In this document: one piece after another, positions 1-48,940 of the stretch
Layout: each line of letters begins with the position of its first letter
Position numbering within the stretch: position 1 is the stretch's first letter
NCBI GenBank assembly: GCA_017622925.1
Contig: JAGAQC010000048.1
Location: 1 to 48,940 of the forward strand
Origin: Ruminococcus sp.
Lineage (GTDB): Bacteria; Bacillota; Clostridia; Oscillospirales; Ruminococcaceae
DNA: 48,940 nucleotides
Reading direction: 5' to 3'
Notes under the pieces: generated by a model
What the model saw: only the letters and a program-made list of their open reading frames with translations
Database searches by the model: none
Told to the model about the DNA's origin: nothing
Position numbers and translations under genes: made by a program

Positions 1-20
1 AATTTGCAATATTGAATTTA

Positions 21-207
21 AGTGAACTAACATCGGGATTCCAAAGGGACGGTGTCCCTTTGGCGGAGTCCAGAGGCAGAGCCTCTGGCAGGGTGTGGGA
101 CAGAGTCCCACAAAAGCGTTAAGCGCTCCGCAAAGGGTGAATTTCCAAACAGTCTGACAGACTGTTTGGAAAGAGGGAACGCCCTGCAAGAGAGGGCGTT
201 CCCTTAG
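21..207 (+). repeat. Stacked-hairpin repeat, family 2, copy 1
   Basis: A run of consecutive palindromes: stems at 41-50/54-63, 70-77/81-88, 94-101/105-112, 143-155/159-171 and a GGGAACGCCCT/AGGGCGTTCCC hairpin around 175-202. The whole unit recurs inverted at 37554-37740. The two copies differ by paired changes that keep the stems: the 94-112 stem has T-A and A-T pairs where copy 2 has C-G and G-C, and the 143-171 stem has C-G and T-A pairs where copy 2 has A-T and C-G. No coding potential is evident. The part ATTCCAAAGGG...CCCTTTGG followed by an AGGG-GTG-GGG hairpin is also shared with family 1 (5341, 6944, 27233). Function unknown. Confidence 0.9.
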
Positions 208-345
208 AGCGGACACGGCACGCCGTGTCCCTACATCGGGGAAATTGCAACAGTCGCGGAAAAAATTTGAGTTTAAAAATATTAGCGAGTTTGCGGCGGC
301 TCGCCGCGGCGCCGTCCCCTACAAAATTCATTTGACTACTAATTT
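208..345. repeat. Additional hairpin module with family 3 repeat end
   Basis: Continues directly from the family 2 element. It holds a GGACACGGC-type palindrome near 212-231, a stretch GCAACAGTCGCGGAAAAAAT resembling repeats at 44297 and 44388, and a GC-rich palindrome near 291-312. Bases 308-331 are the exact reverse complement of 48897-48920 (24 of 24), so the window starts and ends inside copies of the same dispersed repeat. From 346 to the promoter at 411 I see nothing further. Confidence 0.75.
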
Positions 346-410
346 AAATTCGGAACACAAATCGGTTAGCGAAAACTAACGTTTAATTGATCCTCATTTG
401 TCAAAAGCCC

Positions 411-439
411 TTGATTAAATTTTAAAAATGTAGTATAAT
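411..439 (+). promoter_or_regulatory. Sigma-70-type promoter of the Fe-S scaffold/GGGtGRT operon
   Basis: TTGATT at 411-416 and TATAAT at 434-439 with a 17-bp spacer. The predicted start near 446 gives a leader of about 108 nt. Confidence 0.75.
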
Positions 440-445
440 GTTATT

Positions 446-553
446 GTATGCGGAACGGCTCAATACCCGTTCCAATATCCGATAAATGTATGCGGAGCTG
501 CGTTCAGTCAGTTCAGCGGTCAATTATCAATTATCCCGAAAGGAGTATTAAAA
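446..553 (+). promoter_or_regulatory. Leader of the Fe-S scaffold operon with a hairpin
   Basis: About 108 nt between the predicted start and the first ATG. It contains a perfect 7-bp hairpin GGAACGG/CCGTTCC (452-458 with 467-473) near its 5' end. The rest is unassigned. The length is above that of an ordinary leader, so post-transcriptional control is possible; I recognise no known riboswitch. Confidence 0.35.
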
Positions 554-1246
554 ATGATTTATTCTCACGAAGTTGAAACAATGTGCCCTATCGCACAGGG
601 CGTTGCTCACGGTGCAGCTCCGATCCCCGAGGAGGCAAAGTGGGTGAAGGCTAAGGAGATCAAGGATATTTCCGGCTTCACACACGGTATCGGTTGGTGC
701 GCTCCTCAGCAGGGTACCTGCAAGCTCACCCTCAACGTTAAGGAGGGCGTTATTCAGGAGGCTCTCGTTGAGACTATCGGCTGCTCCGGCATGACTCATT
801 CCGCAGCTATGGCTTCGGAAATCCTCCCCGGCAGAACTATTCTCGAGGCTCTTAATACAGACCTCGTATGCGATGCTATCAATACAGCTATGAGAGAGCT
901 TTTCCTCCAGATCGTTTACGGACGTTCGCAGTCCGCATTCTCAGAGGGCGGTCTTGTTGTCGGCGCAGGTCTTGAAGATCTCGGCAAGGGACTTCGTTCA
1001 CAGGTAGGTACAATGTACGGTACTCTCGCAAAGGGTCCCCGCTACCTTGAAATGACAGACGGCTACGTTACAGGTCTTGCTCTTAATGAGGATAACGAGA
1101 TCATCGGCTATAAGTTCGTAAACTTCGGCAAGATGATGGACTTTATCAAAGCAGGCGACGACGCTAACACTGCATTTGAAAAGGCTCAGGGTCAGTACGG
1201 CAGAGTTGCTGACGCAGTTAAGATCGTTGATCCCAGAAAAGAATAA
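554..1246 (+). CDS. Iron-sulfur cluster assembly scaffold-like protein (NifU_N-like)
   Basis: A 230-residue soluble protein of the NifU_N/IscU-like family commonly annotated as an iron-sulfur assembly scaffold in Clostridia. The N-terminal half has Cys-containing segments GWCAPQQGTC and ETIGCSGMTHSAAM, which are plausible metal or cluster ligands. It lacks the classical IscU arrangement of three spaced cysteines in a short protein, so the biochemical role is inferred from family annotation. Translation starts at the ATG at 554 behind GAAAGGAG. It is followed after 14 nt by the GGGtGRT protein; the two form a tight operon, and this pair is conserved in Clostridia. Codon use is strongly biased (frequent GCT, CTC, GGC), suggesting high expression. 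Confident on family, moderate on function. Confidence 0.8.
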   Translation: MIYSHEVETMCPIAQGVAHGAAPIPEEAKWVKAKEIKDISGFTHGIGWCAPQQGTCKLTLNVKEGVIQEALVETIGCSGMTHSAAMASEILPGRTILEALNTDLVCDAINTAMRELFLQIVYGRSQSAFSEGGLVVGAGLEDLGKGLRSQVGTMYGTLAKGPRYLEMTDGYVTGLALNEDNEIIGYKFVNFGKMMDFIKAGDDANTAFEKAQGQYGRVADAVKIVDPRKE

Positions 1247-1260
1247 GGAGGACTACTGAA

Positions 1261-2259
1261 ATGGCTTTATTTGAATCATATGAAAGACGTGAAAAGCAGA
1301 TCCTTGACGTTATCAAGGCTTACGGCATCAATACAATTGAAGAATGCGCTGACATCTGCAAGGAAAAAGGTCTCGATATCTATAAGCTCGTTGAGGGCAT
1401 TCAGCCTATCTGCTTCGAGAACGCTAAGTGGGCTTACACAGTAGGCTGCGCTATCGCTATCAAAAAAGGCTGCACAAGAGCTGCCGACGCTGCCGCAGCT
1501 ATCGGAGAGGGACTTCAGGCTTTCTGTATTCCCGGTTCTGTAGCCGATCAGCGTAAGGTAGGTCTCGGTCACGGAAACCTCGGCAAAATGCTCCTCGAGG
1601 AGGAGACAGAGTGCTTTGCATTCCTCGCAGGTCACGAGTCTTTCGCTGCTGCTGAGGGAGCTATCGGTATTGCTGAAAAGGCTAACAAGGTTCGTCAGAA
1701 GCCCCTCCGCGTTATCCTTAACGGTCTCGGCAAGGACGCTGCTCAGATCATCGCTCGTATCAACGGCTTTACATATGTTGAGACTGAGATGGATTATCAT
1801 ACGGGCGAAGTCAAGGAAGTTTTCCGCAAGGCTTATTCCGACGGCCTCCGTTCAAAGGTAAACTGCTACGGCGCAAACGATGTAACCGAGGGCGTTGCTA
1901 TTATGTGGAAAGAGAACGTTGACGTTTCCATTACAGGAAACTCCACTAACCCCACACGTTTCCAGCACCCCGTTGCAGGCACATACAAGAAAGAGCGTAC
2001 AGACGCCGGCAAGAAGTACTTCTCAGTAGCTTCCGGCGGCGGTACGGGACGTACTCTCCACCCAGATAACATGGCGGCAGGTCCTGCTTCTTACGGTATG
2101 ACTGATACTATGGGACGTATGCACTCAGACGCTCAGTTTGCAGGTTCTTCTTCTGTTCCCGCACACGTTGAGATGATGGGTCTTATCGGTATGGGCAACA
2201 ACCCCATGGTTGGCGCGACTGTTGCTTGCGCTGTTGCTGTTGAAGAGGCTATGAAGTAA
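1261..2259 (+). CDS. GGGtGRT protein
   Basis: A 332-residue cytoplasmic protein of the GGGtGRT family, named for the glycine-rich signature present here as SGGGTGRTLHPDN at about residues 259-271. The molecular function is not established. It has many conserved Gly and several Cys (for example near residues 28, 33, 51, 63 and 71 by reading) but no membrane segment or signal peptide. AAGGAGG lies just upstream of the ATG. It is the second gene of a two-gene operon with the scaffold-like protein, ending at a strong terminator at 2276. The pairing suggests a role tied to Fe-S or redox chemistry, which is inference only. The highly biased codon use matches its partner. Confidence 0.9.
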   Translation: MALFESYERREKQILDVIKAYGINTIEECADICKEKGLDIYKLVEGIQPICFENAKWAYTVGCAIAIKKGCTRAADAAAAIGEGLQAFCIPGSVADQRKVGLGHGNLGKMLLEEETECFAFLAGHESFAAAEGAIGIAEKANKVRQKPLRVILNGLGKDAAQIIARINGFTYVETEMDYHTGEVKEVFRKAYSDGLRSKVNCYGANDVTEGVAIMWKENVDVSITGNSTNPTRFQHPVAGTYKKERTDAGKKYFSVASGGGTGRTLHPDNMAAGPASYGMTDTMGRMHSDAQFAGSSSVPAHVEMMGLIGMGNNPMVGATVACAVAVEEAMK

Positions 2260-2275
2260 TATCTATATAACATAT

Positions 2276-2308
2276 AATCCCCTGAATCATGTATTCAGGG
2301 GATTTTTT
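2276..2308 (+). terminator. Intrinsic terminator after GGGtGRT
   Basis: A perfect 12-bp stem AATCCCCTGAAT/ATTCAGGGGATT (2276-2287 with 2293-2304), 5-nt loop, followed by a T-run. Confidence 0.93.
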
Positions 2309-2454
2309 AGTTTACCGAACATGTCGTTTACAGCAAAATTCAAAAAAATATATTATTTCTATTGAAAAATGAAGATAAATATGGTAAAATAGAACTAAGC
2401 AGAAAAATCTCATACGTTAAAATAAGTTATAAATTAAATAAAATGGGGGCTATC

Positions 2455-3609
2455 ATGAAAAAGATTATTTCAGCGGTATTGGCGGCGGCTGTGATGCTTT
2501 CATCTGCAACGGTAGTGAAAGATTCATATGAACCTGCGGAGGCGGCGGACGATGATATGATAAAGATAATGTGCATCGGCGATTCGATAACAGACGGATA
2601 TGTTCCGGAGTATATGGGTTCGTACCGTAAATTCCTGTACCATGATCTGACCGAAAAGGGATATAAAGTTGACATGGTGGGCGTAAAGGACGGCGGCTGG
2701 ACGCCTGTATATACCGATCCCGACACAGGGGAGAGCTTCGAGTATGACAACGAGAACGTGGGCTACAGCGGCTATGCAGTCGAGAGTTACAGCGGTCGCA
2801 GCGGAATATACGAGAAATTGGTTGAGACAGACTGCCTGAAAAAGTATGCGCCCGATATAGTGACCCTGCAAATCGGCACAAACGATATTATCGACAATCG
2901 CGATGTCGATGAGACTTATGCGTCCCTTGAGAAGCTTGTGGACTATATATTGGAGAATATCCCTGAAAAATCGGCTCTTTTCATAGCTGAGATACCGCCT
3001 GTTGACCCGAATCGTCCCGAGGTATACGACTGGTTCGCAAATTATCGTCATTCCGCAGATTGGCAGACGCAGTATACGGACGAAGAAGCGGCAGAAGCGA
3101 TAGAACTTAATATTAAGATATATGCTGCCAATGTTTGCTGTCTTGCATCAAGTAAGAATATGGATTGGGGATATTCTCATGATGATTTTTCGGTGACCAA
3201 TGAAAACGGCTGGACAACATTTTTGACAAAAGTGGGAGTGATTGAAAACTTTGAAGCGATAACCGATGTAAAGACGCAGCTTTTTGACGGCGTACATCCG
3301 AATAATATCGGTTATAGGGCGATAGGCAAACAGTATTCCGAAGCGATACTTAATTACCTTGAAGGAAAGAGTACAGCTCCCGATGAACAGCCGACTACCG
3401 AAGCTCCTACAGAACCTGTTGAAGCTGACAAATTCACAGTAAGCGACCTTGTAAAAATGAGCCGCTATCTTCTCGGCTGTACAAAAGAGCTTATCTATAC
3501 GGAGGCGGAGCTTGCCAAATACGACCATAATAAAGACGGCGAGGTGGACGTTTACGATCTTGTACTCGGAAGAAAGGCACTTCTGAAAGCCGAGGAGCTT
3601 CTTGGTTGA
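2455..3609 (+). CDS. Secreted SGNH/GDSL hydrolase with C-terminal type I dockerin
   Basis: A 384-residue secreted esterase-type hydrolase. The signal peptide MKKIISAVLAAAVMLSSATV leads into an SGNH domain: block I CIGDSITDG (Ser44), block III IGTND and block V DGVHPN (Asp278, His281). A Thr/Pro/Glu linker (about 305-325) joins residues 326-384, a dockerin with one intact calcium loop, DHNKDGEVDVYDLV, and a first half, FTVSDLVKMSRYLLG, whose acidic loop ligands are missing. This implies attachment to a cellulosome-like scaffold, with acetyl-xylan or pectin-acetyl esterase activity as a plausible substrate class. An upstream in-frame extension to 2362 lacks a signal and is rejected; GGGGG sits before the ATG at 2455. 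It is a single-gene unit ending at the 3632 terminator. Confidence 0.92.
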   Translation: MKKIISAVLAAAVMLSSATVVKDSYEPAEAADDDMIKIMCIGDSITDGYVPEYMGSYRKFLYHDLTEKGYKVDMVGVKDGGWTPVYTDPDTGESFEYDNENVGYSGYAVESYSGRSGIYEKLVETDCLKKYAPDIVTLQIGTNDIIDNRDVDETYASLEKLVDYILENIPEKSALFIAEIPPVDPNRPEVYDWFANYRHSADWQTQYTDEEAAEAIELNIKIYAANVCCLASSKNMDWGYSHDDFSVTNENGWTTFLTKVGVIENFEAITDVKTQLFDGVHPNNIGYRAIGKQYSEAILNYLEGKSTAPDEQPTTEAPTEPVEADKFTVSDLVKMSRYLLGCTKELIYTEAELAKYDHNKDGEVDVYDLVLGRKALLKAEELLG

Positions 3610-3631
3610 AGCGATCAATAATTTGAATTTC

Positions 3632-3664
3632 AAGCTGCTGTATTAAGTTACGGCAGCTTTTTTT
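3632..3664 (+). terminator. Intrinsic terminator after dockerin SGNH hydrolase
   Basis: AAGCTGCTGTA pairs with TTACGGCAGCTT (one G-T pair), followed by TTTTTTT. Confidence 0.85.
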
Positions 3665-3791
3665 GAAAATATTTGCTGATTTTTCTCATTTTTAATAATT
3701 CTTTAAGATTATTTTAAGGCAGCTTTTTTATAATATACTTGTAAGATAAGTTTTTATACTGATTAATTAGTATCTGAAAGGAGCTGTAGAC

Positions 3792-4580
3792 ATGGCAATA
3801 AATACTTTCGCTCGAAAGGAAATAAAATTTCTTCTCGATATGGAGCAGTATCACGGGCTTATGGAGGTCATCGGCGAATATATGAACCCCGATAAATACT
3901 GCATTGGCGGCAAGGAATACGGAATCTACAACATTTATTACGATACACCCGATGATTTTCTTATAAGAGAATCCCTCGCCAAGCCCTACTACAAGGAAAA
4001 AATAAGGTTGAGGAGCTATTATTCTCCTGCCGAGCCTGATTCTCCTGTTTTTCTTGAAATAAAGAAGAAAATCGGCGGTATCGTTACAAAAAGACGTGTT
4101 TCAATGACGCTTGCAGAGAGCGAGGAGTACTTTTTAACACGTAAAAAACCGCATTCCGATAAATACATAACAAATCAGGTCTTTACGGAGCTTGATGCGT
4201 TTCTCGACCATTATCCGATCGCTCCGAAGCAATACATAAGCTATCAGCGAGAGGCGTTTTTCGGCAAGGACAACAAGGATTTTCGGCTAACCTTTGACCG
4301 CAAGCTCACAGAGCGTCGTTACGATTTGAGTTTGGACTGCCGAAGCTACGGGAATTTTATCATCGAAAAGGATCAGCGGCTTATGGAGGTCAAGGTCTCC
4401 GATTCAATGCCGGACTGGCTTGTGCGAAAGCTTTCAGAGCTGAAAATTTACAAGACAAGCTTTTCAAAGTACGGCAGGGCTTATACGGATTTCGTAAAGG
4501 AGCAGGCAACGAAAAGCCGTATTCAGATCTCGGGGATCTCAATGATAAATAATAAAATTTTACTTAATAGGAGCGTGTGA
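3792..4580 (+). CDS. VTC-domain polyphosphate polymerase-like protein
   Basis: A 262-residue cytoplasmic protein with a VTC domain of the CYTH-like triphosphate tunnel fold. In the yeast vacuolar transporter chaperone this domain makes polyphosphate from ATP. Tunnel-type basic and acidic residues are visible: K9/E10/K12 near the start, KEKIRLRSY (K70, R72, R74), EIKKK (E89, K91), TKRRV (R101, R102), R153, R165, MEVKVSD (E199, K201) and SKYGR near residue 225. Start by AAGGAGC before the ATG. The gap to the DUF4956 gene is 3 nt, so the two are co-translated. This VTC/DUF4956/carbohydrate-binding set recurs in Firmicutes, but its product has not been established. A TATAAT lies at 3729-3734 but without a convincing -35. 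Family confident; polyphosphate synthesis inferred. Confidence 0.88.
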   Translation: MAINTFARKEIKFLLDMEQYHGLMEVIGEYMNPDKYCIGGKEYGIYNIYYDTPDDFLIRESLAKPYYKEKIRLRSYYSPAEPDSPVFLEIKKKIGGIVTKRRVSMTLAESEEYFLTRKKPHSDKYITNQVFTELDAFLDHYPIAPKQYISYQREAFFGKDNKDFRLTFDRKLTERRYDLSLDCRSYGNFIIEKDQRLMEVKVSDSMPDWLVRKLSELKIYKTSFSKYGRAYTDFVKEQATKSRIQISGISMINNKILLNRSV

Positions 4581-4583
4581 AAC

Positions 4584-5339
4584 ATGACGGCGGCACTTGA
4601 TTTTTTTGGAAACGTTTTGACTAATGGCACTCAGGAGGCGGGAACTGATATTTTTACCTCTAATACGACTACCGCGCTGAATGACGATATTACGTTCAGG
4701 CAGTTCTGTCTTTGCGTTGGCTCGGCGCTTATAATCGGCTTTTTTATCAGTCTCGTGTACATTTTTTGTCACAGAAAAGAAGGCTACTCGCAAAGCTATG
4801 TGCTTACAATGATAATGCTCCCCACGATCGTATCGCTTATTCTTCTGCTTATCAACACTACTGCCGGGGCATTGAGCCTTGCCGGTGCGTTCACGCTTGT
4901 GCGATTCCGAAGCGTCCCGGGTGACCCGAAGGACATAGCGTACATATTCTTTGCAATGGCTGCCGGCGTATCATGCGGTATCGGTTATATTGGTTTCGGA
5001 CTTGTTTTCTTTGTTGTTCTGGGAGTTGTTATGTTCCTGCTTTCCGAATTGAACTTCGGCGGCTGCAAGACACGTCACATGACCTTAAAGATAACCATTC
5101 CCGAAAACCTCGATTATCAGGGAGTTTTTGACCCTGTACTTGCAAAGTATACGAATTTCCACAAGCTCAGGAGAGTAAAAACCACCAATTTCGGTACGCT
5201 TTTTGAACTTATCTATTCCGTTGATGTCAATGAGGACATAGATCAGAAGAAGTTTATCGACGAACTCCGAGCCTTGAACGGCAATATGACTATAAATCTT
5301 GTATTCTTTAAGTATGACGATAAGGTTTACGAAGGTTAA
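4584..5339 (+). CDS. DUF4956 membrane protein
   Basis: A 251-residue integral membrane protein of the DUF4956 family. Hydrophobic segments lie around residues 35-57, 72-90 and 110-147, suggesting four transmembrane helices, with a conserved FTLVRFRSVPGDPKDIAYIF loop between the second and third groups and a soluble C-terminal domain of about 85 residues. AGGAG lies inside the end of the VTC gene. Its function is unknown; the constant pairing with a VTC polymerase suggests a membrane partner or channel for the polymer or for the downstream secreted protein. Its stop codon is the exact site where the hairpin element at 5341-5567 begins, separating it from the lipoprotein gene. Confidence 0.88.
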   Translation: MTAALDFFGNVLTNGTQEAGTDIFTSNTTTALNDDITFRQFCLCVGSALIIGFFISLVYIFCHRKEGYSQSYVLTMIMLPTIVSLILLLINTTAGALSLAGAFTLVRFRSVPGDPKDIAYIFFAMAAGVSCGIGYIGFGLVFFVVLGVVMFLLSELNFGGCKTRHMTLKITIPENLDYQGVFDPVLAKYTNFHKLRRVKTTNFGTLFELIYSVDVNEDIDQKKFIDELRALNGNMTINLVFFKYDDKVYEG

Positions 5340-5340
5340 T

Positions 5341-5567
5341 GATTATCAACTTAAGCAGGGGGACGCTGTCCCCCTGCACCCCCTGCCAAAGGGGTGACCC
5401 CTTTGGAATCTCTGTTGTCGTAAATTTTCCTGTATAAAGCCACCTTATTTATTTATAATTTTAAGTTCATTTGGCTTTATACAGGAAAATTTACGATATA
5501 GACTCCGAAAAGTTACCTCTTTGACAAGAATAAAGGGTAACAAAATCCTCTTAAGTTGTAGATAATG
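5341..5567. mobile_element. MITE-like stacked-hairpin element, family 1, copy A
   Basis: About 220 bp, no gene. Ends carry inverted CAACTTAAG (5347-5355 and 5550-5558). Inside are a GCAGGGGGAC/GTCCCCCTGC hairpin, a CCAAAGGGG/CCCCTTTGG hairpin and a perfect 24-bp stem (5419-5442 with 5472-5495). Copy B (6944-7171) is the same element inverted; copy C lies at 27233-27425. The 10-mer TAATGATTAT occurs at 5337-5346 and 5563-5572, like a target duplication, and includes the stop codon of the DUF4956 gene. Because that 10-mer is nearly palindromic it can instead be read as an extended terminal inverted repeat, as in copy B. No transposase is nearby; any movement would need one elsewhere. Confidence 0.82.
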
Positions 5568-5588
5568 ATTATAGAAAGGGAATAAAAT

Positions 5589-6929
5589 ATGAATTACAGA
5601 AAAATTATTGCATGGGCGGCGGTTTTTACCATGCTTGCGGCGTTTACAGGCTGCGGAAAAGAAGAAGCTTCAGAAACTTTTGAGGATATTACGAGCGTTT
5701 CCGTGGTTTCCGATCAGGAGGAGACTTCCGCATCGGATGAAACGTCCGAAATCACAAAAACCGCTGAAACGGAGACTAAAAAATCCTCCGAAACTTCAAA
5801 AGCAGTCAAAACAGAGGTAAAGTCCGATAAAAAAACTACTGCGAAAGCGGAGGTCACATCAGTTGTCAAGACTTCAAATTCAGGAGAATCTTCATCATCA
5901 GGCGGTTCGGAAAATTCGGGGAACAACGGCAGCCCTGAAAATAATCAGCAGCCTGTTTCTACGAAATCACCCGAAAGTCCGCAGATCCCCACGGTGACAA
6001 TGACTGACGTACCCGAAAAAACATACGATGCCGAGATAACCTTTGACGAAACCGTTTCCGCAGACGGAGTTAATGTGCGGACGGACGGTTCTGTTGTAAG
6101 TATTACGGCAGGCGGCGATTACATAGTCAGAGGAAGCTCCTCGAACGGTCAGATATACGTTGATACGGCTGCCGAGGAAAAGGTCGAGATCACCCTTGAT
6201 AACATTGATATTTCCTATGGGGAAGGTCCTGCGATCCTCATAAATGAAGCTAAAAAATGTGTGATAAAGCTTGCGGACGGCAGCGTGAATTATCTCAGGG
6301 ACGGCGGAAACGACAAGGTAAACGACGGCGTAATTTTCTCAAACGATACGCTCAGGATAAAAGGCGGCGGCTATCTGGAGATCAACGCAGGCAATGCTCA
6401 CGGAATAGCAAGCGATGACGATGTTATTATCGAAAGCGGAGAGTACCTTATAAACTCAATAAAATCGGGAATTTTTGCTCATGACGATATTACGGTCAAC
6501 GGCGGTGAGCTTACGATCTTCGGCGGAACTAACGGTATAAAATCCAAGGGGACAGTCAATATAAACGGCGGTACTTCGCTGGTATGCGGCGGCGTAAAGG
6601 AGGAGAAAAGCTCTGTATATGCGGCGGCAGGACTGTATTACAGGGGCGGCTGTTTGTATGCGGCAGGCAACGCAGTAACTCCTCCGTCTGAAACTCCTGA
6701 TCCTTATATTGTGGTGAACTGGACGAAAGGAGCTGCGGCGGACAGCACTGTCGGATTTGTACTCGGAGGGACGGAGTTTGCTTCTCTTACGCCGAAAAAT
6801 CCGTTTAAGTGCGTTATGATGCTTGCTCCCGATATTCTTATAGGAGATGTTTTTACGCCTGTGCTTGACGGTGAGGGACAGGGCGATTTTACGGTTGAGG
6901 AAGGACAGAACCTATACGTTATAGATTAG
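5589..6929 (+). CDS. Carbohydrate-binding domain lipoprotein (DUF4353-like)
   Basis: A 446-residue surface lipoprotein. The signal peptide ends in a lipobox AAFTGC with lipidated Cys22. A disordered Ser/Thr/Glu/Lys-rich spacer (about 24-135) is followed by a parallel beta-helix-like domain with repeated VNGGELTIFGG, INGGTSLVCGG and IKGGGYLEINAG strands, typical of the carbohydrate-binding domain (DUF4353) family. This family often follows VTC and DUF4956 genes. The start at 5589 is set by GAAAGGG. Without element A the gap to the DUF4956 stop would be about 23 nt, so it probably belonged to that operon and may now depend on read-through. Exact ligand unknown. Confidence 0.85.
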   Translation: MNYRKIIAWAAVFTMLAAFTGCGKEEASETFEDITSVSVVSDQEETSASDETSEITKTAETETKKSSETSKAVKTEVKSDKKTTAKAEVTSVVKTSNSGESSSSGGSENSGNNGSPENNQQPVSTKSPESPQIPTVTMTDVPEKTYDAEITFDETVSADGVNVRTDGSVVSITAGGDYIVRGSSSNGQIYVDTAAEEKVEITLDNIDISYGEGPAILINEAKKCVIKLADGSVNYLRDGGNDKVNDGVIFSNDTLRIKGGGYLEINAGNAHGIASDDDVIIESGEYLINSIKSGIFAHDDITVNGGELTIFGGTNGIKSKGTVNINGGTSLVCGGVKEEKSSVYAAAGLYYRGGCLYAAGNAVTPPSETPDPYIVVNWTKGAAADSTVGFVLGGTEFASLTPKNPFKCVMMLAPDILIGDVFTPVLDGEGQGDFTVEEGQNLYVID

Positions 6930-6943
6930 ACCTGTTAAATAAT

Positions 6944-7171
6944 CACTATCCACAACTTAAGCGGATATTGTTTTTCTGCATTTCTTGCCTGAGAGGTAGC
7001 TTTTTGGAGCCTATATCGTAAATTCTCCTGCATAAAGCCATAAAAATATAGATTCGGATTTATATAGCAGGCTTTATGCAGGATAATTTACGACAACAGA
7101 GATTCCAAAGGGGTCACCCCTTTGGCAGGGGGTGTGGGGGACAGCGTCCCCCACTTAAGTTGTAGACAGTG
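6944..7171. mobile_element. MITE-like stacked-hairpin element, family 1, copy B (inverted to A)
   Basis: About 228 bp. Terminal inverted repeats CACTATCCACAACTTAAG (6944-6961) and CTTAAGTTGTAGACAGTG (7154-7171) match at 16 of 18 positions. The internal 23-bp stem (7017-7039 with 7070-7092) has one mismatch; relative to copy A one stem pair changes from A-T to G-C, keeping pairing. The GC hairpin at 7134-7155 also differs from copy A by paired bases. Copies A and B flank the lipoprotein gene in opposite orientation. Confidence 0.82.
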
Positions 7172-7270
7172 GCTCAATAATTGCGTTCGCAGCACGAATT
7201 TATGTGCTGCGATTTTTTGTATTAGGTCTCCACGGAAACTTTGAAAACAATATTTCAGATTTGTTTTTTT

Positions 7271-7299
7271 GCAGCTTACCGTCCGAAAAACGCAGCTTA
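7271..7299 (+). promoter_or_regulatory. Candidate LytTR operator (direct repeat)
   Basis: GCAGCTTA occurs at 7271-7278 and 7292-7299, exactly 21 bp apart (two helical turns), ending 11 bp upstream of the -35 box of the ABC operon. LytTR-type activators (ComE, AgrA, VirR) are known to bind pairs of short direct repeats with this spacing, and the operon encodes a LytTR protein. Autoregulation is inferred. Confidence 0.5.
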
Positions 7300-7310
7300 T
7301 TAAATTTTAA

Positions 7311-7339
7311 TTGCGCCGCTCTCAAAATTGTGTTACTAT
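7311..7339 (+). promoter_or_regulatory. Promoter of the ABC/LytTR/DUF3021 operon
   Basis: TTGCGC at 7311-7316 and TACTAT at 7334-7339 with a 17-bp spacer. The weak -35 fits an activator-dependent promoter. Leader is only about 15 nt. Confidence 0.5.
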
Positions 7340-7360
7340 AGATTTGAAAGGAGCGGTACT

Positions 7361-8242
7361 ATGATACACACAAAAAATTTATGCAAAAAATACGGTGACA
7401 ATACGGCGCTGCAAGGACTTGACCTTGATGTGGGGAAAGGCGAATTTTTCGGATTCCTCGGAGTGAATGGCGCAGGAAAATCCACTACGATCAATATGTT
7501 GACTACGGCGCTTTCGCCGACATCGGGTACGGCAGAGGTATGCGGATATACTCTTGACAAGGCTCAGGAGATAAGGCAAAAGATAGGCGTGGTATATCAA
7601 TGGAATTGCCTTGACGCCATGCTGACGGTAAGGGAAAATCTCATTAACCGCGCATATCTTTACAGTACCGATAAGAAAGCAATAAGACAGAAATTATCTG
7701 AGATATGCAGTCTGCTGAATATGGAGGAATATATCGACAAGCAGTACAGAACGCTTTCGGGAGGCATGAAAAGGCGATGTGAGATAGCTGTCGCGCTTAT
7801 GCACTCGCCGAAGCTGCTTTTCCTTGACGAGCCGACAACGGGACTTGACCCGGTGACCCGCGCCGATGTATGGGAAACTATCGGTACGCTGCGCAAAAGC
7901 ACGGACATGACGGTTTTCCTGACCACGCATTATATGGAGGAGGCTGCACAGGCGGACAGGATCGTGATAATTGACAAGGGAAGAAAGATCGCAGAGGGTA
8001 CGCCGTTTGAACTGAAAGAAAAATATGCGCAGGATACGCTTATCCTGTACCCGAAAAACGGCTGTGAAATAGGTCGTGATGAAAACGGAAAATACGACGG
8101 AAATTGTGTGCGTATAGCTGTTAAAGGTACGCTTTCCGCATTGCCGATCGCCATGAAATACAAGGAAAATATCACAGGCTTTGAAGTGATCGGCGCAACG
8201 CTTGACGATGTATTTATAAGAGCAGTGGAGGAAAACAAATGA
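7361..8242 (+). CDS. ABC transporter ATP-binding protein (ABC-2 exporter type)
   Basis: A 293-residue cytoplasmic ATPase that powers the permease encoded next. Walker A GVNGAGKST (34-42), signature LSGGM (132-136), Walker B LLFLDEP (152-158) and switch His in TTHYMEEA are all present, so it is expected to be active. A C-terminal extension of about 70 residues is typical of drug or antibiotic-type exporters (DrrA-like). Start at 7361 directly behind GAAAGGAG; an in-frame ATG at 7328 lies upstream of the predicted transcript start and is rejected. It overlaps the permease gene by 4 nt (ATGA). The cargo cannot be told from sequence; coupling to a LytTR/DUF3021 pair suggests a stress- or peptide-responsive exporter. 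Confidence 0.92.
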   Translation: MIHTKNLCKKYGDNTALQGLDLDVGKGEFFGFLGVNGAGKSTTINMLTTALSPTSGTAEVCGYTLDKAQEIRQKIGVVYQWNCLDAMLTVRENLINRAYLYSTDKKAIRQKLSEICSLLNMEEYIDKQYRTLSGGMKRRCEIAVALMHSPKLLFLDEPTTGLDPVTRADVWETIGTLRKSTDMTVFLTTHYMEEAAQADRIVIIDKGRKIAEGTPFELKEKYAQDTLILYPKNGCEIGRDENGKYDGNCVRIAVKGTLSALPIAMKYKENITGFEVIGATLDDVFIRAVEENK

Positions 8243-9135
8243 AACAGATAGTTCAGCTTACAAAGAGAAACTGCATGATATATATTCGTAACAAAGGCGC
8301 AGTATTTTCGTCAATGCTTACAATGATGATCGTCATTGCACTTATGCTTATTTTTCTCGGCGATATGAATGTAAACGGTATCGTCAGCGGATTTTTCGGC
8401 AATGACGCGCCTGATGAAGTAAGACGAAATGCCGAAAGCTATGTATTCTGGTGGACAGTCGCAGGGGTACTCTCAGTCAATTCGCTTATGGTGGTGCTTA
8501 CCGTACTAACGCCGATGATAGCAGACAGCGAAAACGGTATTATTCAAAGCTTTTATACATCGCCCATAAAAAGGTGGAAAATATCTGCCGGATATGTTAC
8601 CTCAGCTTGGGTATGTTCCTCGGCTTTTGCAGTATTGACAATGCTCGGAGCAGTAATAATAGCCGCAGTAAAAGGCTTTGACATAACATTCAAAGATGTT
8701 GTTATCTCTGTACTGTATGCTTCTGCCAATGCGTTTATGTATGCAGGAATGATGTACCTTATCGCAGTTCTGACAAAAAGCCTGAGCGCATATTCGGGAC
8801 TTGGCACAACTATCGGTACGCTTTGCGGTTTTTTAGGCGGTATATATCTTCCTGCGGGAAGCCTGCCTGACGGGGTACTTTCGGTTCTTAAATGCTTACC
8901 TGTACTTCATGGTACTGCTCTCATACGGCAACCCCTGACAGATGCTCCGCAGAGTACGCTTTTTTTCGGTTTGCCTGCTGAATTTTCAGAAGAACTTGAA
9001 GATGTCATGGGTGTAAGAATATCTTTCGGGGAGCATATATTAAATTCACAGACAGAGCTTGCAATTTTATTTATAAGTGGTATAATATTCTTAGGAGTCG
9101 GAGCGGTCGTACTCAAAAGAAAAACTGACAGGTGA
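8239..9135 (+). CDS. ABC-2 type transporter permease
   Basis: A 298-residue membrane protein with about six hydrophobic segments: near residues 25-45, 72-95, 115-145, 150-180, 185-205 and 275-293. The order matches the ABC-2 permease family that pairs with DrrA-like ATPases, including the amphipathic stretch ENGIIQSFYTSPIKRWK after the second helix. Start overlaps the ATPase stop (ATGA), so translation is coupled. It is followed 3 nt later by the LytTR gene. Substrate unknown. Confidence 0.9.
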   Translation: MKQIVQLTKRNCMIYIRNKGAVFSSMLTMMIVIALMLIFLGDMNVNGIVSGFFGNDAPDEVRRNAESYVFWWTVAGVLSVNSLMVVLTVLTPMIADSENGIIQSFYTSPIKRWKISAGYVTSAWVCSSAFAVLTMLGAVIIAAVKGFDITFKDVVISVLYASANAFMYAGMMYLIAVLTKSLSAYSGLGTTIGTLCGFLGGIYLPAGSLPDGVLSVLKCLPVLHGTALIRQPLTDAPQSTLFFGLPAEFSEELEDVMGVRISFGEHILNSQTELAILFISGIIFLGVGAVVLKRKTDR

Positions 9136-9138
9136 TTT

Positions 9139-9573
9139 ATGAAAATAATAATAGAGGATATTGCCGATGATGCGGAGGAAGAAATAATAATCCGCACACA
9201 TGGACTTGATGATGATGTTTTGCAGCTTATCGCAAGAATGAAACAGGAAAAAAATATGCTCACTTGTATAGATGAGCAAGAAAACATTTTGCCATTAAAG
9301 CAAAACGACGTATATTATTTCGACGCTGTTGACGGCAGGGTATACGTTTATCTGGAAAAAAGCGTGCTTGAAATTAAAAAGAGACTTTATGAGATCGAGG
9401 AATTATGCGATTCGTATCTTCGTATCTCAAAGGCGCAGATCGTCAATGCAAAAATGATAGAAAGGCTTAGTCCGATGTTTAACGGACGGCTTGAAGCGCA
9501 TTTGAAAAACGGCGAAAAGGTCATAATATCAAGACAGTATGTACCTGACTTAAAGAAATATTTCGGGGTGTGA
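9139..9573 (+). CDS. LytTR-family DNA-binding regulator
   Basis: A 144-residue stand-alone regulator. Residues about 45-142 form a LytTR domain (FDAVDGRVYVYL, YLRISKAQIVNAKMIERLSPMF core, ending VISRQYVPDLKKYFG). The short N-terminal part has no receiver-domain phosphorylation site, so signal input is probably through the adjacent DUF3021 membrane protein, a frequent partner. Genes are separated by 3 nt on each side. The direct repeat at 7271-7299 is a plausible binding site for autoregulation of the whole operon. Confidence 0.9.
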   Translation: MKIIIEDIADDAEEEIIIRTHGLDDDVLQLIARMKQEKNMLTCIDEQENILPLKQNDVYYFDAVDGRVYVYLEKSVLEIKKRLYEIEELCDSYLRISKAQIVNAKMIERLSPMFNGRLEAHLKNGEKVIISRQYVPDLKKYFGV

Positions 9574-9576
9574 GTT

Positions 9577-10020
9577 ATGCTTAAAAAAATTGCAAATGTA
9601 ACGGCAGTCATCTCGACTTCCGTAATGATAATATACTTTGTTTTTAGCTGGATAACTTTCGGAGGCGATATATCGCAGAAGCAAATGCCGCTTACCGATC
9701 TGCCTGCAATAGTAATTCTCTCTCTCGTATGTGCCGTAGGGACAGTATTGATGCAAAACGGCAATGACGGAACAATGAGCCGCAGGGAATCAGTGATACG
9801 AATTATTATCCATATTCTGTTTTTAACTGCTGTTGTATTGACAGGGGGATATATTCTCGGATGGTACGTGCCGAGCGTTTCAGGCGTTATTTTAATGCTC
9901 CTGTCAATAGCTTTTGTTTATGCAGTTACTTTCTTTTCCCAGTATTATAACGGCAAAAAAACTGCCGATGAGGTCAATAAAAAAATCAGAGAGAGAATGA
10001 ACGAGGATAGAACTGAATAA
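9577..10020 (+). CDS. DUF3021 membrane protein
   Basis: A 147-residue protein with four transmembrane helices (about residues 5-28, 43-61, 73-95 and 99-123) and a charged cytoplasmic tail. Length and helix layout match DUF3021, a family found next to LytTR regulators and thought to sense membrane state and hold the regulator in check. That role is inferred from genomic pairing. Last gene of the operon, ending before a hairpin at 10028. Confidence 0.85.
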   Translation: MLKKIANVTAVISTSVMIIYFVFSWITFGGDISQKQMPLTDLPAIVILSLVCAVGTVLMQNGNDGTMSRRESVIRIIIHILFLTAVVLTGGYILGWYVPSVSGVILMLLSIAFVYAVTFFSQYYNGKKTADEVNKKIRERMNEDRTE

Positions 10021-10027
10021 ATAATGC

Positions 10028-10074
10028 GCTCCTCCAAACCGCTGTCTATCGGGTTTTTGGGGGAGCTGTGTTTT
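10028..10074 (+). terminator. Probable terminator of the ABC/LytTR operon
   Basis: GCTCCTCCAAA pairs with TTTGGGGGAGC (one G-T), followed by TGTGTTTTCTT. The weak T tract lowers confidence. Confidence 0.6.
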
Positions 10075-10464
10075 CTTAGCACTTCTATATTAAATAAAAG
10101 TTAATTGGGTATTTAAGATAACAAATTAACTGAATGTTAAGATTAAAAACAGACTGAAATCGTGTAAAATATACAAAAGTTAAGTTTTGTGTACTTTTGT
10201 GTATTGCAGTGAGTCCCGTTTTGCAATATAATAGAATCGGCAATTGAGAATATTGGCATTCAAAGGCAAACATCCTTCCCTCTCATGTGCTTGGTTTTGA
10301 GTGCTAAACAACTGCTTACCGCAGAAACGGAATTGTTTCTTCTTTGAATTAATTCCTTTCATTTGTGATTTTTTCATGTTTTCTATTCTCAATAACTTAT
10401 TTTAACTTATTATTTACGGCTTGCTTCTCAGTGCTAAACGGTTAAACCGTATGAAGCGAAACCG
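10075..10464. other. Gene-less AT-rich stretch with a duplicated 21-bp motif
   Basis: No convincing gene. A motif of form GCTTG-TT-T-AGTGCTAAAC occurs twice, with AGTGCTAAAC at 10300-10309 and 10430-10439; the inverted core TTAGCACT is at 10076-10083. A nested stem, GCTTC (from 10422) with GAAGC (10453) enclosing ACGGTTAAACCGT, precedes the terminator at 10465. A small RNA ending there is possible; I do not recognise a known family. Confidence 0.3.
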
Positions 10465-10491
10465 ACACCTCACATTGAGGTGTATTTTTTT
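10465..10491 (+). terminator. Intrinsic terminator upstream of the RHH gene
   Basis: ACACCTCA/TGAGGTGT stem (10465-10472 with 10476-10483) followed by a T-run. No gene upstream ends here, so it may close a small RNA or back up the 10028 terminator. Confidence 0.7.
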
Positions 10492-10528
10492 GCTTTATGA
10501 AACTTGTGTGAAAATTTATATAAACCTA

Positions 10529-10557
10529 TTGACGAGTTATTTAAATCGCTGTATAAT
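10529..10557 (+). promoter_or_regulatory. Promoter of the RHH-clpB unit
   Basis: TTGACG at 10529-10534 and TATAAT at 10552-10557, 17-bp spacer: near-consensus. Confidence 0.85.
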
Positions 10558-10596
10558 ATAAATAAAGCAAGAAGCTACAGACGGGAGATGATAAAT

Positions 10597-11244
10597 TTGA
10601 ACAAAAATGTTTACAGCATAGTTCTGACGGATAATGTTATAAGGGCGGTTGACGAGGAGGCGTATCGGCTCGGAACGAACCGTTCCAACCTCATAAATCA
10701 GATATTGGCGGAACGGCTTTCATGTATCACGCCCGAAATGCGTATGAGGACGATATTCGATGCAGTTTCCGAGTTGGTGGACAGCGCGTGTATCCGTCAG
10801 CAGCAGTCCGAGGCTGTTATGAAGCTGAGAACTGCGCTTGAATACAAATATCGCCCTACAGTCAGCTACAGGCTCGAATTGGAACGCATTCCGAGCGATT
10901 ATCTGGGCAGACTTAAAATAAATATACGCACTCAGAACGCCGAACTCAGAAATTTTTTTGCAGCGGGATTTGCGCATTTTGCGAGTATCGAAAAGGGCGT
11001 GGAGCTGAGCCGCGGCAGAGGTGGCGGACGACTTATATGGTCTGTCAGCGATTCGGGGTGCGTAAGGTATTTTCTGAACCCAAAAGATGTGAGCGACGAT
11101 ATGAAAGGCGAGGCTTTGGGAAATTACATCGCTTTGCTTACCAAGGCGGTCAAGTTCTATTTTGCCGATACCGATTCAATTGAAGCCCTGAGGGTACTAT
11201 ATAAAAACGAGTACGAAAGTTTCAGAGAAAAATATGAAATATAG
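10597..11244 (+). CDS. Ribbon-helix-helix domain protein
   Basis: A 215-residue protein that I do not recognise beyond its N-terminal domain. Residues about 2-42 fit a ribbon-helix-helix DNA-binding fold: a beta strand NVYSIVLTD, then helices VIRAVDEEAYRLG and NRSNLINQILAERL. The remaining 170 residues are soluble and uncharacterised. Start choice: the near-perfect promoter rules out the ATG at 10504. GGGAG at 10583-10587 is 9 nt before TTG at 10597, whereas the ATG at 10588 abuts it, so TTG is preferred. It lies 54 nt upstream of clpB with no promoter or terminator visible between, so the two are probably co-transcribed, which suggests a link to stress control. Confidence 0.72.
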   Translation: MNKNVYSIVLTDNVIRAVDEEAYRLGTNRSNLINQILAERLSCITPEMRMRTIFDAVSELVDSACIRQQQSEAVMKLRTALEYKYRPTVSYRLELERIPSDYLGRLKINIRTQNAELRNFFAAGFAHFASIEKGVELSRGRGGGRLIWSVSDSGCVRYFLNPKDVSDDMKGEALGNYIALLTKAVKFYFADTDSIEALRVLYKNEYESFREKYEI

Positions 11245-11298
11245 GAGTTTCCTGTAAAAGAAAAAATGAGAAGATTTTGCAAGTAGGAGGAATTTATC

Positions 11299-13893
11299 AT
11301 GAATGCAGAAAAATTAACTCAGAAATCGGCAGACGCTATCAGAAAGGCGCAGAGTATCGCCGTTATGCAGGCGAATAACATTATCGAGCCTATCCATATT
11401 CTCGGCGGACTTCTCGGGCAGGAGAACGGACTTATTCCGCAGCTTATCAAGAAAATGAACATTGACCCCGATATGCTCGAAAGAGAAACAGATAAGAGGA
11501 TAGGCGGACTCCCAAAGGTAACGGGAAGCGGCAGAAGCAGCAATATCGGCATTTCCGCAGAGTGCGACAGGACTTTGACAACGGCTGAAAATATTGCCGC
11601 AAACATGAAAGACGAGTATGTTTCTGTTGAACATATAATGCTTGCCTTGATAGAAAGCAAGGACAGGGACGTTTCGGCGGTACTTAAAATGTTTAATATT
11701 GAACGTGACAGCTTTCTTTCCGCTCTTATGTCGGTTCGTGGAAATACACGTGTCACGGGTGAAAATCCCGAGGAAACATACGATGTTCTGACAAAATACG
11801 GTCAGGAGCTTGTGGGACTTGCGCGGCAGAACAAGCTTGACCCCGTTATCGGCAGAGACAGCGAGATACGAAACGTTATCCGTATACTGTCAAGAAAAAC
11901 AAAGAATAATCCCGTGCTTATCGGCGAACCGGGCGTAGGTAAGACCGCAATTGCCGAGGGACTTGCTTTGCGTATAGTTGCAGGGGACGTTCCCGACAGC
12001 TTAAAGGACAGAAAGGTCTTTTCGCTCGATATGGGAGCTTTGGTCGCAGGAGCAAAATATAGGGGCGAATTTGAGGAACGTCTTAAAGCCGTCCTTAATG
12101 AAATAAAGAACAGCAACGGTCAGATACTGCTTTTCATTGACGAACTGCATACTATCGTGGGCGCAGGAAAAACCGACGGAGCTATGGACGCAGGAAATCT
12201 TTTAAAGCCGATGCTTGCAAGGGGAGAGCTTCACTGTATAGGCGCGACAACTCTTAACGAGTATCGTAAGTACATTGAAAAGGACGCAGCTTTGGAAAGG
12301 CGTTTCCAGCCCGTTATGGTGGACGAGCCTACCGTTGAGGACACTATATCCATACTTCGCGGACTTAAAGAAAGATACGAGGTTTTCCACGGCGTTAAAA
12401 TAAGCGATAATGCGCTTATTTCGGCGGCTGTGCTGTCCAACAGATATATAAGCGACCGTTTTCTTCCCGATAAGGCTATAGACCTTATAGACGAGGCATG
12501 CGCGACGATACGTACCGAAATGGACTCAATGCCTACAGAGCTTGACGTAATATCACGAAAGATCGTCCGTCTTGAAATAGAGGAGACTGCACTTAAAAAG
12601 GAAAGCGACACTATATCCAAGGAGCATCTTGAGGAGATACAAAAAGAGCTTTCAGAGCTTCGGGAGCAGTTCAACGCCATGAAAGCCAAGTGGGAGAATG
12701 AAAAGAACGATATTTCGGCAGTTCAGAAGCTTCGTGAGGAGATAGAAGCGGTCAGCGGTCAGATAGATCAGGCGGAGCGTGAGTATGACCTGAATAAGGC
12801 GGCTGAATTGAAGTACGGCAGACTTCCGCAGTTGAAAAATAAGCTTGCGGAGCTTGAAGCGCAGGCAGAACACGATATGGAGGACGGTAGACTGCTGCGT
12901 GACAGAGTTACCGAGGACGAGATCGCAAAAATCGTCTGCCGCTGGACGGGTATTCCCGTTTCAAAGCTTATGGAGGGCGAAAAAGAGAAGATACTCGGTC
13001 TGGAGGGTATTCTTCATAAGCGTGTTATCGGGCAGGATGAAGCGGTAACAAAGGTCAGCGAGGCTATTATACGTTCACGCGCGGGAATACAGTCTCCCGA
13101 CAGACCTATCGGTTCTTTCCTGTTTTTAGGACCTACAGGCGTAGGAAAGACCGAGCTTGCCAAAGCTCTTTCGGAAACGCTTTTTGACGACGAAAGAAAT
13201 ATCGTCCGAATTGATATGAGCGAATATATGGAGAAATTCAGCGTAAGCAGACTTATCGGAGCGCCTCCCGGATATGTCGGTTATGATGAGGGCGGTCAGC
13301 TTACCGAAGCGGTGCGCAGGAAGCCGTATTCTGTTGTGCTTTTTGACGAGGTGGAAAAGGCGCACCCCGATGTTTTCAATATACTGCTCCAGATACTTGA
13401 CGACGGACGTATCACCGATTCGCAGGGACGAACGGTCGATTTTAAGAATACGGTTATAATACTGACCTCGAATCTCGGTTCGCCTTATATACTGGAGGGT
13501 ATAGGAAACGACGGAGAGATCACATCAGAGGCTCGTGAAAAGGTCGAAGCAATGCTTAAACAGCAGTTCCGCCCCGAGTTCCTGAACAGGCTTGACGAGA
13601 TAATTTTCTATAAGCCGCTCGGAAAGGGAGAAATAATGAAGATCGTGGAGCTTATGCTTGCCGATCTGCAAAAGAGACTTGACGATAAGCACATACGTAT
13701 AAATGTTACCGAATCTGCCAAGAATTATATTGCAGACTGTGGCTACGACCCGAATTTCGGAGCAAGACCGCTGAGAAGATTTATCCAGCGTAAGGTCGAA
13801 ACTCTTGCTGCTAAGCGGCTGCTCGGCGGAAATATCTCCGCAGGGGATACCATTACAATTGACCTCGATAACGGCGAGCTTACCGCAGAGTGA
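11299..13893 (+). CDS. clpB: ATP-dependent chaperone ClpB
   Basis: An 864-residue disaggregase that threads aggregated proteins through a hexameric pore with DnaK help. Domains in order: Clp N-terminal repeats (1-145), first AAA+ module with Walker A GEPGVGKT (209-216), the long coiled-coil middle domain (about 400-525) specific to ClpB, and second AAA+ module with Walker A GPTGVGKT (611-618) and Walker [12 protein letters not shown]. No ClpP-docking loop is expected in this family. GTAGGAGG precedes the ATG. No complete CIRCE or CtsR operator was seen upstream; the RHH gene ahead of it may be involved instead. Full length and apparently intact. Confidence 0.97.
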
Positions 13894-14039
13894 TGCAAAT
13901 GTTGTCCCATGTTTCCTGCAAAATGAACGACCTCTCGGGGCGGCAACGGTAAATAGCGGTTTTTCTATGGTCGTTTTCTATAAAAAGAACTGGAAATTTG
14001 GCGTAGAATCGGTCGAAATGTCATTTTTTCGTAATTTGC

Positions 14040-14068
14040 TTGACAAATCGCAATAATAGGTATATAAT
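14040..14068 (+). promoter_or_regulatory. Consensus promoter of the HU gene
   Basis: TTGACA at 14040-14045 and TATAAT at 14063-14068, 17-bp spacer: perfect boxes, fitting high expression. Confidence 0.92.
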
Positions 14069-14101
14069 GCAATTATCAAAAAGAATTGGAGGAAATATGA
14101 A

Positions 14102-14377
14102 ATGACTAAAACAGAACTTATCAGCGCAGTTGCTGAAAAGACAGATTCAACCAAAAAGGATGCCGAGGCTGCTGTTAATGCGATCGTATCGGCTATCACA
14201 GAAGCTCTTGTAGAAGGCGATAAGGTTTCGATCGTAGGATTCGGAACATTTGAGGTTCGCGACAGAAAGGAAAAGCAGGTCATCAATCCCCAGACTAAGG
14301 AGAAGATGATCGCTCCTGCATCTAAGGCTCCTGCATTCAAGGCGGGTCAGGCGCTTAAAAGCGCAGTAAACAAGTAA
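14102..14377 (+). CDS. hup: HU-family DNA-binding protein
   Basis: A 91-residue nucleoid protein that bends DNA as a dimer. The typical MTKTELISAVAEK start, GFGTFEVRDRK beta-arm base and NPQTKEKM arm tip are present. GGAGG at 14088-14092 precedes the ATG, and a perfect promoter drives it. It is followed 18 nt later by the DUF6465 gene, with which it probably shares a transcript. Confidence 0.96.
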   Translation: MTKTELISAVAEKTDSTKKDAEAAVNAIVSAITEALVEGDKVSIVGFGTFEVRDRKEKQVINPQTKEKMIAPASKAPAFKAGQALKSAVNK

Positions 14378-14395
14378 TTTACGGAGGAAACTATA

Positions 14396-14791
14396 ATGGC
14401 AAGAAAAGCAAGAAACGCTAAGGCGGCAGAGGTAAAAGAAGAAGTAAAGGCTGTTGAGGCTGCTCCCGTTGAGGAAGTGACCGAAGCTGCCACAGAGACA
14501 GCTCCCGTTAAGGAAACTGTAAAGAAAGCCGCAGAGAAAAAGACTCCCGGCAGAAAGACTGCTGCAAAGAAAACGACTGCTGCAAAGAAAACTACTTCAA
14601 AGGCTGCTTCACAGACAAATCTCTTTATTCAGTATCAGGGCGCAGAGCTTTCCTACGCAGACCTTATCGAGAGAGCTAAGTCTGATGCAGGCGTAAAGTC
14701 TCCCAAGACCGTAAATCTCTATGTTAAACCCGAGGATAACATGGTTTACTATGTTGTTGACGAAAAGGTCGGCGGCTTTGTACTTGCATAA
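14396..14791 (+). CDS. DUF6465 protein with lysine/alanine-rich tail
   Basis: A 131-residue basic protein. The N-terminal 75 residues are low-complexity Lys/Ala/Thr/Glu, with KKTAAKKTT-like repeats from about residue 45 resembling histone H1 or HU C-terminal tails. Residues about 76-131 form a small compact domain (LFIQYQGAELSYADLIERAK ... YYVVDEKVGGFVLA) of the DUF6465 family. ACGGAGG-type ribosome binding site. Being co-transcribed with HU and carrying a DNA-compacting type tail, it is a candidate nucleoid protein; this is inference. Confidence 0.82.
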   Translation: MARKARNAKAAEVKEEVKAVEAAPVEEVTEAATETAPVKETVKKAAEKKTPGRKTAAKKTTAAKKTTSKAASQTNLFIQYQGAELSYADLIERAKSDAGVKSPKTVNLYVKPEDNMVYYVVDEKVGGFVLA

Positions 14792-14821
14792 AATTATTTT
14801 TTGACTGTAAAAATTTATAAA

Positions 14822-14871
14822 ATATCCCGTCAAAACTGTGTTCCTACGCAGAGTTGACGGGATATTTTTTT
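14822..14871. terminator. Bidirectional terminator between DUF6465 and DUF1893 genes
   Basis: ATATCCCGTCAA/TTGACGGGATAT stem with T-runs on both strands. It is similar in sequence and orientation to the hairpin at 17120-17165. Confidence 0.88.
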
Positions 14872-14872
14872 G

Positions 14873-14906
14873 AGAGTCTGTTGAATTTAATTATTGAACA
14901 GGTCTG
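14873..14906. repeat. Short palindrome of the AGACCTGTT type
   Basis: AGTCTGTTGAA/TTGAACAGGTCT hairpin just beyond the DUF1893 stop on the minus strand. Related palindromes with AGACC ends lie at 17077, 30533, 38357 and 40493. Confidence 0.5.
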
Positions 14907-15335
14907 TTATTGGGGTTTGAAATTTCTGCAAGAGTTTTTACGTATCAGCGCAAGCGCATCATCGGGAGAGTTTGCGTTTTTTACTGCCGTTTCCATAGGG
15001 CAGAAGCCCGTGTTTTGGCGATTGCGTATCGCTTCGGCAAGAGTTCCGAAGCTTGTCCTGATGCCGTATTTTTCAAGCACTTCAAGAGCAGGTCTGCTGA
15101 TAACTCCTGCGTAGACCTCATCGGGCTTTAGAAGTACATAAATAAAGGCGGCTGCTTTGCCTATAACTTTATCCGCAGCGGAAAATCCATGCAGTTTTTC
15201 TCCGCAGTCAAGCAGTTCCAGAAGCGGTTTTACGCCTCTGTGAACGCTTGTTATTTCCTTTTCTCCGCTGACCGCTGCAAAGGTGTAACGTCCTGTTTTA
15301 AGCAGTTCGGCGGCTTTTTCAAGATCACTGCTCAT
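14907..15335 (-). CDS. DUF1893 domain protein
   Basis: A 142-residue cytoplasmic protein of the DUF1893 family (cytidine-deaminase-like fold). Family hallmarks RGVKPLLELLD, GFSAADKVIGKAAAF, YAGVISRPALEVLEKYGI and FCPMETAV are all seen. Function unknown; the family has a conserved Cys (in FCPME) that could bind metal. It overlaps the upstream ECF gene by 11 nt, so translation is coupled, and it ends the aldo/keto reductase operon. Confidence 0.85.
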   Translation of the reverse strand: MSSDLEKAAELLKTGRYTFAAVSGEKEITSVHRGVKPLLELLDCGEKLHGFSAADKVIGKAAAFIYVLLKPDEVYAGVISRPALEVLEKYGIRTSFGTLAEAIRNRQNTGFCPMETAVKNANSPDDALALIRKNSCRNFKPQ

Positions 15336-15891
15336 TCTTTTTCAGATTTTCTATTCTGTACATAAGAAGCGGCAGCAAGCTCCATTGCAGAACAAGTCCC
15401 GGAACTCCGATAATAACGGAATTCCATATAGATGCGACCTTAATATTCTCGTTTCCGAAAGCGTATACCGCTATGAGAACGGCAGCGGCACGAACTGCAC
15501 GTCCGCCTATCTGAGCTAACAGAACCTTTGATATGTTCGGCATTTTTACGTTTCCGAGAAGTCCGGCTAAAGCACCGTATGCGCAAAGCTCGATCATCAT
15601 GATCGGCAGCATAACCGAGCCGGGCATACCTGTCATAAGATGGCTTGCGAGAGGTCCGAGAAGTCCCGAGATCGCTCCTGCATACGGACCTGCAATAAGT
15701 CCCACAAGAATGATCGGCAGGTGCATGGGCAGAAATGTCTCGCCCAAAGATGTACCAAGACCCGAGACCGCTCCCATAGCGTGGAAAAGCTGCGGAACGG
15801 CAACCGCTCCTATGACGGCAAGGATAGCTGCAAGGGTCTGCGCTTTTACGGAAAGTCGAGGCTTCGACATAGTTTTAGCGATAGTTGACAT
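15325..15891 (-). CDS. ECF transporter S component
   Basis: A 188-residue membrane protein with about five to six transmembrane helices. It fits the substrate-binding S component of energy-coupling-factor vitamin importers: MHLPIILVGLIAGPYAGAI and a following GLLGPLASHLMTGMPG loop are typical. The ATPases and T component are not in this window and are normally shared. Substrate cannot be assigned from sequence; partnership with a redox enzyme and DUF1893 is the only hint. AAGGAGG precedes the ATG, 22 nt after the reductase. Confidence 0.85.
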   Translation of the reverse strand: MSTIAKTMSKPRLSVKAQTLAAILAVIGAVAVPQLFHAMGAVSGLGTSLGETFLPMHLPIILVGLIAGPYAGAISGLLGPLASHLMTGMPGSVMLPIMMIELCAYGALAGLLGNVKMPNISKVLLAQIGGRAVRAAAVLIAVYAFGNENIKVASIWNSVIIGVPGLVLQWSLLPLLMYRIENLKKNEQ

Positions 15892-15913
15892 AGTAAATCC
15901 TCCTTATTTATGA

Positions 15914-17047
15914 TCACATTCCTATCATTTCGGAAAATTCCTTCATCATTTCCGAAATCATTATCTGCTGCGGACAGACCTGTTCGCAGCTTCGGCAGCC
16001 TATACAGTTTGACGGACGCTGATTTTCGGACATGCTTCCGACTGCCATAGGCGCAAGAAATCCGCCGCCTGTTATTTTATGTTCGTTGTAAAGCGCGATA
16101 AGGTCGGGGATAGGCAGCTCCTGCGGACAATGGCTCGTACAGTAATGGCAAGCCGTACATGGGAGACCGCCTTTCTTTGTTTCCTCGTCGGCAAGCGCGA
16201 CTATACGCTTGAATTCGTCTTTGTTCAGCGGTTTATCCTCGCTCCATATTGCGATATTTTCTTTTAGCTGTTCCATGTTGGACATTCCCGAAAGCACCAT
16301 TGTTACGCCCGGTATCGCCTGTAAAAATCTGAACGCCCATGCAGGAACGCTTTCATCGGGACGCATTGATCTCATAATGCTTTTCATTTTTTCGGTAGCG
16401 TCGGCAAGCTTTCCGCCGCGGACAGGCTCCATGACCCAGACGGGGATATTATGCTTTTGGATAAGCTCCACCTTTGCCTGAGCGTTCTGAAAATGCCAAT
16501 CCATGTAATTTACCTGAAGCTGACAAAATTCCATATGTTCGCCGTAAGCGTCAAGAAAACGCTGTATCACGTTCAGATCGCCGTGCGCTGAAAATCCGAG
16601 GTGACGTATTCTGCCGTTCCTTTTTTGTTCGAGAAGGTAATCAAGGATACCGAAATCGGGGTTCAGATAGTCGTCAATGTTTCCCTCGTATACGTTGTGG
16701 AATAAGTAAAAATCAAAATAAGGCGTTTGGCATTTTTCAAGCTGTTTCTCGAAGATTTCCCTGACTTTCGGCATATTCGAGTTGTCATAGCCCGGAAATT
16801 TTGAAGCAAGGTAGTAGCTTTCCCTCGGATACTTTGAAAGGAATCTGCCTGCTGTAAGTTCCGAATTGCCGTTGTGATAGCCCCATGCGGTATCATAGTA
16901 ATTGATGCCGCTTTTCATGGCGAGGTCGATCATTTCGGCAGCTTTTGCTTCGTCGATCTGCGAATCGTTGCCGTCAATTACAGGCAGTCTCATCATTCCG
17001 AGACCAAGCCCCGACAGCTTAATGTCCTGAAAACTTCTGTAGATCAT
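15914..17047 (-). CDS. Aldo/keto reductase with two C-terminal 4Fe-4S motifs
   Basis: A 377-residue oxidoreductase. Residues 1-285 form an aldo/keto reductase barrel; likely tetrad residues lie in NYYDTAWGYH (Asp, Tyr), YYLASKFPG (Lys) and DFYLFHNVY (His). The C-terminus adds a bacterial-ferredoxin-type domain with two clusters, Cys297/300/303/307 and Cys348/351/354/358, both followed by CPQ. This architecture is common in anaerobes, where electrons may come from ferredoxin as well as NAD(P)H. GAGGAGG precedes the ATG. First gene of a three-gene operon. Substrate unknown. Confidence 0.93.
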   Translation of the reverse strand: MIYRSFQDIKLSGLGLGMMRLPVIDGNDSQIDEAKAAEMIDLAMKSGINYYDTAWGYHNGNSELTAGRFLSKYPRESYYLASKFPGYDNSNMPKVREIFEKQLEKCQTPYFDFYLFHNVYEGNIDDYLNPDFGILDYLLEQKRNGRIRHLGFSAHGDLNVIQRFLDAYGEHMEFCQLQVNYMDWHFQNAQAKVELIQKHNIPVWVMEPVRGGKLADATEKMKSIMRSMRPDESVPAWAFRFLQAIPGVTMVLSGMSNMEQLKENIAIWSEDKPLNKDEFKRIVALADEETKKGGLPCTACHYCTSHCPQELPIPDLIALYNEHKITGGGFLAPMAVGSMSENQRPSNCIGCRSCEQVCPQQIMISEMMKEFSEMIGM

Positions 17048-17076
17048 GTTTTTTCCTCCTCATTAAGTTATTGCAA

Positions 17077-17119
17077 TAGACCTCCTCGTAAACTGTTTTT
17101 CAGTTTTCAAGGAGGTCTA
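17077..17119. repeat. Short palindrome with TAGACC ends
   Basis: A perfect 10-bp stem TAGACCTCCT/AGGAGGTCTA encloses a second hairpin AAACTG/CAGTTT. Its ends match those of the 165-bp inverted repeat at 40488-40652. It lies between the GGDEF terminator hairpin and the reductase start. Confidence 0.65.
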
Positions 17120-17165
17120 ATATCCCGTCAAAGCTGTGGCTGATTGCAGATCTGACGGGATTTAT
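17120..17165 (-). terminator. Hairpin after the GGDEF gene
   Basis: ATCCCGTCA/TGACGGGAT stem (17122-17130 with 17153-17161). Downstream of the GGDEF stop on the minus strand, but the T tract there is poor; the plus-strand side is T-richer. It shares 13 bp of 5' arm and loop words CTGTG and GCAGA with 14822-14865. Confidence 0.55.
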
Positions 17166-17174
17166 TTATAGATA

Positions 17175-19097
17175 CTATCCTCTGAGATGCTTTGATTTTT
17201 TCTTCTTACGCTTTGTCTCGTACATTACCTTATCCGCCTCGGTAACGAATCTGAAAAGATCCTCGCCCATTTTCGGAACGGCAATAACGTAACCCGTGGA
17301 AGCGGAAAGCTCGTATCCGTTATCCGACGCATTATTGTACCAAAGAATATTTTCCTGTATCTTTGCGGTAAGCTGTTTTGCGTCCTCATCGGAAAAATCT
17401 GCGGCAAAAACTATAAACTCGTCTCCGCCGAAACGGCAGAATATCTCTCCCTCCGTACATGAACGGGTAAGCACATCGGCTACCGCGCGGATAGCCTCGT
17501 CGCCGACAGCGTGACCGAACGTATCGTTTATTCCCTTCAAGCCGTCAAGGTCAATGAACATGAGCATGATATTTCGGGCGGACTCGGCGCAGTTTCTAAA
17601 AATCTCCGTAGTTGCGAGAACGAATCCGTTGCGGTTGTAAATGCCCGAAAACGTATCCTGCGCATAGAGATTGCCGAGCTTTTTCACAGCGTAATCGAGG
17701 GCGTTCCTCTTGCGGATATTTTCAAGGGAGTTGTTTACCGTAATGCACCACGATTGAAACATGGCGTTATGAAGCGATACACGGCAGTTATTTGTCGCCA
17801 TATAGCCGAGACACCGTTCGCCGAAATGAAGCGGCAGAAAATAATAAAATTTCTCGCCGTCCTGATTATCGGGGAGCTTCGGGATAAGTTCTCCGACGCT
17901 TGTTTTTACATCGTCAAAAAACTCCCCTTTACAATAGGCAATAGGAATACTTACATTTTCGGTATAAGAAGTGGGAATATCCTCCTTTTTGCGGATATTG
18001 CCGTTATCCTCGATAAACTGGGAATCCCAGTTCTCGTTGAGACAGAAATAAAATTCCTCGGGATCCATGAATTTTATAAAATTCTTCATTGAAAGGATAT
18101 AATCGTCAAAATTATCCGCGCCGTTAAGCTCGCATGAAAGACGGTTAAAAACGGACATATAGTGGTTCATGGATTCGATTCGGCTGTAATTGGCGATATT
18201 CAGCTCTTTGTATTCCTTTACGTCTTGAATTGCGCTGTCCTTGCAGCCGCAGCTTTCGGTAAACCGAGGAGACATATTAAGTATAACGCTCGCGGACTGT
18301 TTAATATCGTTAAATTTATTGAAAAGCATTCTACAGGCAAGCCGTCCCGATTGCAGCAAAGGGCGGTCTACGGACGTAAGCTCTACCCTCAGATTATGAT
18401 TGCTGAAAACGTTGTCGAATCCCGACACAGCTATTTCCTTTGGTATCAGGTAGCCTGCCTCATGAAGACTGTTTACGGCGGCGGCAGCCATAACATCGTT
18501 TGCGCAGATGATAGCCTGCGGCAGAGGGTCGCCGCTGTGCAGAAAATACTCGACAGCCGCTTTGCCCGAAGCTCCTCGGAAGTCCCCGTAAAAAATACGG
18601 TCGTCCTCGATAGTCAGCCCATTTTCTTCGAGAACCTTCAGAAACGCGCCAAGACGGTCCGCGCTTTCGGGATTATCGGCAGGGCCGGAAATATAATTAA
18701 ATCTGCTGAAACCGTGAACTTTTATAAAATGCTCCGTTATTTCTCTCATGGCGGAGCAGTTATCTATACCAATATGAAAAAGTCCCGGTACATCGTTATC
18801 TATGCTTACCGCCGGTATGCCTGCGGAAATAATACGTTTGAGAATATCGGAAACGGCAGGCTGATAGTCGATCGTATTCGTAAGCAGTATCGCACCGTCG
18901 AAGGCTTTGAAATCAGGCAGCTTAAAAATATTCATTTCACCGAAATCATGGCTTTTATTATCCATTACTCCCGTGAAAGAGGCGAATATAAAGCAATTAA
19001 GACCTAATTTTGAAGCCGACGACTGTATTCCTTTAAGTATACTGCTCTGATAAGTTTCATCTATGCCTGCAACGATAACAGCTATTTTTTTATTCAT
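17175..19097 (-). CDS. Periplasmic-binding-like sensor fused to GGDEF (diguanylate cyclase)
   Basis: A 640-residue cytoplasmic protein. Residues 1-290 are a LacI-type sugar-binding (periplasmic-binding-protein I) domain with no signal peptide and no helix-turn-helix; motifs include AIICANDVMAAAAVNSLHEAG and PKEIAVSGFDNV. A middle region (about 300-475) may be GAF-like. The C-terminal GGDEF domain has an intact active site, RFGGDEF with GGDEF at 557-561, and substrate segment DLDGLKGINDTFGHAVGD. No RxxD inhibitory site is present five residues ahead. It should make cyclic di-GMP in response to an intracellular sugar or nucleoside-like ligand. The basic tail KRKKKKSK is notable. No EAL or HD-GYP gene is nearby. 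Confidence 0.9.
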   Translation of the reverse strand: MNKKIAVIVAGIDETYQSSILKGIQSSASKLGLNCFIFASFTGVMDNKSHDFGEMNIFKLPDFKAFDGAILLTNTIDYQPAVSDILKRIISAGIPAVSIDNDVPGLFHIGIDNCSAMREITEHFIKVHGFSRFNYISGPADNPESADRLGAFLKVLEENGLTIEDDRIFYGDFRGASGKAAVEYFLHSGDPLPQAIICANDVMAAAAVNSLHEAGYLIPKEIAVSGFDNVFSNHNLRVELTSVDRPLLQSGRLACRMLFNKFNDIKQSASVILNMSPRFTESCGCKDSAIQDVKEYKELNIANYSRIESMNHYMSVFNRLSCELNGADNFDDYILSMKNFIKFMDPEEFYFCLNENWDSQFIEDNGNIRKKEDIPTSYTENVSIPIAYCKGEFFDDVKTSVGELIPKLPDNQDGEKFYYFLPLHFGERCLGYMATNNCRVSLHNAMFQSWCITVNNSLENIRKRNALDYAVKKLGNLYAQDTFSGIYNRNGFVLATTEIFRNCAESARNIMLMFIDLDGLKGINDTFGHAVGDEAIRAVADVLTRSCTEGEIFCRFGGDEFIVFAADFSDEDAKQLTAKIQENILWYNNASDNGYELSASTGYVIAVPKMGEDLFRFVTEADKVMYETKRKKKKSKHLRG

Positions 19098-19224
19098 TGA
19101 TCAAATCACCATCCCGTGTAGGCAATCTCCAAAACATGCGAGGTTGCCTGTAGTCATATCAAAAACTATGACGGAGTTCCGTTTAAATTCGTCGCTGTTA
19201 CAAACAGTCGGCGAGTAAATTTTT
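19098..19224 (-). promoter_or_regulatory. Structured leader of the GGDEF sensor gene
   Basis: On the minus strand the leader can form three hairpins in series: CTGTT/AACAG (19195-19207), GTCATA/TATGAC (19153-19172) and AGGCAA/TTGCCT (19120-19149). No match to cyclic di-GMP riboswitch cores was recognised. The stretch 19260-19468 holds nothing I can name. Confidence 0.35.
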
Positions 19225-19230
19225 AAAACA

Positions 19231-19259
19231 ATTATACACACAAAATCACGTACCACTAA
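19231..19259 (-). promoter_or_regulatory. Possible promoter of the GGDEF sensor gene
   Basis: TATAAT (19231-19236 read on minus) with a weak TTAGTG -35 (19254-19259), 17-bp spacer. Confidence 0.4.
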
Positions 19260-19468
19260 CATCTATTAACATTATACAACAATTCAAAAGAAAAATCAAT
19301 AGTTTTTGTATTTTTAATTTATATAACTGATTTATATTTTGAAATTACTTAATGCGGTCTTAATTTAGCACGTTTTACGTTAAGTTGCCGTAAAATCCAA
19401 AAAATTCGCAGTTAATTTCAAAAAAATTCGTCATATAGACGAAAATCAACAAAGGTCCATTGTTAATA

Positions 19469-19496
19469 TTGACAAACCGTGAAAATATGCTATACT
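19469..19496 (+). promoter_or_regulatory. Promoter of ppa-prs
   Basis: TTGACA at 19469-19474 and TATACT at 19491-19496, 16-bp spacer. Gives a leader of about 105 nt. Confidence 0.75.
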
Positions 19497-19502
19497 ATTA
19501 TT

Positions 19503-19608
19503 ATAAGATTTTTTTATTCGGTTGATACTGATCTGTCATCGCTGTGCGGACAAGCTTTCGCCCGTAAAGAGCGAACTTCGATCAGTATAAACAAGGGAGA
19601 GCGATTTC
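19503..19608 (+). promoter_or_regulatory. Structured leader of the pyrophosphatase gene
   Basis: A perfect 9-bp closing stem ATACTGATC/GATCAGTAT (19525-19533 with 19580-19588) encloses 46 nt with further GC-rich pairing potential, and ends just before the GGGAGAG ribosome binding site. Unrecognised; candidate regulatory RNA. Confidence 0.45.
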
Positions 19609-20142
19609 ATGAAGAATATATGGCACGATATAAGCCCGAAACGAATAAGTCCCGATCAGTTCTTCGCCGTTATCGAAATAGGCAAGGGCAGTAAGATAAA
19701 ATACGAGCTGGACAAAGAGACAGGCTTTATAAAAATGGACAGAATACTCCATACGTCAACTCACTATCCCGCAAATTACGGTTTTATCCCGAGAACCTAC
19801 TCCGACGATAACGACCCTCTGGACGTGCTTGTGCTGTGTTCGGAAAAGCTTATGCCGCTGACGCTTGTAAAATGCTATCCTATCGGCGTTATCCGCATGA
19901 TGGACAACGACCATGAGGACAATAAGATAATAGCCGTCCCCGTAGACGACCCGAATTACAACATGTACATGGATATAGAGCAGCTTCCAAAGCATATTTT
20001 CGATGAAATGAGACATTTTTTCACGGTTTACAAGGAGCTTGAAAGCAAAACAACGGTAGTCAACGAGGTCGATCACGCAGACGCCGCAAAGAAGATCATT
20101 GAACACGATATTGAAAATTATATCGAAAATTTCTGTAAATGA
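19609..20142 (+). CDS. ppa: Inorganic pyrophosphatase (family I)
   Basis: A 177-residue soluble enzyme that hydrolyses pyrophosphate to phosphate, pulling biosynthetic reactions forward. The family I signature DNDPLDVLV and PANYGFIP substrate segment are present; length is typical of bacterial family I. GGGAGAG lies before the ATG. Co-transcribed with PRPP synthetase 48 nt downstream, a sensible pair for nucleotide metabolism, and preceded by an unusual structured leader. Confidence 0.95.
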   Translation: MKNIWHDISPKRISPDQFFAVIEIGKGSKIKYELDKETGFIKMDRILHTSTHYPANYGFIPRTYSDDNDPLDVLVLCSEKLMPLTLVKCYPIGVIRMMDNDHEDNKIIAVPVDDPNYNMYMDIEQLPKHIFDEMRHFFTVYKELESKTTVVNEVDHADAAKKIIEHDIENYIENFCK

Positions 20143-20190
20143 GCTTTTAATTCATAAAATGAATTTAAATAAAAATAAGGAGTCAAAAAT

Positions 20191-21330
20191 ATGTCCGCAT
20201 TCGGAGGAAATCTTTTCAGCAGCGAAATTTCCGCTGCGCCCATCGGAATCATCGCAATGAACAGCATCACGGAGCTTGGCGCTAAGATCAACGATTATCT
20301 CGTTGACTGGTCAAGACTTGCAGGCTACGACACCGACAGCTTCCTTATCGAGGCTGAATGTCCCCGATTCTCCTCGGGCGACGGCAAGGGTCTTATCAAA
20401 TCGACAGTCCGCGGCAAGGATCTTTTCATTATCGTTGACGTCGGCAACTACAATGTAAAATACGACTACTTCGGCATGGAGAACGCCATGTCCCCCGACG
20501 ACCATTTTCAGGATCTGAAACGTATAATACAGGCTGCGTCGGGAAAGGCTCACCGTGTAAACGTGATAATGCCCATTCTCTACGGCGGCAGACAGCACCG
20601 CAGAAGCTACCGCGAATCTCTTGACTGCGCATGCGCTTTGCAGGAACTGGAGGCAATGGGAGTTTCAAATATCGTAACGTTTGACGCCCACGACCCGAGA
20701 GTTCAGAACGCTATCCCGCTTATGGGCTTCGATAACGTAATGCCCACATATCAGGTACTTAAATGCCTTCTCCGTGACATAAAAGACATCGAGCTTACAA
20801 AGGACAAGTTCATGGTTGTTTCCCCCGACGAGGGCGCACTTAACAGAAATATGTACTACGCGTCTGTCCTCGGTGTTGATATGGGAATGTTCTACAAACG
20901 CCGCGATTACTCGACTATCGTAAACGGCAGAAATCCCATAGTTGCTCACGAATATCTCGGAAATCCCGTTGAGGGCAAGGATATTTTCGTTGCGGACGAT
21001 ATTATCTCCTCGGGCGAATCAATGCTCGACCTTGCTTATAACCTCAAGAAAAAGAAAGCGGACAGAATTTTCACCTATGCGACATATACTATTTTCACCA
21101 ACGGTCTCGAAAAGTTCGATAAGGCTTATGAGGAAGGCGTTATCAGCGGAGTTCTCGGAACTAACCTCACTTACCGTTCTCCCGAGCTGCTGAGCCGTCC
21201 GTGGTTCCACGAGGTCGATGTTTCAAAGTACATTGCGTACTTTATTGAAGCTATCAACCACGACGTATCTATCAGCAAGATACTTGACCCCCATGCTAAA
21301 ATAGAAGCTCTTCTCAAAAACAGAAAATAA
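20191..21330 (+). CDS. prs: Ribose-phosphate pyrophosphokinase
   Basis: A 379-residue PRPP synthetase that makes phosphoribosyl pyrophosphate from ribose 5-phosphate and ATP for purine, pyrimidine, His and Trp synthesis. The PRPP-binding loop DDIISSGES is at 269-277, and the FDAHDPR and PILYGGRQHRR segments match the catalytic-site elements. It is longer than the usual 310-320 residue enzyme, with an N-terminal extension and insertions, as in the long form seen in Clostridia. AAGGAG precedes the ATG; ends at a strong bidirectional terminator. Confidence 0.92.
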   Translation: MSAFGGNLFSSEISAAPIGIIAMNSITELGAKINDYLVDWSRLAGYDTDSFLIEAECPRFSSGDGKGLIKSTVRGKDLFIIVDVGNYNVKYDYFGMENAMSPDDHFQDLKRIIQAASGKAHRVNVIMPILYGGRQHRRSYRESLDCACALQELEAMGVSNIVTFDAHDPRVQNAIPLMGFDNVMPTYQVLKCLLRDIKDIELTKDKFMVVSPDEGALNRNMYYASVLGVDMGMFYKRRDYSTIVNGRNPIVAHEYLGNPVEGKDIFVADDIISSGESMLDLAYNLKKKKADRIFTYATYTIFTNGLEKFDKAYEEGVISGVLGTNLTYRSPELLSRPWFHEVDVSKYIAYFIEAINHDVSISKILDPHAKIEALLKNRK

Positions 21331-21342
21331 ATATAAAAAATT

Positions 21343-21372
21343 ATCGGGTGAATTATTTCACCCGATTTTTTT
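21343..21372. terminator. Bidirectional terminator between prs and the solute-binding gene
   Basis: A perfect 10-bp stem ATCGGGTGAA/TTCACCCGAT, 4-nt loop, T-run on plus and an A-rich flank giving T-run on minus. Confidence 0.93.
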
Positions 21373-21390
21373 GCAATATAGGCGTGTCTG

Positions 21391-23775
21391 TCAGCTTTTT
21401 TCGCTTATTATGATAGACACTCTGTTCTGAATATGCTCGGCTGTCGTTTCGGCAGTCTGCTGACCTGCGAAATACAGAGCGGTTTCTTCCGAGCATACGT
21501 TTTGTATATCCTCATCGAGCAGCGTACCCAGCGTATCGCAGGACTTTATGTAATTTGCCAGCATATCTCTGTCTGCCTGCGTAATATTCGGTATCTCCAT
21601 TCCGCTTGCCGTGTGATTGGCGGTCATTTCGCTGTCCATCAGCTTTTCAAAGCTTTCGGAAAGTATCGGCATTCCTCCCGATTCACCGTTGTAGGGACCT
21701 GAACTAATTGATTGCTCGATATAATAGCTGATGAACGTCCATGCGCCCTCCTTGCATTTGCAGTTTTCGGTAATGCTGACAAGCGTTTCTACCGACAATC
21801 TGCCGCCCTTGCCGTTGGACGAGGGGTAGCCGACGAAAGTCAGTTCCTCGCCGCCGCCCTGCAAATACTTGCATAGCGAATATCCGAGCGGAGCTATTGT
21901 TTCATTAAGGATCGCATCATCTCTGAGCCATGTAAAGCGGTCTGTCCAGTAATTCTGATTAGCTTCTGCACCTTCTGTAAACTTATCGGGCATTGGAACT
22001 ACGTCAACGAAACGATTGCAAAATTCAAGGAGCTTTATAAATTCCTCCGATTGGAAATTGCAGGTCGCCGTTTCGTAGTCGATAAGGTCGTCAAAGCAAT
22101 ATGATAGGTCGTTGAACATTTCTTCCTTGTTGTAGCCGTCGTACCTGTGGACAGCGTTTACGGGAGGATTTTCGTAAAGCTCTGCCATTTCGTCAAACGT
22201 CCAGTTTTCTTTGCTGAAAACCTTTGTTTTGGCTACCATTGTTGAAACCCCGAATGAATTGCAAATCGCATAAAGCGAGCCGTCGGACGTTTCCATAGCT
22301 TTTAAGAAGTTCGGCAAAATAGTAGACTTATTGATTTTCGGGTCGTTTTCCATAAGCGGATAGAGGTCGGTGAAAACTCCCTTATGCTGATAATTCTGAT
22401 ATGTCGCAAAATCAAGACCGTAAATTATGTCGGGGGCTTCTCCTTTTATCAGCGCCATATTAAGCGCGTTGTTATTGAGCGAGCCTTGACCGAGTTCTTC
22501 ATCAGACTGTTCAAATTCCACTGTTTTGATCTTGTAGGTGTCCTGAGATTTATTGAAGTCGTTGATAAGCTCCCTCGGAATGTAATTGTACGGATTGGCA
22601 ATGGATATTTCGATGCGCTCGTCGGTTTCTCCCGGCTCTCTGGGGACTATTTTGTAAAGATGCGTGTTTGCAGAATCATTGTCGTCAACTGCCGTAAGAA
22701 AAACGTTATCGCCTAATGAAATTGTCGGACCGCTTTCAAGGCTGATGTCCTCATAGTCGATAATAAGCTTTTCTTCCCCTGCGTCGTTAATTCCGTACAG
22801 ACCGTCGGTAAGAGATACGTAGAATCTGTATTCACCGCTTCCGGGAGTAATACCGAAAGGCTCGTTATCGTTGGAGAAATTTGCGAACGGTTCTCCGACA
22901 TAACCGTCTTCGCCGAAATCGCAGAGATACGTGCAGAATTTTAAGTAGCCGTTTTCATCGGTGGTCTCGTCGTTGATACATAAAACAAGCTTTCCGTCAC
23001 GGTCGCGCATAAGAGAAGGAGCAGAAATTTCATAAGGATCGCCTTCAAGGGCAAAGACCTGAGAGATGTCGCCGTTTTGCGAAATTCTGAAAACCTTTCC
23101 GGACTCGGTGGAAACAAGTATACTGTCTCCGTCAGCTATTGTAGATTGGTAAGCTAAATATACCATATCTCCCGAGTTTCCATAGAAGTCATCGGTAGGT
23201 TCAAAATCAGTTTCCCAGAGAACTTCGCAGTTGCTGCTGTATTTGACAAGCTTGAATGAATACGTGCAGTTCGAGTTATATGTATTGTAATCAAAGGATT
23301 CGTCATATTCATCGGGGAGCTTCATTCCTCCGTGATCCTCCATGACGAGCAGCGTTATAAAAGAGCCGTCGGTGTTGAAAAGTATATCGCTGTTGGCGTA
23401 GTCTGCGCTGTAAAACTCATCGGGCTGCTTAAAAGTAAGGTCTTTGAATTCGTCAATGCTTTCAAAAGTATTCGGGACTTCTATCATACCTGTGGGCGAA
23501 TTTGGATCGGGGCATTCTTTGTTGCTGCACCAATTGCGCTGCAAATAGAATTTGTCCGAGTCGGGCAAAGTGATAAATCTGCTTATGTACCCGTAATCTA
23601 TCGGAAGTTCTATTTCTATGGCTTTGTAGCCGTTTGAAGCGGCTGAAAGCTCCTCGGTCTGAACTGCCGAGGATATATCGTTGGCGGAGTTATCATCGGA
23701 TCTCGGGAGCTTTCCGACATTTGAGCATGATGTCAGAGCTGCCACGGATAATATTAAAGCAATTAATTTTTTCAT
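21391..23775 (-). CDS. Solute-binding-like lipoprotein with N-terminal propeller-like region
   Basis: A 794-residue surface lipoprotein. The signal peptide ends LTSC, giving lipidated Cys about residue 17. Residues about 60-385 look like a beta-propeller or repeat-strand region (GDSILVSTESGKVFRISQNG, DRDGKLVLCIND). Residues about 390-790 resemble an extracellular solute-binding protein of the ABC sugar type: IEISIANPYNYIPRELINDFNKS, GEAPDIIYG, SLYAICNSFGVSTMVAKT and a KEGAWTFISYYI segment. No permease or ATPase lies nearby, so it is an orphan binding protein. Start set by GAAAGGAAAAATGTA-ATG; an upstream in-frame ATG at 23847 lies upstream of the promoter -35 and is rejected. Confidence 0.85.
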   Translation of the reverse strand: MKKLIALILSVAALTSCSNVGKLPRSDDNSANDISSAVQTEELSAASNGYKAIEIELPIDYGYISRFITLPDSDKFYLQRNWCSNKECPDPNSPTGMIEVPNTFESIDEFKDLTFKQPDEFYSADYANSDILFNTDGSFITLLVMEDHGGMKLPDEYDESFDYNTYNSNCTYSFKLVKYSSNCEVLWETDFEPTDDFYGNSGDMVYLAYQSTIADGDSILVSTESGKVFRISQNGDISQVFALEGDPYEISAPSLMRDRDGKLVLCINDETTDENGYLKFCTYLCDFGEDGYVGEPFANFSNDNEPFGITPGSGEYRFYVSLTDGLYGINDAGEEKLIIDYEDISLESGPTISLGDNVFLTAVDDNDSANTHLYKIVPREPGETDERIEISIANPYNYIPRELINDFNKSQDTYKIKTVEFEQSDEELGQGSLNNNALNMALIKGEAPDIIYGLDFATYQNYQHKGVFTDLYPLMENDPKINKSTILPNFLKAMETSDGSLYAICNSFGVSTMVAKTKVFSKENWTFDEMAELYENPPVNAVHRYDGYNKEEMFNDLSYCFDDLIDYETATCNFQSEEFIKLLEFCNRFVDVVPMPDKFTEGAEANQNYWTDRFTWLRDDAILNETIAPLGYSLCKYLQGGGEELTFVGYPSSNGKGGRLSVETLVSITENCKCKEGAWTFISYYIEQSISSGPYNGESGGMPILSESFEKLMDSEMTANHTASGMEIPNITQADRDMLANYIKSCDTLGTLLDEDIQNVCSEETALYFAGQQTAETTAEHIQNRVSIIISEKS

Positions 23776-23806
23776 TACATTTTTCCTTTCGCAAGCTTGC
23801 AAGTTC

Positions 23807-23835
23807 ATTATACATTTTGGTTTTCGTAAAGTCAA
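23807..23835 (-). promoter_or_regulatory. Promoter of the solute-binding lipoprotein gene
   Basis: TTGACT (23830-23835) and TATAAT (23807-23812) on minus, 17-bp spacer. Confidence 0.85.
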
Positions 23836-23951
23836 TAACTTTTGCAATTATTTTGCAAATATTTTGCATAATTATGTTTGGGTAATTTGTACAAATATAA
23901 TTCATTTATTGGTAATTTCCTACAAAAATAATCGAAAAGTAAAATGTTTTC

Positions 23952-23980
23952 TTGCATTTTGCTTAGAACTATGCTATAAT
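23952..23980 (+). promoter_or_regulatory. Promoter of the repeat/LRR protein gene
   Basis: TTGCAT at 23952-23957 and TATAAT at 23975-23980, 17-bp spacer. Confidence 0.75.
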
Positions 23981-24034
23981 TTAATTGATGTATTCATTTT
24001 TTCTTAAAATTTATCCCCTAAGAGGTGCATATAC

Positions 24035-26203
24035 ATGAAAGTAACTAAAATAGTAAGAGTTCGCAAAGCCTCTAAAGAGAATTTTGCTGCTGAGGAAAAG
24101 GATATAAAAATTTCTTCTGCGCTTGAAAACGCTGATGTAAAAAAGTTTGCTGAAAAGGCAGAGGAGAAGCCAAAGGAAACTCCAAAACCCGAGAAAAAGG
24201 CGGAGGAGAAGTCTAAGGAATCCCCGAAGTCCGAGAAAAAGGCAGAGGAGAAGCCAAAGGAAACTCCAAAGCCTGAGAAAAAAGCGGAGGAGAAGCCAAA
24301 ACAAGCTCCAAAACCCGAGAAAAAGGCAGAGGAGAAGTCTAAGGAATCCCCGAAGTCCGAGAAAAAGGCGGAGGAAAAGCTCAAGGAAACTCCAAAGCCC
24401 GAGAAAAAGGCTGAGGAGAAGCCAAAGGAAACTCCAAAACCCGAGAAAAAGGCGGAGGAGAAGTCTAAGGAATCCCCGAAGTCCGAGAAAAAGGCTGAGG
24501 AGAAGCCAAAGGAAACTCCAAAACCCGAGAAAAAGGCGGAGGAGAAGCCAAAGGAAACTCCAAAGCCCGAGAAAAAGACGGAGGAAAAGCCAAAGGAAAA
24601 TCCAAAGCCCGAGAAGAAAGCGGAGGAAAAGCCCAAGGAAAATCCAAAGCCCGAGAAGAAAGCGGAGGAAAAGCCAAAGCAAGCTCCCAAATTTGAGAAA
24701 AAGGCTGAGGAGAAGCCAAAGGAAACTCCAAAACCCGAGAAAAAAGCGGAGGAAAAGCCAAAGGAAAATCCAAAGCCCGAGAAAAAAGCTGAGGAGAAGC
24801 CAAAGGAAACTCCCAAATTTGAGAAAAAGGCAGAGGAGAAGCCAAAGGAATCCCCAAAACCCGAGAAAAAGGCAGAGGAGAAGCCAAAGGAAACTCCCAA
24901 ACCCGAGAAAAAAGCAGAGGAGAAGCCAAAGGAAACTTCCAAACCCGAGGAAAAAGCTGAGGAAAAGCCAAAGGAAACTCCCAAACCCGAGAAAAAAGCA
25001 GAGGAAAAGCCGAAAACAATTTTTATTGAAGAAATAAATGTAAAAAAATCGTCGGACGGCGTTGAAAAGAGTTCTCTTTCGGCTGCGCAAGAAACAGCAA
25101 AGTCGGAGAAGATCCCCCAAAAAAAGCCGAACAATGTTCAGGTGATCTCAGACGCTCCAAAGCCTGCAAAAGAAAAGAAAAAAGAAATGCCCGAGATCGT
25201 TCTTTCGCGTGAGGAATTCAGAGAGGTCAACGAGACTGCTCAGCCAAAGAAAGCCGAACCCGAAGCGGTGAAAAAAACGACAACTAAGGCAATGTCCCGT
25301 GAAAAAATCAACGAATTATACAGTGACAAGGACATCGAGCAGGTCGAAACTGTTGAAATCGACGATGTGAACAATATGGCTCTTGGTAAAAACGGAACTT
25401 TGCTTATAAAATATATTGGCACTAACGAAGTAATACATATCCCCGATACGATAACTTCTATAGGAAAATACGCATTCAGAGGCAATAAATCGGCAAAAAC
25501 GATTATTATGTCCGACAGCGTCAAGACTGTTGACCGCTTTGCTTTCGCCCACTGCGTTAATTTGGAAGAAATTGTTTTTTCGAGAAATTTGGAGTCTATC
25601 GGCGAAAACGCTTTCCTGAAATGTCAGCGGCTTAAAGAGCTTGATCTCCCTAATTCTCTTAAAAATATCGGCAAGGGAGCTTTTGGCAGATGCAGCTCCA
25701 TACGCAAGCTGATTTTCCCGGGACAAATAAAAAGAATAAACGATTTAAGCTTTTTTGCCTGCCGCAATCTTAATCGGGTAATTATTTCTCATTCTGTGGA
25801 AGCTATCGGAAATGCGGCGTTTTCCGAATGCTACGGCTTAAAGAAGATCGTTATTGCAGATTCGGTCACAAGTATCGGCGAAAGCGCATTTTCGTGGTGT
25901 AGGTCGCTGGAGGAGATCACGATACCCTCGTCTGTAAAAACTGTGGGCAGTTGGGCATTTTACGGCTGTACCAAGCTTACGGACGTTCGTATCAGCGTTC
26001 AGACAAAAGATGTCCGCGACGACGCATTCTGCGGCTGCGAGAATATTTATAACGTAAAAATCGCTGAGTTCGAGGGCGTTGACTACAATCAGACAACGGT
26101 AAAAAAAGGGCAGAAGCTTATTCTGCGTATTTTGAAGCAGGTCAACCGCAAAAAGGCGGAACGCTACGCCCGTGAGCATAATATCAGCACCATGTTTATG
26201 TAA
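24035..26203 (+). CDS. Lys/Glu/Pro tandem-repeat protein with BspA-type leucine-rich repeats
   Basis: A 722-residue protein with no signal peptide or membrane segment. Residues 41-320 are 20 tandem copies of a 14-residue unit, consensus KAEEKPKETPKPEK, then a partial copy. Variants are SKESPKSEK, KQAPKPEK, KENPKPEK and KPKFEK. A charged spacer (about 330-460) leads to seven to eight LRR_5/BspA-like repeats (SVTSIGESAFSWCRSLEEI type), residues about 465-690. LRR_5 proteins are usually secreted; this one appears cytoplasmic unless exported by a non-classical route. AGGTG precedes the ATG. The extended Pro/Lys/Glu region probably acts as a stiff spacer. Function unknown. Confidence 0.85.
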   Translation: MKVTKIVRVRKASKENFAAEEKDIKISSALENADVKKFAEKAEEKPKETPKPEKKAEEKSKESPKSEKKAEEKPKETPKPEKKAEEKPKQAPKPEKKAEEKSKESPKSEKKAEEKLKETPKPEKKAEEKPKETPKPEKKAEEKSKESPKSEKKAEEKPKETPKPEKKAEEKPKETPKPEKKTEEKPKENPKPEKKAEEKPKENPKPEKKAEEKPKQAPKFEKKAEEKPKETPKPEKKAEEKPKENPKPEKKAEEKPKETPKFEKKAEEKPKESPKPEKKAEEKPKETPKPEKKAEEKPKETSKPEEKAEEKPKETPKPEKKAEEKPKTIFIEEINVKKSSDGVEKSSLSAAQETAKSEKIPQKKPNNVQVISDAPKPAKEKKKEMPEIVLSREEFREVNETAQPKKAEPEAVKKTTTKAMSREKINELYSDKDIEQVETVEIDDVNNMALGKNGTLLIKYIGTNEVIHIPDTITSIGKYAFRGNKSAKTIIMSDSVKTVDRFAFAHCVNLEEIVFSRNLESIGENAFLKCQRLKELDLPNSLKNIGKGAFGRCSSIRKLIFPGQIKRINDLSFFACRNLNRVIISHSVEAIGNAAFSECYGLKKIVIADSVTSIGESAFSWCRSLEEITIPSSVKTVGSWAFYGCTKLTDVRISVQTKDVRDDAFCGCENIYNVKIAEFEGVDYNQTTVKKGQKLILRILKQVNRKKAERYAREHNISTMFM
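24155..25015 (+). repeat. 42-bp coding tandem repeat (about 20.5 copies)
   Basis: In-frame 42-bp units encoding KAEEKPKETPKPEK. Units vary at synonymous and a few non-synonymous positions; three SKESPKSEK variant units (2, 5 and 8) recur with a three-unit period, showing duplication of blocks larger than one unit. Length should vary by slippage or recombination. Confidence 0.97.
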
Positions 26204-26221
26204 GATTTTTATTATAAATAA

Positions 26222-26258
26222 AAATCCCCTTTGTTTTGGCGACAAAGGGGATTTATTG
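26222..26258. terminator. Bidirectional terminator between the LRR gene and tyrA
   Basis: A perfect 12-bp stem AAATCCCCTTTG/CAAAGGGGATTT, 9-nt loop, with A/T-rich flanks on both sides. Confidence 0.88.
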
Positions 26259-26260
26259 CG

Positions 26261-27112
26261 TTAATTCGGCTGTCCCTGACGGTGGCGGAGGTTTTCTTCC
26301 TTGAGCTGCCTGCCCTCGGCGATAAGCCGAAGCATTTCTTCGCTGTCGGCATTTTTAAGAGCCGTATTATATTTCGTCAGATTTTCAATTAGAATTTCAA
26401 GCTCGTACATCAGATTTTCTCTGTTCTGCATAAACAGATCGGTCCACATTTTTTCGTTCATGGTGGCAATTCTTGTCATATCCTGAAAACTGCCGCCGCT
26501 GAAACCGCATTCCAAGTCAAGCTCGGGACTTTTTACGTATGCGGAGGACACGATATGAGCAAGCTGTGAGGTGTACGCTATCATTTTGTCGTGGTTTTCG
26601 GGAGTAGTTACCACGATCTTTCCTGCGCCGATCTCTTTTGCAAGATTCGTCAGCAGATCAATATCCTCGGTTCTGCTGTTTTCAAAAGGCGCGATTATAA
26701 AGTTTGCTTTCTGGAACAGATCGGCGCTGCTGTTATGGTAGCCGCCGAACTCCTTTCCTGCCATAGGGTGTATGCCGACATAACGAAGTCCGCAGTCCTC
26801 AGCCATTTTTTTAACTCTCAGTGAGAAACTTCCCTTAATGCCGCAAACATCGGTGATAAGGGTATTTTTATCGAATTTACCGATATTTTCCCGTAGATAG
26901 CGTTCCGCAGCGTCGGGAAAAAGCGAGACTATGACTAAATCGTATCCGCTGAAGCTGCCGTCAAATTCCTTGTCGATAGCGACATCTCTCAGGGCTGAAA
27001 ATTCAATATCGTGGTTCAGATCGCAGCCTGTGACCAAATGGGAGGTGTATTTTTTCAAAGCTTTGCAGATCGAGCCTCCGATAAGACCCAGTCCGACTAC
27101 TAAAATTTTCAT
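26261..27112 (-). CDS. tyrA: Prephenate dehydrogenase
   Basis: A 283-residue cytoplasmic enzyme that oxidatively decarboxylates prephenate to 4-hydroxyphenylpyruvate for tyrosine. The N-terminal Rossmann motif GLGLIGGS, the IHPMAGKEFGG active-site segment and the HDKMIAYTSQLAH helix are typical. No ACT or chorismate mutase domain is attached. AAGGAAG precedes the ATG. Its own promoter lies 38 nt upstream. Other aromatic genes are not adjacent. Confidence 0.94.
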   Translation of the reverse strand: MKILVVGLGLIGGSICKALKKYTSHLVTGCDLNHDIEFSALRDVAIDKEFDGSFSGYDLVIVSLFPDAAERYLRENIGKFDKNTLITDVCGIKGSFSLRVKKMAEDCGLRYVGIHPMAGKEFGGYHNSSADLFQKANFIIAPFENSRTEDIDLLTNLAKEIGAGKIVVTTPENHDKMIAYTSQLAHIVSSAYVKSPELDLECGFSGGSFQDMTRIATMNEKMWTDLFMQNRENLMYELEILIENLTKYNTALKNADSEEMLRLIAEGRQLKEENLRHRQGQPN

Positions 27113-27149
27113 GAGTATTACTTCCTTTTCGTTAGTCCTGTTTAGGTCT

Positions 27150-27178
27150 ATTATACTACTTTAATGCGAAAAAGTCAA
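27150..27178 (-). promoter_or_regulatory. Promoter of tyrA
   Basis: TTGACT (27173-27178) and TATAAT (27150-27155) on minus, 17-bp spacer. The transcript would begin in a TAGACCTAAACAGGACTA near-palindrome (27134-27151), which could be an operator. Confidence 0.85.
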
Positions 27179-27232
27179 GTTATTGAAAATCAATTTTAAG
27201 GTTTACAGCAAATTTGTACAGAAGATTTTTGT

Positions 27233-27425
27233 TATCCTTTACTTTCTGTTAAAGAGGGAACTCTTGGTGTCCATTCTCGTGAATTGGGCTGTGAAAATCA
27301 TGGAGACTAACAGTATAGTGTAGATTTTGGGATTTTCACAGCCCAATTCACGACAACAGAGATTCCAAAGGGGTCACCCCTTTGGCAGGGGGTGCAGGGG
27401 GACAGAGTCCCCCTGCTTAAGTTTA
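27233..27425. mobile_element. Stacked-hairpin element, family 1, copy C (one end eroded)
   Basis: About 190 bp in the orientation of copy B. It keeps the GC hairpin (27395-27416), the CCAAAGGGG hairpin (27365-27385) and a perfect 22-bp stem (27278-27299 with 27331-27352). That stem has an unrelated sequence to copies A and B yet is fully complementary. Beyond the stem the homology to copy A resumes (CCCTCTTTAACA-like). CTTAAG remains at 27416-27421; the other terminus is not recognisable. Lies between tyrA and the pseudouridine synthase gene. Confidence 0.8.
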
Positions 27426-27434
27426 TTGTAAAAT

Positions 27435-28379
27435 TTAAAATTGGATCATATATAAATTTTCGGGGGACTTTGGGTGGATATTGCATAGGTATCGGAGCGG
27501 CGAGTTTTCCGGAAAATCAAATTCCAGCTCGTATGCGCAAAGCTGCTGACGGAAAATGCCGAAGCGTTTGTTTGCGGCGATATTTCCGTATTTTCCGTCC
27601 CCGAGGATAGGCAGACCGATATGCGCAAGGTGCGCCCTTATCTGGTGAGTACGTCCCGTATAAAGCCGTATTTCAAGCAGCGAAAGTCCTGATTTTTCGG
27701 CTAAAAGTCTGTAGCCTGTGCGTATCTGTCTGAATCCTTCTTTCGGTTCGCTGCTTATACGCACCATATTTCTGCCCTCGTCCCTGAAATGGTAGGCGGT
27801 GAGTATGTCCTCAGACTTTGCAGGCTTTCCGACAACGACACAGCGGTAAATTTTATGTATGCAGCCCGACTTGATGCCCTCGTTCAGTTCCCGAAGCGAA
27901 GCCGCATTTTTTGCCGCAGTCACAAGTCCCGAGGTATTCCTGTCAAGCCTGCTGCAAAGAGCAGGGGAGAAAGTATTCTCGGTATCGGGAGCGTATTCCC
28001 CCTTACGGTAAAGATAAAGCTTTATTCGGTTTATCAGAGTATCGGGGTTATTTTCGCCGTTGCTGTGCGAGTCAAGTCCCACAGGCTTGAACACGATAAT
28101 GATGTTGTCGTCCTCATAGATCACGTTCAGCTCCGTATCGGCATTGATAAAGCTCATGTCGTGCCGCTTAGGAGCTGAAACATCGTCCTTGACGTACACA
28201 CGGACAATATCCCCCTCGGCAAGCTTTGCGGAAATTTCACAGCGTTTGCCGTTTATTTTTATATCTTTTTTGCGGATAAGTCGGTACATCATGCTTTTGG
28301 GAAGCTCGGGCATAGCCTTTTGCAGGAATTTATCTATTCTCTGACCGCTGTCATTCTGTGTGATATTAAATTCTTTCAT
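27435..28379 (-). CDS. RluA-family pseudouridine synthase
   Basis: A 314-residue RNA-modifying enzyme. An N-terminal S4 RNA-binding domain (about 13-70) precedes the catalytic domain with the RluA motif CSRLDRNTSGLV holding the catalytic Asp, plus GRTHQIRAHLAHIGLPILGD. Target RNA (23S rRNA or tRNA) cannot be chosen from sequence; RluD/RluC-like is most likely. GAGGTG precedes the ATG. Hairpin element C follows its stop. Confidence 0.93.
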   Translation of the reverse strand: MKEFNITQNDSGQRIDKFLQKAMPELPKSMMYRLIRKKDIKINGKRCEISAKLAEGDIVRVYVKDDVSAPKRHDMSFINADTELNVIYEDDNIIIVFKPVGLDSHSNGENNPDTLINRIKLYLYRKGEYAPDTENTFSPALCSRLDRNTSGLVTAAKNAASLRELNEGIKSGCIHKIYRCVVVGKPAKSEDILTAYHFRDEGRNMVRISSEPKEGFRQIRTGYRLLAEKSGLSLLEIRLYTGRTHQIRAHLAHIGLPILGDGKYGNIAANKRFGIFRQQLCAYELEFDFPENSPLRYLCNIHPKSPENLYMIQF

Positions 28380-28483
28380 TTTTCACCTCTGTAAAAAATT
28401 TGTGATTTTGTACAAATATCGAGAGTACATTTAGTATAGTTTGACGAAATTCCGTGAGACTTTCGCATTTTGTAGTAAAATTG

Positions 28484-28512
28484 TTGCAATTCTGTAATAA
28501 TTATGATACAAT
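28484..28512 (+). promoter_or_regulatory. Promoter of the GH25 lysozyme gene
   Basis: TTGCAA at 28484-28489 and TACAAT at 28507-28512, 17-bp spacer. Predicted start near 28519. Confidence 0.7.
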
Positions 28513-28518
28513 TAGAGT

Positions 28519-28657
28519 GCAGGCTGAAGTAGATTCGGTCTATTAATGGTATAGAAGCGGAGTGGTGATAAAGCGGTTTGATGTGCCTGCTGTTGGGGTA
28601 AGCATTGTATACACGAATAAGAAGTACGCCCACGACATTTTAAGGAGATGATAACCA
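28519..28657 (+). promoter_or_regulatory. Long leader of the lysozyme gene
   Basis: About 139 nt. GCAGGC at the predicted 5' end (28519-28524) can pair with GCCTGC (28585-28590), closing a 60-nt domain with AGCGGAGTGGTGATAAAGCG. Unrecognised; candidate regulatory RNA. Confidence 0.4.
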
Positions 28658-30472
28658 ATGAGTTTAGTCAGAAGAATAACGTCTGCTGTGTTGTCTGTCA
28701 GTCTCGGACTTCTTTCGATCTCGTCTGTCCCGTGCAGCGCAGTCGAAAAAGACTATACATATGATAACACATTTTCGGAAAAAAGTAAAGACCCTGCTTC
28801 GGTGACGGAAAAGCCTTTCAACGTGTTTGACATTTATAACGCATACTACGGCATCGTTCCCACAACAACGGCAGCCACAACAACTGCAACGACAACTGTT
28901 ACAACGACAACTGTTTCAACAAAAAAGACAACGACTACTTCCACTACTGCAACGAAAAAGACCACATCGGCAACAGTTTTAACAACGTCAACGGAGCTTA
29001 CTACATCGGAGAAGCCGGTAACTACGGCAATACCGACCACACCAATTACCTCAGCGCCTATCACAGCTCCCGTAACAACACCGACTTCTTCTTCGTCTGC
29101 CGTAAGTACCGCGCCTGTTACTACAGCTACGGCATTGTGCCTTAACGGAATAGACGTCGCTAAGTATCAGCTTGACGTTGACTGGCAGACTGCCAAAGCG
29201 AGCGGAGAGGTCGATTATGCGATCATTCAGGCAGGCTTCGGAAAATTTTCAAATCAGGTCGATCCTTACTTCCATAAGAATATGCAGAATGCGCAGGCGG
29301 CAGGAATGGACGTCGGAATATACTGGTTCAGCTATGCTAAGTCGGTGGAGGACGCAAAGCTCGAAGCGCAGGCGTGTCTTGAAGTCATAAAGGGCTACAG
29401 CTTTACATACCCCATTTATTACGACTTTGAGTACGAATGGGCTTTGAAAAATCTGTCCGTTGCGGAGCTTTCGGCTATGGTCGATGCGTTTTGTACAATT
29501 ATGGAGGAAAACGGCTACTATGTAGGCGTTTACGGCAGCGGAAGCTATCTTGAAAACAGCATATACAAGCACGTTTTGTCTAAATATGACGTATGGGTCG
29601 CCGAATATGGCAGTTCCGTAAGCTGGTATAAGGGTCAGTACGGAATGTGGCAGTATACGGGTTCGGGAACTGCTCCCGGAGTACCGACTGAGGTCGATAA
29701 GGATTACTGCTACAAGGATTATCCCTCAATTATAGGCGTAAATCCAAAGGACGGACGACTTCCCGTTACTTCGACTCCTGTTGTGACGCAGCCTGTTGTT
29801 ACCGATACTCAGACAACGCAGCAAACTACTACGGCATCGACAACTTCGACAATTGCGACAACGATCCCGAGAGGATATATTATTGAAGATACGTCAGTAA
29901 CATATGATTGGGATAAGTTTGATAAGGACAAATACCAATATGCTATGCTTGAGGTCGATTCCGTTCAGGAGCTTGACGCTGTAAAGGCGAATATAGACGC
30001 GGCGCATGCGGAGGGTATCGACTGCGGAATCATTTATCTTGCCGTGGAGACTTCCTCGGGTACGGCAAGCCAAAACGCCGAAAAGCTTTACAATATGCTC
30101 AGTACGGTCAAGCTTGAATACCCAGTGTATTATTGGTTCAATAAGTCCGATATTTCGGATTACGGTGTGGGAGCTGCACAGCTTTCCGAAAATGCGGACG
30201 CTTTCTGTTCGTATTTGGAGGAACGCAGGTATTTTGTGGGAATTGCCGCATATGATACGTTGTTGGCGGAACAGCTCGACGTCGGCTTGTTTAAAAAGTA
30301 CAGCGTATGGCTGTTTAATGAGCAGGAAACGCCCGTAATATATTGGGGACACTGCGGCATGGTCAGCGAGTGGGACTATGCTGTCGGAGGATATTCACAT
30401 TACAGCAAGGATAAGTTCCCGTCTATCATAGCGAAAAACGGTCTGAACGGCTATCCTAAAACAATCGAATAA
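28658..30472 (+). CDS. Secreted GH25 lysozyme with a degenerate second GH25 domain
   Basis: A 604-residue secreted muramidase-type protein. A signal peptide (1 to about 27) is followed by a long Thr-rich linker (about 68-155). The first GH25 domain (about 163-362) has NGIDVAKYQ and YYDFEYEW with catalytic Asp256 and Glu258. A second Thr-rich linker (about 370-405) leads to a second GH25-like domain (about 408-600). In it the equivalent of YYDFE reads YYWFN (Trp493, Asn495) and the N-terminal GIDVAKYQ motif is replaced by IEDTSVTYDW, so it should be inactive and may bind wall glycan. AAGGAG precedes the ATG. Single-gene unit with its own promoter, long leader and terminator. Confidence 0.93.
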   Translation: MSLVRRITSAVLSVSLGLLSISSVPCSAVEKDYTYDNTFSEKSKDPASVTEKPFNVFDIYNAYYGIVPTTTAATTTATTTVTTTTVSTKKTTTTSTTATKKTTSATVLTTSTELTTSEKPVTTAIPTTPITSAPITAPVTTPTSSSSAVSTAPVTTATALCLNGIDVAKYQLDVDWQTAKASGEVDYAIIQAGFGKFSNQVDPYFHKNMQNAQAAGMDVGIYWFSYAKSVEDAKLEAQACLEVIKGYSFTYPIYYDFEYEWALKNLSVAELSAMVDAFCTIMEENGYYVGVYGSGSYLENSIYKHVLSKYDVWVAEYGSSVSWYKGQYGMWQYTGSGTAPGVPTEVDKDYCYKDYPSIIGVNPKDGRLPVTSTPVVTQPVVTDTQTTQQTTTASTTSTIATTIPRGYIIEDTSVTYDWDKFDKDKYQYAMLEVDSVQELDAVKANIDAAHAEGIDCGIIYLAVETSSGTASQNAEKLYNMLSTVKLEYPVYYWFNKSDISDYGVGAAQLSENADAFCSYLEERRYFVGIAAYDTLLAEQLDVGLFKKYSVWLFNEQETPVIYWGHCGMVSEWDYAVGGYSHYSKDKFPSIIAKNGLNGYPKTIE

Positions 30473-30496
30473 TATTTAATTTTATGTTTTGAGTAT

Positions 30497-30532
30497 ATCA
30501 ACGCCGCACAGCTTATGCGGCGTTGATTTTTT
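30497..30532 (+). terminator. Intrinsic terminator of the lysozyme gene
   Basis: A perfect 12-bp stem ATCAACGCCGCA/TGCGGCGTTGAT, 7-nt loop, T-run. Confidence 0.95.
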
Positions 30533-30580
30533 AGAACCTGTTCAGTATCTCGGCGTGTGCGGATTTTCTGAACAGGCTCT
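30533..30580. repeat. Short palindrome upstream of addB
   Basis: AGAACCTGTTCAG/CTGAACAGGCTCT (12 of 13 paired). Belongs to the AGA-CC-GTTC palindrome group also at 14873 and 38357. It lies directly ahead of the addB ribosome binding site. Confidence 0.6.
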
Positions 30581-30595
30581 AATGAAGGAGTTTTT

Positions 30596-33500
30596 ATGAC
30601 GGAGTTTATTACAGGAGCATCGGGTACGGGTAAAACCACCGAAATGTTCAAAAGGATAAAGGAATGCGCCGACAAAGAACGGATAGTTCTTGTTCCCGAG
30701 CAGTATTCCACAGAGTTTGATAAAAAATTGTACTTTTATATTGGGGCGAAAGAATTTAACAGCCTTTTTTCCCTTACGTTCAGCAGTCTTGCGCGTCAGC
30801 TTTTCCAGCTTTACGGCGAGCCTGACAGAAAAGGCGAATATGCGGACGATATGGCTCGCCTTATACTGATATACCGCGCGGTGGACGGTGCAAGAAAAAA
30901 TCCCGAGCAGTTGAAATTTTTCGCCAAAAGCAGCGCATACACGGGATTTGCGGAGGACGCTCTTAAACTTATCAGCGATATGAAAAAGGCTGGAATTTCG
31001 CCGCAGCGACTGATGCTTAAATCGGAGCTTCTCGACAGCAGGCTTCATGACAAGGTTACGGACATTGCCAATATTTTTTACGAATATGAATTTCTTATGG
31101 AACAATATGGGTTCAAGGAACACCTTGAAAATATACGTGAAGCGGCTAAAATTGCAAATATGCAGCGTTTTTTCAAGGGGAAAACCGTTTTTCTCGACGA
31201 ATTTGAAAGCTTTACCGCCGATCAGATAGATATGCTGAAAGTGATTTTTTCTTCGGCTGAAAATACGGTCATTACCCTGCGTACCGATGATGTCAATGCA
31301 GGGGAGTTTACGCTTTTTGAGACTGTGAACTCGACCTACAGACAGCTTTCGGAGCTATGCCGTGAGTTGAACGTTTCCGTCAAGCTTACGAAGCTTGAAG
31401 AAAGCCGCCGTTTCCGATATGACGACTTGAAATATCTCAGCGAAAGGGCGATGCGTAATCTGCCGAATTGTCCCGAAAACGCTCCCGAGCCGCATAATAT
31501 CCGTATTTTTGAAGCTCGTGATATGTACGGAGAAGCCGAGTACATATGTGCCGAGCTGCGAAGGCTCGTCTATGCCGACAGTACCTTGAAATTCAGGGAT
31601 ATAGCCGTTATTTCAAATAATATCGAGGATTACGCCGACGTACTCAAAGCCGCCTTTGCAAGATATGATATTCCGTATTTTATGAGTATCGAGCAGCCTG
31701 TGGGTCATACGGCGGTAATGGTGTTTTTCCTGTCGCTCCTCGATCTGCTGACGGCTAAAAAAATGCGCAGCGAGCAGATTTTCAGACTTCTTAAATGCGG
31801 ACTTCTTGAAGCCGAGCTTACCGATGTTTCGCTCCTTGAAAATTACTGCTACAAATGGGACGTTGACGGCGATATGTGGGCGGAACAGTTTACAGCCGAG
31901 GACGATTCGCTTGAATTGATAGAAGAACTGAGAAGCCGTACCGTTGTTCCTCTTTTGAAGCTCAGGAAAAAGCTTGTCAAGGAAAATTCAGCCGAGTATT
32001 TCTGCGGTCTGCTGTACAAGTACCTTACGGAAAGCAATGCTGAACGAAACCTCGGCAAACTCATGAACAGGCTCATAAAAACAGACCACGACAACGAAGC
32101 GGCGGAGCTTAAACGACTTTGGGGCTGTCTCATGGATATACTTGACGGAGCTGCCGATACTCTGGGCGACGAGCCGCTGAAATTCCGAGAGCTTGCGGAT
32201 ATTCTGCGTTCCATGATAGGGCAGATAAGCTATTCAGTTCCCCCGAGAACCCTTGACGCTGTTACGGCGGCGTCGGCAAGAACAGCGCGACTGAGTTCGC
32301 CGAGGGTCATCTTCGTTATGGGCGCGGCTGAGGGGGATTTTCCGAATCAGGTGAATCTTCACGGTCTTTTTACGGAGGGGGACAAGCAGACCCTTTCAAA
32401 GCACGGTCTTGACATTGCCCGTCCGCTGACCGACCTTATAGCTTCGGAACGTCTAATTGCATATAAGGCGCTGTCTACGGCGTCTGAGAAGCTGTATCTG
32501 AGCTATCCCTTGTCCGACCTTTCGGGACAGGCTAAGTATCCGTCACGTATCATTGAGCAGATACGTGAGATGTTCGGCAGTAATATGCTGATAACGGAAA
32601 GCAGTCTCACGCCCGATTTTTATGCCGTTACAAAGAAAGCGGCGTACTATCATTATATGCAGGACAGGGCAGAAAATACCGCTGAAACGGTTTCGATACG
32701 CGCCGCTCTGCTTGCGGACGAGGAATACCGCCGAAAAATAACAATGGCTCTCAGCAAAACGGGGCAGACTCCCGAATACCGCATTGACCGTTCTGTTATG
32801 GAGAAGCTTGAAAGCTTTGAACCGCTGTATTTGTCGCCGTCTGCAATGGAGAAGTATAATAAGTGTCATTTCATGCACTTCTGCGAAAATATGCTGAAAC
32901 TGCAAATTCCCGAAAAAATAGAGCTTGACAGGAGAATTACAGGCGAGCTTACGCACAGTTGTTTTCAGAAAATACTCGGGTCAAGGTCAAAATCCGAGTT
33001 TGTTTCCATGTCTTACGAACAGCTTCAAAGGGAGATAGAATCGGAGGCAGATGTTTACCGCAAGGAGAAAATGGCAGGGGATTTCGGCAAAACTCCGAGA
33101 TTCGAGCTGTTTTTCAACAAGCTTACGGAACGTCTTGGGGACGTATTTCTGCACACGCAGCATTCTCTTATGGCAAGCGATTTTGTTCCCGATGCTTTCG
33201 AACTGAACCTGCGTGAAACTCATTCCGTAAGTATTGGCTTCGGCGAGGGAAGGGAGCTGCTTTTCGGCGGCATAATAGACCGAGCGGACGTCTGCGATGT
33301 GAACGGAAAGAAATATCTTCGGGTGGTGGACTATAAGAGCAGTAAAAAGTTTATCAACGAAAATACGCTTGCAGGGGGACTTAATCTTCAAATGCTGCTG
33401 TATCTTTTTGCCGCATGCGAAAATGGCGGAGTTTATGAGGACTGCAAACCTGCCGGAGTGCTTTACACACCGCTTAGGCTCTCGAATATAAGCGTAGACC

Positions 33501-33913
33501 CGTCCAAAATAGAGGAATATAACAGCGCCGCAGTCGATTCGGAGCTTAAAACAACAGGGTTGCTTATTGACAGCAGGGAAGTCCTCGAAAAAATGGAACA
33601 CGGCATAGGCGGAAAATACATTCCCGTCAAGCTGAAAAAGGACGGGGATTTCGACAGATATTCAAGCGTTGTTTCCGAATACGGAATGAACCGTCTGAGG
33701 GATTACGTTTACGGCTGTCTCAAAGAAGCTGCGGAATCCATGCTTGACGGCGCTATCGAAGCAGTACCGTTGAGGTCGGGCGGAAAAGTTCCGTGCAGCT
33801 ATTGCAAGTACGCAAATATATGCGGAAACGGCAGCGGCAGAGTGTGCCGTGAACCGAGTTCCGAGAAGCTAAAAGAAGCGGCTTTGATATTGGGAAAGGA
33901 GACAGAGGAATGA
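30596..33913 (+). CDS. addB: AddAB helicase-nuclease subunit B
   Basis: A 1105-residue subunit of the Firmicute double-strand-break repair enzyme that replaces RecBCD. An N-terminal Walker A, GASGTGKT, opens the inactivated helicase-like half. The C-terminal nuclease domain has GGIIDRADVCD and VVDYKSSK. Four cysteines of the iron-sulfur staple are present: one in YNKCHFMHFC (about residue 757) and three in CSYCKYANIC near the C-terminus, with a further Cys in GRVCRE. AAGGAG precedes the ATG. It overlaps addA by 4 nt, so the two subunits are made together. Confidence 0.95.
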   Translation: MTEFITGASGTGKTTEMFKRIKECADKERIVLVPEQYSTEFDKKLYFYIGAKEFNSLFSLTFSSLARQLFQLYGEPDRKGEYADDMARLILIYRAVDGARKNPEQLKFFAKSSAYTGFAEDALKLISDMKKAGISPQRLMLKSELLDSRLHDKVTDIANIFYEYEFLMEQYGFKEHLENIREAAKIANMQRFFKGKTVFLDEFESFTADQIDMLKVIFSSAENTVITLRTDDVNAGEFTLFETVNSTYRQLSELCRELNVSVKLTKLEESRRFRYDDLKYLSERAMRNLPNCPENAPEPHNIRIFEARDMYGEAEYICAELRRLVYADSTLKFRDIAVISNNIEDYADVLKAAFARYDIPYFMSIEQPVGHTAVMVFFLSLLDLLTAKKMRSEQIFRLLKCGLLEAELTDVSLLENYCYKWDVDGDMWAEQFTAEDDSLELIEELRSRTVVPLLKLRKKLVKENSAEYFCGLLYKYLTESNAERNLGKLMNRLIKTDHDNEAAELKRLWGCLMDILDGAADTLGDEPLKFRELADILRSMIGQISYSVPPRTLDAVTAASARTARLSSPRVIFVMGAAEGDFPNQVNLHGLFTEGDKQTLSKHGLDIARPLTDLIASERLIAYKALSTASEKLYLSYPLSDLSGQAKYPSRIIEQIREMFGSNMLITESSLTPDFYAVTKKAAYYHYMQDRAENTAETVSIRAALLADEEYRRKITMALSKTGQTPEYRIDRSVMEKLESFEPLYLSPSAMEKYNKCHFMHFCENMLKLQIPEKIELDRRITGELTHSCFQKILGSRSKSEFVSMSYEQLQREIESEADVYRKEKMAGDFGKTPRFELFFNKLTERLGDVFLHTQHSLMASDFVPDAFELNLRETHSVSIGFGEGRELLFGGIIDRADVCDVNGKKYLRVVDYKSSKKFINENTLAGGLNLQMLLYLFAACENGGVYEDCKPAGVLYTPLRLSNISVDPSKIEEYNSAAVDSELKTTGLLIDSREVLEKMEHGIGGKYIPVKLKKDGDFDRYSSVVSEYGMNRLRDYVYGCLKEAAESMLDGAIEAVPLRSGGKVPCSYCKYANICGNGSGRVCREPSSEKLKEAALILGKETEE

Positions 33914-36900
33914 ACTGGACAGAACAGCAGCAGACAGCCATAGACGCGCGGAACGCCTCGTTTATCGTATCGGCGGCGGCAGGAAGCGGAAAGACCGCCG
34001 TACTTACGGAACGCCTTGTAAAGCTCCTTGCGGACGCTGATTCGGGGGTCAGAGCGGACAGGATAGTTGCGGTAACATTCACCAACGCAGCGGCTTCGGA
34101 GCTTAAAAAAAAGCTTGACAGGCGGCTCAGGCAGCTTATAAACGACCGCCCGAACGACACGTATCTGCTTCGGCAGCAGGTACTTTTACAGAGCGCGAAA
34201 ATTTCCACCATAAACTCGTTTTGCTTCGAGCTTTTAAGGGATAACATCACGGAGCAGGGGATAACCTCTGGATTCGGCGTGCTTGACGAAAACGATGAAA
34301 GGGTCATAAAGGAGCAGGCTATCAATGAACTGCTCGATATATACAGCCGTGAGGAGTATGAAAAGATCTCGTATCTTTACGATAAATTTTGTATCAGCGA
34401 CAGACAGCCGCTTATTGACGCCGTTCTTGGGACGGACAGATTCCTTTCGTCTGTTGCAATGGGCGAGAAGTGGCTTGATACGGCGGTTTCGGAATATAAA
34501 AAGGAGTTTTCCGATTCTGTATACTATGAAGCGTTTTTCGAGGATATTACAAAAAAGCTGCAAACGGCTCTCAGGCTTGCCGAGGAGAATATTTCTGCCG
34601 TTGAAGCGATTTTCCCCGATATGACGATTCCGCAGGCTGAAAAGTCGCTTTTGCAGGCGCAGGAGGACTTCGGCAGGGTGGAGTCTCTGCTCACGATCGC
34701 AGAAAATCGGCGTTTTCCCGATAAAGAGGACGTTGAGTACGCTCTGAACTTTTCGAGACTTGTTGTACTGCGAGGAAAAATCACGTACAATGCGGCTTTG
34801 AGAGAGGTTTTCAAAGCGCGGCGCGAACGTATAAAGGCGATAATGAAAGACGTAACGCCGTGTTTCATTTCAGCTCCCCGTGATTTTGAGGAATCGGGAA
34901 AGGTCGCAGAATTGCTTGCCGAGGCGGTCAAGAGGTTCCGTACTCTTGTATGGCAAAGAAAGTGCGCCAAAAATTCCATAAGCTTTGACGACGGCGAACG
35001 TCTTGTACTGGAGCTTTTGTCGGACTATGATGAGGACGGCAGGGTATTTCAGTCCGAGACAGCAAAAAGAATAGCGGAGCAGTATGATATTATCCTTGTG
35101 GACGAATATCAGGATTCAAATAACAAGCAGGACCTTATTTTCAAGCTGCTTTCAAAGGGATATAAGCATGATAAAACGGGCAGACCCATGTATGGCAGAA
35201 ATGCTTTTGTCGTTGGGGACGTTAAGCAGTCGATATACCGTTTCCGACTGGCAAATCCCAAGAATTTCATTGACGTCATGGAAGTTTCTGAAAAGTATAC
35301 CCCCGACAGTCCCTCGGAAAACAAGGCGATCTTGCTCAACAAAAATTTCAGAAGCTCCCCCGAAGTTATTGATTTTGTCAATTTTATTTTCGGAGAGCTG
35401 ATGACGCGAAGCTGCGGCGATATTGACTACACCGATTCCGAAAAGCTTTACTTCGGAGCAGGTCAGTACGCTGAAAACTCGGACGAACGGCTCGCTCGCA
35501 TATTTTTTATAGATACAGATTCTGCGGATATGCAGAACACCGAGGCGGACGAGCGTATCGAGGCGGAGCTGACGGCGGATAAAATTGCCGAAATGCTGAA
35601 AAACGGAGCGGCAGTCACAGAAAATGACGGTACTCAGCGCAAATGCACTCCAAAGGATTTCTGTATACTTGTGCGTACAAATCCTGCTGCGAATATATAT
35701 GCAAAGGCTCTTGAAAAAAGAGGTATACCCGTTCGGGGAAACGACGAAAAGGGTTATCTTAAATCGCAGGAAATAGCCGTTTTGACCGATCTTCTGCGAA
35801 TTATTGCCAATCCGCTGAAGGACGTTCCGTTGGCGGCGGTAATGGTTTCTCCGATGTACCCCTTTGACATGAGGGACTTGGCTGTACTCAAAGCCTGCGG
35901 CAGAAAAAAGCGTCTGTATACTCTTGTAAAAGCAGCGGCAAACGGCGAATTATCGGGAATAGACACGGAACTCTCTATACGCTGCAAGGAATTTGCGGCG
36001 GCAATAGACGGATTCCGCTTGAATGCGGTGACTATGACGATAGGGGAGCTGATACGTTCTATATACGACACTACCGACTTTATTTCGGTAATGCAGCAGT
36101 ACACGGACGGCGAGAAAAAACGTGCAAATCTCCGTCTGCTCATTCAATACGCGCAGAACTATGAGACTGTTGCGGCGGTTGACGGCGGCGGTGGACTAAG
36201 CGGCTTTGTGGCGCATCTTGACCGTGTTCTCGAAAGCGGAGACTACGAGCAGGGAAAGGTCGCCGCCGCTTCGGGGGACTATGCGGTGGTTCAGACGCTC
36301 CACAAATCGAAGGGACTGGAGTACCCGTTTGTGTTTATAGCGGAGCTGGGGTATGAATTCAGGTTCGATTCCGAAAGAGTTATGTGCAGCGACGACGGCA
36401 GAATTGGCTTTATCCTTTGCGAAAAGGAGCTTCTCAGACGGTACAGGACGTTTCAGCAGGTAATGCTGTGCAGCGAGGGACAGCGTGATACACGCAGTGA
36501 GGAGATGCGTCTGCTCTATGTGGGACTTACCCGAGCGAAGCAGCAGCTTTTTATAAACCTCAAATGCGGCGAAGCTGAAAAGGACAGAGTGAAGTCGCTT
36601 ATGGAGAGGTGCGTTGTTGACGGCAGCGACGTCGGCGGACTTGCAGAGACAGCCAAAAGCTTTTCGGACTGGTTCTGGCTTGCGCTCATGATGCACAGCG
36701 AATTTCCTGCGATCGCCGAGCTTATCGGCATTGGCGGCGGAAGCTTTGGTTTTCCTGCTTTTGACAGTAATGATAAAATATTTGATTTTGAGCTTTGTAC
36801 GGAACTCGGGAAGATCGAGATAAAAGCAGAGGAGCGTATTCCTGCAAAAGCCGACCCCGTTATTATAAAGCGGCTGTCGGATATGTTTGAAAGCTCGTAT

Positions 36901-37536
36901 GACCGAACGCTTGCCGAAACGCCTGCAAAGCTCAGCGTTACGCAGATCTCAAAAAAATTCAGCGAGACTGAGGAGTTTGATTTTCGGCTTAAACGTCCGA
37001 GATTTCTGAGAGAAAAGACAAAAATGACAGGCGCGGAGCGTGGTACGGCAATACACACCTTTTTCCAGTATTGCTCCTTTGAAAACGCCATAGCCGATAC
37101 CGAAGCGGAGGTTCTACGTCTTGCGGACAACGGATTTCTTACAAAGTCGCAGGCTGAATGTATCGACGTTGAAAAGATACGGGCGTTTTTCCGTACCGAC
37201 CTTTATAAGCGGATATGCCGTTCAAAGCATGTTGAGAGGGAAAAGAAATTCACCGTTGCGGCGGCGCATCTTAATCTTTCGGACGCTGTTTTTGACAGGC
37301 TTCGCGGTTCGGACGGTATGATAAAGGGAATTATCGACCTTATGTACGAGGAGGAGGACGGAATAGTTATCGTTGACTACAAGTCTGACCGTAATATGAC
37401 GGAAAATCAGCTCCGTGAGCATTACCGCAGACAGCTTGAAATATACAAAGCCGCTTTGGAGCTTACCACAGGCATGGCTGTAAAGGGACTGCTCCTCTAT
37501 TCGATAGAACTTGAAAAGGAAATTACTATATGTTGA
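33910..37536 (+). CDS. addA: AddAB helicase-nuclease subunit A
   Basis: A 1208-residue UvrD-family helicase and nuclease. Motif I AAAGSGKTAVL, motif II LVDEYQDSN, motif III GDVKQSIYRFR and motif VI LLYVGLTRAKQQL are intact. The C-terminal nuclease holds GIIDLMYEEEDG and IVDYKSDR. With AddB it resects broken ends for RecA loading and degrades foreign linear DNA. Start overlaps the addB stop (ATGA). Ends 18 nt before a family 2 stacked-hairpin repeat. Confidence 0.97.
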   Translation: MNWTEQQQTAIDARNASFIVSAAAGSGKTAVLTERLVKLLADADSGVRADRIVAVTFTNAAASELKKKLDRRLRQLINDRPNDTYLLRQQVLLQSAKISTINSFCFELLRDNITEQGITSGFGVLDENDERVIKEQAINELLDIYSREEYEKISYLYDKFCISDRQPLIDAVLGTDRFLSSVAMGEKWLDTAVSEYKKEFSDSVYYEAFFEDITKKLQTALRLAEENISAVEAIFPDMTIPQAEKSLLQAQEDFGRVESLLTIAENRRFPDKEDVEYALNFSRLVVLRGKITYNAALREVFKARRERIKAIMKDVTPCFISAPRDFEESGKVAELLAEAVKRFRTLVWQRKCAKNSISFDDGERLVLELLSDYDEDGRVFQSETAKRIAEQYDIILVDEYQDSNNKQDLIFKLLSKGYKHDKTGRPMYGRNAFVVGDVKQSIYRFRLANPKNFIDVMEVSEKYTPDSPSENKAILLNKNFRSSPEVIDFVNFIFGELMTRSCGDIDYTDSEKLYFGAGQYAENSDERLARIFFIDTDSADMQNTEADERIEAELTADKIAEMLKNGAAVTENDGTQRKCTPKDFCILVRTNPAANIYAKALEKRGIPVRGNDEKGYLKSQEIAVLTDLLRIIANPLKDVPLAAVMVSPMYPFDMRDLAVLKACGRKKRLYTLVKAAANGELSGIDTELSIRCKEFAAAIDGFRLNAVTMTIGELIRSIYDTTDFISVMQQYTDGEKKRANLRLLIQYAQNYETVAAVDGGGGLSGFVAHLDRVLESGDYEQGKVAAASGDYAVVQTLHKSKGLEYPFVFIAELGYEFRFDSERVMCSDDGRIGFILCEKELLRRYRTFQQVMLCSEGQRDTRSEEMRLLYVGLTRAKQQLFINLKCGEAEKDRVKSLMERCVVDGSDVGGLAETAKSFSDWFWLALMMHSEFPAIAELIGIGGGSFGFPAFDSNDKIFDFELCTELGKIEIKAEERIPAKADPVIIKRLSDMFESSYDRTLAETPAKLSVTQISKKFSETEEFDFRLKRPRFLREKTKMTGAERGTAIHTFFQYCSFENAIADTEAEVLRLADNGFLTKSQAECIDVEKIRAFFRTDLYKRICRSKHVEREKKFTVAAAHLNLSDAVFDRLRGSDGMIKGIIDLMYEEEDGIVIVDYKSDRNMTENQLREHYRRQLEIYKAALELTTGMAVKGLLLYSIELEKEITIC

Positions 37537-37553
37537 ACAGATTATGACAGCAT

Positions 37554-37740
37554 AAGGGAACGCCCTCTCTTGCAGGGCGTTCCCTCTTTCAAAACAGTCC
37601 ACAGGACTGTTTTGAAATTCACCCTTTGCGGAGCGCTTAAACGCTATGCAGGGCTTTGCCCCGCACCCCACCAGAGGCGCTGCCTCTGGACTCCGCCAAA
37701 GGGACACCGTCCCTTTGGAATCCCAATGTTAGTTCGCTTT
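37554..37740 (-). repeat. Stacked-hairpin repeat, family 2, copy 2 (inverted)
   Basis: The reverse complement of 21-207 with about 90 percent identity by eye. TGACAG occurs on both sides (37545-37550 and 37746-37751), which could be a short target duplication. The TTCAAAACAGTCC/GGACTGTTTTGAA stem keeps pairing despite two changes relative to copy 1. Placed between addA and a terminator. Confidence 0.88.
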
Positions 37741-37754
37741 AGTTGTGACAGATA

Positions 37755-37802
37755 ACAAAAAAGACTGACGTATCAGTTGAACGATACGTCGGTCTTTTTA
37801 AT
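37755..37802. terminator. Terminator between addA and the small exporter gene
   Basis: AAAGACTGACGTATC/GATACGTCGGTCTTT (one G-T), with T-runs on both strands; serves the minus-strand exporter gene and can close addA. Confidence 0.9.
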
Positions 37803-37803
37803 T

Positions 37804-38322
37804 TTATGAAAACATTTTTGTAAAGAGTTCGGGGAAACCGTAGCAGAGGGTACACATGATAGCCGAGGCAAGGCAAAGTCCCAAGAATATAGCGGGAACA
37901 GCCTTTTTAAGCGGAATTTTACGGAGAGCCGCAATAAGCGAACCTGTCCATGCGCCTGTGCCGGGAAGCGGAACACCTACGAAAAACAGCAGGAAGAAAA
38001 ACTCGCCCTTTTCCATAGCCGCGCTTTTATTCATTGCCTTATTTTCCAAAAAGATAACAAGCTTTGTAAGTAGGGGAATCTTATGCTTTTTCACGAAGCC
38101 GAAAAACTTATCAATGAACAGCAATATAAACGGTATTGGCAGGATATTTCCGAGCATGCAGACCCATATAGCCTTGAAAAGCTCCATATCCAAAAGACGC
38201 GCGGCGATTATACCGCCTCTCAGCTCGATAATGGGAAGTATAGATACAAGGAACGGGATAAGCCATTCGGGAATACCGTGTTCTGCAAGCCAGCTTGTCA
38301 TTGCCTCTGTTATTTCGCTCAT
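37804..38322 (-). CDS. Small multidrug export protein family (COG2426)
   Basis: A 172-residue membrane protein of the Sm_multidrug_ex family with four to five hydrophobic segments (about residues 22-38, 44-75, 100-125, 133-165) and the conserved stretches PIIELRGGI and VGVPLPGTGAWTGSL. The family name is historic; true substrates are not proven. The start at 38322 follows GAAAGGAC by 7 nt; the in-frame ATG at 38352 has no such site. Single gene. Confidence 0.87.
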   Translation of the reverse strand: MSEITEAMTSWLAEHGIPEWLIPFLVSILPIIELRGGIIAARLLDMELFKAIWVCMLGNILPIPFILLFIDKFFGFVKKHKIPLLTKLVIFLENKAMNKSAAMEKGEFFFLLFFVGVPLPGTGAWTGSLIAALRKIPLKKAVPAIFLGLCLASAIMCTLCYGFPELFTKMFS

Positions 38323-38356
38323 TTTAAAAGTCCTTTCGCAAATAAATTTCAATAAT

Positions 38357-38414
38357 TAGACCCGTTCAATAACCTAAAAAATTCAGCTTTTTTAAGTTAC
38401 CGAACAGGTCTATT
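38357..38414. repeat. Palindrome with TAGACC ends upstream of the exporter gene
   Basis: TTAGACCCGTTC... and ...GAACAGGTCTA pair, with inner AATAACC/GGTTACC-like and AAAAAA/TTTTTT pairing. Same end words as 14873 and 30533. Confidence 0.55.
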
Positions 38415-38474
38415 ATCGCATATTTTGAGTAATTAGTCAAGGCATTTTTTTAAGTTTGAATTTTATTACAAATT

Positions 38475-40301
38475 TCACAAAGCGGCGGCAGGTTCTTTGT
38501 GGAGAATGTCCATAAATTCCTCGCCCGTAATGGTTTCCTTTTCGAGCAGGTACGCAGCAAGCTCATGAAGCTTATCAATGTTTTCGCTGAGGATACGGAT
38601 AGCGTTCTGGTGAGATTTTTTAACGATATTATTTACTTCATCGTCGATTTTTGCCGCAGTCTCGGGCGAACATGCAAGGGAAGTGTCGCCGCCGAGATAC
38701 TGGTTTGTTACGGTTTCAAGAGCTATCATATCGAAACTGCCGCTCATGCCGTAGCGAGTTACCATAGCTCTTGCAAGCTTTGTAGCCTGCTCAATATCGT
38801 TGGAAGCTCCGCTTGTACAACTGTTGAAAATAAGCTCCTCTGCGGAACGTCCGCCTGTAAGAGTAGCTATTCTTGCAAGAGCCTCCTCCTTTGTAAGCAG
38901 GAACTTCTCGCCCTCGTCAACCTGCATAGTATAGCCCAAAGCTCCGCTTGTACGGGGGATAATGGTTATTTTATGTACAGGCGCGGAATCCTTCTGCATA
39001 GCCGCTACAAGGGCGTGACCTATCTCGTGGTAAGCGATGATCTCCTTTTCCTTTTGAGAAATAACAGCATTTTTACGCTGATAGCCTGCGATAACTACTT
39101 CCACGCTTTCTTCAAGGTCAGATTGATTGACAAGCTTGCGACCGTTTCTGACAGCGCGCAGAGCCGATTCGTTGATTATGTTTGCAAGCTCAGCTCCCGA
39201 CGCTCCGGCAGTTGCGCGAGCAATAGCGTTGTAATCAATGTTTTCCTCAGTTTTGATCTTTTTTGCGTGGACTTTAAGTATTGCTTCACGACCTGCCAGA
39301 TCGGGGAGTTCGGCAGGGATACGCCTGTCGAATCGTCCGGGACGGAGCAGAGCAGGGTCAAGGGATTCGGGACGGTTAGTCGCTGCAAGGATAACAACAC
39401 CTTTAGTGCCGTCAAAGCCGTCCATTTCGGTAAGGAGCTGATTAAGCGTCTGCTCACGCTCGTCGTTGCCGCTGAAATTTCCGTCACGTTTTTTACCGAT
39501 CGTGTCCACCTCGTCAATAAAAACGATACAGGGAGCTTTTTCGGCTGCCTGCTTAAAGAGGTCACGAACCTTAGCCGCGCCCATGCCGACAAACATTTCC
39601 ACAAATTCCGAACCCGAAATTGAGAAGAAAGGAACGTTAGCTTCGCCTGCGACAGCCTGCGCAAGCAGCGTTTTACCTGTTCCGGGAGGGCCTACAAGCA
39701 AAGCTCCCTTGGGCAGACTTGCGCCTATTTCGGCGTATTTACCGGGGTTATGCAGGAAATCCACTATTTCCACCAAAGCTTCTTTTGCTTCGTCCTGACC
39801 GGCAACGTCTGCGAAGGTCTTGCCCGTCTGAGCTTTAACGTAGATTTTTGCGTTGCTTTTGCCGAAGGACATGGCATTTCCGCCCATACGTTTGCTCATT
39901 CCGCGCATAAGGACGTTCCAGATGACGATAAGTAAAACAATGGGCAGAACCCAGCCTACAAGAAATTCCAGCAGCACATTGGGTTTTTCAAAGTTTTCCG
40001 TAAAGACTATTTTGCCGTTTTTGCGAAGACGATCCACAAGTCCGGGGTCGTCCATTCTGCCTGTTGAGTACGACTGCTTTTTGCCGTCGATCTCAACTTC
40101 AAAGCGAACCTCCGTATCCTCGACCTTTACCTTAGTGACGCAGCCCTCGTCGAGCTTGTCAAGGAAGAAGCTGTAGTTGGTTTCCTTGACCCTCGGTTTG
40201 TTGATAAGGGGCATGATGAGAGCATTCATCATCAGAGTAAGCACAAAGCTTGATATTATAAAAACAATTATATGCTTGGTATAATTTTTGTCGTTTTTCA
40301 T
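38475..40301 (-). CDS. ftsH: ATP-dependent zinc metalloprotease FtsH
   Basis: A 608-residue membrane-bound AAA protease that degrades misfolded membrane proteins and some regulators. Two transmembrane helices (about 10-32 and 112-132) flank an extracytoplasmic region. Walker A is GPPGTGKT (204-211), Walker [10 protein letters not shown] (258-266), and zinc site HEIGH (425-429). The C-terminus is shorter than that of E. coli FtsH but complete. AAGGAG precedes the ATG. Preceded by a good promoter at 40332-40360. Confidence 0.97.
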
Positions 40302-40331
40302 TTTAAAACTCCTTTATCATGGTTTGATAAA

Positions 40332-40360
40332 ATTATAACACAATTTATCGAAAAAAGCAA
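40332..40360 (-). promoter_or_regulatory. Promoter of ftsH
   Basis: TTGCTT (40355-40360) and TATAAT (40332-40337) on minus, 17-bp spacer. Confidence 0.78.
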
Positions 40361-40429
40361 CAGGTAATTTGTGATATTTATGTTCGTTAGGTGAAAATTA
40401 AGGCGGCTTTCAAGCGGCGATTTGACAAT

Positions 40430-40466
40430 TTTAAAAAGAAAAAGCTCCCGAGGTGATCTCGGGAGC
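40430..40466 (-). terminator. Terminator of the cell-wall hydrolase transcript
   Basis: GCTCCCGAG/CTCGGGAGC (9 bp, 5-nt loop) followed on minus by TTTTTCTTTTT. It lies about 200 bp beyond the hydrolase stop, with the inverted repeat 40488-40652 in between. Confidence 0.88.
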
Positions 40467-40487
40467 AAGTAACTTCTGAACAGATAT

Positions 40488-40652
40488 AGACCTCCTCAGA
40501 AACCGAAAAGCACTGTCTGACTTGTCTTTTTAGCGTTCGGCTTTGTCAGCTTTCCTTGCAATACATACAGTATTCCTGCGGAAAACTGACTTTGCCGAGC
40601 GCAAAAAATCCTGCGTCATACAGCACTTCCCGATTCCCGAGTAGGTCTAATA
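40488..40652. mobile_element. MITE-like long inverted repeat
   Basis: About 165 bp that folds on itself over nearly its full length: ends TAGACCTCCTC and GAGTAGGTCTA, then AAGCACTGTCTGAC with GTCATACAGCAC, then a roughly 23-bp pairing (40549-40572 with 40591-40613). Same ends as the 43-bp palindrome at 17077-17119. No gene. It separates the hydrolase gene from its terminator, as expected for an insertion. Confidence 0.65.
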
Positions 40653-40670
40653 TTTTAACTTCTTTTTTTA

Positions 40671-41624
40671 TTAATAGAAATAATTGCGTACTCCGTCGCC
40701 GTAGAATCCGAAATATCCGTGATTGAATGAATCGGGTTCATTAAAGTAAAGCGAAACGGCGTCCATAACATCCTGCGTAACGTGACCTGTGTAATCTCCA
40801 AGGTATACATAGCTTGAAGAACCGCTGAACTGATATGGCTGTGTAAGAACGCCAACGATCGAATTGGGGTACAGAGGACTGTTTACACGGTTCATGATGA
40901 CCTCGACAACCAAAGCCTTGTCATATGTGCTTATCCAGTTGCAGCCTGCCTCGTGGGCTACTGCGTTGCATAAAATGATGTATTCCTCGTCCGTGATCGA
41001 AAGGGAAGCTGACGGTTCTTCGGGGACGATAGGCGTAACAGCTTCAACAAACTCTGTTACAGGCTCAGTTACCTCAACGACAGGTTCTTCCACAGGATAA
41101 TCTATCACAGGTTCGTCGATAGGTTCTTCGGGAACTTCCGTTGCAGGTTCGATCCACGCCTCGGTTTCGGGCTGACTCCATGCTTCAGTGGGAGTCGGCG
41201 TTTCTTCAGCAGGCGATGTGTAGTCGTATACAGGAGCGTTGGTATATGATGAAGTAGGCGCTTCTGTAGGTGCTTCGGGATTATCAGCCATATAGGACGG
41301 TCTTGCCGATGCACCGGTGAAGGAAGCGGAAATTGTCTGATCCTTCCATGCTGCTACAGTAGTTACTTTAGCTGCTGTAGTGGTGCAGGTAGTAAAAATG
41401 GGTGAAGGGGTATTGCTTGTTGTGGTTTGGGCTGTTGTTCTGATAGAAGTTACTGCAGCTACATTTGCTAATTCTTCATTTTCGACTTCGTAAATGCTTT
41501 CAACGTCATTACTCGGAGAAACGGAACTTACCAGCGGCGCTGTTGCGTATACGCCGAAGATCCCGCCGAATATACAGGTAGAAACTCCTCCGATAATAAG
41601 TGCTGCAACTTTAGCTTTTCTCAT
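40671..41624 (-). CDS. Cell-wall hydrolase (SleB-like) with Pro/Thr/Glu-rich stalk
   Basis: A 317-residue membrane-anchored or secreted protein. One hydrophobic segment (about 5-30) is followed by a Thr-rich then Pro/Glu-rich stalk (about 55-205). The C-terminal 110 residues are a SleB-type hydrolase_2 domain: CNAVAHEAGCNW with the likely catalytic Glu, VVEVIMNRVNS, and a VLTQPYQFSG segment. This family cleaves peptidoglycan during growth or spore germination; SleB is a lytic transglycosylase. AAGGA lies 7 nt before the ATG at 41624. It has its own promoter and a structured leader. Confidence 0.9.
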   Translation of the reverse strand: MRKAKVAALIIGGVSTCIFGGIFGVYATAPLVSSVSPSNDVESIYEVENEELANVAAVTSIRTTAQTTTSNTPSPIFTTCTTTAAKVTTVAAWKDQTISASFTGASARPSYMADNPEAPTEAPTSSYTNAPVYDYTSPAEETPTPTEAWSQPETEAWIEPATEVPEEPIDEPVIDYPVEEPVVEVTEPVTEFVEAVTPIVPEEPSASLSITDEEYIILCNAVAHEAGCNWISTYDKALVVEVIMNRVNSPLYPNSIVGVLTQPYQFSGSSSYVYLGDYTGHVTQDVMDAVSLYFNEPDSFNHGYFGFYGDGVRNYFY

Positions 41625-41717
41625 CAACTCATCCTTTCCTCGAAAAGCATTCGTTATTTATACCCTATCCGAAGATACGGTATGGCTGCCGATAAGCCCT
41701 TCGGCAAATCAACAACT
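41625..41717 (-). promoter_or_regulatory. Structured leader of the cell-wall hydrolase gene
   Basis: Two adjacent hairpins on the minus strand: TGCCGA/TCGGCA (41687-41706) and ATACCGTATC with GATAGGGTAT around a TTCG loop (41660-41683, one mismatch). Unrecognised; candidate regulatory RNA. Confidence 0.45.
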
Positions 41718-41723
41718 GTGATA

Positions 41724-41752
41724 ATGTTACCACATTTGGCAGAAAATAGCAA
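41724..41752 (-). promoter_or_regulatory. Promoter of the cell-wall hydrolase gene
   Basis: TTGCTA (41747-41752) and TAACAT (41724-41729) on minus, 17-bp spacer. Confidence 0.65.
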
Positions 41753-42245
41753 GCCTTTTCAAAACATTTCCATTTTACGACCAAAGAAAGCGGACGAGTC
41801 AAAAACTATTTTAGTTATTTTTACCATAAATTATGTGAATTTTAAATGAACTCAAATAATGTTTTAGCAGTAATTTGCCTTATTACCGTTCGAGAATATT
41901 ACAAAACGGTTACGGCAATAATTGGTTTTCGGATTACAAATAGTATATTAAAATTTTTATTATACGCTATATCACAAATATATACCTGTATATTTGTGAA
42001 AAACGCTAAAAAATATTGTTTGTCGAATACAATTTGTATTAATGGAACGAGGGAGTTTGTTATCGTTCTGTTACCGACCGATTCATATTTTTGTGATAAA
42101 TGTTCTTTTTTATTCGTCATTTTTCATAAATCGGAAATTTGGCTAAAAATAGCCATATTTAAGCAATTCATAATTGAAGCTTGTCCAAATTGTGAAAAGC
42201 GTCTATTAACGACTTTACCTGCTGTTGGTATTTGTGAAATATCAC
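41753..42245. other. AT-rich gene-less stretch
   Basis: About 490 bp, visibly more AT-rich than neighbours. A 148-codon open frame on plus (41846-42292) has no ribosome binding site, unusual composition and runs into dnaC, so I do not call it. Words such as TTTGTGA, TTGTGAAA and ATTTGTGAAA recur. No known RNA recognised. Confidence 0.4.
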
Positions 42246-42274
42246 GAAAAAGGCAGTCCCGTAAAAGACTGCCT
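42246..42274 (-). terminator. Terminator of the dnaD-dnaC operon
   Basis: AGGCAGTC/GACTGCCT stem, 8-nt loop, T-run on minus. Confidence 0.88.
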
Positions 42275-42278
42275 GATT

Positions 42279-43250
42279 TTACTTGTTTTTAGAGCTGCGG
42301 TATTTCATTTGCAGCCTTACATCGTCCCCTTTAAATTCGAGACAGGTGTAAATAGTCGTTATCCGTGACGCTACCTTGCCGCCGTAGCGTGCAGAAATTG
42401 CGGAAAAATCCATATTAGTATTTATAATAGTCGGTTTTTCTTTTATAAGACGGCTGTTTATAATATTATATATCGCCGAATTATAGAATTTGGACTCAAA
42501 TTCCGTACCAAGATCGTCAAGTATAAGCAGGTCGGTATCTGTTATAAGGTCGAGCATTTCAGAGGATTTTTCGTGGCTGAAATGCTCCTTTTCAATATCG
42601 CGAAGAATATTGATTATTGAATCGTAGATAACGCTGTAACCCTTTTGAAGCACCTCGTTAGCTATGGCAAGGGAGATATGCGTTTTTCCGAGACCCGTGT
42701 TGCCGAATATAAGAATACTTTCGGAACTTGGCGTAAAGTTCGCCGCATAATTCACGGCATAATTCAGAATGCGTTCCATAGCAATACGGTCGTTTCCCTG
42801 ATAATAGCCGAGACTGAATGTTTTAAAGCTTGAAAGGGAAAGCTGCGCCTTTTCGTTGAGCTTTGCCGTGGTCAACTTTGCAAAAAGAGCGTTGAGACAA
42901 CTGCATATCATGCTGCCGTTATATCCCGTATCTCCGCACTTGGGGCATGTGTAGTGCATATCGAGGTAATCAGCCGGATACCCGTTCGCCGCAAGAAGTT
43001 GGCGTGCAAGCTGCTGCGCTCCGAGATTATTCTGTCTGATCTGCTCGATCTTTCCGCTTACGTCCTTGCCGTTCGCCTCGGTGATGATGCGGATAAGTTC
43101 TCGTCCCGTATTGAAAAGAGCGTCGTTTATTTCTTTTATTTCGGGAATTTTGTCGTTTATTTCTCTGATACGCGCGTCGTTTTCAGCCTGTGCCTTAGCG
43201 CGCCGCTGTGAAAGAATGGCGTGCGCCTTATCGTAAATTTCGCTGTCCAT
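42279..43250 (-). CDS. DnaC/DnaI-type helicase loader ATPase
   Basis: A 323-residue AAA+ ATPase. The N-terminal helical part (1-90) precedes a Cys4-type zinc motif, CPKCGDTG with CSC about ten residues on. The ATPase has Walker A FGNTGLGKTH (about residue 187), Walker B LLILDDLG and sensor INTNMDFSAISARYGGKVASRI. It should load the replicative helicase at origins or restart sites. Follows the dnaD-like gene by 11 nt. AAGGAG precedes the ATG. In B. subtilis the equivalents are DnaI and DnaD; naming by symbol is left open. Confidence 0.9.
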   Translation of the reverse strand: MDSEIYDKAHAILSQRRAKAQAENDARIREINDKIPEIKEINDALFNTGRELIRIITEANGKDVSGKIEQIRQNNLGAQQLARQLLAANGYPADYLDMHYTCPKCGDTGYNGSMICSCLNALFAKLTTAKLNEKAQLSLSSFKTFSLGYYQGNDRIAMERILNYAVNYAANFTPSSESILIFGNTGLGKTHISLAIANEVLQKGYSVIYDSIINILRDIEKEHFSHEKSSEMLDLITDTDLLILDDLGTEFESKFYNSAIYNIINSRLIKEKPTIINTNMDFSAISARYGGKVASRITTIYTCLEFKGDDVRLQMKYRSSKNK

Positions 43251-43261
43251 TGCTCAGCTCC

Positions 43262-44233
43262 TTATATATTATTTATAAATACCTTATATTTGTCTGCGTT
43301 AAAGCCGTCGGACGATGCCGAAGTTTCGGATTTTTTCTTTTTTCTGTATTCGTTTTCGGCGGACTGTACTTCCTCGGGAGTTTTGTAGCCGCTTTCGCTC
43401 CATGAAATAAGTATTTTGTTGATATATTCAAACGAGACTTTATTTATCTGCTCCACTGTTTTTTCGTATGCGTAGTGGATAAGCTCGGTAGAATAGCCTG
43501 ATTCCTGCCATTGGGAAATAAATTTCTTCTGATTGGCGGTTGGATTTTGCCGAAGTTCAAAAAGCCGTTTTATTTCTCCTGCAAAAGTGTGAGCTGAATT
43601 AAGACGTTCCACTTCCGCTGTAGCTGTTTCGAGATTATTGATTTCCTTTTCTGCCCAGCTTGAAGCGATCTTCTCTATGTAGGAGGCGTTTGGCTTGTTT
43701 ATTTCCGCGCAGTAGCCTATTAATATAAGTATGACCTCTTTTTTCAGTCCAAGGTAATTGAACATCCAGATAAGCGAATTTTGCATTGACGGATTAAGAG
43801 GACCTAAAATAGTTTCGGCAATTTTAAAAAGTTCGGCAATATCGGCATTTTCGCAAATTATCTTTGAGATCTCCGAAGGGGAGATAAGCGTTTTTTTCGG
43901 CGGAGCAGTATCGGTCCGTGGGGACGTTTCGTGTTCTGCGGCAGACGTTGGCTGTTCTTCCGTGTGAAGCTGTACCGTACTTTTAAGTACGGCTATATCG
44001 GAGGTCAGGACGTTTGCCTGCTGCCAGAACATAACAGCGTCCACAGCCTGTTCGGGAGCAACTCCCGTATTTGCGGAAATTTCCTCAGCGGACACAGCTC
44101 TGCCCGAGCATCTGAGAATATAAAGAAGCACCTTTATCTGCCCGTCAGAGGCAAGCTTTAAAAAATTATCGGCAACTATACAAGGAACGCCGAACATAGT
44201 TCCCCAAATACCGCTGTTAGTCTTAAATTCCAC
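43262..44233 (-). CDS. DnaD-domain replication initiation protein
   Basis: A 323-residue protein with an N-terminal winged-helix DnaD_N-like part (about 15-95: LKLASDGQIKVLLYILRCSG, ISANTGVAPEQAVDAVMFW) and DnaD domain(s) (about 155-300: WMFNYLGLKKEVILILIGYC, YIEKIASSWAEK, YINKILISWSESGYKTPEEV). It is thought to remodel DNA and recruit the helicase loader. Start codon is GTG at 44233 behind GGGAGGT. It forms an operon with the loader gene, a standard Firmicute pair. Confidence 0.9.
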   Translation of the reverse strand: MEFKTNSGIWGTMFGVPCIVADNFLKLASDGQIKVLLYILRCSGRAVSAEEISANTGVAPEQAVDAVMFWQQANVLTSDIAVLKSTVQLHTEEQPTSAAEHETSPRTDTAPPKKTLISPSEISKIICENADIAELFKIAETILGPLNPSMQNSLIWMFNYLGLKKEVILILIGYCAEINKPNASYIEKIASSWAEKEINNLETATAEVERLNSAHTFAGEIKRLFELRQNPTANQKKFISQWQESGYSTELIHYAYEKTVEQINKVSFEYINKILISWSESGYKTPEEVQSAENEYRKKKKSETSASSDGFNADKYKVFINNI

Positions 44234-44272
44234 AAATATACCTCCCTCGTATTTCCGAAATGTGTGTTATTA

Positions 44273-44301
44273 ATTATAGCATATTAGATTTAAAATTGCA
44301 A
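44273..44301 (-). promoter_or_regulatory. Promoter of the dnaD-dnaC operon
   Basis: TTGCAA (44296-44301) and TATAAT (44273-44278) on minus, 17-bp spacer. The -35 box overlaps a repeated word GCAATAGGCGCGGAA. Confidence 0.75.
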
Positions 44302-44418
44302 TAGGCGCGGAAGGATTTTTAGATTAATAATTTTTTTAGCGTGAATCGGGTGCAGCGACACGCTGCTTATATCATATCATCTTCAAAAATGCAATAGGCG
44401 CGGAAAAAATTTTGAGTT
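44297..44418. repeat. Direct repeats of GCAATAGGCGCGGAA
   Basis: The word occurs at about 44298-44312 and 44390-44404, the second followed by AAAAATTTTGAGTTT, as in the similar sequence at 249-273. An AGCGTG/CACGCT hairpin (44338-44364) lies between. Function unknown. Confidence 0.6.
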
Positions 44419-44433
44419 TCACTGTAAATGTGC

Positions 44434-44466
44434 ATAAGAAACTGCTCCCGAAGCAGGAGCAGTTAT
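44434..44466 (-). terminator. Terminator of the recD2-mreB-SGNH operon
   Basis: AACTGCTCC/GGAGCAGTT stem (9 bp, 7-nt loop), then TTCTTATG on minus. Confidence 0.78.
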
Positions 44467-44468
44467 TA

Positions 44469-45485
44469 TTACCTATTATACGTTTCTTCGTGCGCTTCAA
44501 TTTGTTCGACAGCGTAAGTCGTATCGAGGTAATTGAAAAGACCGCTTAAAATTTGGGAGTACGCCGAGCTGTTGAGATGAAGTCCGTCGCCGCCTGCGAA
44601 GTCCCAGCCGAGAGCCATTGTGTTCTGGTCGCATAGAACATCGTGAGTATTGAAAAACAACACCTGTTCCGAACCCATATCGTTTATGACCCACTCCAAA
44701 GACGAATTAAACTCACGGATAACATCATTGGTGGTATAGTAATTTCCCTCGGAAACGGGCGTTATACCGCCGACTACGATAGTTGCCGTGGGAACTCTCG
44801 CAAGAATTTCCTCGGCTATCCAACGCATGTTCCAAGCGTAATCATCGGGCGTATAGCTGTAAATATCGTTCATTCCGATAGAAATATAGTACAGAGGAGA
44901 ATAGACATAACTTGCGGCGTCATAGACACCCATAGGACCGCCGCCGAGGTCGAACGTATAATTCCCCATGTTCCATACCGCAAGGGATTCGGCGGCTATA
45001 TTATGCTCGTAGGGGATATAACCGTAGGCGTTGAAGCCGTATGCTATCGAATCTCCGATAATAACGAGCCTGTCCTGATAAAATCCGCTGTTGGGGGATT
45101 CGCCGGCGGAAATATAGTTGTAAACAGGCGGAGCGTACTCGTCCGCAGGTTCTTCAACGGGTTCTGTTTCAAGGGGAAGTTCGGCAGTTTCGGTCGTACT
45201 CGTCTGCGATGACGAAGCCGTTGACGCAGCTATATAAGAAGCTGCTGTCTCAGTCGCAGAGGTCGTTGTGGCGGAAGTTGAAGTTGTTGTCGCCGTAGTT
45301 ATTTTTGTCGAAGCGGCGTATCTGAGCGCAGCTATTTTATATTGGTCGCTCGATACTTTTTCCTCGGGTCTCGCTGTTGAATCGGCTGTAAGGAATACGA
45401 TGAAAACCGAGCATATTACGGCGATCGTGGGAAATATCGGATTCCCGAAAAAGAATTTTATAAAATTATTAACGAATTGTTTCAT
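44469..45485 (-). CDS. Membrane-anchored SGNH/GDSL hydrolase
   Basis: A 338-residue protein. One transmembrane segment (about 15-34) anchors a Thr/Ser/Ala-rich stalk (about 55-115) and an extracellular SGNH domain: LVIIGDSIAYGF (block I Ser), YYISIGMNDIY (block III) and GDGLHLN (block V Asp and His). Such enzymes often remove or add acetyl groups on wall polymers. It follows mreB by 11 nt with only a weak ribosome binding site, so translation is probably coupled to mreB. The link to MreB suggests wall O-acetyl editing during elongation; inference. Confidence 0.9.
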   Translation of the reverse strand: MKQFVNNFIKFFFGNPIFPTIAVICSVFIVFLTADSTARPEEKVSSDQYKIAALRYAASTKITTATTTSTSATTTSATETAASYIAASTASSSQTSTTETAELPLETEPVEEPADEYAPPVYNYISAGESPNSGFYQDRLVIIGDSIAYGFNAYGYIPYEHNIAAESLAVWNMGNYTFDLGGGPMGVYDAASYVYSPLYYISIGMNDIYSYTPDDYAWNMRWIAEEILARVPTATIVVGGITPVSEGNYYTTNDVIREFNSSLEWVINDMGSEQVLFFNTHDVLCDQNTMALGWDFAGGDGLHLNSSAYSQILSGLFNYLDTTYAVEQIEAHEETYNR

Positions 45486-45496
45486 ACACGATACCG

Positions 45497-46516
45497 TTAT
45501 CTGTATTTGTAGACTGTTGCGGCTTCAAATCCGTCTAAAAGGGTCGTCATGCTGCCGAACGCCATGCCCGTACCTTTGGCTACGCAGTTTACCGCGTCTT
45601 TGGCGATACTGCACTTTATGCCCAGCGTGCGCTTGATAAGCTGAGTGAGTCCGCCGAGCAGCGCGCCGCCGCCTGTGAGCAGCAAACCGTTGTCGTAAAT
45701 ATCTCCCACAAGCTCGGGAGGAGCGTCCTCCAGCACCTTGCGGACGGCTTCCATAATGGCGAACGTTTCGTCCTCGATAGCCTTGTACAGCTCTATCTCG
45801 CTAAGCTGTATCTGCGCGGGAAGTCCCTTTGCGAGACTTCGTCCCTTGACCGTATAAGTCATTTCATCGGTAGGGTCGTAGAGGTTACAAAGCTCTATCT
45901 TGACTCTTTCGGCAGTACGTTCGCCTATGAGCAGCTTGTACTTGTTCTGCATATACTTTATAATAGCGCGGTCAATGGAGTTTCCTGCATTTTTAATAGT
46001 ATGCGAGGTAACGACGCCGTTCATGGATACGATAGCGACGTCTGTTGTGCCGCCGCCGATGTCCACGATCATATGTCCCTTGGCTTTGGTGATGTTTACT
46101 CCTGCGCCTATCATAGCGGCAATAGGTTCCTGTATCAGGTAGACCTGCCGTGAACCTGCGCTTTTCGCCGCTTCGACTACTGCACGGCTTTCAATGTCCG
46201 TAATGAACGACGGCACGCAGATGATGATTCTCGGTTTGATAAGCTGATGACCTGTGACTTTAAGGATAAATTCACGAATCATGCTGTGAGCGAGGTCGTC
46301 GTCGGAGATAACGCCGTTGCTGACGGGACGCGCTACGCATATGTAATCGGGATTTCTGCCAATCATTTCGTAAGCCTCTTTACCGACCGCAAGCACACGT
46401 TCTGTACGCGTATTATATGCAATGACGGAGGGTTCGCTCAGGATAACGCCTTTTTTTCCCATAGTCATTACAATATTTGATGTTCCCAAATCTATTCCAA
46501 TATCTGTATTAGCCAT
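45497..46516 (-). CDS. mreB: Rod-shape protein MreB/Mbl
   Basis: A 339-residue bacterial actin that forms membrane-bound filaments guiding lateral wall synthesis. Actin-fold nucleotide motifs are IGIDLGTSN (phosphate 1), IVDIGGGTTDVAIV (phosphate 2) and LLLTGGGALLGGL (adenosine). GAAAGGG precedes the ATG. Placed between recD2 (25 nt) and an SGNH hydrolase, not with mreC/mreD, so it is likely the Mbl- or MreBH-like isolated paralogue; which paralogue cannot be settled here. Confidence 0.95.
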   Translation of the reverse strand: MANTDIGIDLGTSNIVMTMGKKGVILSEPSVIAYNTRTERVLAVGKEAYEMIGRNPDYICVARPVSNGVISDDDLAHSMIREFILKVTGHQLIKPRIIICVPSFITDIESRAVVEAAKSAGSRQVYLIQEPIAAMIGAGVNITKAKGHMIVDIGGGTTDVAIVSMNGVVTSHTIKNAGNSIDRAIIKYMQNKYKLLIGERTAERVKIELCNLYDPTDEMTYTVKGRSLAKGLPAQIQLSEIELYKAIEDETFAIMEAVRKVLEDAPPELVGDIYDNGLLLTGGGALLGGLTQLIKRTLGIKCSIAKDAVNCVAKGTGMAFGSMTTLLDGFEAATVYKYR

Positions 46517-46541
46517 ATTTTCCCTTTCTTTGATTGGTTTA

Positions 46542-48734
46542 TCAGTTTTGAAGCATCTGCTTCAGGCAGCTATAGCGTCTTGTTCTTTTGTTGTTATCGA
46601 CCATTCGGTTTATATTTTCTTCCGAGCCGATAAGTATGAGCAGCTTTTTTGCACGGGTAACTGCCGTATACAGCAGATTTCTGTAGCAGAGCTTCTCAAA
46701 AACTCCCATAACGGGCATAATTACCGCTTCAAATTCACATCCCTGACTTTTATGTACCGTAATAGCGTAGGCAAGCTCGACCTGAGAAAGCAGGTCAAAG
46801 GTGTACGTCGCTTCTCTGCCGTCAAAATCAATGACCGCCGTTTGCGTGACAGGGGAGATGCTTAATATTTTTCCTATATCGCCGTTGAAAATGCCCGTAC
46901 CCTGTTCGTTGTCCTTTTTCCACACAATATCGTAATTGTTTTTGGTCTGCATGACCTTATCCCCGATACGGTAAGTATAGGTGTAGCCCTTATGCTCCGC
47001 CTTATTTCGTGACGGAGGATTCAGCTTTTCCTGTAGGACTTTATTAAGCTCCACCGTACCCAGCGTACCTTTTCGCGATGGAGCTATTATCTGTATATCA
47101 TCGACAGGGGAGTATTTATAGGCATTGGGCAGCCGTCTTTTTGTAAGATCGACTATAAGCTCAACGGCAGTTTCAAATTCGCTTCTTTTAAAAAAGAAGA
47201 AGTCGCTGTCCTTGCGGGTAATATCGGGATAATCGCCGTTTACTATCCTGTGGGCGTTTGTGACGATACAGCTTTGCTGTGCCTGACGGAAAATTTCCGT
47301 AAGTTCAACAACGGGAACAGCTCCGCTTGATATAATGTCTTTCAGAAGATTGCCTGCGCCGACCGACGGGAGCTGGTGAAAGTCTCCTACCATAATAAGA
47401 CGGCAGCCCAGCCTGAGCGCTCGGAGAAGCTTTTCAAACAGCAGACTGTCAACCATTGACATCTCGTCCACCACTATAACGTCGCAGTCGAGGGGATTGT
47501 TTTCGTTGTGGGCGAATATCTGTCTGTCTGCGCTGTCGAATACGACTTCGAGCAGGCGGTGTATGGTTTTGGCTTCGCGGCATGTAAGGTCGGACATACG
47601 TTTTGCGGCTCTGCCTGTGGGGGCGGCAAGGAAAACCTTGTCTCCCCGTTTTTCAAAAATAGAAATGATCGCATTGAGCGTTGTGGTTTTTCCCGTACCC
47701 GGACCGCCTGTAAGAACCATAAGTCCTCTTGAAACGGCGGTAGTGATAGCCTGACGCTGTTTCTGCTCGTATTTTATGCCTTTTTCCTCTTCCTCCAGAT
47801 CAATGAGAGAATCGTAATTATAATCCTCGGGGGAGGTAAAGTCCTTTATAATATGTATTCTGTCGGCAATAAACTGTTCGGCATAGTAATAGTCGGGGAG
47901 GTAGACGTATTCCTTATCGTCAATGACATAGCAGAAAAGTTCGTTGTCCTCAAGAGCGGCGTTGTAGGAGCTGTAAAATTCCTTTTCAGAAATATTCAGC
48001 TTTGGCGAAATTACTTTCAGCAGATGTTCGATAAGCATACACGAGTTGCCCCTCTCGGCAAATGCGCGGAGTATACACTGCATGCCTGCAATTATTCTGT
48101 GATTGGAATTTCTTGGTATGTCAAGTTCCCTTGCGACAGCGTCCGCACGTCCGAATTCCACGTCAATTCCGTCGCCGCAGAGTATGTAGGGATTGAGCTT
48201 TATAAGCTCCATAGAGTTTCCGCCGAATCTTCTGAACGTGTTCATGGCATATTTAGGCTTTATATCGAACTGTGAAAGAAAAGACGTGACCATGCGCAGG
48301 GAAAAGAGCTTTTTTGCCTCCTCTGCGATCTCGTCGCATTTTTTCGGGGAAATTCCTTTGACTTCACTGAGGCGGCGAGGGTTGTTTTCAATGATGTTCA
48401 GCGTATCAGCGCCGAAAACTCCGACTATCTTTCTTGCAAGCCCCGGACCTATGCCCCTGATAGCTCCCGAGGCAAGGTATTTCTCGATATTGACAGTATT
48501 TTCGGGAAGCTTGCGTTCGCAGTATTCAGCTTTGAACTGTACGCCGTATTTGCGTGACGTTTCGTAGTTCCCTTCAAGTATAAGAAGCTCGCCTTCTTCG
48601 ATGTCTCCAAGACAGCCGACAACGGGTATGAGTTCTCCGCCTGCGTCAAGGTCGAGAACGATATATCCGTTGACCTCGTTTCGGAAAAGCACATTTTCCA
48701 CAGAGCCTTCGATGTGCAGCGTTTCCACAGCCAT
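46542..48734 (-). CDS. recD2: RecD2-type ATP-dependent DNA helicase
   Basis: A 730-residue helicase that works without RecBC. N-terminal OB-like and helix-hairpin-helix repeats (GAIRGIGPGLARKI, LSEVKGISPKKCDEI) precede the SF1B core: Walker A GGPGTGKTTTL, Walker B VIVVDEMSM, motif III GDFHQLPSVGAG, and motif VI-type ITVHKSQGCEFEAV with a final YTAVTRAKKLLILIG. Start: GAAAGGA is 7 nt before the ATG at 48734; ATGs at 48740 and 48767 are too close to it or upstream of it. First gene of the operon with mreB and an SGNH hydrolase. Confidence 0.94.
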   Translation of the reverse strand: MAVETLHIEGSVENVLFRNEVNGYIVLDLDAGGELIPVVGCLGDIEEGELLILEGNYETSRKYGVQFKAEYCERKLPENTVNIEKYLASGAIRGIGPGLARKIVGVFGADTLNIIENNPRRLSEVKGISPKKCDEIAEEAKKLFSLRMVTSFLSQFDIKPKYAMNTFRRFGGNSMELIKLNPYILCGDGIDVEFGRADAVARELDIPRNSNHRIIAGMQCILRAFAERGNSCMLIEHLLKVISPKLNISEKEFYSSYNAALEDNELFCYVIDDKEYVYLPDYYYAEQFIADRIHIIKDFTSPEDYNYDSLIDLEEEEKGIKYEQKQRQAITTAVSRGLMVLTGGPGTGKTTTLNAIISIFEKRGDKVFLAAPTGRAAKRMSDLTCREAKTIHRLLEVVFDSADRQIFAHNENNPLDCDVIVVDEMSMVDSLLFEKLLRALRLGCRLIMVGDFHQLPSVGAGNLLKDIISSGAVPVVELTEIFRQAQQSCIVTNAHRIVNGDYPDITRKDSDFFFFKRSEFETAVELIVDLTKRRLPNAYKYSPVDDIQIIAPSRKGTLGTVELNKVLQEKLNPPSRNKAEHKGYTYTYRIGDKVMQTKNNYDIVWKKDNEQGTGIFNGDIGKILSISPVTQTAVIDFDGREATYTFDLLSQVELAYAITVHKSQGCEFEAVIMPVMGVFEKLCYRNLLYTAVTRAKKLLILIGSEENINRMVDNNKRTRRYSCLKQMLQN

Positions 48735-48773
48735 TAACATATCCTTTCCGCACGAATTTGTTTTCACTCTTAC

Positions 48774-48802
48774 ATTATACTACATTTCTCGGAAAAATGC
48801 AA
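48774..48802 (-). promoter_or_regulatory. Promoter of the recD2-mreB operon
   Basis: TTGCAT (48797-48802) and TATAAT (48774-48779) on minus, 17-bp spacer. Confidence 0.8.
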
Positions 48803-48896
48803 ACGTTTCGGGAAATTTATTTTTTCCAAAGAATTTTATTTGTTCATTATCGGCTATATTGAACGGTATATGTATGTGTAAAGTTTTAGTAGGCAG

Positions 48897-48940
48897 ATGA
48901 ATTTTGTAGGGGACGGCGCCCTCGACGTCCCGTTTTCGGA
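48897..48940 (+). repeat. Family 3 repeat, truncated by the window end
   Basis: The first 24 bases (48897-48920) are the exact reverse complement of 308-331; the following GGACGTCCCG-like tail suggests a further palindrome. Cut off by the window edge. Confidence 0.7.

Follow-up and report, generated by a model that had tools for sequence, protein, structure and literature searches.

A high-copy MITE of Ruminococcus whose long hairpin stem changes from copy to copy while its arms stay matched

Introduction

BOX, RUP and SPRITE of Streptococcus pneumoniae are small, high-copy, structured intergenic repeats. The Ruminococcus repeat described here is like them in its small size, high copy number, structure and intergenic sites. 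BOX and SPRITE are also named in a paper on prokaryotic MITEs, and MITEs and their folded transcripts are already known from that source (PMC10969869). According to the passages of that paper covered here, prokaryotic MITEs have terminal inverted repeats, target duplications, intergenic sites and a stable predicted fold, lack an internal transposase gene and have an IS with the same ends, all of which our repeat shares, its complete IS having been seen in a congener. Unlike those MITEs, it contains two hairpins (P1 and P2) that are found with the same sequence in several genera and inside elements with different types of ends, and a third (P3) that is lettered differently in almost every copy and yet stays paired. 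Such features are absent from the passages covered, and the string 'compensat' has 0 occurrences in the text of that paper.

How a long stem can stay paired when both of its arms change is a question of long standing, and template switching as a keeper of hairpins is already known (PMC8794818). The hairpins in the covered parts of that paper resemble ours in having paired changes of several bases that make the stem perfect again, which are explained there by DNA replication; they differ in that they were shown for RNA genes and in that some have inverted loops, against 0 of 122 loops here. In the part of the open-licence literature that was covered, nothing was found on the present repeat or its kind. 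We regard the repeat as a variant on the known MITE theme.

Results

Three copies of the repeat lie in the window, the whole stretch of 48,940 nucleotides analysed from Ruminococcus sp. (contig JAGAQC010000048.1, assembly GCA_017622925.1). Copies A, B (inverted) and C were found where the original prediction had placed them. The bounds it gave for copy C (27233-27425) were too short, as outer ends of a different type extend to about 27188 and 27446. The copies contain no ORF of at least 80 aa, and thus no transposase gene. The features are as follows.

5341..5567, + strand: copy A, whole element, type I ends
5347..5355, + strand: copy A, left terminal inverted repeat, inner part CAACTTAAG; the outer part is diverged and 2 nt shorter than CACTATCCACAACTTAAG
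5355..5377, + strand: copy A, P1 hairpin, GCAGGGGGAC-GCT-GTCCCCCTGC
5386..5406, + strand: copy A, P2 hairpin, CCAAAGGGGTGACCCCTTTGG
5419..5442, + strand: copy A, P3 long stem, 5' arm
5472..5495, + strand: copy A, P3 long stem, 3' arm
5512..5541, + strand: copy A, P4, a weaker hairpin, GTTACCTCTTT...AAAGGGTAAC
5550..5567, - strand: copy A, right terminal inverted repeat, CTTAAGTTGTAGATAATG, compared with the type I end pattern by eye
6944..7171, - strand: copy B, whole element, with two 18-bp type I ends (6944-6961 and 7154-7171) that match the pattern exactly
7070..7092, - strand: copy B, P3, 5' arm
7017..7039, - strand: copy B, P3, 3' arm
7105..7125, - strand: copy B, P2
6934..6943, no strand: copy B, degenerate 10-bp target duplication, GTTAAATAAT against GCTCAATAAT at 7172-7181, 8 of 10 positions equal by eye; an exact-match duplication test found none for this copy
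27188..27446, - strand: copy C, whole element, type II ends, outer bounds approximate and set by eye
27188..27212, + strand: copy C, type II terminal inverted repeat, AATCAATTTTAAGGTTTACAGCAAA
27394..27416, - strand: copy C, P1
27365..27385, - strand: copy C, P2
27331..27352, - strand: copy C, P3, 5' arm
27278..27299, - strand: copy C, P3, 3' arm

Pairing of the central stem, P3, was as predicted, with 24 of 24 positions paired in A, 22 of 23 in B (one A.G) and 22 of 22 in C. The stem of copy C had been called wholly different from that of A. This did not hold: 16 of the 23 positions of the 5' arm equal those of A, an identity reached by 0 of 20,000 shuffles, and the remaining 7 form pairs in A as well as in C. 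The C stem is therefore homologous to the A stem and differs from it by paired substitutions, with no new sequence. Of the smaller differences between A and B, all expected to be paired changes, those at the base of P1 and at stem position 14 (numbering from 0) are indeed paired; position 8 of B is the unpaired A.G. None of 200 shuffles folded as well as copy A folded as DNA (z = -10.67), and the same was found for copy C folded as RNA (z = -9.15). Chance folding as the source of the stems was ruled out by these shuffles and by the covariation shuffles given below.

Instead of the three copies first described, a P2 anchor with at most 3 mismatches was found at 129 places in the 2.5-Mb genome to which the window belongs (own genome, G000), 64 forward and 65 reverse, while the reversed control pattern gave 0. 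Two of 131 copies, truncated at contig ends, had been dropped before the counts. Among the 125 genomes of the genus the same anchor was present in two, the own genome and that of a sister species (G123, 54 places), both of which are draft assemblies. The exact anchor was matched by 19 stretches, all from the assembly of uncultured Ruminococcus sp. Lapin-033 bin28, in a search from which own-genome records were possibly excluded. A sequence-only pattern of P1 and P2 was present in 14 of the 125 genomes including the own (control 0), with 92 places in the own genome, 44 in G123, 25 in G051, 15 in G124, 13 each in G004 and G119, 11 in G055, and 1 to 7 in each of seven further congeners. In a family sample of 396 genomes it was found in three, namely the own genome and two of other genera (47 and 8 places). 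This pattern was preferred to a covariance-model tally (81 of 125 genomes). Since the model reaches about 50 bits on L001 and L031 even when they are read from the opposite strand, its weak hits may be mere stacks of hairpins, and the tally is not used as a number of genomes.

Copies A and C were also compared by BLAST with the own genome, and among the best 40 candidates scored per search the places mostly coincided with other copies; a host-gene origin of the stems was set aside on this result. A blastn search of the phage and plasmid collections gave no match for copy A, and a phage or plasmid element was rejected on that basis.

The core formed by P1, P2 and P3 was aligned for 61 copies, with 98.0% of cells paired. 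The original prediction would have been contradicted by a lack of further copies or by stems that do not stay complementary; besides the 129 places, we found a covariation score of 0.188, compared with 0.066 for shuffles, and 0 of 500 shuffles reached it. All 9 pairs of P2 are invariant in the alignment and the 7 inner pairs of P1 are without any paired change, P1 and P2 being constrained in sequence as well as structure. In P3, 10 of 16 pairs changed on both sides, which bears out the predicted preservation of structure under changing sequence. The two main stem families are Watson-Crick paired in 1143 of 1196 cells (52 copies) and 1451 of 1540 cells (70 copies).

The P3 stem was also looked for in congeners, at 75 places of which 16 were picked by the model and 59 by P1-P2 sequence alone. 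The stem finder required at least 15 bp with one mismatch at most, and rows without a readable P2 were scored as misses; one extra fetch, L369, duplicates L315. A stem of at least 15 bp was found at 56 of the 75 places, all in seven congeners (56 of the 63 places there), and 54 of these 56 stems are different as extracted. For the loci picked by P1-P2, six congeners had the stem in 41 of 48, at a nearly fixed position (G051 15/19, G004 9/10, G119 11/11, G081 5/6, G042 1/1, G031 0/1), and a stem of this length was present in 0 of 11 such loci in G002, G024, G055 and G124. In the four genomes with at least 6 stem copies, mean identity was 68-79% for the P3 arms and 87-95% for the P2 region. The two other genera contributed four loci, three of which form a hairpin where P3 is expected; an internal loop interrupts one of these hairpins, and another was read by eye. 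The fourth locus is truncated at the end of its contig. Some copies have an extra hairpin inserted in P1, and in L432, from another genus, a similar hairpin lies in P2. The 5' ends starting with TCGTGACATCTCC had been considered as a separate element; this was wrong, since in 24 of 26 copies they are the extra hairpin inside P1, and the remaining two (L112 and L114) are at contig ends, with other sequence at the position of the 5' end.

The commonest ends, type I, are the 18-bp inverted repeat CACTRTCYRCAACTTAAG, which a fuzzy match placed on both sides of 60 of the 129 classified copies. A further 27, copy C included, had type II ends (CACGGAAATCAATTTTTAA...) on both sides. The other 42 copies, many of which resemble diverged forms, were left untyped by the end rules; they have inverted ends of further sequence, some being diverged type I. 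An exact duplication of at least 8 bp flanked 21 of the 60 type I copies, against 0.41 expected from swapped flanks, with 10 bp as the commonest length. For type II copies a target duplication of about 9 bp was indicated by an identity of 0.476 vs 0.284 in 25 of the 27 copies; two had been dropped from the test, and in several of the 25, including copy C, the left end was misplaced by the fuzzy match.

In the sister genome the sites of L005 and L070 are empty, with the target in single copy. The site of L008 is also without the element, with a less clean join. At the site of L059 the type II ends are kept and the core is gone (no P2 or P3), and at that of L012 just one end and P1 remain, P2 and P3 being absent. 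The end CACTRTCYRCAACTTAAG, with at most 1 mismatch, was found in 14 of 125 genomes. The own genome had 74 hits, G123 had 115, and each remaining genome had 1 to 8. One hit each in 22 genomes was also obtained with the reversed control, so that single type I end hits may be due to chance. The 25-nt type II end pattern, with at most 3 mismatches, was found only in the own genome (22) and G123 (5) among the 125; copies L309-L311 of G031 start with outer bases that are similar to type II ends by eye. The same stem families were found with both end types and with different forms of P1, which means that either cores or ends have been exchanged between elements.

Shorter elements with type I ends are present as well, of about 123 bp (L231) and 169 bp (L229, where one end has 2 mismatches). 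Still shorter ones, of about 30 bp, lie at about 1590-1619 of L237 and about 353-382 of L244; they consist of two ends with almost no interior and are extreme internal deletions, and that of L237 has an almost perfect 10-bp duplication (9 of 10). The window has a second structured repeat, whose two inverted copies of 192 nt (15-206 and 37553-37744) are 87% alike and contain the hairpins CCAAAGGGACACCGTCCCTTTGG and CCAGAGGCGCTGCCTCTGG; its look-alikes in L233, L241 and L245 bear type I ends.

The original prediction had suggested a search for a transposase with matching ends, and a gene flanked by CTACAACTTAAG-type ends was found in the congener G078. Here the type I ends enclose a 1.4-kb element with a single 445-aa gene, flanked by the 10-bp duplication GATGCTAAAC (by eye). 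Elements of the IS4 family have target duplications of 9-12 bp, and the 10 bp of G078 fall within this range. The 445-aa protein scored 64.9 bits for the DDE_Tnp_1 domain (PF01609) and 139.2 bits, against a cut-off of 115, for the NCBIfam IS4 model (NF033592). Through this parent IS our repeat shares with the IS4 family the DDE_Tnp_1 domain, the score above the NCBIfam cut-off, the 10-bp duplication and the ends. It is unlike the family in that the repeat lacks a transposase and in that copy C has type II ends and a duplication of about 9 bp, for which no matching IS was identified.

In the own genome, contigs C3, C42, C43 and C52 stop 137-140 nt after the start of an exact type I end. The sequence at these stops resembles the IS of G078, and one of the four contig ends encodes the last 37 aa of the transposase with 73% identity. 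Breaks of this kind would be expected of a multi-copy IS in a draft assembly. This 37-aa C-terminal stretch was the only part of the transposase found in the own draft genome, the draft sister genome G123 gave no match to the G078 transposase, and the complete IS was seen in G078 only. In a further genome, G111, seven contigs (C24, C37, C55, C89, C156, C192 and C207) have a type I end in their first 52 bases, as if the assembly were broken by a multi-copy IS.

The repeat is a high-copy non-autonomous transposable element (MITE) of about 220-275 bp, longer where P1 carries an insert. Based on the shared ends, the 10-bp duplications and the empty sites, it is most likely mobilised by an IS4-family transposase, which would act in trans on the 18-bp ends.

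Neighbouring ORFs were classified with a simple ORF rule for the 70 of 111 copies with enough flank. They were tandem for 48 copies, divergent for 11 and convergent for 10, and one copy had no ORF; this mixed orientation gives no hint that the repeat has a set function at the ends of genes. Copies A and B, in inverted order, bracket a gene with a Cthe_2159 carbohydrate-binding domain. This gene (window 5589-6929) is matched at the same place in five congeners (L204-L208). The G123 stretch L203 is without it and has a single element with a short stem and its own 10-bp duplication, ATTGCAAAAC. A gene with prephenate dehydrogenase domains is preceded by a good promoter match (TTGACT-17-TATAAT), and copy C lies just upstream of that match. 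In nine type II copies (L034, L039, L053, L056, L059, L062, L075, L132 and L173) a GTCAA was seen about 20-25 nt away on the left side, which is TTGAC on the other strand; copy C has its promoter match (window 27150-27178) on the opposite side. It is possible that type II copies insert near promoters.

Terminator-like calls were obtained for P2 of A, B and C and for P1 of C. The totals per region, which include sites outside the element, were 5 vs 2.0 in shuffles and 4 vs 0.6. The tails of these P2 and P1 hairpins are not T runs, so a terminator role, though possible, was not built on. Rfam gave 0 matches above the gathering score in the window, and for 11 loci 20 sub-threshold matches, mostly to microRNA families, with Clostridiales-2 twice at about 20 bits vs 58.6. 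A known Rfam family was rejected accordingly.

The window also contains a tandem array with a 42-nt period (14 codons) at 24027-25166, inside or just ahead of ORF 24035-26203. An inverted 35-nt pair lies at 308-342 and 48886-48920, 94% complementary (GGCGCCGTCCCCTACAAAATTCAT...).

Discussion

The pairing of P3 had been attributed in the original prediction to selection on a folded RNA or single-stranded DNA, or to copying of one arm from the other. Selection on an RNA that runs from P1 to P3 finds no support, and copying between arms is live and favoured. According to the latter reading a change in one P3 arm would be copied to the other by DNA template switching within the palindrome, and cores would be exchanged among dispersed copies, with stems drifting in sequence and complementarity retained. 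In the two main genomes mismatches were A.C in 59 cells vs G.T in 41 (20 vs 12 kinds, p 0.22), so the P1-to-P3 strand gives no indication that G-U pairs are tolerated. Among the kinds of paired change, transitions and transversions numbered 11 each, against 32 and 21 among the mismatches (Fisher p 0.45); these kinds were not counted on a tree and are not independent events. An RNA route via G-U intermediates would favour transitions, and half of the paired kinds (11 of 22) are transversions, outside G-U routes. The lack of a G-U preference on this strand together with the transversions favours arm copying at the DNA level plus exchange between copies, which we hold tentatively, as a little short of an even chance.

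Six copies with both flanks matched in the own and sister species showed 5 paired-to-paired, 2 other two-sided and 9 one-sided changes, which fits in-place arm copying, with or without exchange between copies. The pair L030/L194 was excluded from such same-site pairs, its flanks suggesting by eye two insertions about 8-10 bp apart. In the cleanest pair, L040/L188, both stem changes are one-sided, which counts against arm copying. So does a further result: template switching can invert loops, and in a crude test 0 of 122 loops looked inverted. It may be instead that re-sequencing is only the exchange of whole hairpins by ectopic gene conversion, the arms travelling together in one tract. The pairing of the same stem families with different P1 forms and end types speaks for this, as does L049/L413, where 10 of 31 loop bases differ vs 4-9% in the flanks, so that exchange may explain the paired changes of this pair. 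However, exchange leaves the origin of different stems unexplained, given the 54 of 56 that differ in the seven other genomes, and paired changes are present in L051/L175 and L058/L192 although the flanks match and 28 of 31 loop bases are identical. Exchange as the only process is thus possible and somewhat doubtful. Arm copying, whole-hairpin exchange and RNA from the opposite strand are not exclusive readings.

An RNA of the opposite strand (P3-P2-P1), with compensatory mutations passing through G-U pairs, would be expected to leave A.C mismatches on the strand read here, and inside the stems of the seven other genomes A.C was found 19 times vs G.T 4 times (p 0.003). This excess fits G-U tolerance in such an RNA, or strand-biased mutation. 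It depends on omitting the two outermost pairs, a post hoc choice made with the data in view, since these are the positions where the stem finder uses up the single mismatch it tolerates; when every stem pair was counted A.C was 20 and G.T 22, which lowers this reading. The kinds of mismatch in the two main genomes point in the same direction without being significant, and the P1-P2 sequence is kept in three genera. Against it stand the transversions, which have no G-U intermediate, the lack of a clear orientation constraint relative to neighbouring ORFs in the 70 copies and the lack of Rfam matches at gathering score in the window, and we consider selection on this RNA unlikely. A need for folded DNA, as a cruciform or single-stranded hairpin, in transposition or replication, with selection on active source copies, would agree with the high Watson-Crick fractions of the two main stem families and with the lack of G-U preference in the main genomes. 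Yet the IS of G078 and the elements L231 and L229 have no P1-P2-P3 by eye, which means that type I ends do not require the hairpin stack, and paired changes occur at sites shared with the sister species; this is more unlikely still. High copy number, palindromes and mostly intergenic sites would also suit a REP or BIME-type element, for which the mobilising enzyme is a tyrosine transposase (RAYT, IS200/IS605 type). REP/RAYT elements insert without target duplication. The 10-bp duplications refute this type for the type I copies, and with the inverted terminal repeats and the DDE transposase encoded by the IS with the same ends they make it extremely improbable for the repeat.

As a joint explanation, a MITE with IS4-type ends, mobilised in trans, with P3 subject to arm copying and cores to exchange, is likely. 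A wider reading, which we regard as a real possibility if less than an even one, is that the P1-P2-P3 core, seen in three genera of a single family, is the lasting unit, made of two fixed hairpins and one hypervariable, almost always self-complementary hairpin, and a parasite of several transposases. It would then ride at least two unrelated sets of ends, P3 being rewritten by DNA arm copying.

With more than 100 copies of one stem in one genome, some at matching sites of a sister species, selection on RNA and DNA template switching make different, countable predictions on these copies. If arm copying is true, it bears on covariation-based RNA discovery, as covariation in mobile repeats would be unsafe as evidence of a functional RNA. 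One core behind different transposon ends would be an unusual passenger that switches carriers.
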